From assembly GCA_017983955.1 (NCBI GenBank), contig JAGOAJ010000009.1:1-64000 (forward strand): a stretch of 64,000 bases of DNA, given 5' to 3'. Made by a program: the position numbers and the translations under genes. The notes under the pieces were generated by a model. It saw only the letters and a program-made list of their open reading frames with translations, had not been told where the DNA came from and did no database searches. Of the stretch, positions 1 through 64,000 are shown piece after piece; the first letter of the stretch is position 1, and each line of letters begins with the position of its first letter. The DNA comes from Burkholderiaceae bacterium. GTDB taxonomy: Bacteria > Pseudomonadota > Gammaproteobacteria > Burkholderiales > Burkholderiaceae_B.

Positions 1-134
1 TTTTGCTTAAATACAATTGATTAACTATGCCATACACCAGTAAGGACGCCAATGCAGTCCTGTAAGCCCTGTGAAAGCAAAGCTAACCGTGTATCCGTAA
101 AGCCTAGTATTCTAATACGAAACAACAACTTTGA

Positions 135-1331
135 TCAAGCGGCCTTTAAGGCAGCACGACCAAATAACCACGATATGCATGCACACAGCGCCAATAAGCC
201 GGTTAATGGCAATGGCGAAGGCGACTGCCAGACACTGACAGCTAGCCCTGCGCTAGCACCGCACAGCATTTGCAGCGTACCCATTAAAGCAGACGCTACA
301 CCTAGGCGGTTGCCTTGTTCACGCAAGGCCAAGGCTGCAGTATTCGGGCTGACAAAGCCCTGACTGGCCATAAAGCCTATCAAGCATACCATTAATAGAC
401 TCAGAGTAAGCCAACCCGTCAGGGTCAGTACCAGTCCAGCCAGTGTCATGACAACTAGCATGATCTGGGCTTTTTTCATGACGGTCTCAGGAGCGTGGCG
501 ATTCAGCAGGCGGGCGCTGACTTGTGAGGCGAAGATCAGCGCGGCGGCGTTAAGGCCAAATAAAAATCCAAAATAGCGTGGGTCTACATGGAAAATTTCT
601 ATAAATATGCGTGGCGAACCAACAATATAGGTAAACATACCCGCCAAGCCAAAGCCGCCGGATAGCGTGTAGAACATAAACCGCTTGTGTTTGAGCAGGC
701 CCATGTAGTTGCGGCCTATGGTGGCAAAACTAAGTGGAATGACGCGCTCAGGGGCCAAGCTTTCCTGCATGGTTTTGACCACGCCTATCAATAACAATCC
801 ACCGCAGACTGACATGATGCCGAATATCCAGCGCCAGCTGACAAAGCTTAGTACCTGTCCGCCCAGTATCGGCGCAATGATAGGGGTGGCTCCCATGATC
901 AGCATCAGCAGCGATAACGCTTTGGAGGCGTCGCGGGTGTCGAAGTGATCGCGGATAACGGCGCGTGGGATCACCATGCCAGAGGCACCGCCAAAGGCCT
1001 GGGCGATACGCCACCAGATCAGGTGTTCTACATCGCTGGTGTAGGCGCAGCCTATGGAGGCCACAATAAACACCACTAACCCAAAAATCAGGGGTTTACG
1101 CCGTCCGTAGCGGTCGGCGAAGGGACCGTAGACAATTTGCGCCAGCGCCAGGCCAAACAGATAGCTGGCCAAAGTGCGCTCTATGGCGCCGGGAGTGGTG
1201 CTCAGGCTATTTGCCATGGCCGGGAAGGCGGGCAAATACATGTCTATGGCCAGCGGCCCCAGCGCCGATAACAAACCCATCAATATGAGCCAACGAGGGA
1301 TGGTGGATAGCGATTGTGGGGCAGGTGGCAT
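135..1331 (-). CDS. Bcr/CflA-type MFS drug efflux transporter
   Basis: This 398-residue inner-membrane protein has about 12 hydrophobic segments, the usual size of the Bcr/CflA branch of the major facilitator superfamily. These are proton-driven exporters of small drugs such as bicyclomycin or chloramphenicol. The MFS motif A loop is visible as FADRYGRRKPL after the second membrane segment, and the proline-rich start MPPAPQSLSTIPRW runs straight into segment one. The gene is divergent from cfa, with about 210 bp between them that must hold both promoters. The family call is firm; the actual substrate is unknown. The 134 bases downstream show nothing that I can identify. Confidence 0.88.
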   Translation of the reverse strand: MPPAPQSLSTIPRWLILMGLLSALGPLAIDMYLPAFPAMANSLSTTPGAIERTLASYLFGLALAQIVYGPFADRYGRRKPLIFGLVVFIVASIGCAYTSDVEHLIWWRIAQAFGGASGMVIPRAVIRDHFDTRDASKALSLLMLIMGATPIIAPILGGQVLSFVSWRWIFGIMSVCGGLLLIGVVKTMQESLAPERVIPLSFATIGRNYMGLLKHKRFMFYTLSGGFGLAGMFTYIVGSPRIFIEIFHVDPRYFGFLFGLNAAALIFASQVSARLLNRHAPETVMKKAQIMLVVMTLAGLVLTLTGWLTLSLLMVCLIGFMASQGFVSPNTAALALREQGNRLGVASALMGTLQMLCGASAGLAVSVWQSPSPLPLTGLLALCACISWLFGRAALKAA

Positions 1332-1544
1332 GAGGCGCGTGTCGATGTGTGAAAGAGGTGGACAGCTTAATACTTAATATCGACGATACAAACAGTTACT
1401 GAATCGTGAGCTGGGCATAAGGCAAATATGGTTTGATAATAGATCCAAGACGTGCTGCTGCTTTGGATGTTAGCACGCACTGCTCCGAGGTTTTGGGGCT
1501 GGATTTAACTAAATAACGATAGTTTTCAGTCACGAGGGGGGTCC

Positions 1545-2801
1545 ATGCTGGGTACCGTTTTGTCTGCTGTCGAAGCCAAACTGGCCACGTTGCCACTACC
1601 AGTCCAAGTGGTGTTGCCCAACGGGCAGAAAGCCGGGGCGCCAGACGCTCAGGTGTGCCTGGTGGTTCATGAAACGTCTGCTTTAGCCAACTTAGCGGCT
1701 GGCCAGGTCGGCAAGCTTGGAGAGGACTACGTCGAGGGTAGGTTCGATGTTGAAGGATCCATGCGCGATCTGATGCATTTGGCATCAGCCATCTTGCCGG
1801 GGTCGCCCATAGATGCAGCACGAGGTGGTTGGCTGACCGATCTGGTTCATAGGCTGTTGTCTGTGTGGCGCCACTCTATAGAACGCGATGCCCGCCAGAT
1901 TGAATTCCATTACGATTTATCCGATGATTTCTACGCCTTGTGGCTGGACCCGCGTAGGGTCTATTCCTGCGCCTATTTCCGTACGCCTGATTTGTCCATA
2001 GCTCAGGCCCAAGAGGCCAAGCTGGATCACATTTGTCGCAAGTTGCGTTTATCCAGTGGCGAGCGTTTTCTGGATGTGGGTGCGGGTTGGGGCGGGCTAT
2101 TGTTATGGGCTGCCGAACATTACGACATAGATGCCACTGGTATTACTTTGTCGCGCAACCAGCATGCTTATGTGAACAGCCTGATCGAGGCCAAAGGCTT
2201 GCAGGGTCGGGTACGTATGGAGCTTCTGGATTATCGCCTGCTGGACGAATCTCAGCCGTACGACAAAATAGCCTCCGTAGGTATGTTCGAGCACGTAGGC
2301 AGGGCACAGCTGGAAGGCTATTTTTCTAAGCTCAAGCGCTTGCTGCGTCCCGGCGGCCTTATTCTTAATCACGGGATTACGGCTGGCGGCGTGGACAACT
2401 CAGAGCTTGGCGCGGGCATGGGCGAATTCATCGAGAAATTCATCTTTCCAGGTGGCGAGCTAACCCATATCAGTCATGTGTTGGCCACGCTGAACGAGGG
2501 TGGTCTGGAAGATCTGGATGTGGAAAACCTTAGGCCGCACTATGCGCGTACCTTATGGGCCTGGAGCGATGCCCTAGAGGCCTGCCTGCCCCAAGCCAGG
2601 CTAACCTTGAAGGGCGAACACGGTGAGCGTTCGCTACGTGCGTACCGCATGTATTTGGCGGGATGCGCAATGGGGTTTGAGCACGGCTGGATAGCATTGC
2701 ACCAAGTGTTGGCGCAGCCCCGCACCCAAGGTCGTAGCGACGAACTGGATCATCCTGTAGACCAGGCCTACCCTTGGCGACGTGATTACATTTATACGTG
2801 A
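1545..2801 (+). CDS. cfa: Cyclopropane-fatty-acyl-phospholipid synthase
   Basis: The enzyme transfers a methylene group from S-adenosylmethionine to the double bond of membrane phospholipid acyl chains, an envelope stress response. The 418-residue protein has an N-terminal lipid-binding part, the FHYDLSDDFYALWLD motif near residues 121-135 and the SAM-binding glycine motif LDVGAGWGG at about 177-185. The ATG follows a strong GAGGGGGG ribosome binding site, which fixes the start. A terminator follows, so it is probably monocistronic. The next operon is an osmoprotectant importer, so both neighbours serve osmotic or membrane stress, though co-regulation is only inferred. Confidence 0.93.
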   Translation: MLGTVLSAVEAKLATLPLPVQVVLPNGQKAGAPDAQVCLVVHETSALANLAAGQVGKLGEDYVEGRFDVEGSMRDLMHLASAILPGSPIDAARGGWLTDLVHRLLSVWRHSIERDARQIEFHYDLSDDFYALWLDPRRVYSCAYFRTPDLSIAQAQEAKLDHICRKLRLSSGERFLDVGAGWGGLLLWAAEHYDIDATGITLSRNQHAYVNSLIEAKGLQGRVRMELLDYRLLDESQPYDKIASVGMFEHVGRAQLEGYFSKLKRLLRPGGLILNHGITAGGVDNSELGAGMGEFIEKFIFPGGELTHISHVLATLNEGGLEDLDVENLRPHYARTLWAWSDALEACLPQARLTLKGEHGERSLRAYRMYLAGCAMGFEHGWIALHQVLAQPRTQGRSDELDHPVDQAYPWRRDYIYT

Positions 2802-2836
2802 AAATAGCCGGTAATCCCGTCTAGATCACGGCCACT

Positions 2837-2876
2837 AAGCCCGCTGCTTAGCCGATTGCGCTGGGCAGCGGGTTTC
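2837..2876 (+). terminator. Intrinsic terminator after cfa
   Basis: The arms CCCGCTGC (2840-2847) and GCAGCGGG (2865-2872) form a perfect 8-bp stem followed by TTT. It lies 35 bp after the cfa stop. The rest of the roughly 300-bp gap up to proX (2877-3108) must carry the proX promoter, but I cannot pick a convincing -35/-10 pair. Confidence 0.7.
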
Positions 2877-3108
2877 CATTTGTGCCAAAACCTGCGTAAA
2901 ATGCTTCAACCTTTATGGTTTAGTTCAATTCTTGCGTATTAAGGGTCATTTGATTCTAATTCGCTGTCATCGGGTGCTTAATTACCCATCACGCTAGTGT
3001 CGGTCTGTATTGGCGGTCCTTTGCCCGTCTTCCGCACACCCCCTAAGCCAGATCGCTTTGGCTGCTACGGCAGCATCGCGATTTTGTCACTTAAGGAGGC
3101 AGAAAGCC

Positions 3109-4203
3109 ATGTCTTTATCTTTACATCTCCATCCTACATCTCTTGTCGGTGCTCATCAGGCGACCCCGCCGCGCGCATCCGGCCTTTCCCCACGTCTGTC
3201 ACGCTTTGCCCTGGGCCTAGGTCTGGCTACGGCTATGCTGGGTCTATCTGGGTTGTCCAACGTTGCGGTGGCCGCAGATGGTCCGCAGTGCGAACTGGAC
3301 AGACCAATCAAGTTCGGCGGCATGAACTGGGAGTCCAATCTGGTCCTGGTTGAGGTCGAGCGCATCATTGCCGACAAGGGCTATGGCTGCGCATCTGAAG
3401 TGCTGCCTACTGAAACCTTGCCCGCCCTGGCCGCCCTGGAGCGCGGCGATCTGGATATCAATACTGAAATCTGGTTGAACAGCGTGGCTGAACCCTGGGC
3501 CAAGGCGCAAGCCACAGGCAAGGTCAAACGCATAGGCGATATCTATATGGGAGGCGAGTCCTGGTTTATCCCGCGCTATACGGCTGAACGCTTGCCTGGA
3601 TTGAAGTCTGCCGCCGACTTGCCGAAATTCAAGGATGAATTTACCGATCCAGAAGAACCCTCCAAGGGTCGTTTCTATGGGTGCCCGGCGGGCTGGGGGT
3701 GTGAGGTAGTCAGTGGCAATCTGTTCGATGCCCTGAAATTGGGTGACACCTTTACGCTGTTTTCACCAGGTACCGGTGCTACGCAGAAAGCTGCTCTGAC
3801 TGCGGCTTACAAGCGCCAGGAAAATATGGTGTTTTATTACTGGTACCCAACGCCTCTGGTTGGCTCCATGGATCTGGTTAAGCTGGAACTGCCTGCTTAC
3901 GACAAGGAAAAGCATGCTTGCCTGACTGATCCTAATTGCGCGAACCCTGAGCCCAGCGCTTATCCGGATAACCCCGTGTTTACAGCAGTGACCACGAAGT
4001 TCACACAGGATGCACCCAAGCTGACGGAATTTCTGTCCAAAGTCGCCGTGCCATTGCCTGTTATGGACAAGGTGATGGCTCACATGGAGGAAACCGAAGG
4101 CGAGCCCGAGGATGTCGCGGTTTGGTTCCTGAAAAATCAGGGTGAGGTTTGGACGCAGTGGTTACCTGCCGATACGGCAGCACGTGTAAAGGCCGCTCTT
4201 TAG
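3109..4203 (+). CDS. proX: Glycine betaine/proline ABC transporter, periplasmic binding protein
   Basis: This is the periplasmic receptor of a ProU-type importer for betaine-like osmoprotectants. The ATG at 3109 is chosen over an upstream in-frame start because AAGGAGG lies at 3093-3099. It gives 364 residues with a long signal peptide ending near VAVAADG. The mature protein has the ProX-type GMNWESN opening, a conserved CPAGWGCEVVSGN segment with two nearby cysteines, and a YWYPTPLVGSMDL segment probably lining the ligand pocket. It heads proX-proW-proV; this gene order differs from the E. coli proVWX order. A hairpin after the stop may stabilise its message relative to the downstream genes. 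Confidence 0.92.
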   Translation: MSLSLHLHPTSLVGAHQATPPRASGLSPRLSRFALGLGLATAMLGLSGLSNVAVAADGPQCELDRPIKFGGMNWESNLVLVEVERIIADKGYGCASEVLPTETLPALAALERGDLDINTEIWLNSVAEPWAKAQATGKVKRIGDIYMGGESWFIPRYTAERLPGLKSAADLPKFKDEFTDPEEPSKGRFYGCPAGWGCEVVSGNLFDALKLGDTFTLFSPGTGATQKAALTAAYKRQENMVFYYWYPTPLVGSMDLVKLELPAYDKEKHACLTDPNCANPEPSAYPDNPVFTAVTTKFTQDAPKLTEFLSKVAVPLPVMDKVMAHMEETEGEPEDVAVWFLKNQGEVWTQWLPADTAARVKAAL

Positions 4204-4211
4204 CACTTGTG

Positions 4212-4239
4212 GTACGGAAGGCCTGCGGGCTTTCCGTAC
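4212..4239 (+). other. Intercistronic hairpin after proX
   Basis: GTACGGAA at 4212-4219 pairs with TTCCGTAC at 4232-4239. A G-T wobble and GCC/GGC extend the stem to 12 bp around a 4-base loop. No T-run follows, so it is more likely a message-stability or attenuating structure between proX and proW than a terminator. Confidence 0.65.
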
Positions 4240-4330
4240 TGTTGACAAGCGTGGGTTGATTTAGCCCGCTCTTGTCTTGACAGCGCTTCCCTTGGAAGCC
4301 TGGATTATCGAGTTCTGCGGAGTTGTCTTT

Positions 4331-5182
4331 ATGTTTCCTGAGTTTATTACGCCAAGGGCGCTGCGCGCGCCCATAGACGACACGGTGGGCTACATCGTGT
4401 CGCAGTATTCAGACCTGTTGCGTCTGTTAACCCAGCCCTTGCTGGATGTCCTGATTTGGATGGACAACGTCTTGCGGCAGTCGCCGTGGTGGTGCGTGTT
4501 GCTGGCCATCATGGCCTTAGCGTGGTTGGCAAGCCGGCGCGCTGGTTTTACCGTCATCATAGGTGTCTTGGTATGTACCATAGGCTTTCTTGGCCTGTGG
4601 GACGCTGCCATGCAGACCCTGTCGTTAATGATAGTCGCGGTGGTGTTGTCGGTTGCTATAGGCATACCCACCGGCATACTGATGGCAAGCTTTAACCGGC
4701 TACGTAGCGTGATGCTGCCCGTACTGGATGTCATGCAGACCATGCCCAGTTTTGTTTATCTGATACCTGTGGTGATGTTGTTCAATCTTGGCAAGATCGC
4801 CGCTATTATCGCGACCATCATTTATGCCGTGCCGCCAGTAATACGTCTGACTGACCTGGGGATCAGGCTGGTGGATGCCGAGGTTCTTGAGGCGTCGCGC
4901 GCGTTTGGGGCTAATCGTGTCAAACAACTGTTTGGCGTGCAACTGCCTTTGGCTATGCCCAACATTATGGCTGGTATTAACCAAACCACCATGATGGCCT
5001 TGGCCATGGTGGTGATAGCCTCCATGATAGGGGTGCGCGGTTTAGGGTACGAGGTCTTACAGGGCATTAATCGCTTGCAAGTCGGGCGTGGTCTGCTGGC
5101 GGGCTTGGCAATCGTCATACTGGCGATTATTTTCGATCGCATTACGCAAGCGTTTGGCGAACGTCAGCGCAAAGGTGCCTGA
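4331..5182 (+). CDS. proW: Glycine betaine/proline ABC transporter permease
   Basis: ProW is the membrane channel subunit of the ProU-type importer. The protein from ATG 4331 has 283 residues with about six to seven membrane segments. It carries the EAA loop that docks with the ATPase, visible as EASRAFGANRVKQLFGVQLPLAMPNI. An upstream TTG start would add 18 residues but has no better ribosome site; the ATG opening MFPEFITPRALRAPID resembles other ProW proteins. The stop codon is one base short of touching the proV start, which implies translational coupling. Confidence 0.9.
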   Translation: MFPEFITPRALRAPIDDTVGYIVSQYSDLLRLLTQPLLDVLIWMDNVLRQSPWWCVLLAIMALAWLASRRAGFTVIIGVLVCTIGFLGLWDAAMQTLSLMIVAVVLSVAIGIPTGILMASFNRLRSVMLPVLDVMQTMPSFVYLIPVVMLFNLGKIAAIIATIIYAVPPVIRLTDLGIRLVDAEVLEASRAFGANRVKQLFGVQLPLAMPNIMAGINQTTMMALAMVVIASMIGVRGLGYEVLQGINRLQVGRGLLAGLAIVILAIIFDRITQAFGERQRKGA

Positions 5183-5183
5183 C

Positions 5184-6416
5184 ATGAGCAAGATCGAAGT
5201 AAAGAATATTTTCAAGATTTTTGGACCGCAGCCACAGCAATGGATGGGCGCGGTGCGCGAGGGCATCAGCAAAGATGATTTACTTGGCCGTAGCGGCCAT
5301 GTGCTGGGTTTGCGGGATATTAGTCTGTCGATAGAAGAGGGCAGTATCTACGTCATCATGGGTTTGTCCGGGTCTGGGAAATCCACCTTGATACGTCATT
5401 TCAATCGTTTAATAGAGCCGACCTCTGGGCAGATCATGGTGGATGGCATCGATGTCATGAGCCTGGGCAAGACCGAACTGGAAAAGTTTCGCCAGCAAAA
5501 AATGAGCATGGTGTTTCAGCGTTTTGGTCTATTTCCGCACCGTACGGTGTTGGAAAATGTAGGCTATGGCTTGAAAGTCAGTGGCGTGGCCAGGGCTGAA
5601 TGCCGTGAGCGATCCTTGCACTGGCTAGAGCAGGTTGGTTTAACCGGCCTGGAAAACCAATACCCGCATCAACTGTCTGGTGGAATGCAGCAGCGCGTGG
5701 GTCTGGCCCGGGCCTTGGCCACCGATGCGGAAATTTTGTTAATGGATGAAGCCTTTTCAGCTTTGGATCCCTTGATACGCCGTGAAATGCAGGACCAGTT
5801 ATTGGATCTGCAAGCCAGGCTAAATAAAACCATAGTCTTTATTACGCATGACTTGGACGAGGCCTTGCGCCTGGGTAATCGCATCGCTATTTTAAAAGGC
5901 GGTGAATTAATACAGGAAGGTACGCCCGAAGACATACTGTTGTCGCCCGCCGACGATTATGTGCAGTCTTTCTTGCAAGATGTGAATCGTGGCAAGGTGC
6001 TCAATGCCACACATGCGTGTAATGAGCCTACGCTAACCCTGACTATGCGCAGCCGTCCCGTTCATGCCGTAGAGCGCATGGCCACGCGTGATTTTGACTA
6101 TACGGCTGTGTTGGATGGCAAACGCTTGGCGGGCGTACTGACTAAACAGGCGGCCTTGCAGGCAGTAAAGGATGGGGCGCGCGATATTGCGTCCTATGTC
6201 GCGGAAATGGCTACGGTGCCAGCCACAGCAGGGCTGGATCAGGTGCTGGGTCGTATGTTGCGCAGCACCGAACCCTTGGCGGTAACTGGCAAGGATGATG
6301 AGTTCCTGGGTATGTTGTCGCGCAGCAAAGTGGTTGAGCTGGTTACGCCTGCGCTGGCAGAGGTCGTGGACGAACACGCCTCGCCAGCGGTATCGACACA
6401 ACGTTCGGCGGCTTAA
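5184..6416 (+). CDS. proV: Glycine betaine/proline ABC transporter ATP-binding protein with CBS domains
   Basis: ProV is the ATPase of the osmoprotectant importer. The ATG at 5184 gives 410 residues, close to the family's usual 400. It has Walker A GLSGSGKST, the signature LSGGMQQRVGLARAL and Walker B ILLMDEAFSALDP. The C-terminal 130 residues form a CBS-domain pair, which in related OpuA/ProV ATPases senses ionic strength. An in-frame start about 32 codons upstream lies inside proW and is rejected. It is the last gene of the operon, convergent with the MATE gene 25 bp away. Confidence 0.93.
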   Translation: MSKIEVKNIFKIFGPQPQQWMGAVREGISKDDLLGRSGHVLGLRDISLSIEEGSIYVIMGLSGSGKSTLIRHFNRLIEPTSGQIMVDGIDVMSLGKTELEKFRQQKMSMVFQRFGLFPHRTVLENVGYGLKVSGVARAECRERSLHWLEQVGLTGLENQYPHQLSGGMQQRVGLARALATDAEILLMDEAFSALDPLIRREMQDQLLDLQARLNKTIVFITHDLDEALRLGNRIAILKGGELIQEGTPEDILLSPADDYVQSFLQDVNRGKVLNATHACNEPTLTLTMRSRPVHAVERMATRDFDYTAVLDGKRLAGVLTKQAALQAVKDGARDIASYVAEMATVPATAGLDQVLGRMLRSTEPLAVTGKDDEFLGMLSRSKVVELVTPALAEVVDEHASPAVSTQRSAA

Positions 6417-6441
6417 GTAAGCGTGTGGGCTGTGGTGTTGG

Positions 6442-7854
6442 TTAGCGGGTGTAGCGACGCGCGTAGTCCAGCACCACATGCCTATACCAGCTTAGCAATA
6501 GCGCTGCCGACAGGCACAGGCCAGATAGCGACATTATCCACATGCTGGCTGCGCCTACTGGGGCACCCGGCATAACGCGCTGGATTAACGGCTGGAGCAG
6601 GCCTGCGGCCGGGCCGAAGCTGACCCACCAGCCGCCTACCAGCCCTAGGCCGGTCAGGGCCAGGATCTGCAGTAGTAAGGGCACGATAGCGACCTTGTAG
6701 GCACGTAGCAGATAGGAACTAATGCATTGCATAGCGTCAAAAAAATGAAACCAGGGCAGAATTTGTAGCAGGGCGGTCGCGATAATAATGACCTGTATGT
6801 CGTCGGTGTAGGCACGCACGATATAAGGGCGGCCCAGTATTAGTATGCTGGCGGTCAGCAAGGCGCCAGTGACGACTATCACTATGCCGGCCCGTCCGGT
6901 TTGACGAGCTTTGCGCATATCACGCGCGCCTATAGCCTGGGCGGTCAACGAGGCGGTGGCCACCCCTACGGCCATGGGCATCATATAGCTTAAGGCGGCC
7001 AGGTTGGCCATGATCTGATGTCCGCCAGTGACATACATGCCTTCGCGGGCAATCAGCAAAGCCATAAAGCTGAAGGCGGCAATTTCTATCAAGTACGAAC
7101 CGCCCATGGGGATACCCAGGCGTAGCAGTTCTTTTTGCTCATTCCAGCGCGGGCGGCCCAGATGCAGTCGGAAACGACGGAAATAGGGGTCGTGGTATAC
7201 AGCCCACAAGCCGGCCATCAGGGATAGCCAGGCGGTGATCGCGGTGGCCAGGCCTGCTCCGGCAGCGCCCAGGGCGGGCATGCCTAGTTTGCCAAAAATA
7301 AACAGCCAGTTGAAAAAAAACTTGATGCCCACGGCTAGCAGGTTAATGGCCATTACCACTTTGGGTCGTGAAACCGCCGTGCCTAGTGCGTAGATGGTGC
7401 GAAAGATCAGGCTGGCCGGTAAGGCCAAAATCAGGGCGCGTAAATACCAGGTGATGCTGCTGCGGACTGCCGGATCAACCTCTCCGGACAGGGACAGCCA
7501 GGCATCAGGAAACAGCATGACTACCGTGCCCACCAAAGACAGGCACAGGGCCAGCCAGACACCCTGGCCCCAGGCGCGACCGACTTCCAGCAGGCGTTGG
7601 CCACCGTAGTGCTGGGCGATGATGGGTATCAAGGCGTGGATGGCGCCCATCAGGCCTATGTAGACGGTAATGTAGATGGATACGGCCAATGCCATGGCTT
7701 GGAGGTCGGCAGCGCTGGCATGGCCTGACATGGCGGTGTCCATAACACCAAAAATAATGCTTGCCCAGGCACTGATCAGGACGGGCCAGGCCTGGCGTAT
7801 GATTTCCCTGACATAACTTAGCAACGTCGGGGCTGCTGCTGCAGGCAAGGTCAT
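6442..7854 (-). CDS. MATE family multidrug/cation antiporter
   Basis: The 470-residue polytopic membrane protein has 12 predicted segments in two similar halves. Conserved MATE segments include WPVLISAWASIIFGVMDTAM near the N-terminus and ALGTAVSRPKVVMAINLLAV in the middle. Such proteins export organic cations using sodium or proton gradients. Its ATG overlaps the stop of the upstream glycosyltransferase by four bases (ATGA), so the two are translationally coupled. A role linked to the glycosyltransferase, such as moving a lipid-linked or toxic compound, is possible but only suggested by the coupling. Confidence 0.88.
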   Translation of the reverse strand: MTLPAAAAPTLLSYVREIIRQAWPVLISAWASIIFGVMDTAMSGHASAADLQAMALAVSIYITVYIGLMGAIHALIPIIAQHYGGQRLLEVGRAWGQGVWLALCLSLVGTVVMLFPDAWLSLSGEVDPAVRSSITWYLRALILALPASLIFRTIYALGTAVSRPKVVMAINLLAVGIKFFFNWLFIFGKLGMPALGAAGAGLATAITAWLSLMAGLWAVYHDPYFRRFRLHLGRPRWNEQKELLRLGIPMGGSYLIEIAAFSFMALLIAREGMYVTGGHQIMANLAALSYMMPMAVGVATASLTAQAIGARDMRKARQTGRAGIVIVVTGALLTASILILGRPYIVRAYTDDIQVIIIATALLQILPWFHFFDAMQCISSYLLRAYKVAIVPLLLQILALTGLGLVGGWWVSFGPAAGLLQPLIQRVMPGAPVGAASMWIMSLSGLCLSAALLLSWYRHVVLDYARRYTR

Positions 7855-9599
7855 GGGGTCAGGCGTAATAAGCGGAATAATTCATTGCGATCAGCGGTGC
7901 GTTTACCTTGCCATAACACGGTGGCGCCGGTGTTGTAGCCGGCCAGGCCGTCCTTGACCGCCTGTACCGAGGTTTGTTGCAGCACTAGAGTGCAGCGCGG
8001 TTGATAGCTTAGGCTGATGCGGTTGAACACCAAGAATGAAGCACGCTGGCCTGTGCCCAGATCTTGGGCCCGCACGCATTCGTCATCGCGTTGCTGGCTT
8101 TGCAGAGCGCTGGCCAATTGGGCGGAAACGTCACGGTAGCTGCGTACATAATCCAGTACTGGCATCCACAGGGTTACCAGCAGCAGCCAGGTGGTAATTA
8201 GCCCGCCTGCTGATAATACGGTGCCGCGCCATAGGGCTTGTGGGCGGGTGTGCAGGCGCCAGCGCACCAGGCCTATCCAAGCTAGTGTGCCCATGATGGC
8301 AATGATGACGGCAGGCCAGGACACAAAGGCTTCGTATCCGGCGGTCTGACGGGCAATGTTGTGGGCAATTTTGGGCGGCCAGCCAGTTTGCTGTGCGATC
8401 CAGCCCAGCCACACGGTGGCCGATGTCAGCGAAAAACACATGACGGCGAACCAGTCCAGTGAATTGACCACGCCACGGCGCAAGGTAGGCAGAGCGAATG
8501 CGCCTAGTACGGCGGCGGGTACGGCCATCAGACTGTATTCAGGTTCAAAGACATCGGCAAGAAACAGCATGGTCAATAAAGGCCACACCAAAAACATCAA
8601 GGGTATCCAGACGTGGGGTGCTGTCGTCCACGAGCGCCAGCGCCAGATGGCTAGCAGGGCAAAGGGCCAGGTCGGCCACAGAAACCAGGGTAGATCGCGC
8701 AGTATGCTAATCAGATTGTAGTGGTTGGGCCAGCCAAAGGAGTCACGGTTCCACAGCCACCAGTGCTCGGTCCAGTAGGCGCTGGCCTGACGGGCGGGCA
8801 GCCACCACGCTAAACATAGCGCCAGTGCTAGTGCCAAGGCCAAGGCTAGCCATTTTTTTTGTGGCCATAAGGCGGTGTTGGGACGAAACGCGAACAGGGC
8901 AGCCAGGATGATGGGTAGAGCGCCTATCCAGCCGCGGGTCAGGAAGGCCGCAGCCAAGGCAACAGCCAGTGTAATTGCGCCTGATAAGGGATGATCCAGG
9001 GTGCGCGCCACGGCATAAAAAGCCAAGGCCTGGAAAGCAATCAAGGCAGGTACACCCGAGGTTTCGTGCATGCGCCAGACTATGCCTACGGTAGCTACTA
9101 TTAGTAGCAGAGCGGCGTCGGCCATCATGCGACCATAGTCACGTACCGTAGGTTCGCCGCCAAAAGGCAGTGCCAGGGGCTGGGCTTCGGGGCGGCGACC
9201 CAGCAAATAGGTGCCGTACCAGACTGACCAGGTTAGCAGACCGAACCACAGAAAATTAGGTAGCCGCGAGGCAATGATGGCTGCATCCAGCGGCGTAGTA
9301 AACCACAGCAATAATGGGCTGAATAGCCAAATACTAAAGGCCCCTACCCATGTGATCAAGGGGCCGGCTTGGGCGTAGGCCAGTTCGCCGATTTGCGGCA
9401 GCAACATAGCTTGATCCGGCCCATACAGCGCGGTCAGCATGGTGGCCAGTCCGGCCACGTCGTCCGTTTTCCAGGGGTCCCGGAAGAACAAGCCAGCCAG
9501 AATATAGACTACCCCCACCACGAGCAGGACGGTCCGCGGCAGCTTCAGGGTTGCCGCTGCCATCAGGCGAGCGGGGGTGGAGCGGGGGTCTGTAGACAC
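7851..9599 (-). CDS. GT39/ArnT-like membrane glycosyltransferase
   Basis: This 582-residue integral membrane protein resembles dolichyl-phosphate-mannose/ArnT-type glycosyltransferases, which move a sugar from a polyprenyl-phosphate carrier to a lipid or protein on the periplasmic face. After the first membrane segment it has the acidic RDPWKTDD motif that matches the catalytic loop of this fold. About 11 more membrane segments and a soluble C-terminal part follow. The listed start is GTG; ATG at 9563 (MAAATLKLPR) is an equally good candidate, and neither has a clear ribosome site. No aminoarabinose biosynthesis genes are nearby, so the sugar is unknown. Confidence 0.75.
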   Translation of the reverse strand: MSTDPRSTPARLMAAATLKLPRTVLLVVGVVYILAGLFFRDPWKTDDVAGLATMLTALYGPDQAMLLPQIGELAYAQAGPLITWVGAFSIWLFSPLLLWFTTPLDAAIIASRLPNFLWFGLLTWSVWYGTYLLGRRPEAQPLALPFGGEPTVRDYGRMMADAALLLIVATVGIVWRMHETSGVPALIAFQALAFYAVARTLDHPLSGAITLAVALAAAFLTRGWIGALPIILAALFAFRPNTALWPQKKWLALALALALALCLAWWLPARQASAYWTEHWWLWNRDSFGWPNHYNLISILRDLPWFLWPTWPFALLAIWRWRSWTTAPHVWIPLMFLVWPLLTMLFLADVFEPEYSLMAVPAAVLGAFALPTLRRGVVNSLDWFAVMCFSLTSATVWLGWIAQQTGWPPKIAHNIARQTAGYEAFVSWPAVIIAIMGTLAWIGLVRWRLHTRPQALWRGTVLSAGGLITTWLLLVTLWMPVLDYVRSYRDVSAQLASALQSQQRDDECVRAQDLGTGQRASFLVFNRISLSYQPRCTLVLQQTSVQAVKDGLAGYNTGATVLWQGKRTADRNELFRLLRLTP

Positions 9600-9640
9600 A
9601 GCTTATTGCCTAGTAGGAAGGTTGCAAGCCTATCTTAAAT

Positions 9641-9666
9641 TAAAAAGGCAGCCGTGAGGCTGCCTT
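9641..9666 (-). terminator. Intrinsic terminator after rpmE2
   Basis: AAGGCAGCC (9645-9653) and GGCTGCCTT (9658-9666) form a perfect 9-bp stem around a 4-base loop. On the minus strand the stem is followed by a run of T residues, so it terminates the L31 transcript before the glycosyltransferase gene. Confidence 0.85.
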
Positions 9667-9700
9667 GAGCAAACGCAGATGGCTTGCCGATGCCGTATGG

Positions 9701-9964
9701 TTATGCCTTGCGGGCAGTACCAGTAGTGCGTGCAAACCGAGCGCGGAATTTCTCGACGCGGCCAGTTTCCACAATGCGCGTTTGGGCGCCAGTGTAGAAC
9801 GGGTGCGATTCTGAAGTTACTTCACATTTGAACAGAGGGTAAGTTGTACCATCAAGTTCTATAGAGTCGCGACTGTGCAGCGTAGAACGCGATTTAAATG
9901 TATTGCCTGTCTGCTGATCCAGAAACACCACGTCGCGGTATTCGGGGTGGATGCCTTCTTTCAT
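9701..9964 (-). CDS. rpmE2: 50S ribosomal protein L31, type B
   Basis: This 87-residue L31 starts MKEGIHPEYRDVVF and contains the LFKCEVTSESHPFYTGAQ segment typical of the long type-B form. It lacks the CxxC zinc-binding pairs of type-A L31 and so should work without zinc. AGGA precedes the ATG at a good distance. Type-B copies are often Zur-controlled in zinc-poor conditions, but I see no Zur-like palindrome upstream. The strong constitutive-looking promoter suggests it may be the main L31. It is bounded by its own promoter and terminator. Confidence 0.95.
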   Translation of the reverse strand: MKEGIHPEYRDVVFLDQQTGNTFKSRSTLHSRDSIELDGTTYPLFKCEVTSESHPFYTGAQTRIVETGRVEKFRARFARTTGTARKA

Positions 9965-10039
9965 GATGGATTCCTGTTATTCGGTAAAGGGCGGGTCGCC
10001 AGTCAGCCATTGCCAACCACGTATCCAATATAGCCCGTG

Positions 10040-10069
10040 ATTCTAGCATGGGAAATAGCCATAAACCAA
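10040..10069 (-). promoter_or_regulatory. Sigma70-type promoter for rpmE2
   Basis: Read on the minus strand, TTGGTT (-35) is separated by 18 bp from TAGAAT (-10), which is preceded by an extended TGC element. It lies about 75 bp upstream of the L31 start codon. Confidence 0.5.
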
Positions 10070-10088
10070 GCAATATTGGGCAAAAGAA

Positions 10089-10766
10089 TTATAACTCGCC
10101 TCGTTCTGCTAATGAAATGGCGCTGCCGCCTGTAATGATCAGATGGTCCAGCAGGCGTATGTCTACCAGTGCCAGGGCTTGTTTTAGGTGGCGGGTCAAG
10201 CTTAGGTCGGCCTGGCTGGGTTCCGCCACCCCTGAAGGATGGTTGTGCGCCAGTATCAGGGCGGCTGCATGGTGGCGCAGCCCCGCCTTGACGATTTCAC
10301 GAGGGTAGACTGAAGCCTGGGTTAGGGTGCCCCTGGACACTTCCTCGCTGGTAATCAAGCGAAACTGGCTATCCAGATACAAGACCAGGCAGTGCTCTAT
10401 AGATAGATGGCCCAGGCGGGCGGCGCAATAGTGTTTGACGTGGGTGGGCTGGTTAAGTGCCAGGCCAGACTTCAGGTCTTCCTCCAGGGCGCGGCGGTTT
10501 AATTCATTGATCGCCAATAACTCACAAGTTTTGGCGGCGCCCAGGCCGTGGACCCCCAGCAATGTCTCAGCGTCGGCCGATAGTAGGCCGCGCAGTCCGT
10601 TGAACCGGGTGATCAAACGGTGGCCCAGGCCCACCGCATCGCAACCTTTTACGCCGGTGCGCAAAATGATGGCCAATAGTTCTGCAGAGGTAAGCACATG
10701 GGCGCCATGGGCAAGTAAACGCTCGCGCGGACGCTCTGATTTCGAGGTGGAAATGTGCGGTGACAT
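10089..10766 (-). CDS. radC: RadC family JAMM-domain protein
   Basis: RadC proteins carry an N-terminal helix-hairpin-helix region and a C-terminal MPN/JAMM metalloprotease-like fold. Their cellular role remains uncertain despite the old DNA-repair label. The metal motif is intact: HNHPSG followed by SQAD, matching HxHP...SxxD. The start at 10766 (MSPHISTSK) gives 225 residues, the family norm. An ATG at 10826 would add 20 residues that do not look conserved and that read antisense through a duplicated piece of fkpB, so it is less likely. The gene is divergent from fkpB-ispH. Confidence 0.88.
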   Translation of the reverse strand: MSPHISTSKSERPRERLLAHGAHVLTSAELLAIILRTGVKGCDAVGLGHRLITRFNGLRGLLSADAETLLGVHGLGAAKTCELLAINELNRRALEEDLKSGLALNQPTHVKHYCAARLGHLSIEHCLVLYLDSQFRLITSEEVSRGTLTQASVYPREIVKAGLRHHAAALILAHNHPSGVAEPSQADLSLTRHLKQALALVDIRLLDHLIITGGSAISLAERGEL

Positions 10767-10811
10767 AAGAGGCTCGGTAGGTTGACGCTGATGAGCCTCT
10801 AGGTTGACAGG

Positions 10812-10866
10812 TTTTGACTTCCGCATTCGCTACAGTGAATGCTTTTGTCCATCCTGATTTTACTTT
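10812..10866 (+). repeat. Degenerate partial copy of the fkpB 5' end
   Basis: TTTTGACTTCCGCAT at 10812-10826 recurs exactly at 11066-11080. The next 40 bases match with scattered substitutions, a direct repeat displaced by 254 bp. In the fkpB frame the copy reads roughly LTSAFATVNAFVHPD, against [15 protein letters not shown] for the real gene, then diverges. It looks like a relic of a local duplication. Confidence 0.75.
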
Positions 10867-11044
10867 ATTGCGCCCGCGTGTTCAGCCATTTTCGTGCCGC
10901 CAAATAGCCGTATGGCGAGGAAAAATCAAAATAGAAATCGAAACTTGCAGTCATAGCTTGGCGGCCGAATGTAAGTATGATGAGTGGGCGGCGTTATGGA
11001 TGAAGTGACTATACTGGAATTAGCCCTAAAATAGGGGAACAGTA

Positions 11045-11071
11045 ATGAACCTCTACGGTGAAAGATTTTGA
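11045..11071 (+). CDS. Possible 8-codon leader peptide before fkpB
   Basis: An ATG preceded by AGGGGAAC opens a frame encoding MNLYGERF. Its TGA overlaps the TTG start of fkpB within TTTTGAC. If translated, termination here would deliver ribosomes directly to the weak TTG start. This rests on spacing and overlap only; no conservation can be checked here. Confidence 0.3.
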   Translation: MNLYGERF

Positions 11072-11544
11072 CTTCCGCATCCGCTCCAGTGAACGTTTTT
11101 GTTCGTCCTGATTCTTACCTAACCTTGCACTACCGCATAGAGTTATTAACCGGCCCTGCCGCTGGCTCGGTGTTTGCCAATACCTTTGATGGCAGGCCTG
11201 CTACCTTGCAACTGGGGGTGGGTCAATGGGCTCCAGGTATGGAAGCAGCCTTGCTGGATAAGCCCGAAGGGGCGCGTTTTACCTATGAGCTACCAGCCGC
11301 CCAGGCTTATGGCGATCGTAATCCGGATTTATTGCAGCGCGTTACGCGCGAACTTATGATCAGCAATGCCGATCCAGAATCGCAGTTCACCCCGGGAGAT
11401 ATGGTGGAGTTTTCCGCTCCTGGCGGTGGTCGCTATTCGGGTGTGCTGAAGCAGCTGGATGCCGAATCCGCCTTGTTTGATTTCAATCACCCGCTGGCGG
11501 GGGCTGACTTGCGTATAGAAGTTGATTTATTAGGAATTCTTTAA
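11068..11544 (+). CDS. fkpB: FKBP-type peptidyl-prolyl isomerase, SlpA/FkpB-like
   Basis: The 158-residue protein has the short FKBP fold with an inserted flap typical of SlyD/SlpA isomerases. It carries [28 protein letters not shown] and ends with [20 protein letters not shown], the conserved FkpB C-terminal strand. It accelerates proline isomerisation in the cytoplasm. Its position immediately before ispH is the conserved proteobacterial arrangement, and TAATG joins the two genes. The proposed TTG start has GGTGAAAGA before it; a GTG at 11086 is an alternative. Its first codons are duplicated upstream. Confidence 0.88.
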
Positions 11545-12530
11545 TGACTGAACATATTGTGCCTGCTGATGGCGTTGAAGTAGTGTTGGCTCAGCCCAGG
11601 GGCTTTTGCGCCGGCGTGGACCGGGCTATTGATATCGTAGAGCGGGCGCTGGAATTGCATGGCGCGCCTATTTATGTGCGCCATGAGATTGTCCATAATC
11701 GTTATGTGGTGCAGGATTTGCGCGACAAGGGCGCCATTTTTATCGACGAGCTACACGAGGCCCCGGCTGGCGCTATCGTGGTGTTTTCGGCACATGGGGT
11801 ATCGCGTGCTGTGCAACAAGAGGCACGGGATATGGGTCTGAAGGTATTTGATGCCACCTGCCCGCTGGTCACTAAAGTGCATATCGAAGTCGCCAAGATG
11901 CGTGCCGCCGGGCGCGAGATCGTCATGATAGGTCACCCAGGACACCCTGAAGTTGAAGGCACACTGGGCCAGGCAGATGGCGGTATGTATTTGGTTGAAA
12001 GCGCGGCCGACGTGGCCGCCTTGCAGGTGCAAAATTCAGATAACTTGGCTTTTGTTACTCAGACCACGCTGTCGGTGGATGATGCCGAGATCGTTGCCCA
12101 GGCGTTGCGTACCCGCTTTCCTTCAATAGTAGAGCCCAAGAAAAGCGATATTTGCTATGCAACGCAAAACCGTCAGGATGCGGTCAAAATCATGGCTCCC
12201 GCCTGCGATCTGGTACTGGTCGTGGGTAGCACTAATAGTTCCAACTCTAACCGTTTGCGCGAAGTGGCCGAACGCAAGGGGGCGACAGCCTATCTGATCG
12301 ACGACCCCAGCATGATAGATCCGGCCTGGATGGATAAGGCACAACGGGTAGGGGTTACCGCGGGGGCATCTGCCCCTGAAGTACTGGTACAACAAGTGAT
12401 TGCGCGTCTTAAAGAACTGGGGGCTGTATCAGTACGTACCTTGGACGGGACTCCGGAAAACGTTAGTTTTCCTTTGCCCAAGGAATTGTCACGCAAGCTG
12501 CCTGTGGCACAGGTCACAGATCAAAAATAG
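11544..12530 (+). CDS. ispH: 4-hydroxy-3-methylbut-2-enyl diphosphate reductase
   Basis: IspH (LytB) makes isopentenyl and dimethylallyl diphosphate in the last step of the MEP pathway, using a [4Fe-4S] cluster. The three cluster cysteines are visible in [23 protein letters not shown] and [13 protein letters not shown]. The substrate-binding SAHGVS and [14 protein letters not shown] motifs are present. The 328-residue length is typical. The ATG overlaps the fkpB stop, so the two genes are coupled. The downstream maiA follows by only 17 bp. Confidence 0.97.
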
Positions 12531-12547
12531 CCGATACAGGAACTATC

Positions 12548-13195
12548 ATGAAACTCTATAGTTATTTTCGCAGCTCGGCGGCTTACCGAGTACGCATTGC
12601 CTTGAATATCAAGGGCATAGACTACGAAACAGTGCCTGTGCATTTACTTAAGGACGGTGGCCAGCAATTATCTGAAAGCTATCGTGCCTTGAATCCAACG
12701 GCCTTGGTGCCCACGTTGCAGGAAGGTGATTGGTCAGTCGGCCAGTCTCTGGCCATATTGGAATATCTAGAGGAGACTCACCCAACTCCAGCCTTATTGC
12801 CGACAGATCACAGGGGCCGCGCCCGTGTACGTGCTATTGCGCAAACCATAGCCTGCGACATTCATCCGCTAAACAACCTTAGGGTACTTAAATACCTTAA
12901 GCACCAGATAGGCGTCGATGAAAAAACAAAAAATGAATGGTATGCCCATTGGACCGAAGAAGGCCTGGCCTCGGTCGAGGCGCTGTTGTCGCGTAGTACG
13001 GAAACAGGGCGTTATTGCCACGGCGACCAAATCACCTTTGCCGATATCTGCTTGATTCCTCAGGTGGTCAATGCGCGACGCTTCGAGTGCAATCTTGATG
13101 GCATGCCGACAATACAGCGTATTTATAAAGCCTGTGTGGACCAGGATGCCTTTCAGAAGGCCGCGCCCCTGAATCAACCTGATAATCAGACTTAG
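12548..13195 (+). CDS. maiA: Maleylacetoacetate isomerase (zeta-class GST)
   Basis: The 215-residue protein has a thioredoxin fold with the zeta-class active-site motif FRSSAAYRVRIALNIKG at residues 7-23, then an all-helical C-terminal domain. It isomerises maleylacetoacetate to fumarylacetoacetate in tyrosine/homogentisate degradation, or maleylpyruvate in gentisate degradation, using glutathione. No fumarylacetoacetase or homogentisate dioxygenase lies beside it. It is in a same-strand string after ispH, with a 17-bp gap. The substrate choice between the two pathways is not resolvable from sequence. Confidence 0.88.
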   Translation: MKLYSYFRSSAAYRVRIALNIKGIDYETVPVHLLKDGGQQLSESYRALNPTALVPTLQEGDWSVGQSLAILEYLEETHPTPALLPTDHRGRARVRAIAQTIACDIHPLNNLRVLKYLKHQIGVDEKTKNEWYAHWTEEGLASVEALLSRSTETGRYCHGDQITFADICLIPQVVNARRFECNLDGMPTIQRIYKACVDQDAFQKAAPLNQPDNQT

Positions 13196-13205
13196 GGTGT
13201 AGTTC

Positions 13206-14075
13206 ATGAAAATAGGATTCTGTGGCTTAGGGCTGATGGGCGCGCCCATGGTGCGGCGCCTACTGGCTGCCGGGCACCAGGTCACGGTGTGGAACCGTAC
13301 CCCTGACAAGGCCGCGTCTTTGTTTGGTCCCGATGCGCTAGTGGCGCAAACCCCAGCACAGCTGGCCCAGGGCTGCGACGTGGTTTTGTTATGTCTATTT
13401 GATGCCCAGGCGGTAGAGCAGGTGGTGTTCGGAGCAGATGGCTTGGTCAAAGGCAAGGCCATGCGTTATCTAGTGGATCATTCCTCGATACCGCCGGAAA
13501 AAACTATACAACTGGCTCAGCGACTAGCTGCCGATCAGGGCGCGGTCTGGGTGGATGCGCCGGTTTCCGGTGGCGTGGGTGGGGCCCAGCAAGGGACCTT
13601 GGCCATTATGGCGGGCGGTCCTGAGGATGCTATCCAGCAGTTAACGCCGCTGATGTTGTCTTATGGGCAACGCGTTACTCGTATGGGCGATGTCGGTACA
13701 GGCCAGGTCAGCAAGTTATGTAATCAAACCATAGTGACTTCAACCATCGCCGCCATCGGCGAAGCGGTAGCGTTGGCTCAGGCCAGCGGTGTAGATGCCG
13801 CCCAGCTTAGCAACGCCTTGGCCGGTGGCTGGGCCGATTCGGTCTTGCTGCAAATTTTTGTACCGCGCATGACAGCACCACCGCCCTCTAAAACCATGGC
13901 AACCATCAATACCATGCTGAAAGACCTGGATACGGTGGCTGCGTTAGCGCAGCAACATCGTGTGCCCATGCCAGTTAGCAGTGCTACCCAGCAGGCCTAT
14001 CGTCAGGCCGGGGCCTTGGCCTTGGGGGAAAACGACGTGTCGCAGCTGATACGCTTGTATCGCGGACAACCATAA
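13206..14075 (+). CDS. 3-hydroxyisobutyrate dehydrogenase-family NAD(P) oxidoreductase
   Basis: This 289-residue beta-hydroxyacid dehydrogenase opens with the dinucleotide motif GFCGLGLMGAPMVRRLLAAGH. It contains the substrate-binding DAPVSGGVGGAQQGTL motif and the catalytic lysine in KLCNQTIV near residue 170. Family members oxidise 3-hydroxyisobutyrate, reduce tartronate semialdehyde, or act on similar short hydroxyacids. Neither a valine nor a glyoxylate pathway neighbour is present, so the substrate is open. It lies 10 bp after maiA. Confidence 0.85.
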   Translation: MKIGFCGLGLMGAPMVRRLLAAGHQVTVWNRTPDKAASLFGPDALVAQTPAQLAQGCDVVLLCLFDAQAVEQVVFGADGLVKGKAMRYLVDHSSIPPEKTIQLAQRLAADQGAVWVDAPVSGGVGGAQQGTLAIMAGGPEDAIQQLTPLMLSYGQRVTRMGDVGTGQVSKLCNQTIVTSTIAAIGEAVALAQASGVDAAQLSNALAGGWADSVLLQIFVPRMTAPPPSKTMATINTMLKDLDTVAALAQQHRVPMPVSSATQQAYRQAGALALGENDVSQLIRLYRGQP

Positions 14076-14096
14076 TTCAAAAAAACTAGGAAAAAC

Positions 14097-15539
14097 ATGA
14101 ACAAAGGTGCAGTAGTTGCGGGCGTCGTCGTCCTTGCCGGTGTGGCTTATGTGGGCAGCAGCTGGTATGTTGGCCAGCAGGCCGAAGCCAAAATACGCGC
14201 AAGTATTGAACAGACTAACCGGGAGTTCACGATACTGGGCAGTGAGCTGACCAGCAAAGGCGTGGTGCTTAGCGTCAAGGAATACAAGCGCGGTATTTTT
14301 TCAGCCGATGCTGTTTATGTTCTTACTTTGAATAATCTTGAAGACGGACCGGTGGAGCTATCGATAGCCGACCACTTGCAACACGGCCCCTTTCCACTAG
14401 ATGCGCTGAAAGAGGGCGATTTCACCCCCATGTTGGCGTACAGTCAAGCTCATTTATTGCCTGCGCCCGTAATACAACCCTGGTTTGACAGCCAGAACGC
14501 GAAATCACCCTTATTGGCTAAAACCCGAATAGGCATGGACGGCAAAGGCAGGTCGGTGTGGACGCTGTCGCCCGCAGAGTACGCTAAAAACGGCACTCAG
14601 GTCAGCTTCAGCGGTGGGCTGGTGCAGGTTGATTTCAGCAATGATTTTAAAGACAGCGTGTCCACAGGGCAGTTCGACAGCTTACGGATACAAGATAGCA
14701 GCGATGCAAGCACGCTGGTGTTGAATGGTATGAAACTGGATGGCACTGCCAAGCGCGATGGCGATAAAGCCACTCTGAACAGCCGCTTGACGATGGATAA
14801 GTTGGCCTTGGCTGGCAGCGATGAACTGACCATAGACAACGTTGCCATCACCATAGACAGCCTGCAAACAGGCAAATTGCTGGACGGCTCCATACATTAT
14901 CAGCTGGGTCATCTGACCTCAGGTAAGGCCGACCTGGGCGGAGTAGATTTTACCTTTGGTGCGCAGAAGCTAGACATGGCTGCTTTGTCTGATCTGGCCA
15001 ATACCTACGAGCAAATGTATTCTGCACAGGCCGCGCAAGACGACACCATGCCGCAATTGGACGACCAGCAGCAGGCCTTGTTACAGGAAAAATTGTTTAC
15101 CCTGTTGGCATCCCAGCCTTCGTTGTCTGCTAATCCTATCGTTTGGAAGAACTCCGCAGGGGAATCTAAAGCCAGTTTGTTGCTGGATCTGGCTGCGCCT
15201 ACGGACGCTGCGGCAGCTCTGCAAGACCCTATGGCGGCACTGACTCAAATACTGAAAAAACTACAGCTGGATGTCAGTGTGTCACGCGCTATGTTTATTC
15301 AGGCCTTCAGCCAATTGCAAAAAGGGGCAGATGCCTCTGCTGACCTAGACCAAGCAAAGGCCCTGGCCGCTGCTTTCTATGATCAATATGTGACCGGATT
15401 CCAAGAGATTGGACTGCTGAAGGCAACCGACGAAGGCGCTACGCTGGCCCTGGTTTATCAGAATGGCAATATCCTGATGAATGGTACCGAAATGTCAGTT
15501 CAAGAGTTCGTGATGCTGATGATGGTATTGGCGATGTAA
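14097..15539 (+). CDS. DUF945/YdgA-like periplasmic protein
   Basis: The 480-residue protein has one N-terminal membrane anchor (residues about 5-22) followed by a long secreted region rich in beta strands, the layout of DUF945 (YdgA) proteins. The segment after the anchor, KIRASIEQTNREF, matches the usual start of the domain. The family has no settled biochemical role; it is associated with the envelope. The gene lies 21 bp after the dehydrogenase and may be the end of the fkpB-led transcript. Confidence 0.75.
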   Translation: MNKGAVVAGVVVLAGVAYVGSSWYVGQQAEAKIRASIEQTNREFTILGSELTSKGVVLSVKEYKRGIFSADAVYVLTLNNLEDGPVELSIADHLQHGPFPLDALKEGDFTPMLAYSQAHLLPAPVIQPWFDSQNAKSPLLAKTRIGMDGKGRSVWTLSPAEYAKNGTQVSFSGGLVQVDFSNDFKDSVSTGQFDSLRIQDSSDASTLVLNGMKLDGTAKRDGDKATLNSRLTMDKLALAGSDELTIDNVAITIDSLQTGKLLDGSIHYQLGHLTSGKADLGGVDFTFGAQKLDMAALSDLANTYEQMYSAQAAQDDTMPQLDDQQQALLQEKLFTLLASQPSLSANPIVWKNSAGESKASLLLDLAAPTDAAAALQDPMAALTQILKKLQLDVSVSRAMFIQAFSQLQKGADASADLDQAKALAAAFYDQYVTGFQEIGLLKATDEGATLALVYQNGNILMNGTEMSVQEFVMLMMVLAM

Positions 15540-15578
15540 AGCCGTAAAGATAAAACTTCTGGTGTCGTTAAGTCTGCA

Positions 15579-15601
15579 CCTGTACGGGTTCTCTGTACAG
15601 G
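15579..15601 (+). other. Hairpin upstream of the chemoreceptor gene
   Basis: CCTGTAC (15579-15585) and GTACAGG (15595-15601) form a perfect 7-bp stem just before the ribosome site of the downstream gene. It lacks a T-run, so it could be a weak terminator for DUF945 or a 5'UTR structure. Confidence 0.4.
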
Positions 15602-15619
15602 ACGACATCAGGAGTCCAC

Positions 15620-17677
15620 ATGAGTGCAGAATACAAAACCAACCAGCCTCTGCGCGTTAGCGCCAGTTGGCTAGGGCGGCGTTCCCTGGCTGGCCGGTTG
15701 TTTTTGCTGACCACGGTGGTCACTGTTATTGTCATGACGGTTATTGCCGTTACCATGGCTTGGCAAAGTCGCAACGCTGCCACTCAGGCAGTGCAGCGTG
15801 AAATGCAGGCGGCGCTGGATAGCGCACAGCAAACTTTACAACTGGTGTTCAACACGGCCAGCAGCCGTGGTCAGGAAATATTGCCTGTGCTTGAACGTGC
15901 CTTGGGCGGTATCCCTATTTCAGATGGCAGTACACAGACAACGGCCAGTGGCGATCGCGTCTTATCTTTGTTCGTAGGCGGGGACTTGGTGAACGGTGAT
16001 ATCAGTGCCTTGCAAGATGTCAATGCCAATACGGGTGCTGATCCAGCGGTGATTGCCAAGGCAGGCGGAAAATGGGTGCGCATATCCACCTTGCTCCAAG
16101 ATTCCCAAGGCAGAGCAAGTCTGGATAGCGTTATCGATCCCAATGACCTTCTGGCACGTACCTTGGACAACGGCGAGCCCTTTAATGGCTTGGTTCAGCG
16201 TAACGGCATTTGGTATGCCATGAGCATCAAGCCTCTTAAAGATCCCACCGGGGCAGTATATGGCGGCTTAACTGTACGTATCAACGTTAACACCCAGGTG
16301 CAGCAGCTTTTAAGCCGTCTGGCTAGCATCACAGTGGCTGACCACGGCTCTTTTGGCGTGTTGCAGCAGTCAGCCGATAATAGCTGGACGCTGGTTGCCG
16401 GCGATCAACTATCCGGTGGTTTAAACGCATCGGAACGTAGTAACGCACTGAACATCATGAGCACACAGGAGACTGGCTTTCAGTCTGTGGAGGCCATGGG
16501 CGGCGGGCATGATAAGTATCTTGCCTGGTCCAAGGTTCCGGGCTGGAATTGGATACTGTATGGGGCTGGCGATCAGCAGGCTTTTTTAGAGGAAGCCGAG
16601 CAGGCGCTATACATACAATTGGCCCTGATGCTGACCGGCACCTTGCTTATTTCCTTGTTGGTATGGCTAGTTGCCAGACTAACCTTGCGTCCCGTGCGTG
16701 ACGTGGTACGCGGCTTGGAACGACTAGAGCGCGGCGACCTGAGCGCGCAGGTCATTGCGATGCCGGACAATAGTAATAACGAGGTTCACGCCTTGTTGGA
16801 ACATTTGGGTAAAACCCAACTGGGACTAGAGCGCACTATTGCTACCGTACGCGCCGGCATAGAAGAAATCAACCTGGCTGCGACCGAAATCGCTGCCGGT
16901 AATACTGACTTGTCTAGTCGCACTGAACAGCAGGCCGCATCTTTGCAGGAAACCGCGGCCAGCATGGAAGAGCTGGCCGCGACGGTCAAGCAAAATACCG
17001 ACCATGCACGACAAGGTCATCATGTGGCAGGTCAGGTCCAGTCAGTAGCCGAACGCGGCGGCGTGGCAGTCAATGAAGTCGTGCAAACTATGCATCGTAT
17101 TTCCAGCAGTTCGGGGAAGATTTCGGAAATAGTTGGCGTGATAGACAGCATTGCCTTTCAGACTAATATCCTGGCGTTGAATGCTGCAGTTGAAGCGGCC
17201 AGAGCCGGCGAGGAAGGTCGAGGCTTTGCCGTAGTTGCGTCCGAAGTTCGGTCGTTGGCCCAACGTAGCGCTCAGGCTGCGGGTGAAATCAAGCACTTAA
17301 TCAATGCCTCAGTGAACGAAGTGGATTCAGGCGCTCGCCAAGTCGAGGCCGCCGGGACGACCATGAATGAGCTTCTGGAGTCAGTGCACCAAGTCACTAA
17401 TATCATGAAGGAAATTGCGTCAGCTTCCGAGGAGCAGTTTTCCGGCATTAGCCAGGTCAATGTGGCAGTTTCGCAAATGGATGAAGTCACTCAGCAAAAT
17501 GCGGCCTTGGTTGAGCAGGCTGCTGCGGCCGCCGATTCCTTGCAGTCCCAGGCTGCCCAGTTAACCGCTGCCGTAGCGGTGTTTGTTACTCGTAGCGTGT
17601 CTGGTGCACAACCAATAGGTAGGCTATCAGCGCCACAACACATACCGCGACAGCATGCTCCAAAACGCCTGATGTAA
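15620..17677 (+). CDS. Methyl-accepting chemotaxis protein with periplasmic Cache sensor
   Basis: This 685-residue transmembrane chemoreceptor has a first membrane helix at about residues 28-50 and a periplasmic Cache-type sensing region of about 260 residues. A second membrane helix near 330-355, a HAMP domain and a cytoplasmic signalling coiled coil to about 650 follow. The signalling tip is intact, with DSIAFQTNILALNAAVEAAR and GRGFAVVASEVRSLAQRSA. There is no C-terminal NWETF-like CheR tether. The TGA of no neighbour overlaps and a strong terminator follows, so it is monocistronic. The ligand is unknown. Confidence 0.92.
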   Translation: MSAEYKTNQPLRVSASWLGRRSLAGRLFLLTTVVTVIVMTVIAVTMAWQSRNAATQAVQREMQAALDSAQQTLQLVFNTASSRGQEILPVLERALGGIPISDGSTQTTASGDRVLSLFVGGDLVNGDISALQDVNANTGADPAVIAKAGGKWVRISTLLQDSQGRASLDSVIDPNDLLARTLDNGEPFNGLVQRNGIWYAMSIKPLKDPTGAVYGGLTVRINVNTQVQQLLSRLASITVADHGSFGVLQQSADNSWTLVAGDQLSGGLNASERSNALNIMSTQETGFQSVEAMGGGHDKYLAWSKVPGWNWILYGAGDQQAFLEEAEQALYIQLALMLTGTLLISLLVWLVARLTLRPVRDVVRGLERLERGDLSAQVIAMPDNSNNEVHALLEHLGKTQLGLERTIATVRAGIEEINLAATEIAAGNTDLSSRTEQQAASLQETAASMEELAATVKQNTDHARQGHHVAGQVQSVAERGGVAVNEVVQTMHRISSSSGKISEIVGVIDSIAFQTNILALNAAVEAARAGEEGRGFAVVASEVRSLAQRSAQAAGEIKHLINASVNEVDSGARQVEAAGTTMNELLESVHQVTNIMKEIASASEEQFSGISQVNVAVSQMDEVTQQNAALVEQAAAAADSLQSQAAQLTAAVAVFVTRSVSGAQPIGRLSAPQHIPRQHAPKRLM

Positions 17678-17688
17678 AGCAGATAAGG

Positions 17689-17713
17689 ACGTGTCATGCT
17701 GGCACGTTTTTTT
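17689..17713 (+). terminator. Intrinsic terminator after the chemoreceptor
   Basis: ACGTGTC (17689-17695) pairs with GGCACGT (17701-17707), one pair being G-U, around the loop ATGCT, followed by seven T residues. Confidence 0.88.
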
Positions 17714-17802
17714 ACATCTGGCACAGCATTTGCTTAGTCCTGTTTGCGCTTATTGGATAGTGCAAGCTGCCTTAGGGCAGCGTACCCTTACAGGAGAAGC
17801 AG

Positions 17803-18738
17803 ATGCAAAATACCAATGTATTATCGGACACCTATACGGTGACTCCTGGTATTGATGATGTCACGCAGGCGAACGCCTCTGGCATTTCATGGGCTGCGGT
17901 ATTTGCGGGTGCTGCGGCAGCCGCAGCGTTATCGCTAATATTGCTCATCCTTGGTTCTGGACTGGGGTTTGCGGCAATCTCGCCGTGGTCATCAGAGGGA
18001 GCGACCGCGGCAACCTTAGGGATATCGGCCATAGTATGGCTGGCGGTCACCCAAATCATTGCTTCCGGACTTGGTGGTTACTTGGCGGGGCGTTTACGTG
18101 TAAGGTGGTCGCGGCTCCACGCCGATGAAGTGTACTTTCGAGATACAGCGCATGGGATGCTAAGTTGGGCTGTCGCTACCTTGGTCACTGCAGCGTTTCT
18201 TGGCTCGGCACTAACGGGGCTGGTCGGAGGCAGTGCACGTATGGCTGCTAACGTGGCAACGCCTGTGCTGACGGCAGTAGCCGCCGGAGGGGCTAGTGCT
18301 GCCGCAAACTCGTCGGACTCTTCCAGTGCTGGTCCGCTGGGCTATTTTGTCGATACCTTGTTTCGTTCGGATCAGGCGTCTACTGGTGGGGACACACAGC
18401 AGACCTACCGTCAAGCCATTACTGTGTTGGGTCACGCTATGACGCAGGGCAGTTTGTCTGATCAGGATAGTCGCTATTTAGCTACGTTGGTTGCACAGCG
18501 GACGGGGATGGATCAAGCTCAGGCCCAACAGCGGGTGACCCAGGTCTATGGTGAACTGAAGCAAACAGTGCAAGATGCTGAAAATGCTGCCAAATCCGCT
18601 GCCGATACAGCGCGTAAAACGGCTGCAGCAACGGCATTATGGATGTTTGTCGCGCTATTATGTGGTGCATTTTTTGCCAGCTTGATGGGTATTTATGGTG
18701 GTCGCCGTCGTGACGCTGACGACATCACACTTAGCTAG
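17803..18738 (+). CDS. PhnA-like hypothetical membrane protein
   Basis: The 311-residue protein has membrane segments near 24-50, 68-90 and 112-140, a soluble Ser/Gln-rich middle, and a last membrane segment near 275-297. The opening ANASGISWAAVFAGAAAAAALSLIL is shared by proteins loosely annotated as PhnA-like, which have no proven function and are unrelated to phosphonoacetate hydrolase. An AGGAG ribosome site precedes it. The stop overlaps the ribosome site of the downstream 24-residue gene, indicating co-expression. Confidence 0.6.
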   Translation: MQNTNVLSDTYTVTPGIDDVTQANASGISWAAVFAGAAAAAALSLILLILGSGLGFAAISPWSSEGATAATLGISAIVWLAVTQIIASGLGGYLAGRLRVRWSRLHADEVYFRDTAHGMLSWAVATLVTAAFLGSALTGLVGGSARMAANVATPVLTAVAAGGASAAANSSDSSSAGPLGYFVDTLFRSDQASTGGDTQQTYRQAITVLGHAMTQGSLSDQDSRYLATLVAQRTGMDQAQAQQRVTQVYGELKQTVQDAENAAKSAADTARKTAAATALWMFVALLCGAFFASLMGIYGGRRRDADDITLS

Positions 18739-18747
18739 GAGCCAGAT

Positions 18748-18822
18748 ATGCGATCTATATTGTTGTTCTTTTTGGGCATACCCATACCCATTATTATTCT
18801 GATAGCCTTATTCGTTAAGTAG
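18748..18822 (+). CDS. 24-residue single-span membrane peptide
   Basis: ATG at 18748, six bases after AGGAG, opens a 24-codon frame that reads MRSILLFFLGIPIPIIILIA and ends LFVK. It is almost entirely hydrophobic, with an IPIP motif in the middle, and could span the membrane once. Similar tiny IPIP-containing peptides are familiar to me from proteobacterial genomes, but without assigned function. It is tightly coupled to the membrane protein before it and is followed by a terminator, so it is the last gene of a two-gene operon. Confidence 0.7.
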   Translation: MRSILLFFLGIPIPIIILIALFVK

Positions 18823-18846
18823 CGCTGGCGAAATACGCCATCAGTT

Positions 18847-18883
18847 AAAAACCTCCGGGGCAGCTATGTCCCGGAGGTTTTTT
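18847..18883. terminator. Bidirectional intrinsic terminator
   Basis: AAAAACCTCCGGG (18847-18859) and CCCGGAGGTTTTTT (18870-18883) form a long A-stem-T hairpin that can end both the plus-strand small-peptide transcript and the minus-strand GlsB-like transcript. Confidence 0.92.
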
Positions 18884-18897
18884 CCTTGCGGATAAAG

Positions 18898-19146
18898 TTA
18901 ACGTTTTCTGGCGACTAAGCCGTAAATAAACAGCACGACAATGGCGCCGACGATGGATCCTATCCAGCCAGCACCTTCACCGGCTACGTACCAGCCGGTG
19001 GCATTGCCCAGATAGCCTGCGACCAACGAACCCACGATACCTAGCAGGACCGTGAGAATAAACCCCAGCTTTTGGTCTCCAGGCATGATGGCGCGAGCAA
19101 TCAGACCTACAATGAAACCGACTATGATCATGCTGATAATGCCCAT
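18898..19146 (-). CDS. GlsB/YeaQ/YmgE family stress-response membrane protein
   Basis: This 82-residue protein has three short membrane helices. It carries the family's hallmark GFIVGLIARAIMPGDQ near the start and a GAGWIGSIVGAIVVLFIYGLV end. Related YeaQ/YmgE proteins are small general-stress membrane proteins of unclear mechanism. The ATG at 19146 is chosen because GAAGGA lies upstream; a TTG 18 bases earlier has no support. It shares a bidirectional terminator with the convergent small-peptide operon. Confidence 0.88.
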   Translation of the reverse strand: MGIISMIIVGFIVGLIARAIMPGDQKLGFILTVLLGIVGSLVAGYLGNATGWYVAGEGAGWIGSIVGAIVVLFIYGLVARKR

Positions 19147-19289
19147 GGCGACTCTATCCTTCAAAAAATAAAAAACTTCATTCGCAAATGAAGAGCGTTG
19201 GGGTTACATCTTATCGCTTGTAACTAGCTCTAACCCTGTTCTTTTTGAATATTTAACAATTCCACCACTCTTTTTCTTAAGGAAACATT

Positions 19290-19799
19290 ATGACAATTAG
19301 CTTATACGCAACATCAGTGCCGGTTTTCAAGCAAATGCTTGGTAGCGTCGCAGCCCTGCTGACCAAAGCCGAAGAGCACGCTGTCACCAAGAAAATTCAG
19401 CCCGACGCCTTGCTACAGGCTCGTTTATTTCCTGACATGTTTCCCTTTGCTCGCCAAGTACAGGTAGCTACTGACTTTGCCCGAGGTGTTTCAGCGCGTT
19501 TGGCCGGCTTGGATGTACCCAGCTATGAAGATGCTGGTCAGACCTTTGCTGATTTACAACAATTGATCCAGCAAACTCTGGGTTTTCTCGACAGCATCAC
19601 GCCTGAACAGATCAACGGCAAGGAAAACCGTGAAATTATTACGCGTCAAGGCACACCAAAGGAAAAAAGGTTTACAGGCCAGGCCTATCTATTAAGCTAT
19701 GGCCTGCCACAGTTCTTTTTTCACGTCACCACGACTTACGCCATCTTGCGTCATAACGGCCTAGAGGTTGGTAAGCGCGATTACATGGGCCAATACTAA
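19290..19799 (+). CDS. DUF1993 family protein
   Basis: The 169-residue soluble protein matches DUF1993 throughout: MTISLYATSVPVFKQML at the start, the DMFPFARQVQVATDFARG segment at about 50-67, and a closing YAILRHNGLEVGKRDYMG. The fold is related to the DinB-like four-helix bundles, but no activity is known. ATTTTTCTTAAGGAAAC provides a good ribosome site. It stands alone between a divergent stress protein and a convergent symporter. Confidence 0.88.
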   Translation: MTISLYATSVPVFKQMLGSVAALLTKAEEHAVTKKIQPDALLQARLFPDMFPFARQVQVATDFARGVSARLAGLDVPSYEDAGQTFADLQQLIQQTLGFLDSITPEQINGKENREIITRQGTPKEKRFTGQAYLLSYGLPQFFFHVTTTYAILRHNGLEVGKRDYMGQY

Positions 19800-19835
19800 G
19801 TCTGCCCTTTGGCTGGCACATGCTAGCCTCGACGC

Positions 19836-21278
19836 TTAGGAATTCAGGCTGCGTATCGCAGTTTTTAGACTAGCAAAGTCAAACTGTTTACGGGCAGGAA
19901 TACATAGCAGCATAATGGCTGATACGGCCACTGGCACCAGGGCTGCCAACAAAAAGGACTCCAACAGGTAGTCCAGCTTGGCCCCTGGCGCTGGAAATAG
20001 GGCAATCCCAGCAGCTAGACCGCATAGGGTGCTGACAATAGCAATTAGCCCGTTATAACGGCGACTGAATAATCCAAAAAACACCGGAAATGTGGCAGCC
20101 GAACAAAATAGGTCGGCCAGCAGAAACAGATACAACACACTGTAGCCTTGGGCAGCAACGATCAAGGCCGGTATAGCCAGTACGAAAATCAGGATGCGGG
20201 ACCATGCCATGACGCGCCCCTGTCCCATATGCGGATACCTGCGGCGTATATCAACGGCAACCAGGCTAGATACGGCATTGATGGCGGTGTCGGCACTGCT
20301 CATGACCAGCGACAAGCCCAGTGGAATCAAGGCAATACAGAACCAGACCGGAAGGCCCGGCATGACGACGGTAAACAGCGCGACCGAGCTGTCGCCGCTA
20401 TAGCCCAGTCCTACAAAGGCTAAACCAAACGCCCCCATAATGAAAATAATCGGCCCAGCTAATAAACCGGCTAACGAAAACCCGGTGCGCATGGCCGGTG
20501 TGTCGCGTGCGGAATAAATACGCTGCCAATTGCCCTGGTGGAATAGCCCGGTCAGTAAGATAGCGACAAAAAAGGTGAGGCCAGCCTTGATGCCAATAGG
20601 GTCAGACAGCTGCAGCAATTGGGGCGCGCGCTCTTGTAATCCATTCAGTACAGGGCTTAGACCGCCCACCGCTTGCCAGCCCAGATACAACAAGATCAAC
20701 AGCAACGGCACAATAATCACCATTTGTACTTTATCCGTGAATATTGTCGCGCGTAATCCACCAAAAGAGGTGTAGAGTAGGGTGGAGCCCATGACAATAG
20801 TGGCTGTCGTCCATAGGGGAATGGGGGCGATCAAAGCCACCAGTTTGGAAATGGCGGTAATTTCGGCGGTCAGCGTGATGAACATATAGAACATCATGAT
20901 CAGCAGGATCAGGCTGTACATGGGCCGTCCGTAGCGATGCATGATGAATTCGGTCAGCGTGTGACCCTGGGGCATGACTTCGCGCATGCGTTTGCCCAGA
21001 GGGATCATGGCCAGACGCGGGGCGATGGCTCCTAGGGCGTAACCTATGACCGCGCCCAAGCCCCCCCATGTGGCAGCCTGGGCAGGTGCAAATAATATCC
21101 AGGCGCCTAGTGACGTTGCCAGCAGCGTCAACACAGTGGCCGAGGCGGACTGGCTATTGCGGGCCACTAGGTAGTCTTCAAGATTGTCGCGGGAGCTGCG
21201 GGAATACCACATGCCCGCCAGGGTAAAACCGCTGGCGAATACCAGCAAATAGATAAGCGTAATTGTGCTGTCTAGCAT
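19836..21278 (-). CDS. Sodium:solute symporter family transporter under TPP riboswitch control
   Basis: This 480-residue polytopic protein of the SSS family has about 13 membrane helices and SSS signature segments such as DKVQMVIIVPLLLILLYLGW and SVVMSSADTAINAVSSLVAV (the latter approximate in its first residues). Its 5'UTR is a TPP aptamer whose 3' end contains the ribosome site GAAGGAAAGGA, so expression should fall when thiamine diphosphate is plentiful. This argues for import of thiamine or a precursor. An SSS carrier (ThiV) has been proposed in TPP regulons by comparative genomics; I cannot show that this is its ortholog. Confidence 0.85.
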   Translation of the reverse strand: MLDSTITLIYLLVFASGFTLAGMWYSRSSRDNLEDYLVARNSQSASATVLTLLATSLGAWILFAPAQAATWGGLGAVIGYALGAIAPRLAMIPLGKRMREVMPQGHTLTEFIMHRYGRPMYSLILLIMMFYMFITLTAEITAISKLVALIAPIPLWTTATIVMGSTLLYTSFGGLRATIFTDKVQMVIIVPLLLILLYLGWQAVGGLSPVLNGLQERAPQLLQLSDPIGIKAGLTFFVAILLTGLFHQGNWQRIYSARDTPAMRTGFSLAGLLAGPIIFIMGAFGLAFVGLGYSGDSSVALFTVVMPGLPVWFCIALIPLGLSLVMSSADTAINAVSSLVAVDIRRRYPHMGQGRVMAWSRILIFVLAIPALIVAAQGYSVLYLFLLADLFCSAATFPVFFGLFSRRYNGLIAIVSTLCGLAAGIALFPAPGAKLDYLLESFLLAALVPVAVSAIMLLCIPARKQFDFASLKTAIRSLNS

Positions 21279-21286
21279 TTTATCCT

Positions 21287-21375
21287 TTCCTTCGCCGGCA
21301 TTATCCGGATCAGGTTCTAAGGGTTACGGCGTCGGATGCGCAGAATCTCAGCCCAGTACAGGGCTCCCCCAGGAA
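21287..21375 (-). promoter_or_regulatory. TPP riboswitch controlling the symporter
   Basis: Read on the minus strand, the element has GGGGGAGCC, then GGCTGAGAT, ACCCTTAGAACCTGATCC and GGATAATGCCGGCGAAGGA, the conserved THI-box order. P1 can form between TTCCT and AGGAA at its ends (plus-strand 21371-21375 and 21287-21291). The 3' P1 strand is part of the symporter's ribosome site, so ligand binding would block translation directly. Confidence 0.95.
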
Positions 21376-21482
21376 CAGGTGGCAAGCTTAAGGGAGATGT
21401 GCTTGGCTTGTCAATGCGTGGTGATGCGCTGTCGGTCTTGTAGGTACCTTGGTCGTTGTTTGTAGTGTTGTTGGTTCTTTAT

Positions 21483-21564
21483 GTCGCTTCGCCCTTTCGT
21501 GGCAGGCTCCTTACTCGGTCGCCCGCTACGCGAAGCGACTGACGTAAGGACCTACCACTACGGG
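21483..21564. repeat. Intergenic palindromic element A
   Basis: A long imperfect inverted repeat: the arm at 21492-21522 pairs with that at 21535-21564, with roughly three quarters of positions matching (core TGGCAGG/CCTACCA, CCTTAC/GTAAGG, GTCGC/GCGAC). An alternative perfect pair, GTCGCTTCGC (21483-21492) with GCGAAGCGAC (21530-21539), overlaps it, so two mutually exclusive folds are possible. It lies between the two riboswitches. Confidence 0.6.
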
Positions 21565-21662
21565 CTAGGCGTGGATTCAGAATAGCTTGCTAACGACGGT
21601 TGGATTGAAACTGACGCATCGCCTGTGACATCTTGCCGCTGCCCGCTAGGCAGGCAAACGTT

Positions 21663-21709
21663 GCGCTCACGGCAGCACCCTTTGCGCAGCGGGGGTGCAG
21701 AGTGAGTGC
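21663..21709. repeat. Intergenic palindromic element B
   Basis: GCGCTCAC (21663-21670) pairs with GTGAGTGC (21702-21709), and GCACCC (21675-21680) with GGGTGC (21693-21698). The right half, GGGGGTGCAGAGTGAG, resembles a stretch at 49540-49560, so it may be a dispersed repeat family. Confidence 0.5.
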
Positions 21710-21808
21710 GACGGTTGGCGGCCGATTCTACTTAGGAAACAAAAGTCCGCAGCGGTTGACTACCACCCCTACAGATTTCCCCATGAGTATGCTATGGTTA
21801 AAAAAGAG

Positions 21809-21899
21809 TGACACGGGGTGCCTAGATTTGCTTAGTGCAGACATGGCTGAGAAAACACCCGTCGAACCTGATCCAGTTAATACTGGCGAAGGGATGTCA
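21809..21899 (+). promoter_or_regulatory. TPP riboswitch controlling the SDR-LLM operon
   Basis: Conserved THI-box segments appear in order: CACGGGGTGCC, GGCTGAGAAAACACCC, GTCGAACCTGATCCAG and ACTGGCGAAGGGATGTC. P1 pairs TGACA (21809-21813) with TGTCA (21895-21899). A possible extended -10 (TGCTATGGT, 21790-21798) lies just upstream; TTGACT at 21756 is too far from it to act as its -35. Confidence 0.95.
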
Positions 21900-21956
21900 G
21901 CCGTTCTGGCACGCGGGTATGTCCCGCTTATCCGTACCTTCGCCTTTTTACAAGGC
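21885..21956 (+). promoter_or_regulatory. Expression platform: anti-sequestor and ribosome-site sequestor
   Basis: GGCGAAGG (21885-21892, inside the aptamer) can pair with CCTTCGCC (21937-21944). When the aptamer is occupied, the freed GCCTT (21942-21946) can instead pair with AAGGC (21952-21956), which contains the ribosome site AAGG of the SDR gene. That predicts a translational OFF switch. A T5 run after CCTTCGCC means a transcription terminator is an alternative reading. Confidence 0.6.
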
Positions 21957-21961
21957 ATGGC

Positions 21962-22735
21962 ATGACACAAGCACTGAAAATTAACGAACAAGTCGTTCTG
22001 GTCACTGGTGGTGGCCGTGGTCTGGGGCAGCATGTTGTCCAGGCTTTTCTGCGCGAAGGCGCGCGGGTCGTGATTAATTATCTGAATAGTGCAGCATCTG
22101 CCCATGCCCTGGCGGCTACAGCACCCGGACGGGCTATTGCTTTGCAGGCGGATGTGATTGATGCCCAGGCGGTGCAACGCATGCTGGATCAGGCGGCTAC
22201 CCATTTTGGCGCTCCAGTGACTACGGTAATCAACAATGCACTGCCTGCATTTTCCTTTAATGGCGAGGCTCGCGATCACGCTGATGTCTTGCGTTGGGAA
22301 AGTCTGGACCAGCAGTTCCAGGGCATAGTCAGGGGGGCATTGAACACCACCCAGGCGGCGTTGGCCGGCATGAAAGAATTAGGCTTTGGACGTATAGTCA
22401 ATGTAGGTACAAATCTGTTTCAAAACCCGGTGGTTCCTTACCACGACTATACGGCCGCCAAGGCAGCGTTGCTTTCGCTGACACGAACCTTGTCTCATGA
22501 CTTGGGCCCTCAGGGGATTACCGTCAATATGGTATCGGGGGGCTTGTTGCGTACCACCGACGCATCGGCCGCTACACCGGAAGCAGTTTTTGATCTGATC
22601 GCCGCCAGCACGCCTTTGCGACGTGTGACCACGCCTGCTGAATTTGCGGATGCCGTCTTGTTTTTTGCCTCGCCCTGGTCGCGCTCGGTGACAGGCCAGA
22701 ATTTGGTGGTTGATGGCGGGCTGGTGAAAAACTAA
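21962..22735 (+). CDS. SDR family oxidoreductase in a TPP-riboswitch operon
   Basis: This 257-residue short-chain dehydrogenase has the cofactor motif VTGGGRGLGQHVVQ at about 14-27. The active-site Tyr-Lys is in YHDYTAAKAALLS (Y about 160, K about 164), preceded by NVGTNLF. Instead of the usual catalytic Ser, NVGTNL shows Thr/Asn near that position. A RTTDAS and NLVVDGGL C-terminus fits FabG-like reductases. It follows a TPP aptamer and its last base is shared with the start of the LLM monooxygenase gene, so the two act together. No known thiamine biosynthetic enzyme is of this type; the substrate is unknown. Confidence 0.88.
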   Translation: MTQALKINEQVVLVTGGGRGLGQHVVQAFLREGARVVINYLNSAASAHALAATAPGRAIALQADVIDAQAVQRMLDQAATHFGAPVTTVINNALPAFSFNGEARDHADVLRWESLDQQFQGIVRGALNTTQAALAGMKELGFGRIVNVGTNLFQNPVVPYHDYTAAKAALLSLTRTLSHDLGPQGITVNMVSGGLLRTTDASAATPEAVFDLIAASTPLRRVTTPAEFADAVLFFASPWSRSVTGQNLVVDGGLVKN

Positions 22736-24042
22736 TGTCTAAACATGCCGGTAGTCAGCGCCAGTTGCACATTAATTTATTTATCCACGGCTGTGGCCAT
22801 CACCGCGCCGCTTGGCGACATCCAGACTCAGCCGTAGAACGTCTAGGCGATATTAGCTATCTTGAAGAGCTGGCATTAACCGCCGAACGCGGCAAGCTGG
22901 ATGCGGTGTTTTTTGCCGATGGCCAGACTGCTGATAACGTCGCTGATGGCCCACGCTGGTTTCTGGAACCCTTGACTGCCATGGCGGCTATGAGCCGTGC
23001 TACCCAACATATAGGGTTGATCAGCACAGTATCCAGCACGTTTTTTACCCCATTTCATGCGGCTCGCATGGTGGGGTCGTTAGACCATATTTCGGGTGGG
23101 CGTATCGGTTGGAATGTGGTCACATCCATGTTCGATGCCGAAGCTCGTAACCATGGGTATACCGCCATGCCCAGCCATGCCCAGCGCTATGCGCGTGCCG
23201 AAGAGTTCATAAGCGCCGTCCTGGGCTTATGGGATAGCTGGGCCGCCGATGCACTGACTTTGGATAGGCAGGGGAATTATGCTGATCCGGCCAAGGTTCA
23301 GCCCTTGCATCATCAAGGCGAGTATTTCCTGGTCGACGGGCCCTTGAACATGCCAAGGCCACCTCAGGGGCATCCAGTGTTATTCCAGGCCGGCGCGTCC
23401 GAGCAGGGGCGTGAGTTGGCGGCACGCTATGCCGAGGCTATTTACGCCGTCGCTTACGATCTGGGCGCGGCCCAAGAATACTATCGTGATGTCAAATGCC
23501 GGGTAAAGGCAGCAGGTCGTCGTGTGGATGTGCCAATTATGCCTGGCCTGGTCACCTATATAGGCTCTACTCAGGCCGAAGCCCTGGCCAAGCAGCGTGA
23601 ATTGGACTTGCTGTTGCCGACGGACGCATCGCTGCGCCAACTGGCTGGTTTTATTGGTCAGGACTGCATGGATTGGGAGCTGGATGCACCTGTGCCTGCG
23701 TTGCCTGCATTACAGGACTTCACTGGGCCTAAAGGTCGTTACGCGACGATATTACGCATTATTCAAACCGAGCAACCTACAGTGCGCCAGTTGCTGGGCC
23801 GTTTGGCCGCTGGCGGTGGTCACTGCACCATGGTGGGTACGCCGGAAAAAATAGCTGATCAGATGGAGCACTGGTTGATGAATGAAGGTGCGGATGGTTT
23901 CAACCTGATGCCCCCATCCCTGCCGGGAGGCATAGATGATTTCGTCGATCACGTTATACCGGTGTTGCAAAAGCGCGGATTGTTTCGCCATGAGTACAGC
24001 GCAAGCACACTACGAGGCCATTTGGGTTTGCCTGTGCCGTGA
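22735..24042 (+). CDS. LLM-class flavin-dependent monooxygenase (NtaA/SnaA/DszA group)
   Basis: The 435-residue protein belongs to the luciferase-like FMN-dependent monooxygenases of the nitrilotriacetate monooxygenase/DszA branch. It shows HINLFIHGCGHHRAAWRHPDS at the start (shortened here), the conserved SGGRIGWNVVTS segment at about 120-131 and ARYAEAIYAVAYD in the middle. These enzymes oxidise C-N or C-S bonds with reduced FMN supplied by a partner reductase. It is coupled to the TPP-regulated SDR, so it may work on a thiamine, thiazole or pyrimidine-related compound. No flavin reductase gene is adjacent. Confidence 0.9.
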   Translation: MSKHAGSQRQLHINLFIHGCGHHRAAWRHPDSAVERLGDISYLEELALTAERGKLDAVFFADGQTADNVADGPRWFLEPLTAMAAMSRATQHIGLISTVSSTFFTPFHAARMVGSLDHISGGRIGWNVVTSMFDAEARNHGYTAMPSHAQRYARAEEFISAVLGLWDSWAADALTLDRQGNYADPAKVQPLHHQGEYFLVDGPLNMPRPPQGHPVLFQAGASEQGRELAARYAEAIYAVAYDLGAAQEYYRDVKCRVKAAGRRVDVPIMPGLVTYIGSTQAEALAKQRELDLLLPTDASLRQLAGFIGQDCMDWELDAPVPALPALQDFTGPKGRYATILRIIQTEQPTVRQLLGRLAAGGGHCTMVGTPEKIADQMEHWLMNEGADGFNLMPPSLPGGIDDFVDHVIPVLQKRGLFRHEYSASTLRGHLGLPVP

Positions 24043-24069
24043 TGCCGATAGCCAGCATTTGTTAGCAGA

Positions 24070-25656
24070 TTACAGCAACCACTCTATGGGCAAAATAGCA
24101 ATCACTTCTATGACGGCTCGTTGCAAAAAGCTGGTGCCGGGTTCCGTGTCATAGCGTATGGTTTTCCCATCAAGCTGCTCTAGCCAATAGAGTTGCCCGC
24201 TATCTGATAAACGTACTTCGTAGGTGTTGGCTGGAATGCTAATTTTAAAGGCCGCATCAATTTGGTCAGCGATGGTTGCGCTTTCAATAATTAGACCGGA
24301 TTCAGTGTTCAACTTGACCGACCTGGGATCAAAATTGAACGAGCCTATGAACACGCGCGAGCTGTCCACTGAAAATGTTTTTGCATGCAGGCTGGACGCC
24401 GAGCTGCCAAAGCGACTAGCCATCCAGCCTTTTTTGGAGACAGGCGCCATACGGCGTGTTTCGTAGAGCTTAATGCCTGCTTGCAGCAGCGCTTTACGCC
24501 GTTTGGCATAGCCCGCATGCACAGCGGCAACGTCGGTGGCCTCCAGGGAATTGGTCAGAACTTGAATTTCTACGCCATTTTTGCTCATGGCGGAAAATGC
24601 GTTAACACCCGCTGCGGTAGGTACAAAGTAGGGGGATATCAGGCTAACACTGCTGCGGGGCTTGCCGATAATACGGGCAAACTCATCGGTCAACAGCCCT
24701 TTAGGCCCGGCCTTGCCCAGGCCTTTGGCGGGGTCGTCACTGACTAATTGTGCCGACGCCCACACTAGTGGCAGGCTGGCATCCATCAATTGACGCACCA
24801 AGCTAGAGCGGCGCAGCGCGTTGGTGTAGGCGGCTGCCGCTGGATTTTGTTCTATGACTGCGGCATCAGTGCCCAGCGTTTCCACGGTGTAGGTATCCGC
24901 TGCAGGCAACAGCAGTTGTGCAGGATAAGACGAGTTGCTAGCCCAATAACGGTCAAAGTCCTTGGATATTTCGTCAACCACGGGTCCCAGCGCCAACACA
25001 TCCAGATCGGCAAACTGTACCCCTTGAGTAGCACCGAAATATTCATCCCCAATATTGCGCCCGCCGATAATGGTCGCCTGGTTATCGGCAGTAAACGACT
25101 TGTTATGCATGCGCCGGTTAACCCGCGAGAAGTCCGTCAGATACGTCAACCAGCGTTGATTACGCATCACAAACGGATTGAACAGTCGCACCTCGATATT
25201 AGGGTGAGCATCCAGCGCCGCCAGTACCGTGTCCAACCCCGAGGTATTGTTATCGTCCAGCAGCAAACGTACTCGTACGCCACGGTCTGCCGCCGCGTGC
25301 AAGGCTTGAAACAGCAGTGTGCCGGTCAGGTCTTTGCGCCAAATATAGTATTGAACATCCAGGCTTTGTTCGGCCATCTGGGCCAGCACTGCCCTGGCGG
25401 CAAAGGCATCATAGGGATCATCCAGCATATAGATGCCGGTTTTCCCCGGATGCATGCTGACCTGAGCGGCCACCGCCTTACCCAGCGGTGTCATACGTGT
25501 TTGCTGAGTGGGCAGGGTGGTGGACTGGCTGCGGTCTTTCAGGGGCGGTAGGGGGCTGCATGCGACCAGCAGGCCCAATGCAGCCAGCAGGCCTATGCAC
25601 AATAGGCCCACGTAAAGCATGCGTAGTGCGGCGGTGGCGTTTTTACTGGCCTTCAT
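24070..25656 (-). CDS. Phospholipase D family lipoprotein, ClsC-like
   Basis: This 528-residue protein has two HKD catalytic motifs: HNKSFTADNQATIIGGRN near residue 180 and HAKTFSVDSSRVFIGSFN near residue 420. It also has an N-terminal hydrophobic segment ending in the lipobox-like LLVAC. This matches the ClsC/YmdC-type cardiolipin synthases, which act on phosphatidylglycerol and phosphatidylethanolamine; E. coli ClsC needs a partner, YmdB, not seen here. It is convergent with the LLM gene. An alternative is a general periplasmic phospholipase D. Confidence 0.82.
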   Translation of the reverse strand: MKASKNATAALRMLYVGLLCIGLLAALGLLVACSPLPPLKDRSQSTTLPTQQTRMTPLGKAVAAQVSMHPGKTGIYMLDDPYDAFAARAVLAQMAEQSLDVQYYIWRKDLTGTLLFQALHAAADRGVRVRLLLDDNNTSGLDTVLAALDAHPNIEVRLFNPFVMRNQRWLTYLTDFSRVNRRMHNKSFTADNQATIIGGRNIGDEYFGATQGVQFADLDVLALGPVVDEISKDFDRYWASNSSYPAQLLLPAADTYTVETLGTDAAVIEQNPAAAAYTNALRRSSLVRQLMDASLPLVWASAQLVSDDPAKGLGKAGPKGLLTDEFARIIGKPRSSVSLISPYFVPTAAGVNAFSAMSKNGVEIQVLTNSLEATDVAAVHAGYAKRRKALLQAGIKLYETRRMAPVSKKGWMASRFGSSASSLHAKTFSVDSSRVFIGSFNFDPRSVKLNTESGLIIESATIADQIDAAFKISIPANTYEVRLSDSGQLYWLEQLDGKTIRYDTEPGTSFLQRAVIEVIAILPIEWLL

Positions 25657-25713
25657 CGTATTTTGTGTGTGCTTGTTTTCTGGCTTGTATTATTTATTCG
25701 GTACACGATGGAA

Positions 25714-26208
25714 TTACTGTTCAGACCACAGTACGCGGTCGGGATACCACTGGTCATGTTGTCTGACCACGCCTTTGTTCGGATCGTAGGCGGGGTCGGT
25801 GATTTGCCCCACCAACGTCAACGGAATTTTATTGATGGTCTCTAGCGTGCCGCGTGCCCATAATTGGTTAATAACCGGGTCATTAATTGCCAGCACTAGC
25901 GGTCCTCCTTTTAGTCGTAGTTCGTTGATGTAGAAACTATTGACGTCAGGCTGCCAAAGATAAGGAAGTAGCAAATGTAGCTCGAAGGCCAAACGGTGGC
26001 GGTCGGGTGACATAGGCAGGGTTTCAATTAGCAATAAGCGTTCCCATAGCAAACGGTTCTCGTTGATCAGGAACTGGGCTCTGCCTTCAGAACTACCCGC
26101 CAGTTGCTGCTGACCTTTCAGATCTTGTTTGGTGGTGGATACGGTTTGCGACCAGTAGAACAGCAGAACGACGGCCCCCAGCACGGCCACAATAAAAAGT
26201 ACGATCAT
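25714..26208 (-). CDS. Hypothetical protein with one N-terminal membrane anchor
   Basis: The 164-residue protein begins with a hydrophobic helix (about residues 2-20) and then reads as a soluble domain with charged helices and strands. I do not recognise the family. The gene has a sensible ATG and codon use like its neighbours, and it is co-directional with yaeQ upstream and the phospholipase gene downstream with gaps of about 50 bp, so it is probably real and part of that transcript. Confidence 0.65.
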   Translation of the reverse strand: MIVLFIVAVLGAVVLLFYWSQTVSTTKQDLKGQQQLAGSSEGRAQFLINENRLLWERLLLIETLPMSPDRHRLAFELHLLLPYLWQPDVNSFYINELRLKGGPLVLAINDPVINQLWARGTLETINKIPLTLVGQITDPAYDPNKGVVRQHDQWYPDRVLWSEQ

Positions 26209-26257
26209 GAAATTCCTTAGTGGTAGCGTTGCCCTATAGTAGCAAGATCGTTTTAAT

Positions 26258-26797
26258 TTAATTCAAGGCCAGTACGTCTATGCTGGCTTCGCCTTTAGCT
26301 GCCGATACCCATACCGTGCCATCCTGCACATTGAAGTGCAGTTCCATATTACGCTCGGCCAGGGCGGCTAGGGCCACGGTGGCCTCGGCGGGTAAGGCAT
26401 AGACTTTCAGGTTGCGCGCTCGTGCCAGTTTGTTTTTGACGCCCGCCCACCAGATGTCCACGTTGCGGCCGTAGGCAAAGACGATAACGTCATCGGCACG
26501 CCCACAGGCTTTCAGCAAGCGGCGCTCGTCTGGTAGGCCAACCTCTATCCACTGAATGATGGCACCGGTCAAATCCAGGCGCCATAAGTCGGCTTCGTCC
26601 ACATCGCTTAAACCACGTGCAAACGCCATGGTGTCGTCATTATCGGTATGCAGTGCATAGGCCAGCAGACGCACCATCATACGTTCGTCGGTTTCCGATG
26701 GGTGTCTGGCAACGGTAACGGCGTGGCTGCCGTAATAGCCGCGGTCGTTATCGGCAATATTGATTTCGGCTTTGTAAATAGTTGCGCGTAGGGCCAT
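26258..26797 (-). CDS. YaeQ family protein
   Basis: This 179-residue protein matches YaeQ end to end: MALRATIYKAEINIADNDRGYY at the start (abbreviated), ERMMVRLLAYALH near 40, and LWRLDLTGAIIQWIEVGLPD. The structure of the family resembles PD-(D/E)XK nuclease-like folds, but its role is unproven; early reports linked YaeQ to suppression of RfaH loss, later questioned. It lies 41 bp downstream of mnmH on the same strand. Confidence 0.93.
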   Translation of the reverse strand: MALRATIYKAEINIADNDRGYYGSHAVTVARHPSETDERMMVRLLAYALHTDNDDTMAFARGLSDVDEADLWRLDLTGAIIQWIEVGLPDERRLLKACGRADDVIVFAYGRNVDIWWAGVKNKLARARNLKVYALPAEATVALAALAERNMELHFNVQDGTVWVSAAKGEASIDVLALN

Positions 26798-26838
26798 GGA
26801 CTGATGTTTGCTTATAGTAAGAGGGTGGGCAAGGGGGC

Positions 26839-27993
26839 TTAGCTAACGGCGTGATGGTGACGCAGAAAGCCCAGAGCCGCTGCACTATCGCCTTGGAATA
26901 GGATTTGCTTGTCAGCATGCTCACGCTGGGCAGTGTACAGGGGGTCGTAGTATTCATTAAGTAATCCAGCTACCCAGTCATGGTGTGCACTTATGTCACC
27001 AGTTTTCTGCTGCAGGATCAGAGCCTGATCCATCATTGAGGCCAGACGCTGGTAGCGTTCACCCCCTAAGCGCTTGACGATGTTTTTCAGGCTGGTTTGC
27101 AGGCGTAACGCAAAAGCGGCAAAGCCATCGTTAGGGCCTTGCACGATGACGAATTCAGCACATAGCTTAACGACATAGTCTTGCACGATACGTTCTATGC
27201 GGCTGTCTAGACTGTCTTCCAGCCAGACCATAGGATAGTGTTGCATGGCGCTATGTAAGGCAAGCGGCAGTGAGCAACTGCCTATCAGGCGGCTTTCGTC
27301 CTCAAGTACAAACTGCCGCATGCCGCGTTCACGTTTTTTTAGCAGATCTATGGCCAGTGCGTTTTCAAAGTTGACCTGGCAGGGCTGGGGCGTGGCATGT
27401 TTACCAAAGCTGGAGCCGCGATGATGTGCATGGCCTTCCAGGTCGATGGCGTTGTCCAGCTGGACCAGCAGTTCAGTTTTACCGCTGCCGGTCAGCCCGC
27501 CCACCAGAACAAAATCGCATTCTGCCACGGCAGCATCCGTGGTGGCGATCAGGAAGTTGCGCATGGCTTTGTAGCCACCCGCAATGCGTGGATAGGCAAT
27601 GCCAACTTCACTGTATAACCAGTGTTGAACGATTTGCGAGCGCAAGCCCCCATGCAGACAGTAAATATAGCCCAGAGGATGCGCTTGCGCCTGGCTAGCC
27701 CAAGCGTCCAACCGCTGTGACTTGCTGGTGCCAGCGACCAGTTGGTGGCCCAGGGCAATGGCTGCATCCTGACCGTGCCGCTTATAGCAAGTGCCCACCT
27801 TTTGTCGTTCTTGATCATTCATCAACGGCAGGTTGATTGCCTGCGGGAAGGCTCCCTTGTTGAACTCTATAGGTGCCCGTACATCGATCAGTGGCAGGTC
27901 GTTCAGGAAAATATCACGATAATCCGTGCTGTCCTGGCGTATGAAATGATGTTGTGAAATAGCGGACTGGCCTAGGCCGGTTACTGCGGTCAT
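26839..27993 (-). CDS. mnmH: tRNA 2-selenouridine synthase
   Basis: MnmH (SelU/YbbB) replaces sulfur by selenium at the wobble uridine of tRNAs for Lys, Glu and Gln, through a geranylated intermediate. The 384-residue protein has an N-terminal rhodanese domain with the catalytic cysteine at C112 in [10 protein letters not shown], aligned with E. coli C97. A P-loop [10 protein letters not shown] at about 165-174 follows. The opening [20 protein letters not shown] matches the family. It needs selenophosphate, so a selD gene should exist elsewhere; none is in the window. The neighbour upstream is tpm. Confidence 0.95.
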
Positions 27994-28027
27994 GGTTAAG
28001 GGCTTTTTAGGAAGGGTGCGGATAGCT

Positions 28028-28687
28028 TTAGGATTTACGGCTAAGTTGGTAGCTGACGGAATCCAGGCTGGTCAGGCCACGCTGGGCGAACTTGGGTTCT
28101 TTTTCCAGTATGCCGCGCCTATCCAGTATTACCGCTTTGCTATGTGTGCTGAATAGTGATTGCACTTGGGCTTCGTCCACCGAAAACGGCGGGCCAGCCA
28201 TCAGGTTTTGATCGTACTCCAGGGTTAGCAATAAGCCTTGGTAGTTGTCTGCCAATTGGCTATACACATGCTGAACATAACGAGCCCGCATTTCAGTAGG
28301 CAGGGCGATTAAAGCGGCGCGGTCATAGACGCCTACACATGCAGCCAACGTTGTCGCGTCCAGATTGAAAATATCGCCGCAAATGATTTCGATATTACCT
28401 GACACATAGTGTTGGCCTAGCGCTGAATCGTGGATGGTCGCTTGTATCTGGTTCTCGTCAAAAAACTGCTGAACCGCCAGTGGCGATAGCTCTATGCCCA
28501 GCACGCGATAGCCTTGTTGGGCCAGCCACAGCATATCCAGTGATTTTCCGCACAACGGCACCAGCACCTGGCTGTCGGCGGGCACGTCTAATGCCGGCCA
28601 GAACTTCTGCAGCAAGGGAGTTACCCGTTGTTGATGAAAAAAAGTTTGTCCTTCGCGCCAGCGCTCCAGCCAGAAATCGCCTTCCAT
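28028..28687 (-). CDS. tpm: Thiopurine S-methyltransferase-like SAM methyltransferase
   Basis: The 219-residue enzyme has the bacterial TPMT N-terminus [15 protein letters not shown], the SAM motif [19 protein letters not shown] at about 42-60, and [13 protein letters not shown]. Bacterial members methylate thiopurines and, in Pseudomonas, selenium and tellurium oxyanions to volatile forms. It is 34 bp upstream of the selenium-using mnmH on the same strand, which favours a selenium or tellurium role. It is divergent from the DUF488 gene. Confidence 0.9.
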
Positions 28688-28865
28688 AATGCTTGTCTAC
28701 CTTGTGTTTATACTGCCGCCTTTGCGCAGTTTATGCTGCAATTATCCCATGAGATACGGCCTGGCTCCCAGCGTGATGGTCTAGTCCGTACCGGTAAAGG
28801 GTTTATTCTTTCCAGCCTGGACAGGGCGCTCTATGATGTTAGTGTCACCCTAATAGGACAAAGTC

Positions 28866-29225
28866 ATGACTACTGATGTGCAAATTAGGCGAGCATACGA
28901 AGCCCAGCAGAGCGACGAAGGGTATAGGGTTTTGGTGGATCGCCTATGGCCGCGTGGTATAGCCAAAGCTGATCTGACCTATGACTTGTGGTGCAAAGAT
29001 TTAGCGCCTAGCGCCGGCTTACGTCAGTGGTTTGATCATCAGGTGGAAAAGTGGCCAGAGTTTTCTAAACGCTATCGCGCCGAACTACAGGCGTCTGAAC
29101 AGCAGGTCCGCATACAGGAAATAGTAAAAGCGGCTAAAGGTCAACGCATTACCTTGATTTATGGTGCCAAAGACCGCGAGCACAATCAGGCTGTCGTCTT
29201 GGCCGCTGAAATTAAAGGTACTTAA
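28866..29225 (+). CDS. DUF488/YeaO family protein
   Basis: This 119-residue protein shows the YeaO-type pattern: VDRLWPRGIAKADL near residue 23, DLAPSAGLRQWFDH near 47, and a C-terminal ITLIYGAKDREHNQAVVLAA. The family is found widely in bacteria and is uncharacterised. Its TAA overlaps the ATG of the following fusion gene by one base, so the two are translationally coupled. Confidence 0.9.
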   Translation: MTTDVQIRRAYEAQQSDEGYRVLVDRLWPRGIAKADLTYDLWCKDLAPSAGLRQWFDHQVEKWPEFSKRYRAELQASEQQVRIQEIVKAAKGQRITLIYGAKDREHNQAVVLAAEIKGT

Positions 29226-30364
29226 TGGGGGCGGTCAGCACGATGAAAATCCGTCTTGCGGGGCATGACGACCTGTCAATACTGGCTGCCGTCGAGCGTG
29301 ATGCGGCTGTGCTATTTCGTCAGGTGGGCTTGGACAGCGTGGCCGATGGCGATACCCTGGATGTCGGGTATTTGGTCATGTTGGTGGATCAGGAAACGCT
29401 TTGGGTCGCCGTCGATAATAATGATCAATCCGTCGGTTTCTTAGCCGCCCAGCCTCTGGATGGCTTATTGCATATCGTTGAACTGTCGGTGGCGTCGGGC
29501 TATCAGCGTCGGGGCCTGGGTTCTTTACTGATTGAGCAGGCGATACAACATGGACGTCAGCACGGCTTTCCATCCCTGACCCTGACGACCTATCGTCATT
29601 TGGCCTGGAATGCGCCGCTCTACAGCAAACGGGGTTTTATCGAGGCACAGGCCAGTCAATTAGGGCCAAAACACCTGACGGTATGGAATAACGATGCCTT
29701 AGCTGGCCATGGTTCTGATGCGCGCTGCATGATGATCAAGTCAATGGTACCGGGCAGAAGTTTGATTTTGGATCAGAACAATGACAACCAACTGCTTCAT
29801 TATCAGACTTACGGTCGGCCTGACAAGCCTGCCCTAGTGCTGGTTTTTGGCTTGAACAGGTCATGCGCCGATTGGCATCAACTGGGCTATATAGAACAGC
29901 TTAAAAAGGATTTTTACATCATCAGCCTGGATCTGCGTGGCCACGGTAACAGTGCAAAACTGTGTTTTTCAGATGACTATAGCTTGCCAGCGATGGTGGC
30001 CGATATTGAACGCGTTATTGCTTACCTGAATCTGCACCAGCCCCTGCTTTGGGGGTACTCCCTAGGTGCCAAGGTCGTATTGGCTACGGCGGCCAAATGC
30101 CCACCAGCCTATGCCGGCTTGGTGCTGGGTGGTTTTGATTTGCAAGCACAGGCGACCTGGCCACCTGTGCTTGGTGATCCGTCCACGCTGCACATCCCGA
30201 TATTGCTGTATGCGGGGGAGCATTGTTTTTTCCGAGACAGTACGAAAGCCCTGGAGGCAGTATTCCCCGCCAGCTCTTATATAGAACTTGCGGGGAATAA
30301 CCATTTTCAGGTGATGGCGCAAAGCAAATGGATCACGGAAGAAGTGATCGCTTTGTTTGCCTGA
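29225..30364 (+). CDS. Fused GNAT acetyltransferase and alpha/beta hydrolase
   Basis: The 379-residue protein joins two domains. Residues about 7-155 are a GNAT N-acetyltransferase with the acetyl-CoA motif VASGYQRRGLGSLLIEQAI (89-107). Residues about 190-379 are an alpha/beta hydrolase with the nucleophile elbow GYSLGAK (S279), a DLRGHGNS strand-loop near 236 and a likely catalytic H360 in AGNNHF. The reading frame is continuous, with no internal stop or shift. It is coupled to DUF488 and ends convergently, overlapping the downstream minus-strand hydratase gene by about 30 bp. The substrates are unknown. Confidence 0.85.
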   Translation: MGAVSTMKIRLAGHDDLSILAAVERDAAVLFRQVGLDSVADGDTLDVGYLVMLVDQETLWVAVDNNDQSVGFLAAQPLDGLLHIVELSVASGYQRRGLGSLLIEQAIQHGRQHGFPSLTLTTYRHLAWNAPLYSKRGFIEAQASQLGPKHLTVWNNDALAGHGSDARCMMIKSMVPGRSLILDQNNDNQLLHYQTYGRPDKPALVLVFGLNRSCADWHQLGYIEQLKKDFYIISLDLRGHGNSAKLCFSDDYSLPAMVADIERVIAYLNLHQPLLWGYSLGAKVVLATAAKCPPAYAGLVLGGFDLQAQATWPPVLGDPSTLHIPILLYAGEHCFFRDSTKALEAVFPASSYIELAGNNHFQVMAQSKWITEEVIALFA

Positions 30365-31148
30365 TGGGTTGATTAGTATTATTAAAATGCAGGCTGAGTT
30401 TCCCCAAGCCTTCGATTTCCGCGGTGACGTCCTCTTCTGGCAGGGCAAATAGCATGGGCATACATGAACCTGTGATAATTACCTGTCCTTTACGCAAACC
30501 ACCGTGTCGCTGGGCAGCATGATTGGCTAGCCAGGGCAAAAGGCGTAACACATCGCCTGCGGCATTCTGACTGATAGCGGCTACCTTACTGATAGTACTT
30601 AGGCTCAAGCTGGCCTGGGTGGCTGGGCTTAGGTCAACGGATTGCGTGTCAGGGCCGCCAGTTTGATAGACCAGTCCACCATGACTGGCCATATCTGCCA
30701 GGGTGGATAAATAATCAACTTGATGACGATCAAGGAAACGCGATTCGACGATTTCTATCGCAGCGCAAACATAGCCGACAGCAGTCAATACATCGCTTAA
30801 TGTGTATGGGCGTGTTGTAAGCGGCAAGTCGGCATTAAGCACAAAGCCGACCTCTATCTCCAGGCCCCGTAAGGGAAAGCATTTCGAGTCTAGGGTGGCT
30901 GGGGTTTTGAAGATGGTTGCTTGAGGCAGGGGCGCGCAGGTGGGTTCGCCATGATGGGTCTTTGCTCCTACCTTCCATCCACCGACGGGACCTAAGGCCC
31001 GTATGACTTCGTCTTGGATAGCATAGGCCTGTTCGGCTGTGGTCGGGCGGCACAGCTCAGGTAGTTGCGATAATGGGATTCCTGTTGCCCTAGAGGACAG
31101 GATCAACTTAGCGGCCAATGCGGCACGGTTTTCTATGGCGGCAGGCAT
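30333..31148 (-). CDS. 2-keto-4-pentenoate hydratase/FAH-fold enzyme
   Basis: The 271-residue protein belongs to the MhpD/fumarylacetoacetate-hydrolase fold. It has the metal-binding GLEIEVGFVL segment near residue 95 and GGWKVGAKT near residue 57. Members hydrate 2-hydroxy-2,4-dienoates or decarboxylate oxalocrotonates. It lies downstream of a racemase, a carbamoyl-amidase and a cyclic amidohydrolase on the same strand, with gaps of about 12 bp, so it probably processes a keto-acid from the same route. The exact reaction cannot be assigned. Confidence 0.82.
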   Translation of the reverse strand: MPAAIENRAALAAKLILSSRATGIPLSQLPELCRPTTAEQAYAIQDEVIRALGPVGGWKVGAKTHHGEPTCAPLPQATIFKTPATLDSKCFPLRGLEIEVGFVLNADLPLTTRPYTLSDVLTAVGYVCAAIEIVESRFLDRHQVDYLSTLADMASHGGLVYQTGGPDTQSVDLSPATQASLSLSTISKVAAISQNAAGDVLRLLPWLANHAAQRHGGLRKGQVIITGSCMPMLFALPEEDVTAEIEGLGKLSLHFNNTNQPIRQTKRSLLP

Positions 31149-31159
31149 GGGCTTATTTC

Positions 31160-31819
31160 TTACCAGCCTAGCAAGGCTCGTCCCATGGCGTACGCAACTG
31201 TAGCTTGTGTGGGTTCTACAACGGGGATGTCCAAGAGCTGTTGCAACTCAATGCGCATGCCTGCCATCCCAGCGCATCCTAGAACCACCACATCGGCACC
31301 GTGATTGTCACGTAATGTGCGTCCAACTTGCACTAGCTTGTCCATGGTTTTCGCGTGGTCAGTTAATTCACTGACACCCATACCTATGGCTAAATCTGCG
31401 GCCAGGCGGCTATCAACACCCATAGCGGCAAAATAACGCAGGTGCCTGGGAATAGAGCCAGGAAGTATCGATAGCACACCGAATTTTTGCCCTAGAGTTA
31501 AAGCGGTATGCACGCCGCTTTCAGCAATACCAAAAACAGGCACTGAAAGGGTCTCTCGCAGCGAATAGAGGCCTGGGTCGCTAAAACACGCAATGACGAA
31601 GGCAGCGGCATCGGGTTCCAGTGTCTGGGCTTGCTTGCGTAGTGGATTGATCAAGTTGTCGATGTCACGCTGGCTTTGGATGCCTGCCGGGCCATCAGTC
31701 AGTGTGGTGCATACAATGCCTGGCCCGCCTGTTATACGAAGTGGCGCTAACGCCTTATCTATCCCGTCCGTTACGATTTGACTGGAGTTGGGATTCAGTA
31801 CATAGATGTTTTTTTTCAC
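31160..31819 (-). CDS. Asp/Glu/hydantoin racemase family protein
   Basis: The 219-residue protein has the family's two catalytic cysteines, C78 in VIACFSDPG and C182 in LGCAGMAGM, and the N-terminal LNPNSSQ motif that is typical of hydantoin racemases. It starts with GTG behind AAGGCT. Its position between the amidase and hydratase genes fits racemisation of a 5-substituted hydantoin or N-carbamoyl amino acid, although the broader family also includes maleate isomerases and arylmalonate decarboxylases. Confidence 0.85.
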   Translation of the reverse strand: MKKNIYVLNPNSSQIVTDGIDKALAPLRITGGPGIVCTTLTDGPAGIQSQRDIDNLINPLRKQAQTLEPDAAAFVIACFSDPGLYSLRETLSVPVFGIAESGVHTALTLGQKFGVLSILPGSIPRHLRYFAAMGVDSRLAADLAIGMGVSELTDHAKTMDKLVQVGRTLRDNHGADVVVLGCAGMAGMRIELQQLLDIPVVEPTQATVAYAMGRALLGW

Positions 31820-31834
31820 GATGTAGCCTTTTGC

Positions 31835-33097
31835 CTAATCTGTCAGTTGTTGATCCAGGTCCAGAATTGTTTGGTAAAGCACCTGAGTGCCAGCCAGTAG
31901 CTGATCGGGTGTAATGGATTCTTCGGGGCAGTGGCTACGGCCGTTCAGGCAGGGAATAAATATCATTCCTATAGGACCTAAATTGGCCATGTAAACGCTA
32001 TCATGACCGGCACCGCTAGGCATGCGCATGGATGTGTGGCCGCGTTTTGAAGAAGCCGTTTCTATGGCTTGCATGACGACATCGTCACAATCGGTGGGCG
32101 CGGCATGGCTGACTTTAGTGTGGCGCATGTGTAGCCCTAGAGCCTCAATGTCAGCCCGCAAGTCCTGTAGCACAGCATCGGTGAACTCACCCATGATCGC
32201 AGGGTTATCGCTGCGCACCTCAACCATCATTTCGACCAATCCGGGAACTGCATTGGAGGCATTGGGGGTTAGGGTTAAGTTGCCTATCGTCGCAACCACG
32301 TAGTCCGGACCGTTAAGGTAATGACGTGCGCGGCGATCAACTGCAGTGATGATCTTAGATGCGCCGACCAAAGCATCGCGGCGTATATCCATAGGTGTAG
32401 TACCCGCGTGATCAGGACGACCTTCAACCGTAATTCGGTGCCGACAAATCCCGACAATATTAGTGACTACGCCTATAGGCAAGTTGCGAGTCTCTAGTAC
32501 CGGTCCCTGCTCAATGTGCAACTCAACAAATGCGGCCACACTGTTTGCTGGGCGTAGCGGGGCCCCTAGTGCTTCTGGATTGCCGCCCACGCGGCGTATG
32601 CCTGCTGCTAGGGTTTCACCTTGAGGGTTAGTCTCGGCAAGCATGCTCGCATTCAGAACCCCAGCCAGCGCACGGCTACCGACGCATGACACGCCATAAT
32701 CACTGGGCTCCTCGGAAAGGAAATCCACGACTTCAAAGGGATGTTGCAGTGTTATGCCTTGCTCCTGCAAGGCATGGGCTACTTCTATGCCAGCCAATAC
32801 GCCGATAATGCCATCGTAGCGGCCACCCATCATGACGGTATCGCAATGCGAGCCCGTCATGATGGGCTTGGCGTTCGGGTGCAGTCCTTCACGGCGTCCT
32901 ATAAGGTTGCCGGCGGCGTCTAGAGATACTTCCAGGCCTGCAGCTTCGAACTGTGCTTTAAGCCATATACGGCTTTGAAAAAACAGGTCTGAAAATGCTC
33001 GCCGTGTCCACGGCTGATCCGGTTGAGTCATGGACGACAGCTCTTCTGTCAGTTGCCACAGCCGGGATTGATTGATTGCGGGTAAAGAGTCTTTCAT
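31835..33097 (-). CDS. M20 amidase (N-carbamoyl-L-amino acid hydrolase/allantoate amidohydrolase type)
   Basis: This 420-residue metal hydrolase has all the dimetal ligands of the HyuC/AllC group: GSHCDT, GGRYDG, SEEPSDYG, ELHIEQGPVLE and NGRSHCPEE. Such enzymes remove the carbamoyl or ureido group from N-carbamoyl amino acids or allantoate, releasing ammonia and carbon dioxide. Its start overlaps the end of the cyclic amidohydrolase by four bases, so ring opening and carbamoyl removal are coupled at the translational level. Confidence 0.9.
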   Translation of the reverse strand: MKDSLPAINQSRLWQLTEELSSMTQPDQPWTRRAFSDLFFQSRIWLKAQFEAAGLEVSLDAAGNLIGRREGLHPNAKPIMTGSHCDTVMMGGRYDGIIGVLAGIEVAHALQEQGITLQHPFEVVDFLSEEPSDYGVSCVGSRALAGVLNASMLAETNPQGETLAAGIRRVGGNPEALGAPLRPANSVAAFVELHIEQGPVLETRNLPIGVVTNIVGICRHRITVEGRPDHAGTTPMDIRRDALVGASKIITAVDRRARHYLNGPDYVVATIGNLTLTPNASNAVPGLVEMMVEVRSDNPAIMGEFTDAVLQDLRADIEALGLHMRHTKVSHAAPTDCDDVVMQAIETASSKRGHTSMRMPSGAGHDSVYMANLGPIGMIFIPCLNGRSHCPEESITPDQLLAGTQVLYQTILDLDQQLTD

Positions 33098-34461
33098 GAT
33101 GCGGTGGTCGCCTGATGAGGGCGCACAAACTGCCCGCTGCCTGCGGTGTTACGTATGCTGCTGCCATCCCACGCTAGCTGGCCGCGAACGTAAGTGGCTG
33201 CGACACGCACTTGGAATTCGCGACCTTCGAACGAGCTCCACTTCACGGCAGACAGGCTATTGGCAGGGTCAAACTTATAGGTTTCTGGTTTCAGGATGGC
33301 AATGTCGGCGTCGGCTCCGACATTTAATGTGCCCTTACGATGCTCAAGCAGAAAATGCTTTGCGGGACCATAGCAAAGTTGCTGGACAACCATGCTGGGA
33401 GAAATACCGTGCTCGGCACATCCTGTCCAGAAGGCTGGCAGCAGAGTTTCCAAGCCAGGACCGCCCGATGTGTTCTTGAAAATGTTTTCGTTTTGCTTAC
33501 GTTCCAGGCCCCAACTGACGTGATCTGAAGATACGAAAGTGCAGTCACCGTTAGCGATGTGTGTCCACAATAGTTCAGTTTCGGCTTTGGGGCGGATAGG
33601 GGGGTAGTGTTTGGTTTTGGCGCCAAAGCGCTTGGAGTGCTCCTCATGATTGAGCATGAGGTACTGCACGCAGGTTTCGATCGAAGCCTGATGACCGGCA
33701 CGCCGGTACATATTGCATATTTCAAAGCCACGCGACAGGGATACGTGTACTACGTGTGCTCGTGCACGTACTTCGGCACCAATTTCATAGATGTTTGCTG
33801 TTGCCAGGTTTTCAATTAACGGGGTATGGGCGCGTAAAAATGCGTCCCAACCCGTGTCGTTGGCTTCTGTCATGCGCTGTATGTTTTTACGGGTCAGCTC
33901 TTGGTTTTGGTTATGGACACCACACGCAAGCCCAGACGGTGCAATTAGACGAAATGCTTCCAGCAGCACGTCCTCTTCGACCCTAGGAAACCGGCCAGGT
34001 GCGGCTTCAAAGGTTGAGAATTTGAATCCGCAGACACCGCCTTCTATAAGTCCTGCAGCCGCTTCAAGGCCATGTTGGTCATTCAGCGTGCCGTAGCAAG
34101 CGACATCGACGTGGCAACTGCGCTCTATGTCTGCAATTTTTGCATCCAGCTGGGGGCGTGAGGCAACCGGCTCTGGATCGTCGTAGGGCATTTCGACCAT
34201 GGTGGTGACACCGCCCGCTGCCGCTGCACGTGATGCCCAGCCTAAGCCTTCTTGATTGGCTTGGCTGCCGGAGTGCACTTGGCCGTCCACTGCGCCAGGC
34301 ATAACCCACATGCCGCGAGCATCTACCGATTCTTTAGCCTGTGGCGCTACGCCAGTGCCTCGGGCTGCTACCTTTCCTGCACTAACCGCTACCCAACCAT
34401 CGGAAATTATGCCGGTATGTTCTACGATATTGCCGCGTATCACTACATCGAAATCACTCAT
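33094..34461 (-). CDS. Cyclic amidohydrolase (hydantoinase/allantoinase-like)
   Basis: The 455-residue amidohydrolase aligns with hydantoinase and allantoinase metal sites: K147 (GFKFS, carboxylated lysine), H183 (GVHNQNQ), H239 (HVVHVS) and D313 (SSDHVSW). The first HxH pair reads Q61-V-H63 (DGQVHSG), so one usual histidine ligand is a glutamine. ATG 34461 is chosen because GGGAGGAG precedes it; an upstream start adds only MAGTSLGRSK. It is the first gene of the four-gene catabolic operon and divergent from the LysR gene. Substrate could be a hydantoin, allantoin-like ureide or dihydropyrimidine. Confidence 0.85.
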   Translation of the reverse strand: MSDFDVVIRGNIVEHTGIISDGWVAVSAGKVAARGTGVAPQAKESVDARGMWVMPGAVDGQVHSGSQANQEGLGWASRAAAAGGVTTMVEMPYDDPEPVASRPQLDAKIADIERSCHVDVACYGTLNDQHGLEAAAGLIEGGVCGFKFSTFEAAPGRFPRVEEDVLLEAFRLIAPSGLACGVHNQNQELTRKNIQRMTEANDTGWDAFLRAHTPLIENLATANIYEIGAEVRARAHVVHVSLSRGFEICNMYRRAGHQASIETCVQYLMLNHEEHSKRFGAKTKHYPPIRPKAETELLWTHIANGDCTFVSSDHVSWGLERKQNENIFKNTSGGPGLETLLPAFWTGCAEHGISPSMVVQQLCYGPAKHFLLEHRKGTLNVGADADIAILKPETYKFDPANSLSAVKWSSFEGREFQVRVAATYVRGQLAWDGSSIRNTAGSGQFVRPHQATTAS

Positions 34462-34531
34462 TTTGCTCCTCCCGAGCGAAGTACCTGCCACCTTAGAAAG
34501 GCGCTACGGTATTTCATCTAATAAATTCGAT

Positions 34532-34550
34532 CATGCTGTGCACAGACATG
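34532..34550. promoter_or_regulatory. Candidate operator between the amidohydrolase and LysR genes
   Basis: The perfect 10-bp palindrome CTGTGCACAG (34536-34545) is flanked by CATG on both sides with one extra base, making a near-palindrome of 19 bp. Its place in the divergent intergenic region suits a LysR binding site. Confidence 0.4.
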
Positions 34551-34627
34551 TGTTGCAGATATTTAAACAAGCCTAGATCAAAATGTCTTATGCTTAATTG
34601 GTCATGAAACATAACATTGGATTAACC

Positions 34628-35533
34628 ATGCTACTCAATCTGCGCCAGATAGAAGTGTTCCGGGCAATCATGCTGACGGGCTCCATTACCAAGGCCGCAC
34701 AGTTGCTCCATGTGTCTCAACCGGCCATCAGTCGTTTGCTTTCTTACACCGAATCGCGCATTGGGCTCAAGCTATTCGAGCGTATTAAAGGGCGGCTGTA
34801 TCCGACACCAGAAGCTCAGCGTTTGTTTTTAGAGGTCGAGCAGGTGCATCACGGTGTACAGCGGGTTAACGAAGTCGCCAATGACTTGATAGAAAAGCGT
34901 CAAGGTAGTCTGCATATTGCGGTTAGCCCCAGTCTTGGTCAAACCTTGATTCCCATGGCGGTGACTCGATTTCGTGCTGTCTTTCCTGACGTCAAAGTCC
35001 ATGTGCGCACATTGATTTCTACCGATCTGGTGCAGGCCTTGGTGACGCGTCAAGCGGAAGTGGGTGTTGCGATTGTTCCGTTAACGCACCCTAGCTTGCA
35101 TGCTGAAGCCATCTACGAAAATCGTTTGGTTGCCGTCTTGCCTATTAGTCATCCACTGGCTGATCAGGAAGAGCTGGATGTCAGTGACTTAGAGGGGATG
35201 GCGCTAATTGGTTATGGGGCGGAGACACCATACGGTCAGATGGTCAAACAGCTTTTTGGCAATAGGCCGGGCTTGCCGCGGATTGCTGTCGAGGTTCGAC
35301 TAACTCACATTGCGTGTGCGATGGTGCAGGCAGGCGCAGGCATTGCAATAGTGGATGAACTCGCTGTTTCTGGTCGCGTGTGGCCAGACATCGTTGTGCG
35401 GCCGATCAAGCCCCTGACCAAAATGTCCTTGCATATGCTGCATTCAAATGTGACGCCAGTGTCGCTGCTGGCTAAGGATTTTATGAATATCTTGGTCACC
35501 ACGCCGTTCCGAGGAACTCGAACGGAATTCTAA
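34628..35533 (+). CDS. LysR family transcriptional regulator
   Basis: The 301-residue regulator has an N-terminal winged helix-turn-helix (LRQIEVFRAIMLTGSITKAA, then VSQPAISRLLSY) and a periplasmic-binding-protein-like effector domain from about residue 95. The start at 34628 (MLLNLRQIEVF) is the usual LysR opening; ATG 34604 would add eight residues. It is divergent from the cyclic amidohydrolase operon and upstream of the amino-acid-type importer, so it probably controls both. The ligand is likely the imported compound or its ring-opened product, by inference. Confidence 0.9.
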   Translation: MLLNLRQIEVFRAIMLTGSITKAAQLLHVSQPAISRLLSYTESRIGLKLFERIKGRLYPTPEAQRLFLEVEQVHHGVQRVNEVANDLIEKRQGSLHIAVSPSLGQTLIPMAVTRFRAVFPDVKVHVRTLISTDLVQALVTRQAEVGVAIVPLTHPSLHAEAIYENRLVAVLPISHPLADQEELDVSDLEGMALIGYGAETPYGQMVKQLFGNRPGLPRIAVEVRLTHIACAMVQAGAGIAIVDELAVSGRVWPDIVVRPIKPLTKMSLHMLHSNVTPVSLLAKDFMNILVTTPFRGTRTEF

Positions 35534-35645
35534 GGCGCTGATGATTAATTTAACGTGGTGTTATATAAGAATGATAAAAAAGTATGTGACATTAATGATT
35601 TGCAAAGCCTAGAATCGAAAAACTAATCATAATTATGGAGACAAC

Positions 35646-36614
35646 ATGAGACACATGATTCCGGCCGTTATAAGGCCATTAGGAAAGACTTCTAGCATCG
35701 GCGCTGCAACTGATACGTCTGCCGTAACTACAAACTGTTTGAAACAGCGTAAGGCACGGCTGGGCTTAATGGGGCTATTGCTGGTTGGGACACTTTCTGT
35801 AGCGGCGATATCGGCTGTGGCACCAGTCCATGCGCAAGGCAAGAACTTTAAAGTTGCTGCAGATGTGGGCCTTGTTCCCTTCTTCATGCAATCGGCATCC
35901 GGTCAGATGGAAGGTTTTTCCTTTGACTTTGCACAGTCGCTGGCTAAACGGATGGGATATGACGATATAGATGTCATTGATACGCCATTTTCTGCCATAT
36001 TTGCGGGTTTGTTTTCTGGCCGCTATGAAACGGTTGCCGGTCCAGTCAATATCACTCAAGAGCGTGCCCAGCAAATGCTGTACACAGAGCCTTATATGGC
36101 AGGGGGCTTAAGCTTTCTGACCAAAAAGGGTAGCGTGGTTGCTACGCTAGATGACTTGAAAGGTAAAACCATTGCAGTCAATAACGGTAGCTTTTCAGAT
36201 AAATGGCTGCAAGACAACCAAGCCAAGTATGGCTACGAGATTCAACGCTTTAACAAAAACAACGACGCAGTTCAAGCTGTAGCGATTGGTCGCGCATTTG
36301 CCAATTTGTCCGAGACCCCGCTAGCGCGCTGGATCGCCAAACAAACACCTACCTTGGTGACGGCTTACGACCATAAAACCGGCAGTAATTATGGCTTGGT
36401 CTTTCGTAAAGAGGATACCGAACTACGCAACAAAGTAGAGCGTCAGATCGAGTGTATGAAAACAGATGGGTCATTGGCGAAGTTACACGTCAAATGGTTT
36501 GGATCTGAGCCCGATGCCGGCTCGTCCATGACCCACGTCTATCCTGGGTATGGGGTGCCTGATATGCCAGGTTATGACCCTACCGAACATGCGCTGGATT
36601 GCGCTAAACCCTAA
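35646..36614 (+). CDS. Polar amino acid-type ABC transporter substrate-binding protein
   Basis: This 322-residue periplasmic receptor belongs to SBP family 3. It has an unusually long N-terminal extension of about 36 residues before the hydrophobic signal segment, which ends at VHAQGKNF. Family motifs include MEGFSFDFAQSLAKRMG and VAGPVNITQERAQQM. ATGGAG precedes the ATG. An earlier start is not available; an internal start nearer the signal core is possible, because the extension is unusual. It begins a transporter operon next to the ring-opening enzymes. Confidence 0.88.
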   Translation: MRHMIPAVIRPLGKTSSIGAATDTSAVTTNCLKQRKARLGLMGLLLVGTLSVAAISAVAPVHAQGKNFKVAADVGLVPFFMQSASGQMEGFSFDFAQSLAKRMGYDDIDVIDTPFSAIFAGLFSGRYETVAGPVNITQERAQQMLYTEPYMAGGLSFLTKKGSVVATLDDLKGKTIAVNNGSFSDKWLQDNQAKYGYEIQRFNKNNDAVQAVAIGRAFANLSETPLARWIAKQTPTLVTAYDHKTGSNYGLVFRKEDTELRNKVERQIECMKTDGSLAKLHVKWFGSEPDAGSSMTHVYPGYGVPDMPGYDPTEHALDCAKP

Positions 36615-36623
36615 CGTTCGTTG

Positions 36624-36663
36624 GCCTGCAGTTTAATCAGGTGGCTTTTGGAAAGCTGCAGGC
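36624..36663 (+). other. Intercistronic hairpin after the binding-protein gene
   Basis: GCCTGCAG (36624-36631) and CTGCAGGC (36656-36663) form a perfect 8-bp stem with TTT/AAA pairs inside. No T-run follows. It probably protects the upstream message or reduces readthrough into the ATPase gene. Confidence 0.6.
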
Positions 36664-36720
36664 TGTGCGTGCGCGTCTGTGCGTCAGACTCTGGCGTAGC
36701 AGGGTAAACAAGAGAGAGCT

Positions 36721-37452
36721 ATGAGTGATATTGTTTGTATCAGCGAATTGCGGAAGTCGTTTGGTAGCACGGAAATTTTGAAGGGCATCAACTTAAATGT
36801 TAAGTCCGGAGAAGTCGTTGTAATGATAGGCGGCTCAGGGTCTGGGAAAAGTACCTGTCTGCGCTGCATTAATCGTCTGGAAGTACCAACCAGCGGCAGT
36901 ATTACCGTCGCAGGAACAGAAATTACTGATCCTAAGACCAACTTGAATCATGTACGTCAAAACATCGGTATGGTGTTTCAGGGGATATACCTTTATCCCC
37001 ACATGACGGCGCTGGAAAATGTCACCTTGGCATTGCGCAAGGTAAAGAAAATGTCTAAGGCCGAGGCCAACGAGCATGGGCGCATGCATCTAGAGCAGGT
37101 CGGCTTAATAGAGCGCATGGATCACTATCCCAGTCAGTTGTCAGGCGGCCAACAGCAGCGTGTGGGCATTGCCCGCTCTTTGGCGCTGGACCCTAAAGTG
37201 ATGTTGTTTGACGAGCCGACTTCCGGCCTGGACCCAGAGCTGGTCGGTGAGGTTTTGAGTGTCATGGCCAAAACCAGGGATGCTGGGATGACCATGATCG
37301 TCGTTACCCACGAAATGCAGTTTGCACGTGAAGTTGGTGACCGTGTGGTGTTCATGGACCAGGGTGTCATCTTGGATCAAGGTACACCCGATGAAATCAT
37401 AGGTAACCCTAGGCATAAACGGATCCAAGAGTTCCTGAGCAGGCTCAACTAA
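36721..37452 (+). CDS. Amino acid ABC transporter ATP-binding protein
   Basis: The 243-residue GlnQ-type ATPase has Walker [10 protein letters not shown] at about 38-46, signature [15 protein letters not shown], Walker [15 protein letters not shown] and the switch histidine in VVTHEMQFA. The Q-loop reads [18 protein letters not shown], where the usual QxFNLFPH has an isoleucine-tyrosine change. GAGAGAGCT precedes the ATG. It energises the importer with the two permeases downstream. Confidence 0.95.
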
Positions 37453-37462
37453 GGCGCCCGCT

Positions 37463-38134
37463 ATGGAAAAACTCATCTATTATTTTTTCAACTGGCCGCT
37501 GATCAGTCCGCACCTGCCCGCCATTATGGAAGGCTTCTTCGTCACCTTACGCATGGCGGTGATGACGGTTATTTGCGGTACGGCCCTTGGCTTATTACTG
37601 GCGATTATACGAACCTACGGCATACGACCTATCAATTGGTTGATGATGGTGTATGTCGATGTGTTTCGTGCCTTGCCGCAACTTGTATTGATTGTTTTGG
37701 CCTTTTTTGCTTTGCCGGCATTTGGCATAGTGATTGATCCATTACCTGCTACGGTGATTGCATTAAGTCTGGTGCTATCCGCCTTCGGAGAGGAGATATT
37801 CTGGGCAGGAATAGCCGCTGTTCCTAAAGGCCAGTGGGAGGCTGGTAGATCAAGTGGTCTGACCTTCAATCAAACGCTGTTTTTTATTATTTTGCCTCAG
37901 GCCGTCAGGATCTCTATTCCGCCGCTAACCAATAGGGCCATTGGTATAACCAAAGGCACAACCTTGGGATCGGTGATTGCGGTGCCAGAGCTTCTTAGTG
38001 TCTCCACCAATATTCAATCCAATATTGCCAACCCCACCGCGCTAACAGCTGGTGCTATCTTGTTTTGCGTAATTTTCTTTCCATTTGTTCACTTCACGCG
38101 AACGTTGGAGAAACGTTATGCCGTCAAGAAGTAG
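37463..38134 (+). CDS. Amino acid ABC transporter permease 1
   Basis: The 223-residue HisM/GlnP-type permease has about five membrane helices. It has the EAA loop GQWEAGRSSGLTFNQTLFFIILPQAVRIS, given here only as its position near residues 120-150. It lies 10 bp after the ATPase gene and 12 bp before the second permease, which shares the same fold, so the membrane channel is a heterodimer. Confidence 0.93.
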   Translation: MEKLIYYFFNWPLISPHLPAIMEGFFVTLRMAVMTVICGTALGLLLAIIRTYGIRPINWLMMVYVDVFRALPQLVLIVLAFFALPAFGIVIDPLPATVIALSLVLSAFGEEIFWAGIAAVPKGQWEAGRSSGLTFNQTLFFIILPQAVRISIPPLTNRAIGITKGTTLGSVIAVPELLSVSTNIQSNIANPTALTAGAILFCVIFFPFVHFTRTLEKRYAVKK

Positions 38135-38146
38135 GGAAATACTCTG

Positions 38147-38815
38147 ATGAACTTAATAGATACCTTCTTTAATGGGGCTGTGCTGTCTCTGATTTGGCCG
38201 TTGTTGCTACAAGGTCTTTGGTTGACGGTAAAGCTGGCGATTGTGATTGTTCCTCTGTCAGCAGTGTTTGGTTTATTGATTGCCTGCTTACATTATCAAA
38301 AGCACAAAATTCTTAATGTGTTCTTGTTGTTATACGTTGATTTTTTCAGGGCCTTTCCGCCCTTGGTACTACTGATTTTTATTTATTATGGCTTTCCATT
38401 CTTAGGCTTGCACTTCAACGAGTTTTCAGCGACCGTTTTAGCGTTGGTGCTAAATGGCAGTAGTTATTTTGCTGAAATTTTTCGTGCCGGACTGGAGTCT
38501 GTCGATTCAGGACAAAACGAAGCGGCTCGATCAACGGGCCTTAAAGCTAGCCAGGCCTTGGCCTATGTCATAGTGCCCCAAGGAACTAGGAATGTTATTC
38601 CTGATTTGGCCAGCAACACACTAGAGGCGATTAAGCAAACGTCCATTGCGTCGGCAGTCGCATTGCCCGAGCTGTTGCGTGTGGCGCAGATTGCGCAGGG
38701 ACAGACCTATAGTCAAACTCCGCTGATCGCGGCAGCGCTTATTTATCTGGTACTTCTGTGGCCCTTGGTACGTGCAATATCTCGTATGCAGAAACCCGTC
38801 ATGATTCCTCATTAA
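38147..38815 (+). CDS. Amino acid ABC transporter permease 2
   Basis: This 222-residue HisQ/GlnP-type permease has the usual five helices and the EAA loop beginning SGQNEAARSTGLKASQAL near residue 118. It pairs with the permease immediately upstream. The spacing of 11 bp to the DapA-like gene shows that the following enzyme is in the same transcript. Confidence 0.93.
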   Translation: MNLIDTFFNGAVLSLIWPLLLQGLWLTVKLAIVIVPLSAVFGLLIACLHYQKHKILNVFLLLYVDFFRAFPPLVLLIFIYYGFPFLGLHFNEFSATVLALVLNGSSYFAEIFRAGLESVDSGQNEAARSTGLKASQALAYVIVPQGTRNVIPDLASNTLEAIKQTSIASAVALPELLRVAQIAQGQTYSQTPLIAAALIYLVLLWPLVRAISRMQKPVMIPH

Positions 38816-38826
38816 GTAGATAACGC

Positions 38827-39738
38827 ATGAATAAAGTGAAAGGTATATTTTCAGTTTGCCCGACTCCGTTTGCGCAGGATGGCGAGCTTGATTTGTCTAG
38901 CTTGACGCGCCTGGTGGATTTTTATCTGAAGGCGGGTGTTCATGGTTTAGCAATTTTGGGGGTAATGGGTGAGCTGCATAAGCTCACATCGTTCGAACGT
39001 AGACGCGTGATCGAGACGGTGGTGGCTCGCGCTGAAGGAGCGATACCTATTTGGGTTGGTGTTCGCGCCTTCGGTACGGCCATGGCCATGGAGCAGGCCA
39101 AAAGCGCCGAAGACCTGGGTGCGGATGCGGTATTTGTCGCCCCGTTATTCGGTGCTAATGATGACACGCTAGTGAGCTATTACCAGCAGGTGGCTGATGC
39201 CATTCGTATACCTGTTGTAATCCACGACTTTCCAGAGCTATTCGGCGCCAAGGTCAGCGCCCAGTTGGCGGTGCGGCTAAGTCAGGAAGCCGGTGTGCGG
39301 ATACTGAATACCGAAGACCCGCCAGCGGGGCCAAAAATCAGTGATGTCAAGGCGTTGGCAGGCGACTCAATCAAGATACTTAGTGGGTTAGGCGGTATTC
39401 ACTTTGTCGAAGAGTTGGGACGCGGCGCAGACGGTATCGTTACCGGATTTTCCTTCCCAGAGGTTTTGCTACGCATCTATGCCTTGTTCAGCAGTGGCGA
39501 TACCACAGCGGCTGCTGACGTGTTCGACCGTTATTGTTCATTGATACGCTACGAATTCCAGCCCATGATTGCTTTGGCACTACGCAAGTATTCCTATATG
39601 CAGCGCGGCATTATTTCTAGCGACACCATGCGCTCCCCAGCCACCCCGATAGATGCTGTAACCCGACAGGAGTTTGAGTCGGTGGTGCGACGTGTAGGTT
39701 TGCGTCCGACAGCAAAGGGCGTTCAGGCCATCCTATAA
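38827..39738 (+). CDS. DapA-fold (DHDPS/NAL superfamily) protein lacking catalytic residues
   Basis: The 303-residue protein has the TIM-barrel pattern of dihydrodipicolinate synthase/N-acetylneuraminate lyase from its first strand (IFSVCPTPFAQDGELD). Catalytic positions are altered. The GTTGE loop reads G45-V-M-G-E49, the tyrosine of the YNxP motif is H133 (IHDFP), and the Schiff-base lysine position is N161 in ILNTEDPP. These positions coincide with Y133 and K161 of E. coli DapA. It cannot use the class-I aldolase mechanism as known. It lies in the transporter operon, so it probably acts on, or senses, the same compound family. Confidence 0.82.
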   Translation: MNKVKGIFSVCPTPFAQDGELDLSSLTRLVDFYLKAGVHGLAILGVMGELHKLTSFERRRVIETVVARAEGAIPIWVGVRAFGTAMAMEQAKSAEDLGADAVFVAPLFGANDDTLVSYYQQVADAIRIPVVIHDFPELFGAKVSAQLAVRLSQEAGVRILNTEDPPAGPKISDVKALAGDSIKILSGLGGIHFVEELGRGADGIVTGFSFPEVLLRIYALFSSGDTTAAADVFDRYCSLIRYEFQPMIALALRKYSYMQRGIISSDTMRSPATPIDAVTRQEFESVVRRVGLRPTAKGVQAIL

Positions 39739-39763
39739 ATATACAGACAAAAAGGAAGTCGTT

Positions 39764-41299
39764 ATGCTGATACTTCGTGCCAAATATGCGCTGATAGACG
39801 CGCGTCAGAAGCAAGAGGGCGTTTTGGATGATGTTGCTATCGTGATTGAGGACGGTCGAGTCAAGGAAATCCTTGCCTATAGTCCTGAGCTCTTGCATCG
39901 CTACCCACAGGCGGAAGTCTTGGGTAATGGAAAGCAGCTGTTGATACCGGGCCTGATTGATGCCCATAGTCATGGGCGTGGTCTGTCACCGATACAAAAG
40001 GGCGTGAATAACGACTTTCTGGAGAATGCGCTGTTCGACTGGGCGCAGATGATAGTGCTGCCGCCCGAGCTTACCGCTGCTATGTGTGCTTACCGACACT
40101 TGCGTAGCGGCTGCACAACTTTGCATCACAATGGCTTCGATGATGATGTGTCCGGCGTGGCAGCGGCGGGCATAGCGATAGACCGTTACCTTAGCACTGG
40201 AATCCGGCTGGCTTTTTCCCCGGGGCTACGCAATGAGTCCAAGTTGGCTTTGGATGAATTCGCGTTTTTTGACACATTGCCGGCAGACTTACAAGAGTGG
40301 GCAAGGCCACGTGTTTACTACGACAAGCAGGCCTTAGAAGATAATTATTTTCAACTATTTAATGACCTATATCGTCGATATGACAACGACGATACGCACA
40401 TTCTATTGTCGCCCTCTTGGGCGCATGGTGCCAGTTCATCACTATTGCAGCGCAGCCGAGCTGAATCCGACCGTTTAGGCGGCGTCAAGATACATATCCA
40501 TACCTTGCAAACGCCTGTTCAAAAAGCGTACAGCTACAGACGTTATGGTGTGTCCGCTGTGCAATGGTTGGATGATATTGGGTTTCTGGGTAATAACGTT
40601 GTGTTTGGCCACGCTATCCATATTACCGAGGCCGACATCGCGTTGATGGCGCAGCGTCAGGTGGCCATGACACATCATCCCAGTTGCAATTTCATTATGC
40701 GTAATGGCTTGGCCCCTTTGCCTCAGTTGCTAGAGGCTGGGGTCTTGGTGGCCATGGGGATGGATGATAAAACCATCAACGACGATGAGGATGCCATCAT
40801 GGAGACGCGAATGATCCACAAGATGCATCGCTCGGCAAGCTATGACTTGACTCAGCCGGCCATGGACGCGTACACCGCTATAGAGCTGGCAACGGTGAAT
40901 GGAGCTGCCGTATGTGGCTTTGGCGATGGCTTAGGTACATTGTCTGTGGGCATGAAAGCGGATGCCGTATTGGTCGATTTGGACCGTATTTGCGATGATC
41001 CTTGGCTGGATCCCAGGGCTGATATTATCGAAGCATTTTTACAGCGAGGCTTAGGGCAAGACGTGGCCAGCGTCGTGGTTGGCGGCGACGTAGTGGTGCG
41101 TGATAGGAAGTTCACGCACTTGGACACTGACGCCTTATTTCGCGAAGTCCGGGATTTTTGTGCCCGTGGGGTTGACGATGCTCAGCTTGAGCGAGTTGCC
41201 ACACTTCAACGGGTCAAGCCCTATATGCAAGCCTGGTACAAGGGTTGGCACGAGACCATGTTGGATGATCCCTACTACCGGTTTAATAGCCGTACCTAA
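39764..41299 (+). CDS. Amidohydrolase family protein (Atz/Trz deaminase type)
   Basis: This 511-residue enzyme resembles TRZ/ATZ and guanine/cytosine-type deaminases. The metal ligands are visible in GLIDAHSHGRG (HxH), KIHIHTLQ, GHAIHITEADI and GMDDKTINDDEDAI. A composite beta domain is formed by the N- and C-terminal parts, with VDLDRICDDPW and VVVGGDVVVRD at the end. It follows the DapA-like gene by 25 bp behind AAGGAAG. It probably deaminates or dechlorinates a heterocycle; with the importer and ring-opening enzymes it suggests degradation of a nitrogen heterocycle. Confidence 0.88.
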   Translation: MLILRAKYALIDARQKQEGVLDDVAIVIEDGRVKEILAYSPELLHRYPQAEVLGNGKQLLIPGLIDAHSHGRGLSPIQKGVNNDFLENALFDWAQMIVLPPELTAAMCAYRHLRSGCTTLHHNGFDDDVSGVAAAGIAIDRYLSTGIRLAFSPGLRNESKLALDEFAFFDTLPADLQEWARPRVYYDKQALEDNYFQLFNDLYRRYDNDDTHILLSPSWAHGASSSLLQRSRAESDRLGGVKIHIHTLQTPVQKAYSYRRYGVSAVQWLDDIGFLGNNVVFGHAIHITEADIALMAQRQVAMTHHPSCNFIMRNGLAPLPQLLEAGVLVAMGMDDKTINDDEDAIMETRMIHKMHRSASYDLTQPAMDAYTAIELATVNGAAVCGFGDGLGTLSVGMKADAVLVDLDRICDDPWLDPRADIIEAFLQRGLGQDVASVVVGGDVVVRDRKFTHLDTDALFREVRDFCARGVDDAQLERVATLQRVKPYMQAWYKGWHETMLDDPYYRFNSRT

Positions 41300-42183
41300 G
41301 ATGCGACGCGGGCCGGTGGTGGATGCGAATAGCGGCGGGCACCCGCCACGCATAACACCACGGCCATGGTAGTGGCCAGCATAGGCCAGCCTACCGACTC
41401 GTGCAGTAAGACGGCGGCCAGCATCAAGCCCATAAACGGTTGCAGTAGCTGTAGTTGACCCACGGCGGCAATGCCTCCCTGAGCCAGGCCGCGATACCAG
41501 AAAACAAAGCCTATCAGCATGCTGAATAGTGATATATACGCCAGTGATATCCAGGCCGGAATCCCTATCTGATGCCAGGTAGGCGGTTGGGTAAATAGAC
41601 TTAGGGCTGCCATTAGGGGCAGGGACAGCACTAACGCCCAACAAATTACCTGCCAACCGCCAAGCCGCCTGGATAAGCGTCCGCCTTCTGCGTAACCATA
41701 GCCGCAGGCGACGATGGCCACCAGCATAAGCAGGTCGCCCCGCAGCGAGGCTGCGGCATCTTGAGTCAGGGCGAAACCCGCTACGCAAGCGCTACCCAAT
41801 AGCGCAAATAACCAAAAAGGCGCTGACGGACGTTCCCCGCCACGAAGTACGCCAAATAATGCGGTGGACAGGGGCAGCAGACCAATAAAAACCAACGAAC
41901 GCCCGGCGGTGATGTCTTGCAGAGCCAGCGCCGAGAACAATGGGAATCCCACTACGACGCCCAGAGCCATGACGGCCAGTGCGGCCAGATCGCTACGTGC
42001 AGGACGTGGCGCGCGCAGTAGCAGCAACAGCAGCAACGCTAGAGCGCCTGCAATGGTGGCTCGTGCCGATGTCAAAAAGATCGGGTCAAAATCAGCCACT
42101 GCGACACGGGTAGCAGGTAGTGAGCCACTGAATATCAGGACGCCAATCAAGCCATTAAACCAGCCGTTCGTTATGTGTTTCAT
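41296..42183 (-). CDS. EamA/DMT family transporter
   Basis: The 295-residue membrane protein has ten helices in two EamA repeats, with conserved segments such as PATRVAVADFDPIFLTSARA (approximate) at the start and GGIAAVGQLQLLQPFMGLMLAA in the second half. These proteins export metabolites or amino acids. The ATG at 42183 is favoured over an adjacent upstream TTG. It is divergent from the MocR regulator, an arrangement commonly seen where the regulator controls the exporter. It overlaps the amidohydrolase end by four bases, convergently. Confidence 0.88.
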   Translation of the reverse strand: MKHITNGWFNGLIGVLIFSGSLPATRVAVADFDPIFLTSARATIAGALALLLLLLLRAPRPARSDLAALAVMALGVVVGFPLFSALALQDITAGRSLVFIGLLPLSTALFGVLRGGERPSAPFWLFALLGSACVAGFALTQDAAASLRGDLLMLVAIVACGYGYAEGGRLSRRLGGWQVICWALVLSLPLMAALSLFTQPPTWHQIGIPAWISLAYISLFSMLIGFVFWYRGLAQGGIAAVGQLQLLQPFMGLMLAAVLLHESVGWPMLATTMAVVLCVAGARRYSHPPPARVAS

Positions 42184-42295
42184 CAAGGTGCTGCCGTAGG
42201 TTCAGGACCCACTATTATGTCTTTTTGAGGTGGACGATGATAGGGATGCATGGGTACAATTTAATCAAACTGTATTGGTATGCTTTGGAGTACAG

Positions 42296-43714
42296 ATGGA
42301 CTTGAACTTATCATCTACTGTAGATGTTGATGACACATTGACCGAAGGTGTGATGCGTGCGATACGTCAGCGTATTGCCGGACGGGAATTACCCACGGGT
42401 AGCCGCTTACCCTCATTGCGTGCCCTGGCGACAACCATGGGGGTATCTAAATCGACAGTTGTTGAGGCATATGATCGCCTGACCGCTGAAGGTGTCATAC
42501 AGTCCAGGCGCGGTTCAGGTTTCTACGTGTCGGCAGGCCTGCCGCCATTGTCTTTGGTGGATATAGGCCCCAGCCTGGATAGGGAAGTGGACCCCTTATG
42601 GGTAGGGCGCCAGGCCTTAGGTGCGGGCAACACCATGCTAAGACCAGGCTGTGGATGGCTACCTGCTTCGTGGTTGCCACAGGATATTATGCGTCGTGGC
42701 CTGCGTACTTTGGCGCGTGCCCAGGATAGCGCTTTGGCCGACTATGCCACGCCCCAGGGCTTGCCCTTATTACGCTTATTACTGGCCCGACGTTTGGCAG
42801 AGCACACCATAGATGTTGCCCCTGAACAGATACTGTTAACTGATTCTGGTTCGCAGGCGCTGGATTTACTATGCCGTTTTCTGATCGAACCTGGCGATAC
42901 TGTATTACTTGATGATCCTTGCTACTTCAATTTCCAGGCCTTGATGCGAGCTCATAGGGCCAATGTGGTCAGCGTGCCGTATACGCCTGATGGGCCGGAC
43001 TTGGCACGTTTCGAACAGGTGTTGATGCAGCATAAGCCGCGCCTGTACTTGACCAACTCGGTATTGCATAACCCGACGGGCGCTATGTTGTCGCCCGTCG
43101 TTGCACATCGTGTTTTGAAACTTGCCGATCAACATGGGCTGACCATAGTCGAGGACGATATCTTCGCCGACTTCGTTGATCAGCCATCCCCACGTCTGGC
43201 GGCGTTCGACGGTCTGGAACGCGTAGTGCATGTGGGCAGTTTTTCCAAGACGTTGTCGGGGTCGGTGCGTTGTGGCTATATTGCGGCCAAACCGGAATGG
43301 ATAGATGGATTGACTGATTTGAAGATGGCTACGACCTTTAGCGGCGGGGGGCTGGCGGCCGAACTGGTGTATCAGGTGTTGAAAGACAGCGGCTACCGCC
43401 GGCATATACAGGGGCTGTGCTTGCAGTTGGCACAGCATATGGGACCAGTGTCCAAGCGCTTGGCCAATTTAGGCATTACCCCGTGGCTGCAACCACGGGC
43501 CGGAATGTTTTTGTGGTGCCAATTGCCCGATGGCGTCGATGCCGTAGACCTGGCACGTCGGGCGCTAGCTCAGGACATAGTGCTGGCGCCTGGCAATGTC
43601 TTTAGTCACTCGCAATCGGCCAGCGGCTTCATGAGGTTTAACGTGGCACAGTCAGACGATGAACGGCTGTTCCAGGTGTTGGCTAACTTGTTGGCGCAGC
43701 GGACCGTCCTCTGA
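42296..43714 (+). CDS. MocR-type GntR regulator with aminotransferase domain
   Basis: The 472-residue protein has an N-terminal GntR winged helix (LPSLRALATTMGVSKSTVVEAYDRL) and a fold-type-I PLP aminotransferase domain. The PLP lysine is in SFSKTLSGSVRCGYI near residue 320. GGAG at 42287-42290 fixes the ATG at 42296; a start 22 codons earlier is ignored. MocR proteins use PLP as effector. It is divergent from the EamA exporter, which is the likely target. An AT-rich stretch with GTACAATT and GTATTGG upstream may be part of its binding region. Confidence 0.9.
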   Translation: MDLNLSSTVDVDDTLTEGVMRAIRQRIAGRELPTGSRLPSLRALATTMGVSKSTVVEAYDRLTAEGVIQSRRGSGFYVSAGLPPLSLVDIGPSLDREVDPLWVGRQALGAGNTMLRPGCGWLPASWLPQDIMRRGLRTLARAQDSALADYATPQGLPLLRLLLARRLAEHTIDVAPEQILLTDSGSQALDLLCRFLIEPGDTVLLDDPCYFNFQALMRAHRANVVSVPYTPDGPDLARFEQVLMQHKPRLYLTNSVLHNPTGAMLSPVVAHRVLKLADQHGLTIVEDDIFADFVDQPSPRLAAFDGLERVVHVGSFSKTLSGSVRCGYIAAKPEWIDGLTDLKMATTFSGGGLAAELVYQVLKDSGYRRHIQGLCLQLAQHMGPVSKRLANLGITPWLQPRAGMFLWCQLPDGVDAVDLARRALAQDIVLAPGNVFSHSQSASGFMRFNVAQSDDERLFQVLANLLAQRTVL

Positions 43715-43716
43715 TA

Positions 43717-44103
43717 TCAACGGCGTCGACCTTTACCGGCGGGCGCTGGTGTGGGGCTACCTACATGAGTGGTCAGCCAATGTTCGGTTTTTGCGTCCTT
43801 GTGGGTCGCCCAGTCCGGGCCGACTTCCGTAATAAGAAAGCCACGAAGGTCTTCAAGACCGATTTTTATGTCAACGTTTAAGGCTTTCTTTTGAATTTCC
43901 CAGGCGACAAGGCTAGTGTTGACCAAAATGCCTATGCCTTTGGAGTCAACCCAAAGCGGTGCAGCCTTTTTGTCGACATCGGCTTGGATGTTCGTGTGAA
44001 TCTTCTGTATCAACGCCAAGTTATCTTTCGAGGCTGAAATTAATATCAAGTAGCTTCTAGCGCCAACCGGAATTGGGTCCGGGTCACCAAATGGATTGGT
44101 CAT
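43717..44103 (-). CDS. Hypothetical 128-residue protein
   Basis: The gene has a plausible ATG and reads as a soluble alpha/beta protein with a basic, Pro-rich tail ending KGRRR. It contains WVDSKGIGILVNTSLVAWEIQKK (shortened form of a longer stretch) and no known motif. I do not recognise it. It is convergent with the MocR gene and divergent from the dehydrogenase operon, with a 140-bp gap upstream. The composition is unremarkable. Confidence 0.6.
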   Translation of the reverse strand: MTNPFGDPDPIPVGARSYLILISASKDNLALIQKIHTNIQADVDKKAAPLWVDSKGIGILVNTSLVAWEIQKKALNVDIKIGLEDLRGFLITEVGPDWATHKDAKTEHWLTTHVGSPTPAPAGKGRRR

Positions 44104-44242
44104 GCTTACTCCTATAGGAAAAATTTGGGCATTAAGGTATCTGAGCTTACCCTATCGGGTGAAAAAACCCATGCTGTCAGTGCTGAAATACGTTAGACTT
44201 TCAGAAAAGCGGGCGAATCGCAGTAGTACAGAGGGCAAAAGC

Positions 44243-44755
44243 ATGACACAAGAGCATCTGGCATCCTTATCTGTCTCAAACCCAACCCGGCGCAGACTAT
44301 TGGGTAGCCTGCTTACCGCCTATACCGCCACCTTGGTACCCTGGGCGTTGGCACAGCCTATCAAGGACGACCAGCATGGCGCATTTGTGGCGCTATCAGC
44401 CATACTAGTGGGACGCCAGTCGCTGGACAGCGACCACGCACAGCGTCTTTATAGTGCATTCGTCGAAAAATTCCCCAATTTTCCTGCCACGGTAAGTGCG
44501 CTACTTAAACTCATCAATACCAAGCAGATTAGCCCTATGGTGCTACAGAAGACGCTTGACGCCGGCCACCCTGAACTTGCAGCTTTGCCACGTAGCATCG
44601 CGACAGCGTGGATAGTTGGTGTGGTGGGCGACGGGAATGATGCCCTTTGCCTGGCATACGAAACTGCCCTCATGAGCGACATTGTCAAAGACAAGCTCAA
44701 TCCGCCTTCCTATGCCTATGGTGCCTACGGAAGCTGGGAATCAAATCCAAACTAA
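44243..44755 (+). CDS. Small Tat-exported subunit of a membrane-bound dehydrogenase
   Basis: This 170-residue protein has a twin-arginine signal (NPTRRRLLGSLLTAYTATL) near residues 13-31 cleaved before QPIKDD. It matches the small subunit of FAD-dependent sorbitol, fructose or gluconate dehydrogenases. It would export the folded flavin subunit by hitchhiking through Tat, since the next gene lacks its own signal. The ATG at 44243 follows GAGGGCAAAAGC. It is the first gene of a small subunit, GMC dehydrogenase, cytochrome operon. Confidence 0.82.
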   Translation: MTQEHLASLSVSNPTRRRLLGSLLTAYTATLVPWALAQPIKDDQHGAFVALSAILVGRQSLDSDHAQRLYSAFVEKFPNFPATVSALLKLINTKQISPMVLQKTLDAGHPELAALPRSIATAWIVGVVGDGNDALCLAYETALMSDIVKDKLNPPSYAYGAYGSWESNPN

Positions 44756-44774
44756 GTAACATCCAGAGGTACAT

Positions 44775-46418
44775 ATGGCCGAAGCACTGTCAGCTGACTA
44801 CGTCGTTATCGGGTCCGGAATCTGTGGGGCATTGTTCGCCCGCCGCCTTGCCTTGCAAGGCGCTTCGGTATTGATTCTTGAGGCTGGCCCACGAGTTACG
44901 CGTGCCGAGATCGTGGCACGCTTTCGTAATGCCACTCGCAAAACTGATTGGATGGCGCCGTATCCCCCCGCGCCCTGGGCTCCGCACCCTATCTACAAGC
45001 CCGAGAGCAACAACTACCTTGTCCAGGCGGGCGCATACCCCTACGAAGCTGAATATATCCGTATCGTGGGGGGCACAGCTTGGCATTGGGCCGCTCAGGC
45101 ATGGCGGCTAGTGCCTAGCGACATGCGCATGCAAAGCCTGTACGGCGTGGCCGTCGATTGGCCCATTACCTACGATGAACTCGATCCTTTCTATCAGGAA
45201 GCCGAAGAAATCATGGGCGTATCTGGCCTGCCTAATACGGGTTCGCCTCGCAGCATGCCTTTTCCACTTGAGCCTGTCGCTGAAGTGTGGGCGATGCAAC
45301 GCTATCGGGAACGGTTGGCTGCAGGCGGCTACGAGGTTGTAGGGAACACTACCGCGCGTAATAGCCGCGGTTATCACGGGCGTCCTGCCTGTGTTGGCAA
45401 CAACAGCTGTCAACCCATCTGTCCAGTTGCCGCGCAGTTCGATGGTGGTGTCGCCATAGACGCTGCAGAAGCGGCAGGCGCGCGCCTAGTCGAAAATGCG
45501 GTGGCCTATAAGCTGGAGCACGATGAGAAAGGCCGCATAGTAGCCGTCCATTATTTCGACCCCGACAAGGGGACACATCGGGTTACTGGACTAACCTTCG
45601 TTCTGGCCGCAAACGCAATAGAAACACCCAAGCTGTTGTTTCTATCGGCCACTGACAAATACCCCAACGGGTTGGCGAACAGTTCCGACATGCTAGGCCG
45701 CAACCTGATGGACCACCCCAGCACCTCTATTGACTTTGACGCCGACGAAGACTTGTGGCTGGGACGCGGCCCGCAAAGCCCAAGCTCCATCAACACATTT
45801 CGGGACGGATCATTTCGAAGCGAACATTCTGCTTACCGGATTGACTTCACCAATATTTCGCGGGTATATGGTGCGGCGTCAGCCTTGATTTCCGAAGGCG
45901 TCTACGGTGTCGAGTTCGAGCGTCAACTTCGCGTACGTGCGGCGCGCCAGGCCAGTTTCAAGAACGTCCTAGAGGTCTTGCCCAACCGTGATAACCGCAT
46001 TACGCTGGCGTCCGAAAAAGACGCGATGGGCATCCCCAAACCGGCAGCGCACTACGCTATTGACGCATACACCCGTCAGGGTGCTGAAGTCTCTAAAAAA
46101 GATTTCGCGCGTATCGCGGAATTAATGGGGGGAACTAACCTGCGCTATAGCAAAGAAGGGGCATTTGCTAACAACCAGCATATCTGCGGAACGTTGTCTA
46201 TGGGCAAGGATCCGGCCAACTCGGTGACCGACGACTTTGGACGTGCGCATGACCATGAAAATCTGTACATGGTGGGCACGGGCATCATGCCGACCTGCGG
46301 CACTTGTAACTCGACGCAAACGGCCATTGCGCTGGCTTTGCGTACGGCGCATCACCTGCTGCCCATGAAAGAACCGCTGGACCCTATGGCGCCTAATGCT
46401 GTGGTGTCAAAATCTTGA
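44775..46418 (+). CDS. GMC oxidoreductase, FAD-dependent dehydrogenase subunit
   Basis: The 547-residue flavoprotein opens with the FAD dinucleotide motif VIGSGICGALFARRL at 11-25. It ends with the GMC C-terminal region around MVGTGIMPTCGTCNSTQTAIALA. It has no signal peptide and so depends on the Tat signal of the small subunit before it. It should oxidise a sugar, sugar alcohol or similar polyol in the periplasm and pass electrons to the cytochrome subunit downstream. The substrate (gluconate, sorbitol, fructose, 2-ketogluconate or other) is not assignable. Confidence 0.9.
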   Translation: MAEALSADYVVIGSGICGALFARRLALQGASVLILEAGPRVTRAEIVARFRNATRKTDWMAPYPPAPWAPHPIYKPESNNYLVQAGAYPYEAEYIRIVGGTAWHWAAQAWRLVPSDMRMQSLYGVAVDWPITYDELDPFYQEAEEIMGVSGLPNTGSPRSMPFPLEPVAEVWAMQRYRERLAAGGYEVVGNTTARNSRGYHGRPACVGNNSCQPICPVAAQFDGGVAIDAAEAAGARLVENAVAYKLEHDEKGRIVAVHYFDPDKGTHRVTGLTFVLAANAIETPKLLFLSATDKYPNGLANSSDMLGRNLMDHPSTSIDFDADEDLWLGRGPQSPSSINTFRDGSFRSEHSAYRIDFTNISRVYGAASALISEGVYGVEFERQLRVRAARQASFKNVLEVLPNRDNRITLASEKDAMGIPKPAAHYAIDAYTRQGAEVSKKDFARIAELMGGTNLRYSKEGAFANNQHICGTLSMGKDPANSVTDDFGRAHDHENLYMVGTGIMPTCGTCNSTQTAIALALRTAHHLLPMKEPLDPMAPNAVVSKS

Positions 46419-46433
46419 TTCAAAGGTGAAACC

Positions 46434-47834
46434 ATGACTTGGTTAAGAAAAATCGGTTTCTACCTGGCGCTGGCTGCAAGTCTACTTGCTACGCAGGCCG
46501 CACAGGCGGCAGATACGACGATGACAGATTCCTTGATCAAGAAGGGCGAATATCTTGCCACCGCGGGCGACTGTATCGCCTGTCATACAGCACCTCGTGG
46601 CAAACCGTTTGCAGGCGGCTTGCTGTTGTCCACTCCGGTGGGCAACATCGTGGCGACCAACATTACGCCCTCGAAAACGCACGGCATTGGCGACTACACA
46701 CTGGAAGATTTCACACGCGCCATGCGTAAAGGCGTGGCAAAGGATGGCCACTATCTTTATCCGGCAATGCCTTACACAGCGTATGCTCAGGTAAGCGATG
46801 AAGACATTGCAGCCATCTATGCCTATTTTATGAAGGCGGTCGAACCGGTCGACGAATCTGCGCCTGCCACCCAATTACCGTTTCCGTTCAATGTTCGCCA
46901 GTCCATGGCACTGTGGAATTTCATGTTCCTGGACAACTCGCGTTACCAAGCTGACGACAGCAAGGATGATCTTTGGAACCGCGGTGCCTACTTGGCGCGT
47001 GGTCTAGCCCATTGCTCGACCTGCCATACACCGCGCAGCGTCACCATGGCCGAGGACTTATCCAGACGACTAGGTGGCGAAGTGGTTGGCGGCTGGTTCG
47101 CGCCCAACATTACTTCTGACCCGGTCAGTGGGATAGGCGGGTGGACCCAAGAAGAAATTGTGACCTATATGAAGACAGGCCGCGTGGAAGGTAAAAGCCA
47201 GGCGGCAGGCCCCATGGCCGAGGCCATTGATCACAGCTTGCGCCACTTGACCGACGAAGACCTGAAGGCCATGGCCGTATACCTAAAAACAGTTCCACCG
47301 GTATCTAACAAAAACGTGAGTAAAGCGGCCTACTCCTTTGGCGGCCCTACTCACGAACTTCCTACCATACGGGGTGTGGATTTGCCTGCCAATCAGGAGC
47401 AATGGACTGGCGCACAGCTGTATGACGCACATTGCGCTACCTGCCATCTGGCGCAGGGGCAGGGCAGTCGTGGTTTACCGTCCTTGTTCCACAACACTGC
47501 CCTGGGATGGGACAATTCGAACAACCTTGTTATGGCCGTTTTGCAGGGCATAGAGCGCCAGGGCCATGGCGATGCAATGGAGGTCGTGATGCCCGCGTTC
47601 GCGCGTGATCTTAGCGATAAGCAAGTCGCTATGCTAAGCACTTATGTGTTGGCTCACTACGGCAATCCCGATGCAGTAGTTACGCTGGATCAAGTTAAAA
47701 GCCTTCGTTCGGGCGTTGCTGAAGGGCCAGATTTAATCAAAATCGCTCGTATCGCCATGGGGGTCGGCGTGCTTCTGGCGCTGATTGTGCTGGCAGGGGT
47801 TGTTGTGTGGTGGCGAAGGCGGCGCCATCGGTAG
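46434..47834 (+). CDS. Triheme cytochrome c subunit of membrane-bound dehydrogenase
   Basis: This 466-residue periplasmic protein has a signal peptide ending at AQAADTT and three heme c motifs: CIACH (47-51), CSTCH (194-198) and CATCH (334-338). A single C-terminal membrane anchor (about 440-460) is followed by basic residues WWRRRRHR. This matches AdhB/GadH2-type cytochrome subunits that pass electrons from the GMC flavoprotein to ubiquinone. It is the last gene of the operon, 16 bp after the flavoprotein gene. Confidence 0.93.
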   Translation: MTWLRKIGFYLALAASLLATQAAQAADTTMTDSLIKKGEYLATAGDCIACHTAPRGKPFAGGLLLSTPVGNIVATNITPSKTHGIGDYTLEDFTRAMRKGVAKDGHYLYPAMPYTAYAQVSDEDIAAIYAYFMKAVEPVDESAPATQLPFPFNVRQSMALWNFMFLDNSRYQADDSKDDLWNRGAYLARGLAHCSTCHTPRSVTMAEDLSRRLGGEVVGGWFAPNITSDPVSGIGGWTQEEIVTYMKTGRVEGKSQAAGPMAEAIDHSLRHLTDEDLKAMAVYLKTVPPVSNKNVSKAAYSFGGPTHELPTIRGVDLPANQEQWTGAQLYDAHCATCHLAQGQGSRGLPSLFHNTALGWDNSNNLVMAVLQGIERQGHGDAMEVVMPAFARDLSDKQVAMLSTYVLAHYGNPDAVVTLDQVKSLRSGVAEGPDLIKIARIAMGVGVLLALIVLAGVVVWWRRRRHR

Positions 47835-47929
47835 GTTCTACCTTTGGTTGCGGCAACAAACGGTCCGGTTAATAACTAGCTATTCCTGAATATAGAATAA
47901 TATAGCTGTAAATTATCAAGGAATAGCCC

Positions 47930-48060
47930 GTGGATCAGTTGCTTGCGATACAAGTTTTCGGGCGCGTAGCAGATTAAGGCGGCTTTGCGGCGGCAGGCCG
48001 CGCTTTGGACGCGTGCGCGGCTACGTAATGCTGTTAACGCACCTAGCCCTACTCGCGAGT
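47930..48060 (+). pseudogene. Decayed LysR-family regulator fragment
   Basis: From the GTG at 47930 the frame reads VDQLLAIQVFGRVAD, then a TAA, then GGFAAAGRALDACAAT. This is the typical helix-turn-helix start of LysR proteins (MDQLLAMxVFxRVxETGSFxxAAxxL) with an in-frame stop at the position of the TG. After a further TAA, a shifted frame gives VMLLTHLALLASQI, resembling the recognition helix region. AAGGAATAGCCC precedes it. Nothing of the effector domain remains; the gene ends in the intergenic gap before DUF4148. Confidence 0.6.
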
Positions 48061-48069
48061 CAGATCAAA

Positions 48070-48120
48070 CACATGATCGTCGGCACGCTAAGCGACCGAC
48101 TTTCGTAGTGTGATCATGTG
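48070..48120. other. Nested inverted repeat beside the DUF4148 gene
   Basis: CACATGATC (48070-48078) pairs with GATCATGTG (48112-48120), and inside it GTCGG (48079-48083) with CCGAC (48096-48100). It sits just after the stop of the minus-strand DUF4148 gene. It has no T-run and could be a hairpin or a protein binding site. Confidence 0.45.
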
Positions 48121-48126
48121 GACTCC

Positions 48127-48555
48127 TTAGGCCTCGATGTGGGCGGGTATCAGGCCCATGTTAATGGCTTTAGTTAGTTCGGCTTTGACGTGTTCGCGTG
48201 TCACGTTGGACGTGGCGTGTTGCGCAGCATAACGCTGAGGAAATGTCTCATTCAACCGTGCGCTGCTTTCACCCAAGACGATGTTGCCGGTGTTGATAGC
48301 CTGGGCCAGTTCGGCCTTAACCTGTTCGCGAGTAACGCTGGATGTCGCCTGTTGTGCCAAATAGCGCTGGGGGAACATCTCGTTCAATCTCGCGCTGCTT
48401 TCGCCAGTGACGATGTTGCCTGTACGGATTGCCTGGGACAACTCGGCCTTGACTTGGTCACGGGTAACCGATGTATCGGCGTTGGCTGCCATGGCTTGTC
48501 CAGCAAACATAGTGGCGAAAGCAAAGGCAATAGTAGAAATGTGAGTGCGTGTCAT
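48127..48555 (-). CDS. DUF4148 repeat protein, exported
   Basis: This 142-residue protein has a cleavable signal peptide (residues 1-23, ending AMAA). It has three tandem units of 44 residues, the last truncated, each starting VTRxxVKAELxxAIxxG. The first two also share ESSARLNExFPQRYxAQ. DUF4148 is common in Burkholderiales and has no known function. The near identity of repeat one and two suggests recent internal duplication. It stands alone. Confidence 0.88.
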   Translation of the reverse strand: MTRTHISTIAFAFATMFAGQAMAANADTSVTRDQVKAELSQAIRTGNIVTGESSARLNEMFPQRYLAQQATSSVTREQVKAELAQAINTGNIVLGESSARLNETFPQRYAAQHATSNVTREHVKAELTKAINMGLIPAHIEA

Positions 48556-48827
48556 GGTGTTGATTCCTTTAGTGCTGTAGTTAATCGAGAACTGCCAACT
48601 GTAGTAAGTATGAGTGGCAGTTTCGGTGAGCTTTTACTTGGTGAGCTCGTCGATGTGTTAACTTTAATACAGCCAGGTAAAGGAATAAATAGGGAAATAC
48701 AACATGCACTATTTCTAAAACAGAAATAGTATGCGTTAGGGGGGCGCCATCTGTATGGACGAAGACGATGTTGTCGTGCGCTTGCCAATGCCCTGCTAGG
48801 CTCTTAGTTTGCGATACATCTTGGATG

Positions 48828-49265
48828 TCAGCCTGGAGGGGTAAGGCCGTAACGGGCCATGACGTCAAGCAGTTTTGTTTTGTCTGGCGGACCGCCTGCG
48901 TTCACAATGGCACCAATATCGCGAAAGTATTGCGGGCCGATGTCGGGAGTTTGCACTACCAGTGCTCGGGCGGTAATGCCGTGCGGGTTACTGAAAGCGT
49001 GCACCCCGCCGCGCGGTGTAAACATCGAGTCTCCCGGACCCAAATCACGCGTCACGTCATCGACCGAATAGCGCAGTACCCCGTCAAGCACATACACGTA
49101 CTCATCGTTGTTTGCGTGGCGGTGCGGCGGTGGAACGTTAGCGTTGGGGGGTACGGTCAGCTCGAATGAGCCCAGGCTGCTTGCGTCAGCCTCTGTGCTA
49201 AGTAGATAGCGAATCTCCAACTTACCCAGCCGAATGATTTCCGGCTCCCTAGTATTGCTTGTCAT
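48828..49265 (-). CDS. Cupin domain protein
   Basis: The 145-residue protein has a single cupin barrel with metal-type motifs: PPPHRHANNDEYVYVLDGVLRY followed by PGDSMFTPRGGVHAFSNP (first one quoted only in part here). Start ATG 49265 is supported by AAAGGAG; an upstream start adds 25 residues without a ribosome site. The family covers dioxygenases, isomerases and ligand binders. No neighbour suggests a function. Confidence 0.85.
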   Translation of the reverse strand: MTSNTREPEIIRLGKLEIRYLLSTEADASSLGSFELTVPPNANVPPPHRHANNDEYVYVLDGVLRYSVDDVTRDLGPGDSMFTPRGGVHAFSNPHGITARALVVQTPDIGPQYFRDIGAIVNAGGPPDKTKLLDVMARYGLTPPG

Positions 49266-49842
49266 AACGAGCTCCTTTGCGGGCTTGATTCGGCTTTGAA
49301 ATGGGCGTAACGCGAACGCCATCATTCTGAGTAAACTCAAAAGAACCGTTAAGTTTCAGTCTGTTTTTTAGTTCTGTTCGTTCTGAACGACGTCGATCAA
49401 ATATTACTTAAAGGTATTTTTTTTAATCTAAGGAAACTTTTGAAAATGTAGTGTTCTTTAACTTAATTTCGAATGTAGTGATTTTAAAATAATATAAATA
49501 GTATGGCGATTCTATAAACCGCTAGGCGGTTCGGCTTACCAGGGGGTGCAGGGTGAGGAGCGTAGCGACGAGCACTATAAAACGTTGTTTGCAGGCTGTA
49601 GATCAGTTTGTGTGCGACTAGCAGGTGCAGAATAATGGGATTGTTACACAGTCAACCTAAACGACTGTAGACCCTGTGGATGCTTTGTAGGTCGTGCTGA
49701 TATAAAACAGGAAGGGGTGAGGCGGATCCCAAGACCTCCTGGATAGTCGCGGAGAATGTACTTGCGACGATTAATCGCTATTTTTCGCCGTGTTGGATAG
49801 GGTAGACCCGAAGGGGTTGCTGCTGCTCCATGGGGTTAAATG
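49266..49842. other. Long intergenic region with no recognised gene
   Basis: The first 230 bases hold the cupin gene's upstream region, AT-rich at 49400-49500. A small palindrome, AACCGCTAGGCGGTT, lies at 49517-49531. A stretch near 49540-49560 resembles palindromic element B at 21691-21706. I see no coding frame or terminator with a T-run in the rest, which ends at the permease gene stop. Confidence 0.5.
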
Positions 49843-51621
49843 TCAGGTCCTTTTCGATCGTACATTATGAATAAGAATCACCAGGATGGCGATGAAACCA
49901 AGCATTAGCGTGGAGACCGCAGCAAGCGCAGGACTTGCCACCATGAGCATCTCTGACCAAAGCTGTTTGGGTAAAGTTGCGCTAAGGCCCCCTGTAATGA
50001 ACATAGCTATTGTCAGCTCCTCGAACGAGGTAATAAACGCTATCAAAAAACCAGCCAGCAAACCGGGCTTGATCAGAGGGATAGTGATTCTTGATAGTCG
50101 CTGAAAACTTCCGGCACCTAAAGTGTTGGCTGCCAAATCCAAATTGCGATCATAGTTTTTAAGGGTTGCCATCAGTGCCACTAAGGTATAAGGCAGGCAG
50201 ATCATGGCGTGCCCCATTACCAATGCCGCGTCATTTCCGACCAAGCCCAAAGGGGATAACACCAGTAAAAGCGCTATCGCGATAAGGATATGAGGAACGA
50301 TCATTGGCGCCAACATCAGGCCCATGACCAGGCGTTTACCATAAAAATTTTGGCCAGATAGTGCAAGGGCAGCAGGCAACGTCAGTAAAACAGCAATGGC
50401 AGCAGCGAGTATCCCCACATACATGGATCGTGAAGCTGCCCGGATCCAGGTGTCAGAGGTAAATACTGCTTCATACCAGCGGAAAGACAAGCCTTGTGGC
50501 GGCCACTCCAGGAACTCTCCTCCGGTGAAGGAAACGGGTACCAAGAACAGTGCGGGCGCCATTAGAAAAAGCAAAATCAATAAGGCGCCGCCCTTTAAGA
50601 AACCGGATGGTCTATTGTGAGCCTTCATCCTTCGTGCGGAACCAAAGCTGAAAACACGGAGAACCTGGTCTGTCCAGTGGCCGAGCTTATCGAGCAGCCA
50701 TAAGTACGCTGGGGCTAGCCTGCTGGGTTTTTGGTTGGAAGACGGATGGTTCGCCCGCCCCGATAAGGCCTGAATGCCGAACGCTTTTGTCACAATAAAT
50801 AGCAGTAGCAGCGTAGAGGCCAGTATCAGTATGCCGATTGCTCCGGCAAAGCCCCAGTTAAGCAGTTGTTCGACTTGCTCGATCATGACCTGAGCAATCA
50901 TAACGTCGCTGCCGGATCCCAGTAATCCTGGAGTAATAAATGTGCCCAAGCTGACGATGAAAATGATCAGCAACGACGAAAGGACGCCGGGTAGGGACAA
51001 GGGAAAATACACACGCCAAAAGGATTGCCCCTCTCCTGAACCCAAGCTGGACGCGGCCTGTAACAGCCTTTGATCTATGGACTGCATGGTTGCAACCATC
51101 AGAATCACGGCGAGCGGCGTGAAGGCATTAACCATGCCTAACATCACACCTGAATAGTTATAAATTAGCTGCAAGGGCTGATCAATGGCGCCCATCGATT
51201 GAAGTATCTTGTTCGCCGGCCCATTGCGGCTCAGTATGACTACCCACGCAAAGGTCCTGACAAGTACCCCCGCCCAGTAGGGGAGCAATACACACAGCAG
51301 TAATGTCGTTGCGGTCGACTGTCGGCTATTGGCGATAAGGTAAGCTAAAGGATAGCCAATCAATACACAAAGCAATGCCGTAAGGCCGGCGATCTTGACT
51401 GTGAGCCAAAGACTCTTTACATACGAGGCACTTTCTATTAGTCGATAGAAGTTGACGCTCGTAAAATCCCCACCAGGGGAAATAAAGCTTCTTGATAAAA
51501 GCAATAGAAGTGGAACAATAAATACCAGTGCCAGAAAGATAAGTGCCGGACTTAATGCCAGTCCACTACGAAATATGTCCTTTGCTTTTACGGGGCTAAA
51601 AAAGTGCTGCAATGCTTTCAT
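49843..51621 (-). CDS. Fused PotB-PotC-type ABC transporter permease
   Basis: The 592-residue protein contains two complete permease domains. Residues about 15-290 resemble PotB (six helices; EAA loop near LLQAASSLGSGEGQSFWRVYF). Residues about 335-590 resemble PotC, with a second EAA loop at LAANTLGAGSFQRLSRITIP. A basic linker lies between them. Spermidine/putrescine-type importers normally have two separate permeases, so this single chain supplies the whole channel. Its ATG overlaps the ATPase stop (ATGA). It is the last gene of an operon with a decarboxylase at its head. Confidence 0.9.
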   Translation of the reverse strand: MKALQHFFSPVKAKDIFRSGLALSPALIFLALVFIVPLLLLLSRSFISPGGDFTSVNFYRLIESASYVKSLWLTVKIAGLTALLCVLIGYPLAYLIANSRQSTATTLLLCVLLPYWAGVLVRTFAWVVILSRNGPANKILQSMGAIDQPLQLIYNYSGVMLGMVNAFTPLAVILMVATMQSIDQRLLQAASSLGSGEGQSFWRVYFPLSLPGVLSSLLIIFIVSLGTFITPGLLGSGSDVMIAQVMIEQVEQLLNWGFAGAIGILILASTLLLLFIVTKAFGIQALSGRANHPSSNQKPSRLAPAYLWLLDKLGHWTDQVLRVFSFGSARRMKAHNRPSGFLKGGALLILLFLMAPALFLVPVSFTGGEFLEWPPQGLSFRWYEAVFTSDTWIRAASRSMYVGILAAAIAVLLTLPAALALSGQNFYGKRLVMGLMLAPMIVPHILIAIALLLVLSPLGLVGNDAALVMGHAMICLPYTLVALMATLKNYDRNLDLAANTLGAGSFQRLSRITIPLIKPGLLAGFLIAFITSFEELTIAMFITGGLSATLPKQLWSEMLMVASPALAAVSTLMLGFIAILVILIHNVRSKRT

Positions 51622-52778
51622 GCCGCAGCCTCTTGTTTGCGCGGTGCGTTTTGTGGGTCGATAACTATTGCAGCGTTTTTATTGAATCCTAATCTGATCG
51701 AGTCGCCATTCTTTATCGTTGTCCCTTCAAATTGACTCGGTAGCGAACTGACTATGGCTTGATCATTTGCGAGTTTTGCATGGATGCGGATCATGGCACC
51801 GGTCAAAATCACAAATTCGACTGTGGCTTGTAATTCGTTATCTGCCGATTGTCCATCTTTTAAGGGCAATAAGTTTTCTGGCCGTACCATTACCTGCACT
51901 TGTTGCGCTTGTGGTGATAAATTCCCCCGGTAATTCAGGACTCTTCCACCAGGCATATAAACCGTTCCGTTGGTTTGGATGGCGTCCACTATGCAGGACT
52001 CGCCAATAAACTGCGCTGCAAATAATGTGGAGGGTTCGTAGTAGAGCTGATGTGGCGTACCAATCTGTTCTATGCGCCCCTCGTTTACCAAACAAATACG
52101 GTCACTCATGACCAGAGCTTCTTCTTGATCATGAGTGACGTAAATGACGCTGGCATTTCTTTCCTGAGATAAGCGCCGTATTTCGATCTGCATGTGATCC
52201 CGTAAACGCTTATCAAGTGCGCCCAGGGGTTCGTCCATTAAAATAATAGAGGGCTTATAGACAAAGCACCGAGCTAGGGCGACACGTTGCTGTTGCCCAC
52301 CAGATAGCTGAGCGGGGAGGCGCTCCGCCAAATGGGACAGACGTACTATTTCCAGAACCTCAGCGACTTGAGTTTTAATCTGTGATTCAGCTATCCGTCT
52401 CATTCTCAAGGGGAAGGCAATATTTTCATAGATAGTCAAATGAGGAAATAATGCATAGTTTTGGAAAACTAAGCCCAGACCTCTTTTTTTGCTGGGCAGA
52501 TCGGTAGCATTTTTCCCGTCTATCCAGACCTCTCCGGAATCAGGATGGATCAGGCCAGCAATTAAACTTAATAGTGTGGTTTTACCTGAACCAGACGGCC
52601 CGAGCAGCGTTAGGAACTCGCCATCCTGCATAGCCAGGCTGGCGGAGTCTAACGATATGGTTTTCCCATACTTTTTCGTTAATTGACGAACCTCTAATTT
52701 ATACGCGGCTCCTGGTTTGGATACACTTTCATGGGTAGCCAAGCCGTTCGAGTCGTTGTCAATTATCGAAGCTTCCAT
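51618..52778 (-). CDS. Spermidine/putrescine-type ABC transporter ATP-binding protein
   Basis: The 386-residue PotA-type ATPase has Walker A GPSGSGKTT at about 57-65, signature [13 protein letters not shown], Walker B SIILMDEPLGALD and the switch histidine in VTHDQEEAL. It has a C-terminal TOBE domain (roughly 280-375). Its start overlaps the binding-protein gene stop by 16 bp and its stop overlaps the fused permease start, so three subunits are made in tight coupling. An N-terminal extension of about 28 residues is unusual but harmless. Confidence 0.93.
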   Translation of the reverse strand: MEASIIDNDSNGLATHESVSKPGAAYKLEVRQLTKKYGKTISLDSASLAMQDGEFLTLLGPSGSGKTTLLSLIAGLIHPDSGEVWIDGKNATDLPSKKRGLGLVFQNYALFPHLTIYENIAFPLRMRRIAESQIKTQVAEVLEIVRLSHLAERLPAQLSGGQQQRVALARCFVYKPSIILMDEPLGALDKRLRDHMQIEIRRLSQERNASVIYVTHDQEEALVMSDRICLVNEGRIEQIGTPHQLYYEPSTLFAAQFIGESCIVDAIQTNGTVYMPGGRVLNYRGNLSPQAQQVQVMVRPENLLPLKDGQSADNELQATVEFVILTGAMIRIHAKLANDQAIVSSLPSQFEGTTIKNGDSIRLGFNKNAAIVIDPQNAPRKQEAAA

Positions 52779-53815
52779 GTGTTGAATCTCTCCATAGCGA
52801 TATCTTTATTTTCTGCCCAGTAATCGTTATTTATGTTCAGTGCGACACGGCGATACTCTGGATGCGTGCTTAGCTGGACTGCTCTTTTTTCTTCAATGTA
52901 ATCGAAGGCTTTTGGATTGGCGGGACCGTAGGCCATGTGTTTGGCCAATATGGCTTGCTGTTTGGGGTCCATCGTAAAGGCCACGAACTCGCGTGCGACT
53001 TCAGCCTTTGGAGTACCGCCCAGAATTACCCATCCTTCTACGTTAGCAATATTCTGATTCCATTGGATTGCCACAGGGGCGCCGGCGTCAACGACCCGTT
53101 GAGCAGCGCCGTTCCACATGGCAATCATGTCCACTTCGCCAGACTGTATTAGCTGGGTCGATTGCGCTCCCTGTCCCCACCAGATGTTTACGTTGGGGGC
53201 TAATTTCTCCAGGCTTTTGAAAGCACGATCCATATCGCAGGGGTAGACCTGATCGGTTGGGACCCCGTCGGCCATCAACGCGACTTCTATCGTGTCGAAG
53301 GGATGGTTCCTTAATGAGCGTCGTCCGGGAAAGTTTTCGATATCCCAAAGATCGGCCCATGAGCTGGGGCTGCGTTTCAGCGTGTCGGTGCGATAGGCGA
53401 GCACCGCGGCGTAGATGTCTACTCCGGCAAAGTGTTCGGTACGATAGGTATCAGGCAAGTCGTCAAAAGCGGAGCCCTGTACGTTTAAGGGTTCCAGCAG
53501 CTTGTCCCCGCCCAACATCTGTGCGGCAGATCGTGCGACCAAGGCGACGTCCCAAGTGTGGGACCTTGCCTCAACCATAGCTTTAATTTGTGCGGTGGGG
53601 TCATGGCCTGCGACAGCGGACACGATCTTAATACCCGTCTTCTTCTCGAAAGGTAGGTAAAACGCTTCTTTAAACGCTTCTACATACGAGCCGCCGGGAT
53701 CCCGTACCGTCAAACTGGTCGGGCGTCGTTGAGCGTGGGCTGTGGCGGGCAAGCAGATGCTTGCGGCAGCGGCACCAAACGTGGTGATGAATTGTCTGCG
53801 AGTGAATAAAGACAT
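52763..53815 (-). CDS. PotD-like ABC transporter substrate-binding protein
   Basis: The 350-residue periplasmic receptor has a Tat-like signal (FTRRQFITTFGAAAAS) ending near AHAQ. It has PotD/Fbp-type features (VRDPGGSYVEAFKEAFYLPFEKKTG, quoted in part) and an ALAYR-like middle segment. Ligands in this group include polyamines, iron, thiamine and small organic acids. Operon position next to an acetoacetate-decarboxylase-family gene favours a carboxylate or keto-acid, but this is an inference. Confidence 0.88.
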   Translation of the reverse strand: MSLFTRRQFITTFGAAAASICLPATAHAQRRPTSLTVRDPGGSYVEAFKEAFYLPFEKKTGIKIVSAVAGHDPTAQIKAMVEARSHTWDVALVARSAAQMLGGDKLLEPLNVQGSAFDDLPDTYRTEHFAGVDIYAAVLAYRTDTLKRSPSSWADLWDIENFPGRRSLRNHPFDTIEVALMADGVPTDQVYPCDMDRAFKSLEKLAPNVNIWWGQGAQSTQLIQSGEVDMIAMWNGAAQRVVDAGAPVAIQWNQNIANVEGWVILGGTPKAEVAREFVAFTMDPKQQAILAKHMAYGPANPKAFDYIEEKRAVQLSTHPEYRRVALNINNDYWAENKDIAMERFNTWKLR

Positions 53816-53883
53816 GCGTAAGGCCTCTTTTCGTGTGTAAGACTTGTTAATGGGTATATCGCTAGCTGACCTAGCGATGGCTG

Positions 53884-54651
53884 TTAACCTGGCTTCAGGC
53901 GATCTTCGTAGATGGTGCCGTAATCCAAATAGAACTCTGCAACGACAAAGTCGGCCCCGATAACTTCTTCGATGTCTAAAGCGAACAAGGGATCCATTTG
54001 GGGATTGCCTCCTAGGTTCAAACTTGCCTTGCCCTTGGTTTGTTGGTGTATTTTTGGCTCGCGTAGATCATTGCGAATAATCTGATCTACGTCATATCCG
54101 CGACCATCAGCGCGTGGAATACGTTTAACTTGAATCCGGGGGTGTAAGGCAGGCTTAGTAAAGTTGGCATTCTCGTCCGGATGAAAATGTGCATCAATTA
54201 ATGTGCGTCCCAAACGGCTTACCGAAGCGCGGATGGACCCGTCCCCAGACTCGACAAAATTGACTTCGCCCAGTTTTTTTGGATAGCCCCAGACCTCACG
54301 GCCCCCGGACAGTGAATCGTCGGTATCGACATACTCATAAAGTACATGGCCACCTTCGAGTTCACCGTACCTGACTGGTACAACCACACCACCTTCCATG
54401 TAGTTACGTGGACCCATGACTGGGTTTGCAACATCGTAAACTTCAGGGCAGTGCATCACGAATATTTCGATGATCTCGCCATTGCATGTCATGCCCGGAG
54501 GCAGGGCACTTTGTATCGCCGCTGCCGATGACTTGCAGAAGATACTTAATTTTCTGTAGCCTTTGTAGAATCGGGGCATAGGTTTGAACAGAGGACTGCT
54601 TTCAGGAATGGTAAAGTGGTTTTCTTTGAAAAATGGCATTGGTTTTTCCAT
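53884..54651 (-). CDS. Acetoacetate decarboxylase-family enzyme (module 1)
   Basis: This 255-residue protein has the ADC fold signature GGREVWGYPKKLGEV, with K125 in the position of the Schiff-base lysine K115 of Clostridium Adc and K126 as the neighbouring lysine that lowers its pKa. It should therefore be active on acetoacetate or a related beta-keto acid. The annotated ATG lacks a clear ribosome site; ATG 54639 (MPFFKENHF) behind GGAAAAACC is an alternative. It is the first gene of the PotABCD-like operon and is divergent from an XRE-cupin regulator. Confidence 0.88.
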   Translation of the reverse strand: MEKPMPFFKENHFTIPESSPLFKPMPRFYKGYRKLSIFCKSSAAAIQSALPPGMTCNGEIIEIFVMHCPEVYDVANPVMGPRNYMEGGVVVPVRYGELEGGHVLYEYVDTDDSLSGGREVWGYPKKLGEVNFVESGDGSIRASVSRLGRTLIDAHFHPDENANFTKPALHPRIQVKRIPRADGRGYDVDQIIRNDLREPKIHQQTKGKASLNLGGNPQMDPLFALDIEEVIGADFVVAEFYLDYGTIYEDRLKPG

Positions 54652-54676
54652 GGCTGTGAAAATTAACTGCTATATA

Positions 54677-54710
54677 TTCATGAAATTATTACAGGTATAG
54701 TTCATGTGAT
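54677..54710. promoter_or_regulatory. Candidate operator between ADC gene 1 and its regulator
   Basis: TTCATGAAAT (54677-54686) and TTCATGTGAT (54701-54710) are direct copies 24 bp apart in the divergent region. TTCATGAA in the first copy is itself a palindrome. This is a plausible regulator site; no promoter can be assigned. Confidence 0.35.
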
Positions 54711-54747
54711 GTATCGGTGTAAACCCGCGTTATAGGATGCTGTAAAA

Positions 54748-55356
54748 ATGAAAAAAGACGAAGAAAAAACAATTAGTCCCTTAGAGGAAGCGCTGGCATC
54801 CAATCATGTTTTTGATCAAGTAGGGCAAGAAGTTAGGCGGTTACGTCGATCTCGAGGGATATCTATCGCAGAATTAGCCAAGACTATCGGGAGGTCAGTG
54901 GGCTTTGTAAGCCAGATCGAAAGAGGGCTCTCCAGGCCTACGGTGAAAGACCTGTACGCCATTAGTATTGGATTACGTGTACAGGTAAGTTGGTTCTTGG
55001 TGAATAAAAAGCTTCCCCCCAAGCGTGAGGAAGGGGTAATTGTTCGGGCAGCAAATAGGCGAGGATACGAAAGCGCAGGAATATTTACGGAAGCCTTGTC
55101 TCCGTATTTGGGTGAAGAGCTGGAAATGATGGTGTCCACCATGCAACCGAATACCAGCTTTGAAGAGCGAGTCGCAACGCATCAGGGCCGCGAAACCGGT
55201 GTAATTTTGAAGGGTAAGCTAGAGATGTGGATAGATGGCGAGTGTTTTATTCTTCATAAAGGCGATAGCTATACCTTCATGACTAATACTCCCCACTGGT
55301 CTCGTAATCCCGGGAAAACAGAGACGGTGTTGTTATGGGCTGTAACCTTGCTATAA
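54748..55356 (+). CDS. XRE-family regulator with C-terminal cupin (module 1)
   Basis: The 202-residue regulator has a helix-turn-helix at about residues 25-80 (GISIAELAKTIGRSVGFVSQIERGLSRPT in the alignment) and a cupin ligand-binding domain from about 125 to 195, with HQGRETGVILKGK and HKGDSYTF motifs. Such proteins sense a small molecule in the cupin barrel. It is divergent from the ADC-importer operon. A second protein of the same architecture controls the parallel operon at 62.5 kb. The 55357-55552 gap downstream holds no identifiable gene. Confidence 0.92.
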   Translation: MKKDEEKTISPLEEALASNHVFDQVGQEVRRLRRSRGISIAELAKTIGRSVGFVSQIERGLSRPTVKDLYAISIGLRVQVSWFLVNKKLPPKREEGVIVRAANRRGYESAGIFTEALSPYLGEELEMMVSTMQPNTSFEERVATHQGRETGVILKGKLEMWIDGECFILHKGDSYTFMTNTPHWSRNPGKTETVLLWAVTLL

Positions 55357-55552
55357 GCGTGTTGGTCGCAAGGCTTTGCTTGGGTATGACGCTTGCGTGA
55401 ACTGGTCTGGCGCAGCAAAATGCCTATACCGCTGAAGTCAAGGCCTACGCAGAACTTATGCACCGACCATGAGAGGATGGGCGCTCAATTGAAAAGTCGG
55501 GCGGATGAGGAAAGGGTGGACCAATATGTTGGTACGACCCCATGTTCTGATC

Positions 55553-56212
55553 CTACATCATGAGATTCGGTAGCCACAACGAGATGGCCGGCACGAAAGT
55601 AAATAGGAGCAGCATGCCAATAAGCGCAGCTAAAAAGGGTAGTACCTCTACAAACAGTTGACGAGGAGGGACTTTGGAGATTGAGCTGGCGACAAAACCC
55701 AAAATACCTATCGGAGGGGTCTGCTGTCCAATCGTTAGGTTAACTAGGAGAATAATACCGAAATGGATCATGTTGACACCGTAACCCTCCAGGACAGGCG
55801 CAAGTATCGGAACCAGGATGATTAAGAGCGCCAGTGTCTCCATGACAAGACCCATTAGCAGCAAGACGCCGTTCAGCAGTAGCAAAACCATCCAGGGATT
55901 GGATGTCGCCGCCTGCAATGAATCCGAGATGATTTGCGGTGCGCCTTCTATTCCAAGGATCCATGCAAGTGGTGCTGCGCCTCCAACAAGCATAAGCAGT
56001 GCAGCAGTGTCTTTTGCCGTCGAAAGTAAACCCCGTTTTGTTGCGTCTATGCCTAAGGTCCTGTAGATTAATATTCCGATACCAAATGCGTAGGCACAAA
56101 TAATGCCAGCAATTTCCGTTGCGGTGAATACACCCATACGGAATCCAACCAGAATCAGCACCGGCATAACAAGTGCCCATATGGCGGTCTTGAAAGATGC
56201 CCACACCCGGGC
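55553..56212 (-). pseudogene. dctM: 3' half of a TRAP transporter large permease (DctM), 5' end lost
   Basis: From about residue 45 of the open frame, the sequence is the C-terminal half of DctM: FKTAIWALVMPVLILVGF, GVFTATEIAGI, MVGGAAPLAW-type segment and LTIGQQTPPIGILGFV. A full DctM is about 425 residues; only about 220 are present. The missing half is replaced at about 56205-56213 by a foreign nuclease gene end. The remaining frame continues for 45 codons into antisense of that nuclease, so no intact start exists. Neither DctP nor DctQ is nearby. Confidence 0.82.
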
Positions 56213-56497
56213 GCCTGGAGTCGTATTGAAAGCGACACACGCAAGTATGTGATGCGTGCCACGGGCGACGTCTATATTTTCACCGGCCCCGTCTATGGGG
56301 CCAGGCCGAAAACAATAGGGAAAGGGTAGGTTGCCGTTCCCAGTCACTTATACAAAGTCGTATATGACGCCACGAGCGGACGATCGTGGGTGCATTGGCA
56401 TGCGCACAGCGCCGACACGACAGCCCGGCCGCCGATTAGCTACAATGAGTTTGTTCGGCGTACCGGGCTGCAGTTACTGCCCAGGACGAGCTTCTAG
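56210..56497 (+). pseudogene. 3' fragment of a NucA/EndoG-type DNA/RNA non-specific endonuclease
   Basis: On the plus strand the frame from 56210 reads GAWSRIESDTRKYVMRATGDV then YIFTGPVYGA and TIGKG, followed by an amber TAG at 56327-56329. It then continues in the same frame as VAVPSHLYKVVYDATSGRSW, WHAHSADTTARPPISYNEF and VRRTGLQLLP, ending at TAG 56495-56497. This is the C-terminal half of the family, including its GDVYxxTGP and VPSHxYKVVYD motifs. The N-terminal half with the DRGH active site is missing. It is a remnant. Confidence 0.8.
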
Positions 56498-56531
56498 TCT
56501 CGTCCCGGCTTTTGGCTCTATGACGAAAACG

Positions 56532-57296
56532 TCATACTAGCGTTTCTTCGACCTTTGCCCAGCCCCATTCATCGTTCATGTCGTAGTCCGCAGTTTGGAA
56601 GGCGGCGCCCAGTACTTCTATTGGGCCAAGATCTTTTAGTGGATGCTGACGGATACTGTCGAACGTAATCGACGCTTTGAAAAACTTTTGCGATTTAACG
56701 TGGAAACCCGGTGAGGTGTCTCGTGAAATCACTCGTTGCGAGAATATACCTGGGCCTTCTGCCTTCGGAATGGTGTAAAGATTGAACACCGGTGAAACAG
56801 AAAGCGTCGGTACTGATTCCAGTGGGGAATTAAGATCACACTCCATACGGACGATTTCCCGTCCCGCTTTAACGACGGTACCAGTTATTCGGTCAGCGTC
56901 CTCTTGCAGCGACACATCGCCATAAGTTTTGGGATAACCCCACATTTCGCGTCCGGCAAAGATTGAGTAATCTTGGTCTTCGTATTCAAAGAGGATATAT
57001 CCACCCGGGCGGCCTTTGTACTTCGTCTGCACATAGATCGTGCAATCCATGAATCCCCATGTTTCTCCTGGCGAAGCGGGGTAGGTGCGATTGGAGTAAT
57101 CGGCAAACTCAATAAGGAATAGATCGCTCACGTACTCAAAAGGGGTCGCTCCCAAGAATTTGCGAATTGCGGCTTCGTTGCCACGGCAGATGGCATATAT
57201 CCGCTTCACATCTTTGGTAAGGCTAGGCGCGTGAGGGTGCACATAGGTTTCGATATGTGCAGGAATATTCGGCCAGCCTTTGGTGTTACTCGTCAT
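56532..57296 (-). CDS. Acetoacetate decarboxylase-family protein (module 2)
   Basis: The 254-residue protein shares the ADC fold and the signature AGREMWGYPKTYGD, with K123 at the Schiff-base position. The next residue is T124 where classical enzymes have the pKa-lowering lysine (K116 in Clostridium Adc). It may be weak on acetoacetate or have a different reaction. CGGAG precedes the ATG. It is the last gene of the Dpp-like importer operon and resembles, but is not a close copy of, the ADC in module 1. Confidence 0.85.
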   Translation of the reverse strand: MTSNTKGWPNIPAHIETYVHPHAPSLTKDVKRIYAICRGNEAAIRKFLGATPFEYVSDLFLIEFADYSNRTYPASPGETWGFMDCTIYVQTKYKGRPGGYILFEYEDQDYSIFAGREMWGYPKTYGDVSLQEDADRITGTVVKAGREIVRMECDLNSPLESVPTLSVSPVFNLYTIPKAEGPGIFSQRVISRDTSPGFHVKSQKFFKASITFDSIRQHPLKDLGPIEVLGAAFQTADYDMNDEWGWAKVEETLV

Positions 57297-57356
57297 GGTT
57301 ACTCCGTAGATTTAGAAAATGTGACGGTTTGGGGGTGTGGTGAGAAAAGGGGTAGG

Positions 57357-59012
57357 TCAAACAGACAGCGACGGCTCAAGTGTGTGCCCGGCTGCTGAAC
57401 TCAAAAGGGTGCGCGTGTAGTCGTGTATTGGTGCATCGAAAATCTGCCGGGCAGAGCCTTGTTCGCAAATCTGGCCGCGATACATAATGGCAACCTCGTC
57501 AGCCAGGTAGTTCACAACATGCATATCGTGTGAAATAAACAGATATGCCGTCCCATGCTCTTGTTGTAGTCGCTTTAGCATCTCGAGCACAGCGAATTGC
57601 ACGGTAAGGTCCAAAGATGACGTAGCTTCATCCAGGACAATGAGTCGGGGATTCGAGGCAAATGCACGGGCAATGGCTACTCGCTGTTTTTGACCACCGC
57701 TAAGCTCACGAGGCAGCCTTCCCGCCAGTGCTGGATCAAGCTGTACAGACTTCAGCAGGCGCTCCACTTCATGGGCAGTACGTTTCTCGGGTGGCAACGC
57801 ACGCTGGATAATCCGTCTAACGGTATGGCTGGGGTTAAGGCTTGCATTTGGGTTTTGAAATACGATTGCCATATCACGTCGTTGTTCGCGTGATCGTCCG
57901 GTACTCAACCCTGCCAGGGGGCTGCCATCAAGCATGATGGCTCCACTTGTCGGAGTCAGCATTCCCATAATGGTGGCTCCAACGGTGCTTTTCCCCGATC
58001 CGCTTTCACCGACCAATGCCGTTGTTTTTCCGGCATGTACAGCAAAACTGACATCAGCGACCGCCTTGACAGTCCGGTGCTGCCCCATCAAGCTTCCCGT
58101 GTGGAAATGCCTTTCAAGATTCCGGATTTCCAGCAACGGAGCGTGCTCAGGCCCCGCCACGATATGTGAGCGTTCTGTCTTATCATCTTGCGTTATTTCA
58201 TAAGCGGCAGACACCAACGCCTGGGTGAAAGGATGACGAGGGGAGTTCAGTATCGTATCGGCCGGACCGCTTTCGACCATTTCGCCCTGGTCCATGACGC
58301 CAATATGCTGGCACACCGAACTCACTACCCGCAGATCGTGAGTGATATACAGCAGCGCGACCTGGAGTCGGTCCCTGATATCGCAAATGGTCTCAAGAAT
58401 AGAGGCCTGGGTTGTCACATCCAGTGCGGTCGTGGGTTCATCAAGCACTAGCATTTCGGGCTCAATGGCCAATGCCCGGGCGATACAGACACGTTGCTTC
58501 ATCCCGCCACTGAGTTGATGCGGATAACTGTCTATGACCCTATCCGGATCGTGCAAACGCACTAGCTCCAGCAGGGCACGTACCTTCTCGCGCACTGCTG
58601 GACCAGAAATGGTGCTGTGGGCCTGCACGACATCAGCGATCTGTTTGCCAATCCGTCGAGACGGGTTAAGGGCCGCATGAGGGTCCTGGGGGATCAAAGA
58701 AACTCGCTTCCCCCAAAACATACACATTGCACTGCGGGGCAGGCCAGTAATGTTGTCCCCACAAAATAGCACTTGCCCCTCAGTTACGACCGCGTTATCG
58801 GGAAGGTATCCCAGGCAAGCCAGTGCTACGGTACTTTTGCCTGCTCCTGAGCCACCTAGCAAGGCATAACCTTCGCCTCGTCGTAAGGTCAGGCTAATGT
58901 TCTTGACGGCGGCAACCCGCTCACGCCGCACCATATAGTCGATCGACAGATTGCGCAATTCCAGCACTACACTTTTATTCTGAGTGGTGTCCATCATGAT
59001 TCCCCCGCCCAT
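57357..59012 (-). CDS. Fused dipeptide-type ABC transporter ATPase (DppD-DppF)
   Basis: The 551-residue protein has two ATPase halves. The first has Walker A GGSGAGKST, signature LSGGMKQRV and LVLDEPTTALD. The second has GESGSGKST, LSGGQKQRV and VLDEATSSLD. In most Opp/Dpp systems these are separate proteins. The second half contains the PEKRTAHEVERLL stretch typical of the family's inter-motif region. ATG 58997 (MMDTTQNK) behind GGGGGA is an alternative start. It overlaps the permease gene upstream. Confidence 0.93.
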   Translation of the reverse strand: MGGGIMMDTTQNKSVVLELRNLSIDYMVRRERVAAVKNISLTLRRGEGYALLGGSGAGKSTVALACLGYLPDNAVVTEGQVLFCGDNITGLPRSAMCMFWGKRVSLIPQDPHAALNPSRRIGKQIADVVQAHSTISGPAVREKVRALLELVRLHDPDRVIDSYPHQLSGGMKQRVCIARALAIEPEMLVLDEPTTALDVTTQASILETICDIRDRLQVALLYITHDLRVVSSVCQHIGVMDQGEMVESGPADTILNSPRHPFTQALVSAAYEITQDDKTERSHIVAGPEHAPLLEIRNLERHFHTGSLMGQHRTVKAVADVSFAVHAGKTTALVGESGSGKSTVGATIMGMLTPTSGAIMLDGSPLAGLSTGRSREQRRDMAIVFQNPNASLNPSHTVRRIIQRALPPEKRTAHEVERLLKSVQLDPALAGRLPRELSGGQKQRVAIARAFASNPRLIVLDEATSSLDLTVQFAVLEMLKRLQQEHGTAYLFISHDMHVVNYLADEVAIMYRGQICEQGSARQIFDAPIHDYTRTLLSSAAGHTLEPSLSV

Positions 59013-59872
59013 ACACGTCGGTATGCTTCGCTCAAAATGTTGACCCCTACGACTAATGTTGCGATTGCAATCGCGGGGAACAGGGAAACCCAGGGCGACA
59101 TTTCAATGAAGTCGCGGCCTTCGTTAACCATTAGTCCCCAGTCGGGTGTGGGTGGCTGCACGCCGAGTCCAAGAAAGCCCAGCGATGCACTGAGGAACAA
59201 TGCGTGGGCGAAACGCACGCCGGCCTCAACTCCCAGGGGGCCAAGCATATTTGGCAGCATTTCAACCAGCATGATGTTCCAGACGCTGTCGCCGCGTACT
59301 TGTGCGGCCTGGACATATTCCTTCACACGGAGTTCCATCACGACGCTACGGGCTACCCGCGCTATTCGAGGTGCGAATACCACACCTATCACGAGAACGA
59401 CATTGAGTTCCCCAGGGCCCAACACGCCAACCACGAGCAACGCAAGCAGCAGGCTGGGGAAGGCCATGATGATATCCATGGAGCGCATGATCACCTCATC
59501 GTATAAATGACCGAAAAAGCCAGATGTAATGCCTATAAAAAGACCAAGAGCTATCGCTAAGAGGGTGCCGCCGGTAGAGATAAGTATGACTTCACGCGAC
59601 CCCGTCATGATTCTGCTTAAGGTGTCTCGACCGTACTTATCCGTACCCAGTAGAAAATCCGCGGATGGCGGCTGTAACTTGTCACCGAAATGAAACTCGA
59701 AGGGATCGTAAGGCGTCCATACCAGCGATACGATAAAAACAATAAGCCAAAAGGCAACAAGAGCCAGCCCCCACTTTCCGCCCTTGGCACGTGCTAAACG
59801 GGCCAGCATGGATGCGGGCGGGGAAGCGGCAATAGTCTTCTGCACACTAGGAGGCGCGCTGATTTCATTCAT
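58994..59872 (-). CDS. Dipeptide-type ABC transporter permease (DppC-like)
   Basis: This 292-residue permease has an N-terminal cytoplasmic stretch, six helices, and the DppC-type motif FHFGDKLQPPSADFLLGTDKYGRDTLSRIM (quoted only as its short form LLGTDKYGRD). The EAA loop is at VQAAQVRGDSVWNIML. It pairs with the DppB-like permease upstream, 11 bp away, and overlaps the fused ATPase gene. Confidence 0.94.
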   Translation of the reverse strand: MNEISAPPSVQKTIAASPPASMLARLARAKGGKWGLALVAFWLIVFIVSLVWTPYDPFEFHFGDKLQPPSADFLLGTDKYGRDTLSRIMTGSREVILISTGGTLLAIALGLFIGITSGFFGHLYDEVIMRSMDIIMAFPSLLLALLVVGVLGPGELNVVLVIGVVFAPRIARVARSVVMELRVKEYVQAAQVRGDSVWNIMLVEMLPNMLGPLGVEAGVRFAHALFLSASLGFLGLGVQPPTPDWGLMVNEGRDFIEMSPWVSLFPAIAIATLVVGVNILSEAYRRVWAGES

Positions 59873-59883
59873 TAGTACCTGTC

Positions 59884-60852
59884 CTATGAAGAGCGCAACT
59901 GTGGGTTGAGCATCACGGAAAGGATGTCAGCAGTAAGATTCATGAGCAAATATGCAGCCACTGAACACAGCGCAACTCCTTGAATCAACTGAACATCCCG
60001 TTGCATAACGGCGTGCAGCAGCAATGTGCCAAGACCGGGAAATGCAAATATGGTCTCGACCACTATCAGTCCACCTATCAACCACCCCATATTCATCGCA
60101 ATGATGGTGATGGCGGGCACCAGTGAATTGCGTAGTACATAGTGGATCAGCACGCTTGAACGAGGTACGCCTGCGAGCGTTGCGGCCTTGACCTGCTCGG
60201 ACCCGGCAACAGTAATTACGCTGGCTCGCACCATACGCAATATGTAGCCCGTTGAAATCAATGAAAGCGCCAATGCCGGCAGTATAAACATACGCCACTG
60301 CGTCATTAGGTCCGTGCGGACGTCTATGACGCTCATGGACGGTAAGATCGGTATGAGCTTGCTGAACAGTATGATCAGGAAGATTGCCGAAGCGAACTCT
60401 GGAAGCGATATGGTCACCATACTTGTTACCGAGACCACGCGATCAAAGGGGCTATGAGGCCTTAGACCGCATAGCGTCCCCAAGACGATGGCAATCGGAA
60501 CGATCATCAATGTGGCAATTCCAGCCAGCAACAAGGAATTGGGCAGACGACTCAGGATCAAGCTGGAAACAGAGAACCCCGGGATGCTGAGAGACATACC
60601 GAAGTCACCATGCATCACTCCAGTTATCCATGCAGCATAACGATAAACCAGAGGCTCATTCAGACCGAGCTGCTCCCGCATAGCCGCAAGATTTGCCGGG
60701 GTGGCGTCTTGTCCAAGTATCATTTGCGCAACATCACCGGGCAGGACTTGAACGATCAGAAACACCATGATCGACGCAACGAATAGTGAAAGTAGAATCA
60801 CCAGGAAACGTTGCGCCACCACCCTGAAAATGTATATAAACCTTGCCTGCAT
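59884..60852 (-). CDS. Dipeptide-type ABC transporter permease (DppB-like)
   Basis: The 322-residue permease has six helices and the DppB-type motif VQVLPGDVAQMILGQDATP after the first helix, followed by LGLNEPLVYRYAAW. The EAA loop is at VKAATLAGVPRSSVLIHYVL. It lies 3 bp downstream of the binding-protein gene, so it is co-translated. The ligand could be a short peptide, nickel chelate, or other small molecule. Confidence 0.94.
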   Translation of the reverse strand: MQARFIYIFRVVAQRFLVILLSLFVASIMVFLIVQVLPGDVAQMILGQDATPANLAAMREQLGLNEPLVYRYAAWITGVMHGDFGMSLSIPGFSVSSLILSRLPNSLLLAGIATLMIVPIAIVLGTLCGLRPHSPFDRVVSVTSMVTISLPEFASAIFLIILFSKLIPILPSMSVIDVRTDLMTQWRMFILPALALSLISTGYILRMVRASVITVAGSEQVKAATLAGVPRSSVLIHYVLRNSLVPAITIIAMNMGWLIGGLIVVETIFAFPGLGTLLLHAVMQRDVQLIQGVALCSVAAYLLMNLTADILSVMLNPQLRSS

Positions 60853-60855
60853 GGG

Positions 60856-62397
60856 TCAGGTCCTGGCCACGTGGCGGTAATCATTGATCCAGTTCTCGGT
60901 AAGCTGAAATCCGGCCACGTCCTTGCGTGTCGCTGCGAAAACATTGTGGAAAAATGGGATAATCGCTGCTCCGTCTTCAGATAGAATTTCTTGAATACGA
61001 CCCATGATTTCTTGGCGCTTACCAAGTTCCCCTTCAGCGGACGCCTGTGTTATTAGCTTATCCACTTCGGCGTTGCTGTAGCGGCTCTCGTTCCAGACGG
61101 CATCTGTCTGCACCGATACCGATAGCAAGTCTAACGCTTCCCGATGCCCCCACGATGCGCATACGACGGTTGCTTTCATGAAGTGCTTGGCGTAAAAAAT
61201 GTCAGTGCTGACCGCCTGGATATTGACGCGTATATTCGCGGCCCTAGCCATTTGCTGATAAAGCAGCACGACGTCCATGACCGGTGGGCGGTTCGCCTCA
61301 CAAACAATTTCTACATCGATACCATCGGGGTAGCCAGCTTCAGCGAGCAAACGCTTGGCGCCTTCAATATCCTGTTCTTTGGCCGGACGCTTCTTGTAGT
61401 ATCGGAATCCGGGCCATACGTAGTCGTCGTCCGCGATTTCGCCATAGCCAAACGCCGCATTATCTAGCATCTGCTGCCGATTAACGACCAGCTTCATCGC
61501 CAGCCTTACCCGCGGATCATCAAATGGCTTGCGATCGGTACGCATGGAAATTGGCGTGAAATAGGCGGATGGAAGGCTTTTTAGATCCAGGTCACTATGT
61601 GACTCATAGCGCTTTAGCTGGTCGAATGGGACCGTGCGGATAATATCCCCCTGGCCTGACTCGAGTGAAAGCAGCTGAGTTTGTTGATCAGCGATAAACA
61701 TGATCTCGAGCGTATCCGCCTTCGGTAGGCCGGGGATGAAGTAATTCGCCTTTTTACGTAGCCGCATGTATTGACTGGGAACATACTCTTCGACATCGAA
61801 AGGACCTGTTCCGCAGGGCTTGCTGTTGCCGTTGGCCGCATAATCGTAATCATGTGCGAGTAGCGCTGCGTTCTTATCCAGAAACTTGAGCAAAAAATCC
61901 GGATCCGGCCTAGATAGAGTAAACGTAACAGTCTGGGCATCGGTTTCCGTGATGTCTGAAACATGCTGAAAAATATCTTTCAGTGGGGAGCCAATTTTGT
62001 CATCTTGATGGCGAGCCATTGTGAACACCAAGTCTCGCGCGGTAGCCTCGGTGCCATTACTGAACTTCACCCCTTTTCTCAACGTGATGTCCCAAGTTTT
62101 GAAGTCGTCACTATGCTGAGTCTTTTCGGCCAATGAGTTTGTGAAAGTCTGACCCTCACCTTCCAGCCTGAACAGCCAATCGTAAAGGCAGCTTGCCACA
62201 TTGGTACTACCCCCGCCTCGTAGCTGCCCGGGCACGATATTCGCGTCGGGCGCCAGCAGAACCCTGATTGGCTTGGCGCTCTGGGCATGAGCGTAAATGG
62301 GAAGTGCTGCAGTGATTAGTCCCAATGCTGACAGCTTCAGCATGCCTCGGCGAGAAATTGGGGTGAGTAGATGGCTTTCTTTCTTTTCGTTATGCAT
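60856..62397 (-). CDS. Dipeptide-type ABC transporter substrate-binding protein
   Basis: This 513-residue family 5 receptor has a Tat-type signal (SRRGMLKLSALGLIT, then YAHAQ). It has the GVKFSNGTEATARDLVFTM segment (quoted in short) and the usual middle region EIMFIADQQTQLLSLESGQGD (shortened). Ligands in family 5 range from peptides to glutathione and plant-derived compounds. It is the first gene of a five-gene operon ending with an ADC-family enzyme, and divergent from an XRE-cupin regulator. CGGAGAC precedes the ATG. Confidence 0.93.
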   Translation of the reverse strand: MHNEKKESHLLTPISRRGMLKLSALGLITAALPIYAHAQSAKPIRVLLAPDANIVPGQLRGGGSTNVASCLYDWLFRLEGEGQTFTNSLAEKTQHSDDFKTWDITLRKGVKFSNGTEATARDLVFTMARHQDDKIGSPLKDIFQHVSDITETDAQTVTFTLSRPDPDFLLKFLDKNAALLAHDYDYAANGNSKPCGTGPFDVEEYVPSQYMRLRKKANYFIPGLPKADTLEIMFIADQQTQLLSLESGQGDIIRTVPFDQLKRYESHSDLDLKSLPSAYFTPISMRTDRKPFDDPRVRLAMKLVVNRQQMLDNAAFGYGEIADDDYVWPGFRYYKKRPAKEQDIEGAKRLLAEAGYPDGIDVEIVCEANRPPVMDVVLLYQQMARAANIRVNIQAVSTDIFYAKHFMKATVVCASWGHREALDLLSVSVQTDAVWNESRYSNAEVDKLITQASAEGELGKRQEIMGRIQEILSEDGAAIIPFFHNVFAATRKDVAGFQLTENWINDYRHVART

Positions 62398-62433
62398 GTG
62401 GTTGTCTCCGTCAAAACAGAAATGAATTTTTAA

Positions 62434-62466
62434 TTCCTTTAGGGATAGTAAAATAGCCTAAAGGAA
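62434..62466. promoter_or_regulatory. Perfect inverted repeat in the module 2 divergent promoter
   Basis: TTCCTTTAGG (62434-62443) and CCTAAAGGAA (62457-62466) are exact inverse copies of 10 bp separated by 13 bp. They lie between the binding-protein gene start (62397) and the regulator start (62551). This is a strong candidate operator for the XRE-cupin protein or another dimeric regulator. Confidence 0.65.
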
Positions 62467-62480
62467 ACATCAACTCATAT

Positions 62481-62512
62481 TTGATTCGTATAAACCCTAT
62501 TGACGGTATAAT
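62481..62512 (+). promoter_or_regulatory. Possible promoter for the module 2 regulator
   Basis: A consensus TATAAT lies at 62507-62512. TTGATT at 62481-62486 could serve as -35 but the spacing of 20 bp is long; an offset TTCGTA gives 16 bp. It is upstream of the ribosome site GGGAAAAA. Confidence 0.35.
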
Positions 62513-62550
62513 TTGAAAAATTCGACCTAATACAGACCAAACGGGAAAAA

Positions 62551-63162
62551 ATGAAAGTAATAAATGACACTATGCGTATTGATCCCCCATCCCCAGGGGG
62601 AGATAGCTTCAATCTTGGTCAAAGGCTTAAGTCCATGCGCAAGACAAACAACCTGACGGTAGCGGCATTGAGTGAGCTCGCTGGCGTAGCGCGGTCAACG
62701 ATTTCCAAGGTTGAGAATGGTCAGATGTCGCCAACCTTCGACGTGATCCAAAAGTTGTGCAACGGCCTTAATGAAAACATCGTGGCGTTCTTCTCGGATG
62801 ATGGAAGTGAGCCACCCACAGGACGGCGTTCCATCACGCGCATAGGGGCGGGAAGGAAATACAGCAACAAATGCTACGACCATGAAGTGCTCTGCACTGA
62901 CTTATCGAACAAAAAAATGTTCGCCGCGCTCTCGACAATCAAAGCGCGCAGCGTTCAAGATTTCGATGAGTGGGTCAGTCACGACGGTGAAGAGTTTTTC
63001 TATGTTGTATCCGGCGAGGTAATCGTTCATTCTGAACTGTACGAGCCTCTCAGCCTGAAGGCCGGGGATTCCATGTACTTCGATTGCACCATGGGGCACG
63101 CGACGGTATCTGCCAGCGATGAAGATGCAAAAGTCTTATGGGTGTTTTCGCCATTGCCCTGA
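62551..63162 (+). CDS. XRE-family regulator with C-terminal cupin (module 2)
   Basis: The 203-residue regulator has a helix-turn-helix at about 22-75 (VAALSELAGVARSTISKVENGQMSPT in the alignment) and a cupin domain from about 110 to 200. The cupin carries SHDGEEFFYVVSGEVIVHSE and KAGDSMYFD-type motifs. The architecture matches the regulator of module 1. It is divergent from the Dpp-like importer-ADC operon, with a perfect inverted repeat between them. Ligand is likely the imported compound or its product. Confidence 0.92.
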   Translation: MKVINDTMRIDPPSPGGDSFNLGQRLKSMRKTNNLTVAALSELAGVARSTISKVENGQMSPTFDVIQKLCNGLNENIVAFFSDDGSEPPTGRRSITRIGAGRKYSNKCYDHEVLCTDLSNKKMFAALSTIKARSVQDFDEWVSHDGEEFFYVVSGEVIVHSELYEPLSLKAGDSMYFDCTMGHATVSASDEDAKVLWVFSPLP

Positions 63163-63218
63163 GTCGGCAATTATTCCGTCTGTGGCGAGCCTACAGAGAA
63201 AGTTTCCCTGAGCCCACA

Positions 63219-63259
63219 CAAAGAAAATGCGGCCGTGCTAAAAACCCGCAGAGCCGCAT
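63219..63259 (-). terminator. Intrinsic terminator after tRNA-Thr
   Basis: ATGCGGC (63227-63233) and GCCGCAT (63253-63259) form a perfect 7-bp stem with a 19-base loop. On the minus strand the stem is followed by TTTTCTTT, ending the tRNA transcript. Confidence 0.7.
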
Positions 63260-63265
63260 GAATAT

Positions 63266-63341
63266 TGGTGCCGATGAGAGGAGTCGAACCCCCGACCTTC
63301 GCATTACGAATGCGCTGCTCTACCAACTGAGCTACATCGGC
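63266..63341 (-). tRNA. tRNA-Thr (anticodon CGU)
   Basis: On the minus strand the 76-nt gene starts GCCGATGTAGCTCAG and ends ATCGGCACCA. The acceptor stem GCCGATG/CATCGGC is complete and CCA is encoded. The anticodon loop TTCGTAA has CGT at positions 34-36. The D loop AGTTGGTA and T loop TTCGACT are canonical. It closely matches E. coli thrW. Confidence 0.97.
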
Positions 63342-63480
63342 ATCTTTTGGCTGACCTTGCTGCCAACCGCTACGGCGCACAGCACTATTACACTGCACCC
63401 TGCTAAGCCAATTATTATACATAATCTGACCACGCTCTATTGGGTACTATAGGGCGGTCCAACACAAATGAAGGGTCTTT

Positions 63481-63849
63481 ATGAACAAAATTACCTGGCT
63501 GATGTTGATTGCCGCTTGCCTGCCTTTCGTGGCCACAATTTGTGCCAAGGCGATGGGCAAGGGGTTTGATAATAGCAACCCAAGACCTTGGCTGGCTGGC
63601 CTTGAGGGATGGCGTGGGCGTGCCAATGCGGCGCAGGCCAATCTATTTGAAGGCCTGCCGTTTTTCTATGCGGCGGTGTTGTTTGCGCTATATAAGCAGG
63701 CCGACATCGCTCTAATAACTAACTTGATGTTGGCCTGGGTAGTGATACGCATTGCATTTGTGGCGACCTATATTGCGGGTTATGGCGCTGTGCGCAGTCT
63801 GTTGTGGTTCAGCGCCCTGGTTGTCAACATCGTTATACTTTTTGCGTAA
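63481..63849 (+). CDS. MAPEG family membrane protein
   Basis: The 122-residue protein has four membrane helices and the MAPEG patterns ANAAQANLFEGLPFFYAAVLFA (shortened) near the centre and WVVIRIAFVATYIAGYGAVRSLLWF (shortened) in the second half. MAPEG proteins include microsomal glutathione transferases and eicosanoid synthases in eukaryotes. Bacterial members have no clear role. AAGGG precedes the ATG. It is a single gene. Confidence 0.85.
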   Translation: MNKITWLMLIAACLPFVATICAKAMGKGFDNSNPRPWLAGLEGWRGRANAAQANLFEGLPFFYAAVLFALYKQADIALITNLMLAWVVIRIAFVATYIAGYGAVRSLLWFSALVVNIVILFA

Positions 63850-63894
63850 AGCCGGCGTTGCAGATGACCGTGGGGCAGCAGGTCATCCGTCTGC

Positions 63895-63917
63895 CAGTAT
63901 CAATTTTCTTGATACTG
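63895..63917. other. Perfect hairpin over the AI-2E gene stop
   Basis: CAGTATCAA (63895-63903) and TTGATACTG (63909-63917) form an exact 9-bp inverted repeat with a 5-base loop. The stop codon (63900-63902) of the minus-strand gene lies within one arm. No T-run follows on either strand. Confidence 0.55.
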
Positions 63918-64000
63918 CTTGATGGCCGATGGAAACAAGTCCCAGCAGGCAATAAACAGGGCGGCAATCAAGGGTCCGATAACGAAGCCGTTAAGTCCGA
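63900..64000 (-). CDS. C-terminal end of an AI-2E family transporter (partial)
   Basis: On the minus strand, the last 32 codons read GLNGFVIGPLIAALFIACWD and then LFPSAIKQYQEN before TGA. The GFVIGPLIAALFIAxWDxF motif is the conserved final membrane helix of AI-2E (YdiK/PerM-type) transporters. The rest of the gene lies beyond the right edge. Confidence 0.75.
   Translation of the reverse strand, partial: GLNGFVIGPLIAALFIACWDLFPSAIKQYQEN

Follow-up and report, generated by a model that had tools for sequence, protein, structure and literature searches.

Two divergent TPP riboswitches heading a transporter, a monooxygenase and a reductase: a candidate module for pyrimidine salvage in a predicted pyrimidine auxotroph

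Two TPP riboswitches placed back to back in one intergenic region raise the question of which part of thiamine metabolism is served by the genes on either side, a sodium:solute symporter (SSF) gene and an operon coding for an SDR oxidoreductase and an LLM-class FMN monooxygenase. The region, positions 21279-21961 of the window (the whole stretch of 64,000 nucleotides that was analysed), is the exact gap between two divergent start codons, at 21278 on the minus strand and at 21962 on the plus strand. Scanning of the whole window with cmscan and Rfam 15 at gathering thresholds returned three matches, two TPP riboswitches and one tRNA; both aptamers exceed the gathering score of RF00059 (54.3 bits), cover the complete model (1-105 of 105) and point outwards, the left one to the symporter gene and the right one to the SDR gene and then to the LLM gene (Table 1). 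This covariance-model search, on both strands, bears out the initial annotation, which had proposed two TPP aptamers of opposite orientation in one spacer; likewise, the transporter and the two oxidoreductases that it had placed at their sides are recovered as matches to PF00474, NF006393 and TIGR03860.

Table 1. Features of the divergent locus, in window coordinates.
Feature	Position	Strand	Basis
TPP riboswitch aptamer, symporter gene	21270..21380 (21380..21270)	-	RF00059 73.4 bits, E 1.5e-12
TPP riboswitch aptamer, SDR-LLM operon	21804..21911	+	RF00059 70.6 bits, E 7.2e-12
Sodium:solute symporter (SSF), ThiV-like importer candidate	19836..21278	-	PF00474 70.6 bits, cut-off 22.8
SDR oxidoreductase	21962..22735	+	NF006393 434 bits, cut-off 292
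LLM-class FMN monooxygenase, NtaA/DmoA family	22735..24042	+	TIGR03860 522 bits, cut-off 279.7
AGGAU, 3' strand of helix P1 and likely symporter ribosome-binding site	21282..21286	-	Rfam alignment; function inferred
Aptamer segment GGCGAAGG, first arm of the alternative pairing	21885..21892	+	pairs with 21937-21944, fold of 21880-21975
CCUUCGCC, second arm of the alternative pairing	21937..21944	+	exact complement of GGCGAAGG
Hairpin GCCUU-uuuac-AAGGC over the likely SDR ribosome-binding site	21942..21956	+	folds

Relatives were collected by scanning species genomes for the LLM protein, which gave 265, and the best 80 were kept; together with the window they make up 81 loci, and the conservation seen across the 80 is partly selection, because the best of the 265 were chosen. 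From these loci, 21 aptamers were used to build a covariance model (R1), which matches them by construction and gave 139 matches over the 80 loci and the window, two of them weak (29 bits). The aptamer helices covary, with 10 of the 15 pairs altered on both sides and 99.2% of the cells paired among 136 distinct sequences; this covariation is partly the difference between left and right switches, and the alignment had been fitted to the model. Chance matches were ruled out by score, conservation and covariation, and the RNA elements appear, on well-confirmed sequence grounds, to be ordinary members of the known TPP riboswitch family. The own genome (G000; 3.32 Mb in 62 contigs, 94.5% complete) contains no other TPP riboswitch at E ≤ 0.001 in two genome searches, which scored 150 of 204 and 76 of 203 first-look candidates; the congener G092 (99% complete, and the sole congener in the family set) contains exactly two, at the same genes.

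The proteins were assigned by family. The symporter scores far under the cut-offs of the PanF and PutP equivalog models, and SiaT is absent among its PDB matches. NF006393 (PRK08642), whose curated cut-off the SDR exceeds, is a model of 3-oxoacyl-ACP reductases, and the correctness of this functional name is doubted. The stop codon of the SDR gene is overlapped by the start codon of the LLM gene, whose product matches TIGR03860 over its full length and above the curated cut-off. The active site of classical SDR enzymes is formed by Ser-Tyr-Lys; here Tyr163 and Lys167 are kept in 70 of 70 aligned sequences, and the place of the serine, assigned via alignment to 4nbu, is taken in all 70 by Thr150, so that the classical triad was not found. 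At least 97% identity was reached at 212 of 435 positions of the LLM protein (79 sequences) and at 118 of 257 positions of the SDR (70 sequences), counts that include the first methionine as set by script and refer to loci chosen by similarity.

The thiamine genes of the host suggest where such proteins may act. ThiC (PF01964) has no match in the own genome at E ≤ 0.001 and none in the congener at E ≤ 1e-20; no match in either genome was found for TenA (TENA_THI-4) at E ≤ 1e-10, nor, in a search that covered 27 genomes, for the ThiB family at E ≤ 1e-20. ThiG is found in both; in the own genome ThiG is adjacent to ThiD on contig 61, and contigs 2 and 44 code for two TMP-TENI proteins (ThiE or TenI). 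Since ThiC, TenA and ThiB were not found in the congener either, their absence is not explained by draft assembly alone, and the bacterium is predicted to be a pyrimidine auxotroph. The unusual point is that the two aptamers make up the complete set of TPP riboswitches found in this genome and head a conserved transporter-monooxygenase-reductase module in a predicted pyrimidine auxotroph in which TenA was not detected.

The reading preferred here, probable but well short of certain, is that of a TPP-repressed module for the import and conversion of a source of HMP, formed by a ThiV-like symporter, the FMN monooxygenase and the SDR. The three genes would constitute one module supplying the HMP half of thiamine to a cell in which ThiG, ThiD and ThiE/TenI-family proteins are present and neither ThiC nor TenA was detected: the symporter would import a pyrimidine vitamer, which the monooxygenase and the SDR would then turn into HMP for ThiD. 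The pyrimidine (HMP) role is one that we infer, and the substrate and the order of the reactions are guesses. Among the solved relatives of the LLM protein are MoxC/YtnJ, riboflavin lyase, DszA and monooxygenases acting on nitrilotriacetate, EDTA and dimethyl sulfide. Relatives in the NtaA/DmoA family cleave C-N or C-S bonds with the help of FMNH2 and O2; nitrilotriacetate monooxygenase converts an amine to an aldehyde and a smaller amine, and riboflavin lyase acts on a vitamin. The monooxygenase of the module might oxidatively cleave a pyrimidine-CH2-N (or -S) bond, with formation of a pyrimidine aldehyde that the SDR might reduce to HMP; AmMP, FAMP or thiamine are candidate vitamers with a pyrimidine-CH2-N bond. 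That SDR and LLM represent an oxygen-dependent route to HMP that dispenses with ThiC and TenA, as part of a TPP-regulated import-and-oxidise pathway spread over two phyla, is a more tentative proposal, and a doubtful one on present evidence. If the import-and-oxidise route were true, thiazole-competent bacteria could live without ThiC; a salvage role would also provide a function for an SDR that databases list among the fatty-acid enzymes and for an LLM protein without an assigned substrate. The module thus represents a compact and conserved candidate for another HMP salvage route, with its own switches as reporters.

A TPP switch is compatible with any thiamine precursor, and the module might accordingly salvage the thiazole half, or supply intact thiamine, and not the pyrimidine. 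Thiamine genes were counted in 51 module genomes, namely the own genome and those of 50 of the 80 loci, which have no completeness value and include some MAGs: ThiC is over the cut-off in 37 and missing from 14, ThiG is present in 50, and a ThiD-like kinase in all 51, over the curated cut-off in 42, the own genome included. The finding of ThiG in 50 of the 51 indicates that thiazole can be made; this and the 14 genomes from which ThiC is missing argue against a thiazole role, while the import of intact thiamine needs no two dedicated oxidoreductases, and this alternative is considered improbable.

In the count over the 81 loci, tblastn pieces had to reach 50% identity, and no judgement was made on the SDR of L041, which runs off its contig; an aptamer is present on 70 of 71 symporter genes and on 62 of 71 SDR genes, and on both the symporter side and the SDR/LLM side in 52 loci. 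The latter are divergent in 45 cases, 36 of which share one spacer of less than 700 bp and nine of which have a gap of 1.65-4.4 kb; in the other seven, from Halomonas, the symporter lies downstream of LLM. The wide gaps (L003, L005, L006, L012, L013, L015, L025, L026 and L031) belong, among the best 80 relatives, to Oceanimonas, Oceanisphaera and one Aeromonadales MAG, and in L003 the two switched genes are separated by an ORF that, read by eye, resembles dihydroorotase. The symporter of the Halomonas loci (L051, L053, L057, L059, L064, L067 and L072) is encoded on the opposite strand and has a separate aptamer. Clustering of the ORFs of the 80 loci gave clusters of 66, 59 and 49 loci for LLM, SSF and SDR, respectively, the next cluster comprising 13; no fourth gene widely common to the 80 loci and no flavin reductase gene within the conserved module were seen by this clustering.

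In the family set, the symporter occurs in 67 of 250 genomes and LLM in all of these 67; LLM occurs in 71, four of which have no symporter match. In G174 the LLM match is interrupted by an in-frame TAG, and in G187 by an in-frame TGA and an in-frame TAG, corresponding either to decaying genes or to assembly errors. The constant presence of LLM with the symporter and the double switches in 52 of 81 loci suggest one pathway, and they count against a different arrangement, in which the symporter imports ready HMP (or thiamine) and the SDR-LLM pair does some other job at low TPP, such as repair of damaged thiamine or clearing of antivitamins. This arrangement seems unlikely, although Pelagibacter ThiV, according to the accessible part of PMC11452348, takes up HMP itself with high specificity; moreover, in the actinobacterial loci (Glaciibacter, Cryobacterium, Nocardiopsis, Micrococcaceae) the aptamer sits on SDR or LLM and the stretch contains no SSF, a case of the SDR-LLM pair without the symporter. 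In favour of the preferred reading, the operon of the Glaciibacter locus L055 adjoins genes of the thiazole branch, read by eye as thiE, thiO, thiS, thiG and thiF, together with an aptamer-led ykoE and ykoD, and ThiC was not found in the corresponding genome.

The presence of LLM was compared with the loss of ThiC. Among the 250 family genomes, 71 have LLM, 42 are without ThiC and 18 combine both; 22 of the 42 ThiC-less genomes were assigned as the complement of the ThiC-positive ones, and the tables were compiled by hand. The odds ratio between LLM and ThiC loss is 2.2 both for all 250 genomes (p 0.038) and for 211 good genomes (p 0.054); it rises to 5.1 (n=202, p 0.0008) without nine genomes below 1.5 Mb, a size filter chosen after nine ThiC-less genomes had been seen at 0.7-0.9 Mb, and to 5.5 (n=200, p 0.0011; counts 13, 51, 6, 130) when ThiG is also required, a test that leaves out 50 of the 250 genomes. 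At the genus level, scored as any versus any, p is 0.0033 (counts 11, 7, 3, 18), and shuffling within genera gave 13 observed versus 11.7 expected, which is not significant (p 0.21). The link of LLM with ThiC loss is significant between genera and not within them, is weak without the size filter, and provides support, not proof. After filtering, the 13 ThiC-less genomes with LLM comprise eight without a TenA match and five with one, and a TenA match is present in three of the six ThiC-less genomes without LLM. The module is therefore not confined to auxotrophs, because 37 of the 51 module genomes have ThiC and five of these 13 ThiC-less genomes have TenA.

The riboswitches of 38 selected genomes were also counted. 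Exactly two TPP riboswitches are present in 17 of the 18 ThiC-less genomes with LLM, and one in the eighteenth, which is 72% complete; both switches are at the module in 16 of the 17, whereas in G142 one of the two is on another contig. In all seven ThiC-bearing module genomes that were scanned, ThiC too is closely preceded by a TPP match; two of these matches exceed the gathering score and five fall below it (for G136 and G158 the position of ThiC was taken from the same assemblies under the handles G011 and G029). The elements under the gathering score, at 39-50 bits in G051, G053, G070, G106 and G136, would therefore be missed by a scan limited to gathering thresholds.

As to the mode of control, each leader would be a translational TPP-off switch, and repression by TPP may be expected at both. 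On the right-hand side, the aptamer segment GGCGAAGG would pair with CCUUCGCC without TPP, which would keep the ribosome-binding site of the SDR accessible; when TPP is present, GGCGAAGG would stay within the aptamer, so that GCCUU folds onto AAGGC and the site is closed. Indeed, a fold starting at 21880 has GGCGAAGG and CCUUCGCC paired with AAGGC free, and folds starting at 21900 or 21830 have GCCUU and AAGGC paired ahead of the SDR start codon; in the minimum-energy structure computed for the complete right leader, the hairpin is present, and both the canonical aptamer and the alternative pairing are absent. Among the 62 SDR leaders that bear an aptamer, CCTTCGCC is found in 29, versus a mean of 0.13 in mononucleotide shuffles, and CCTTCG in 38, versus 1.4; the longest complement to the 3' part of the aptamer beats shuffled leaders (p ≤ 0.05) in 32. 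A similar stem, with at least four perfect pairs and placed over a purine-rich site, occurs in 25 of 42 leaders with the CTTCG core, and its arms vary together (CCUCA/UGAGG, GCCUU/AAGGC, GCCCU/AGGGC). Leaders from Halomonas, Alcaligenes and Methylobacillus gave no sign of the alternative-pairing element, and the Halomonas SDR leaders are without the CCTTCG element. On these sequence features the aptamers and the right-hand switch appear well supported. The complete aptamer and, in the right leader, the alternative pairing and the hairpin are shared with the translational TPP riboswitch of E. coli thiM/thiC; the present system differs in having two back-to-back copies for divergent genes, the left one of which has no separate platform.

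The conservation of this platform in many leaders speaks against a further alternative, in which the aptamers are real, the control of SDR-LLM is incidental and the enzymes serve fatty-acid reduction and nitrilotriacetate-type catabolism. Such a general-metabolism reading has the database names, and only these, on its side, together with the fact that no aptamer was detected on the SDR/LLM side in 18 of 18 Achromobacter loci; against it stand the aptamers on 62 of 71 SDR genes, in two phyla, and the congener, which keeps the right aptamer (88 of 96 identical) and the right leader (57 of 61), though the middle of the spacer has changed (identity at 93 of 153 positions, besides 247 gapped columns). 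It is regarded as very improbable. The left aptamer is identical to that of the congener at 105 of 107 positions. The Achromobacter loci are L008, L016, L017, L027, L029, L032-L034, L038-L041, L043, L046, L047, L049, L058 and L066, and nine of the 18 are without an SDR beside LLM.

The left-hand leader is shorter. The sequence leading into the symporter gene reads AGGAU-AAA-AUG, with only AAA between AGGAU and the start codon, so that the ribosome-binding site would be covered by P1 itself: TPP would stabilise P1, whose 3' strand would double as the symporter ribosome-binding site. This short form occurs in four of the 70 symporter genes that bear an aptamer, namely in the window, L048, L050 and L078 (the last via an extrapolated start), and the remaining 66 have 46-150 bases from aptamer to start. 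The mechanism on this side is read from position, because a conserved complement to the aptamer was not found in symporter leaders (p ≤ 0.05 in 4 of 70) and shuffled sequences fold as well as the left RNA does (z 0.23).

As regards previous work, the founding survey of Rodionov and colleagues, dated 2002, reportedly names thiV and an oxidoreductase. That survey lay outside the literature search, which found no report connecting a TPP riboswitch with a pairing of SDR and LLM monooxygenase, nor any connecting one with the NtaA/DmoA family, and an earlier mention is possible; a search for 'oarX' gave no paper, and as a candidate the salvage route has no earlier description in the literature searched. 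The LLM protein resembles the FMN monooxygenases of the NtaA/DmoA family by its full-length TIGR03860 match and differs from them in lying behind a TPP aptamer. The salvage of FAMP and AmMP in Bacillus by ThiXYZ, YlmB and TenA is alike in outline, with a TPP-regulated importer and two steps to HMP; hydrolases act there, whereas a monooxygenase and a reductase would act here, and TenA was not found in the own genome. In the part of PMC10470507 that is available, the salvage enzymes discussed are few, namely TenA and YlmB, and it is for these two that the Bacillus comparison draws on this source.

The TPP-regulated sodium:solute symporter gene thiV is a known member of the thiamine regulon, as stated in the available portion of PMC2211319, and in that of PMC11452348 ThiV is given as the likely importer of HMP in Pelagibacter and pyrimidine (HMP) auxotrophy as the most common vitamin B1 auxotrophy. 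Since thiV is known from these sources, the statement of the initial annotation that none of the genes is a classical thi gene is not supported as it stands, the left gene being of that kind by family and switch. In its accessible text, PMC10881298 describes clusters that have thiV and ThiG but no ThiC. The symporter of the window resembles ThiV of Pelagibacter and others, as presented in the portions of these papers available, in its SSF family, in the TPP switch upstream and in a host without ThiC but with ThiG, a likeness of family and switch, not of sequence comparison; unlike ThiV, it is paired with an SDR-LLM operon. The accessible part of PMC12452182 concerns only same-gene riboswitches, and the words 'thiV', 'oxidoreductase', 'monooxygenase' and 'symporter' are absent from the main text of PMC3766115 in the portion available.

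The spacer between the aptamers was inspected for further elements. Terminators were rejected as the expression platform: three terminator-like sites were found versus 1.3 in shuffles, none of them between aptamer and gene. A consensus scan gave no sigma-70 promoter in the spacer, and a third known RNA was likewise rejected, with no further Rfam match up to E 0.1 either for the spacer or for the palindrome that it contains. The latter, at 21470-21580, is strong and imperfect (z -4.9 on one strand and -6.5 on the other), is single-copy across the window and four short stretches of the own genome, and sits within about 247 bases for which the congener has no equivalent; perhaps it represents a REP-like insertion.
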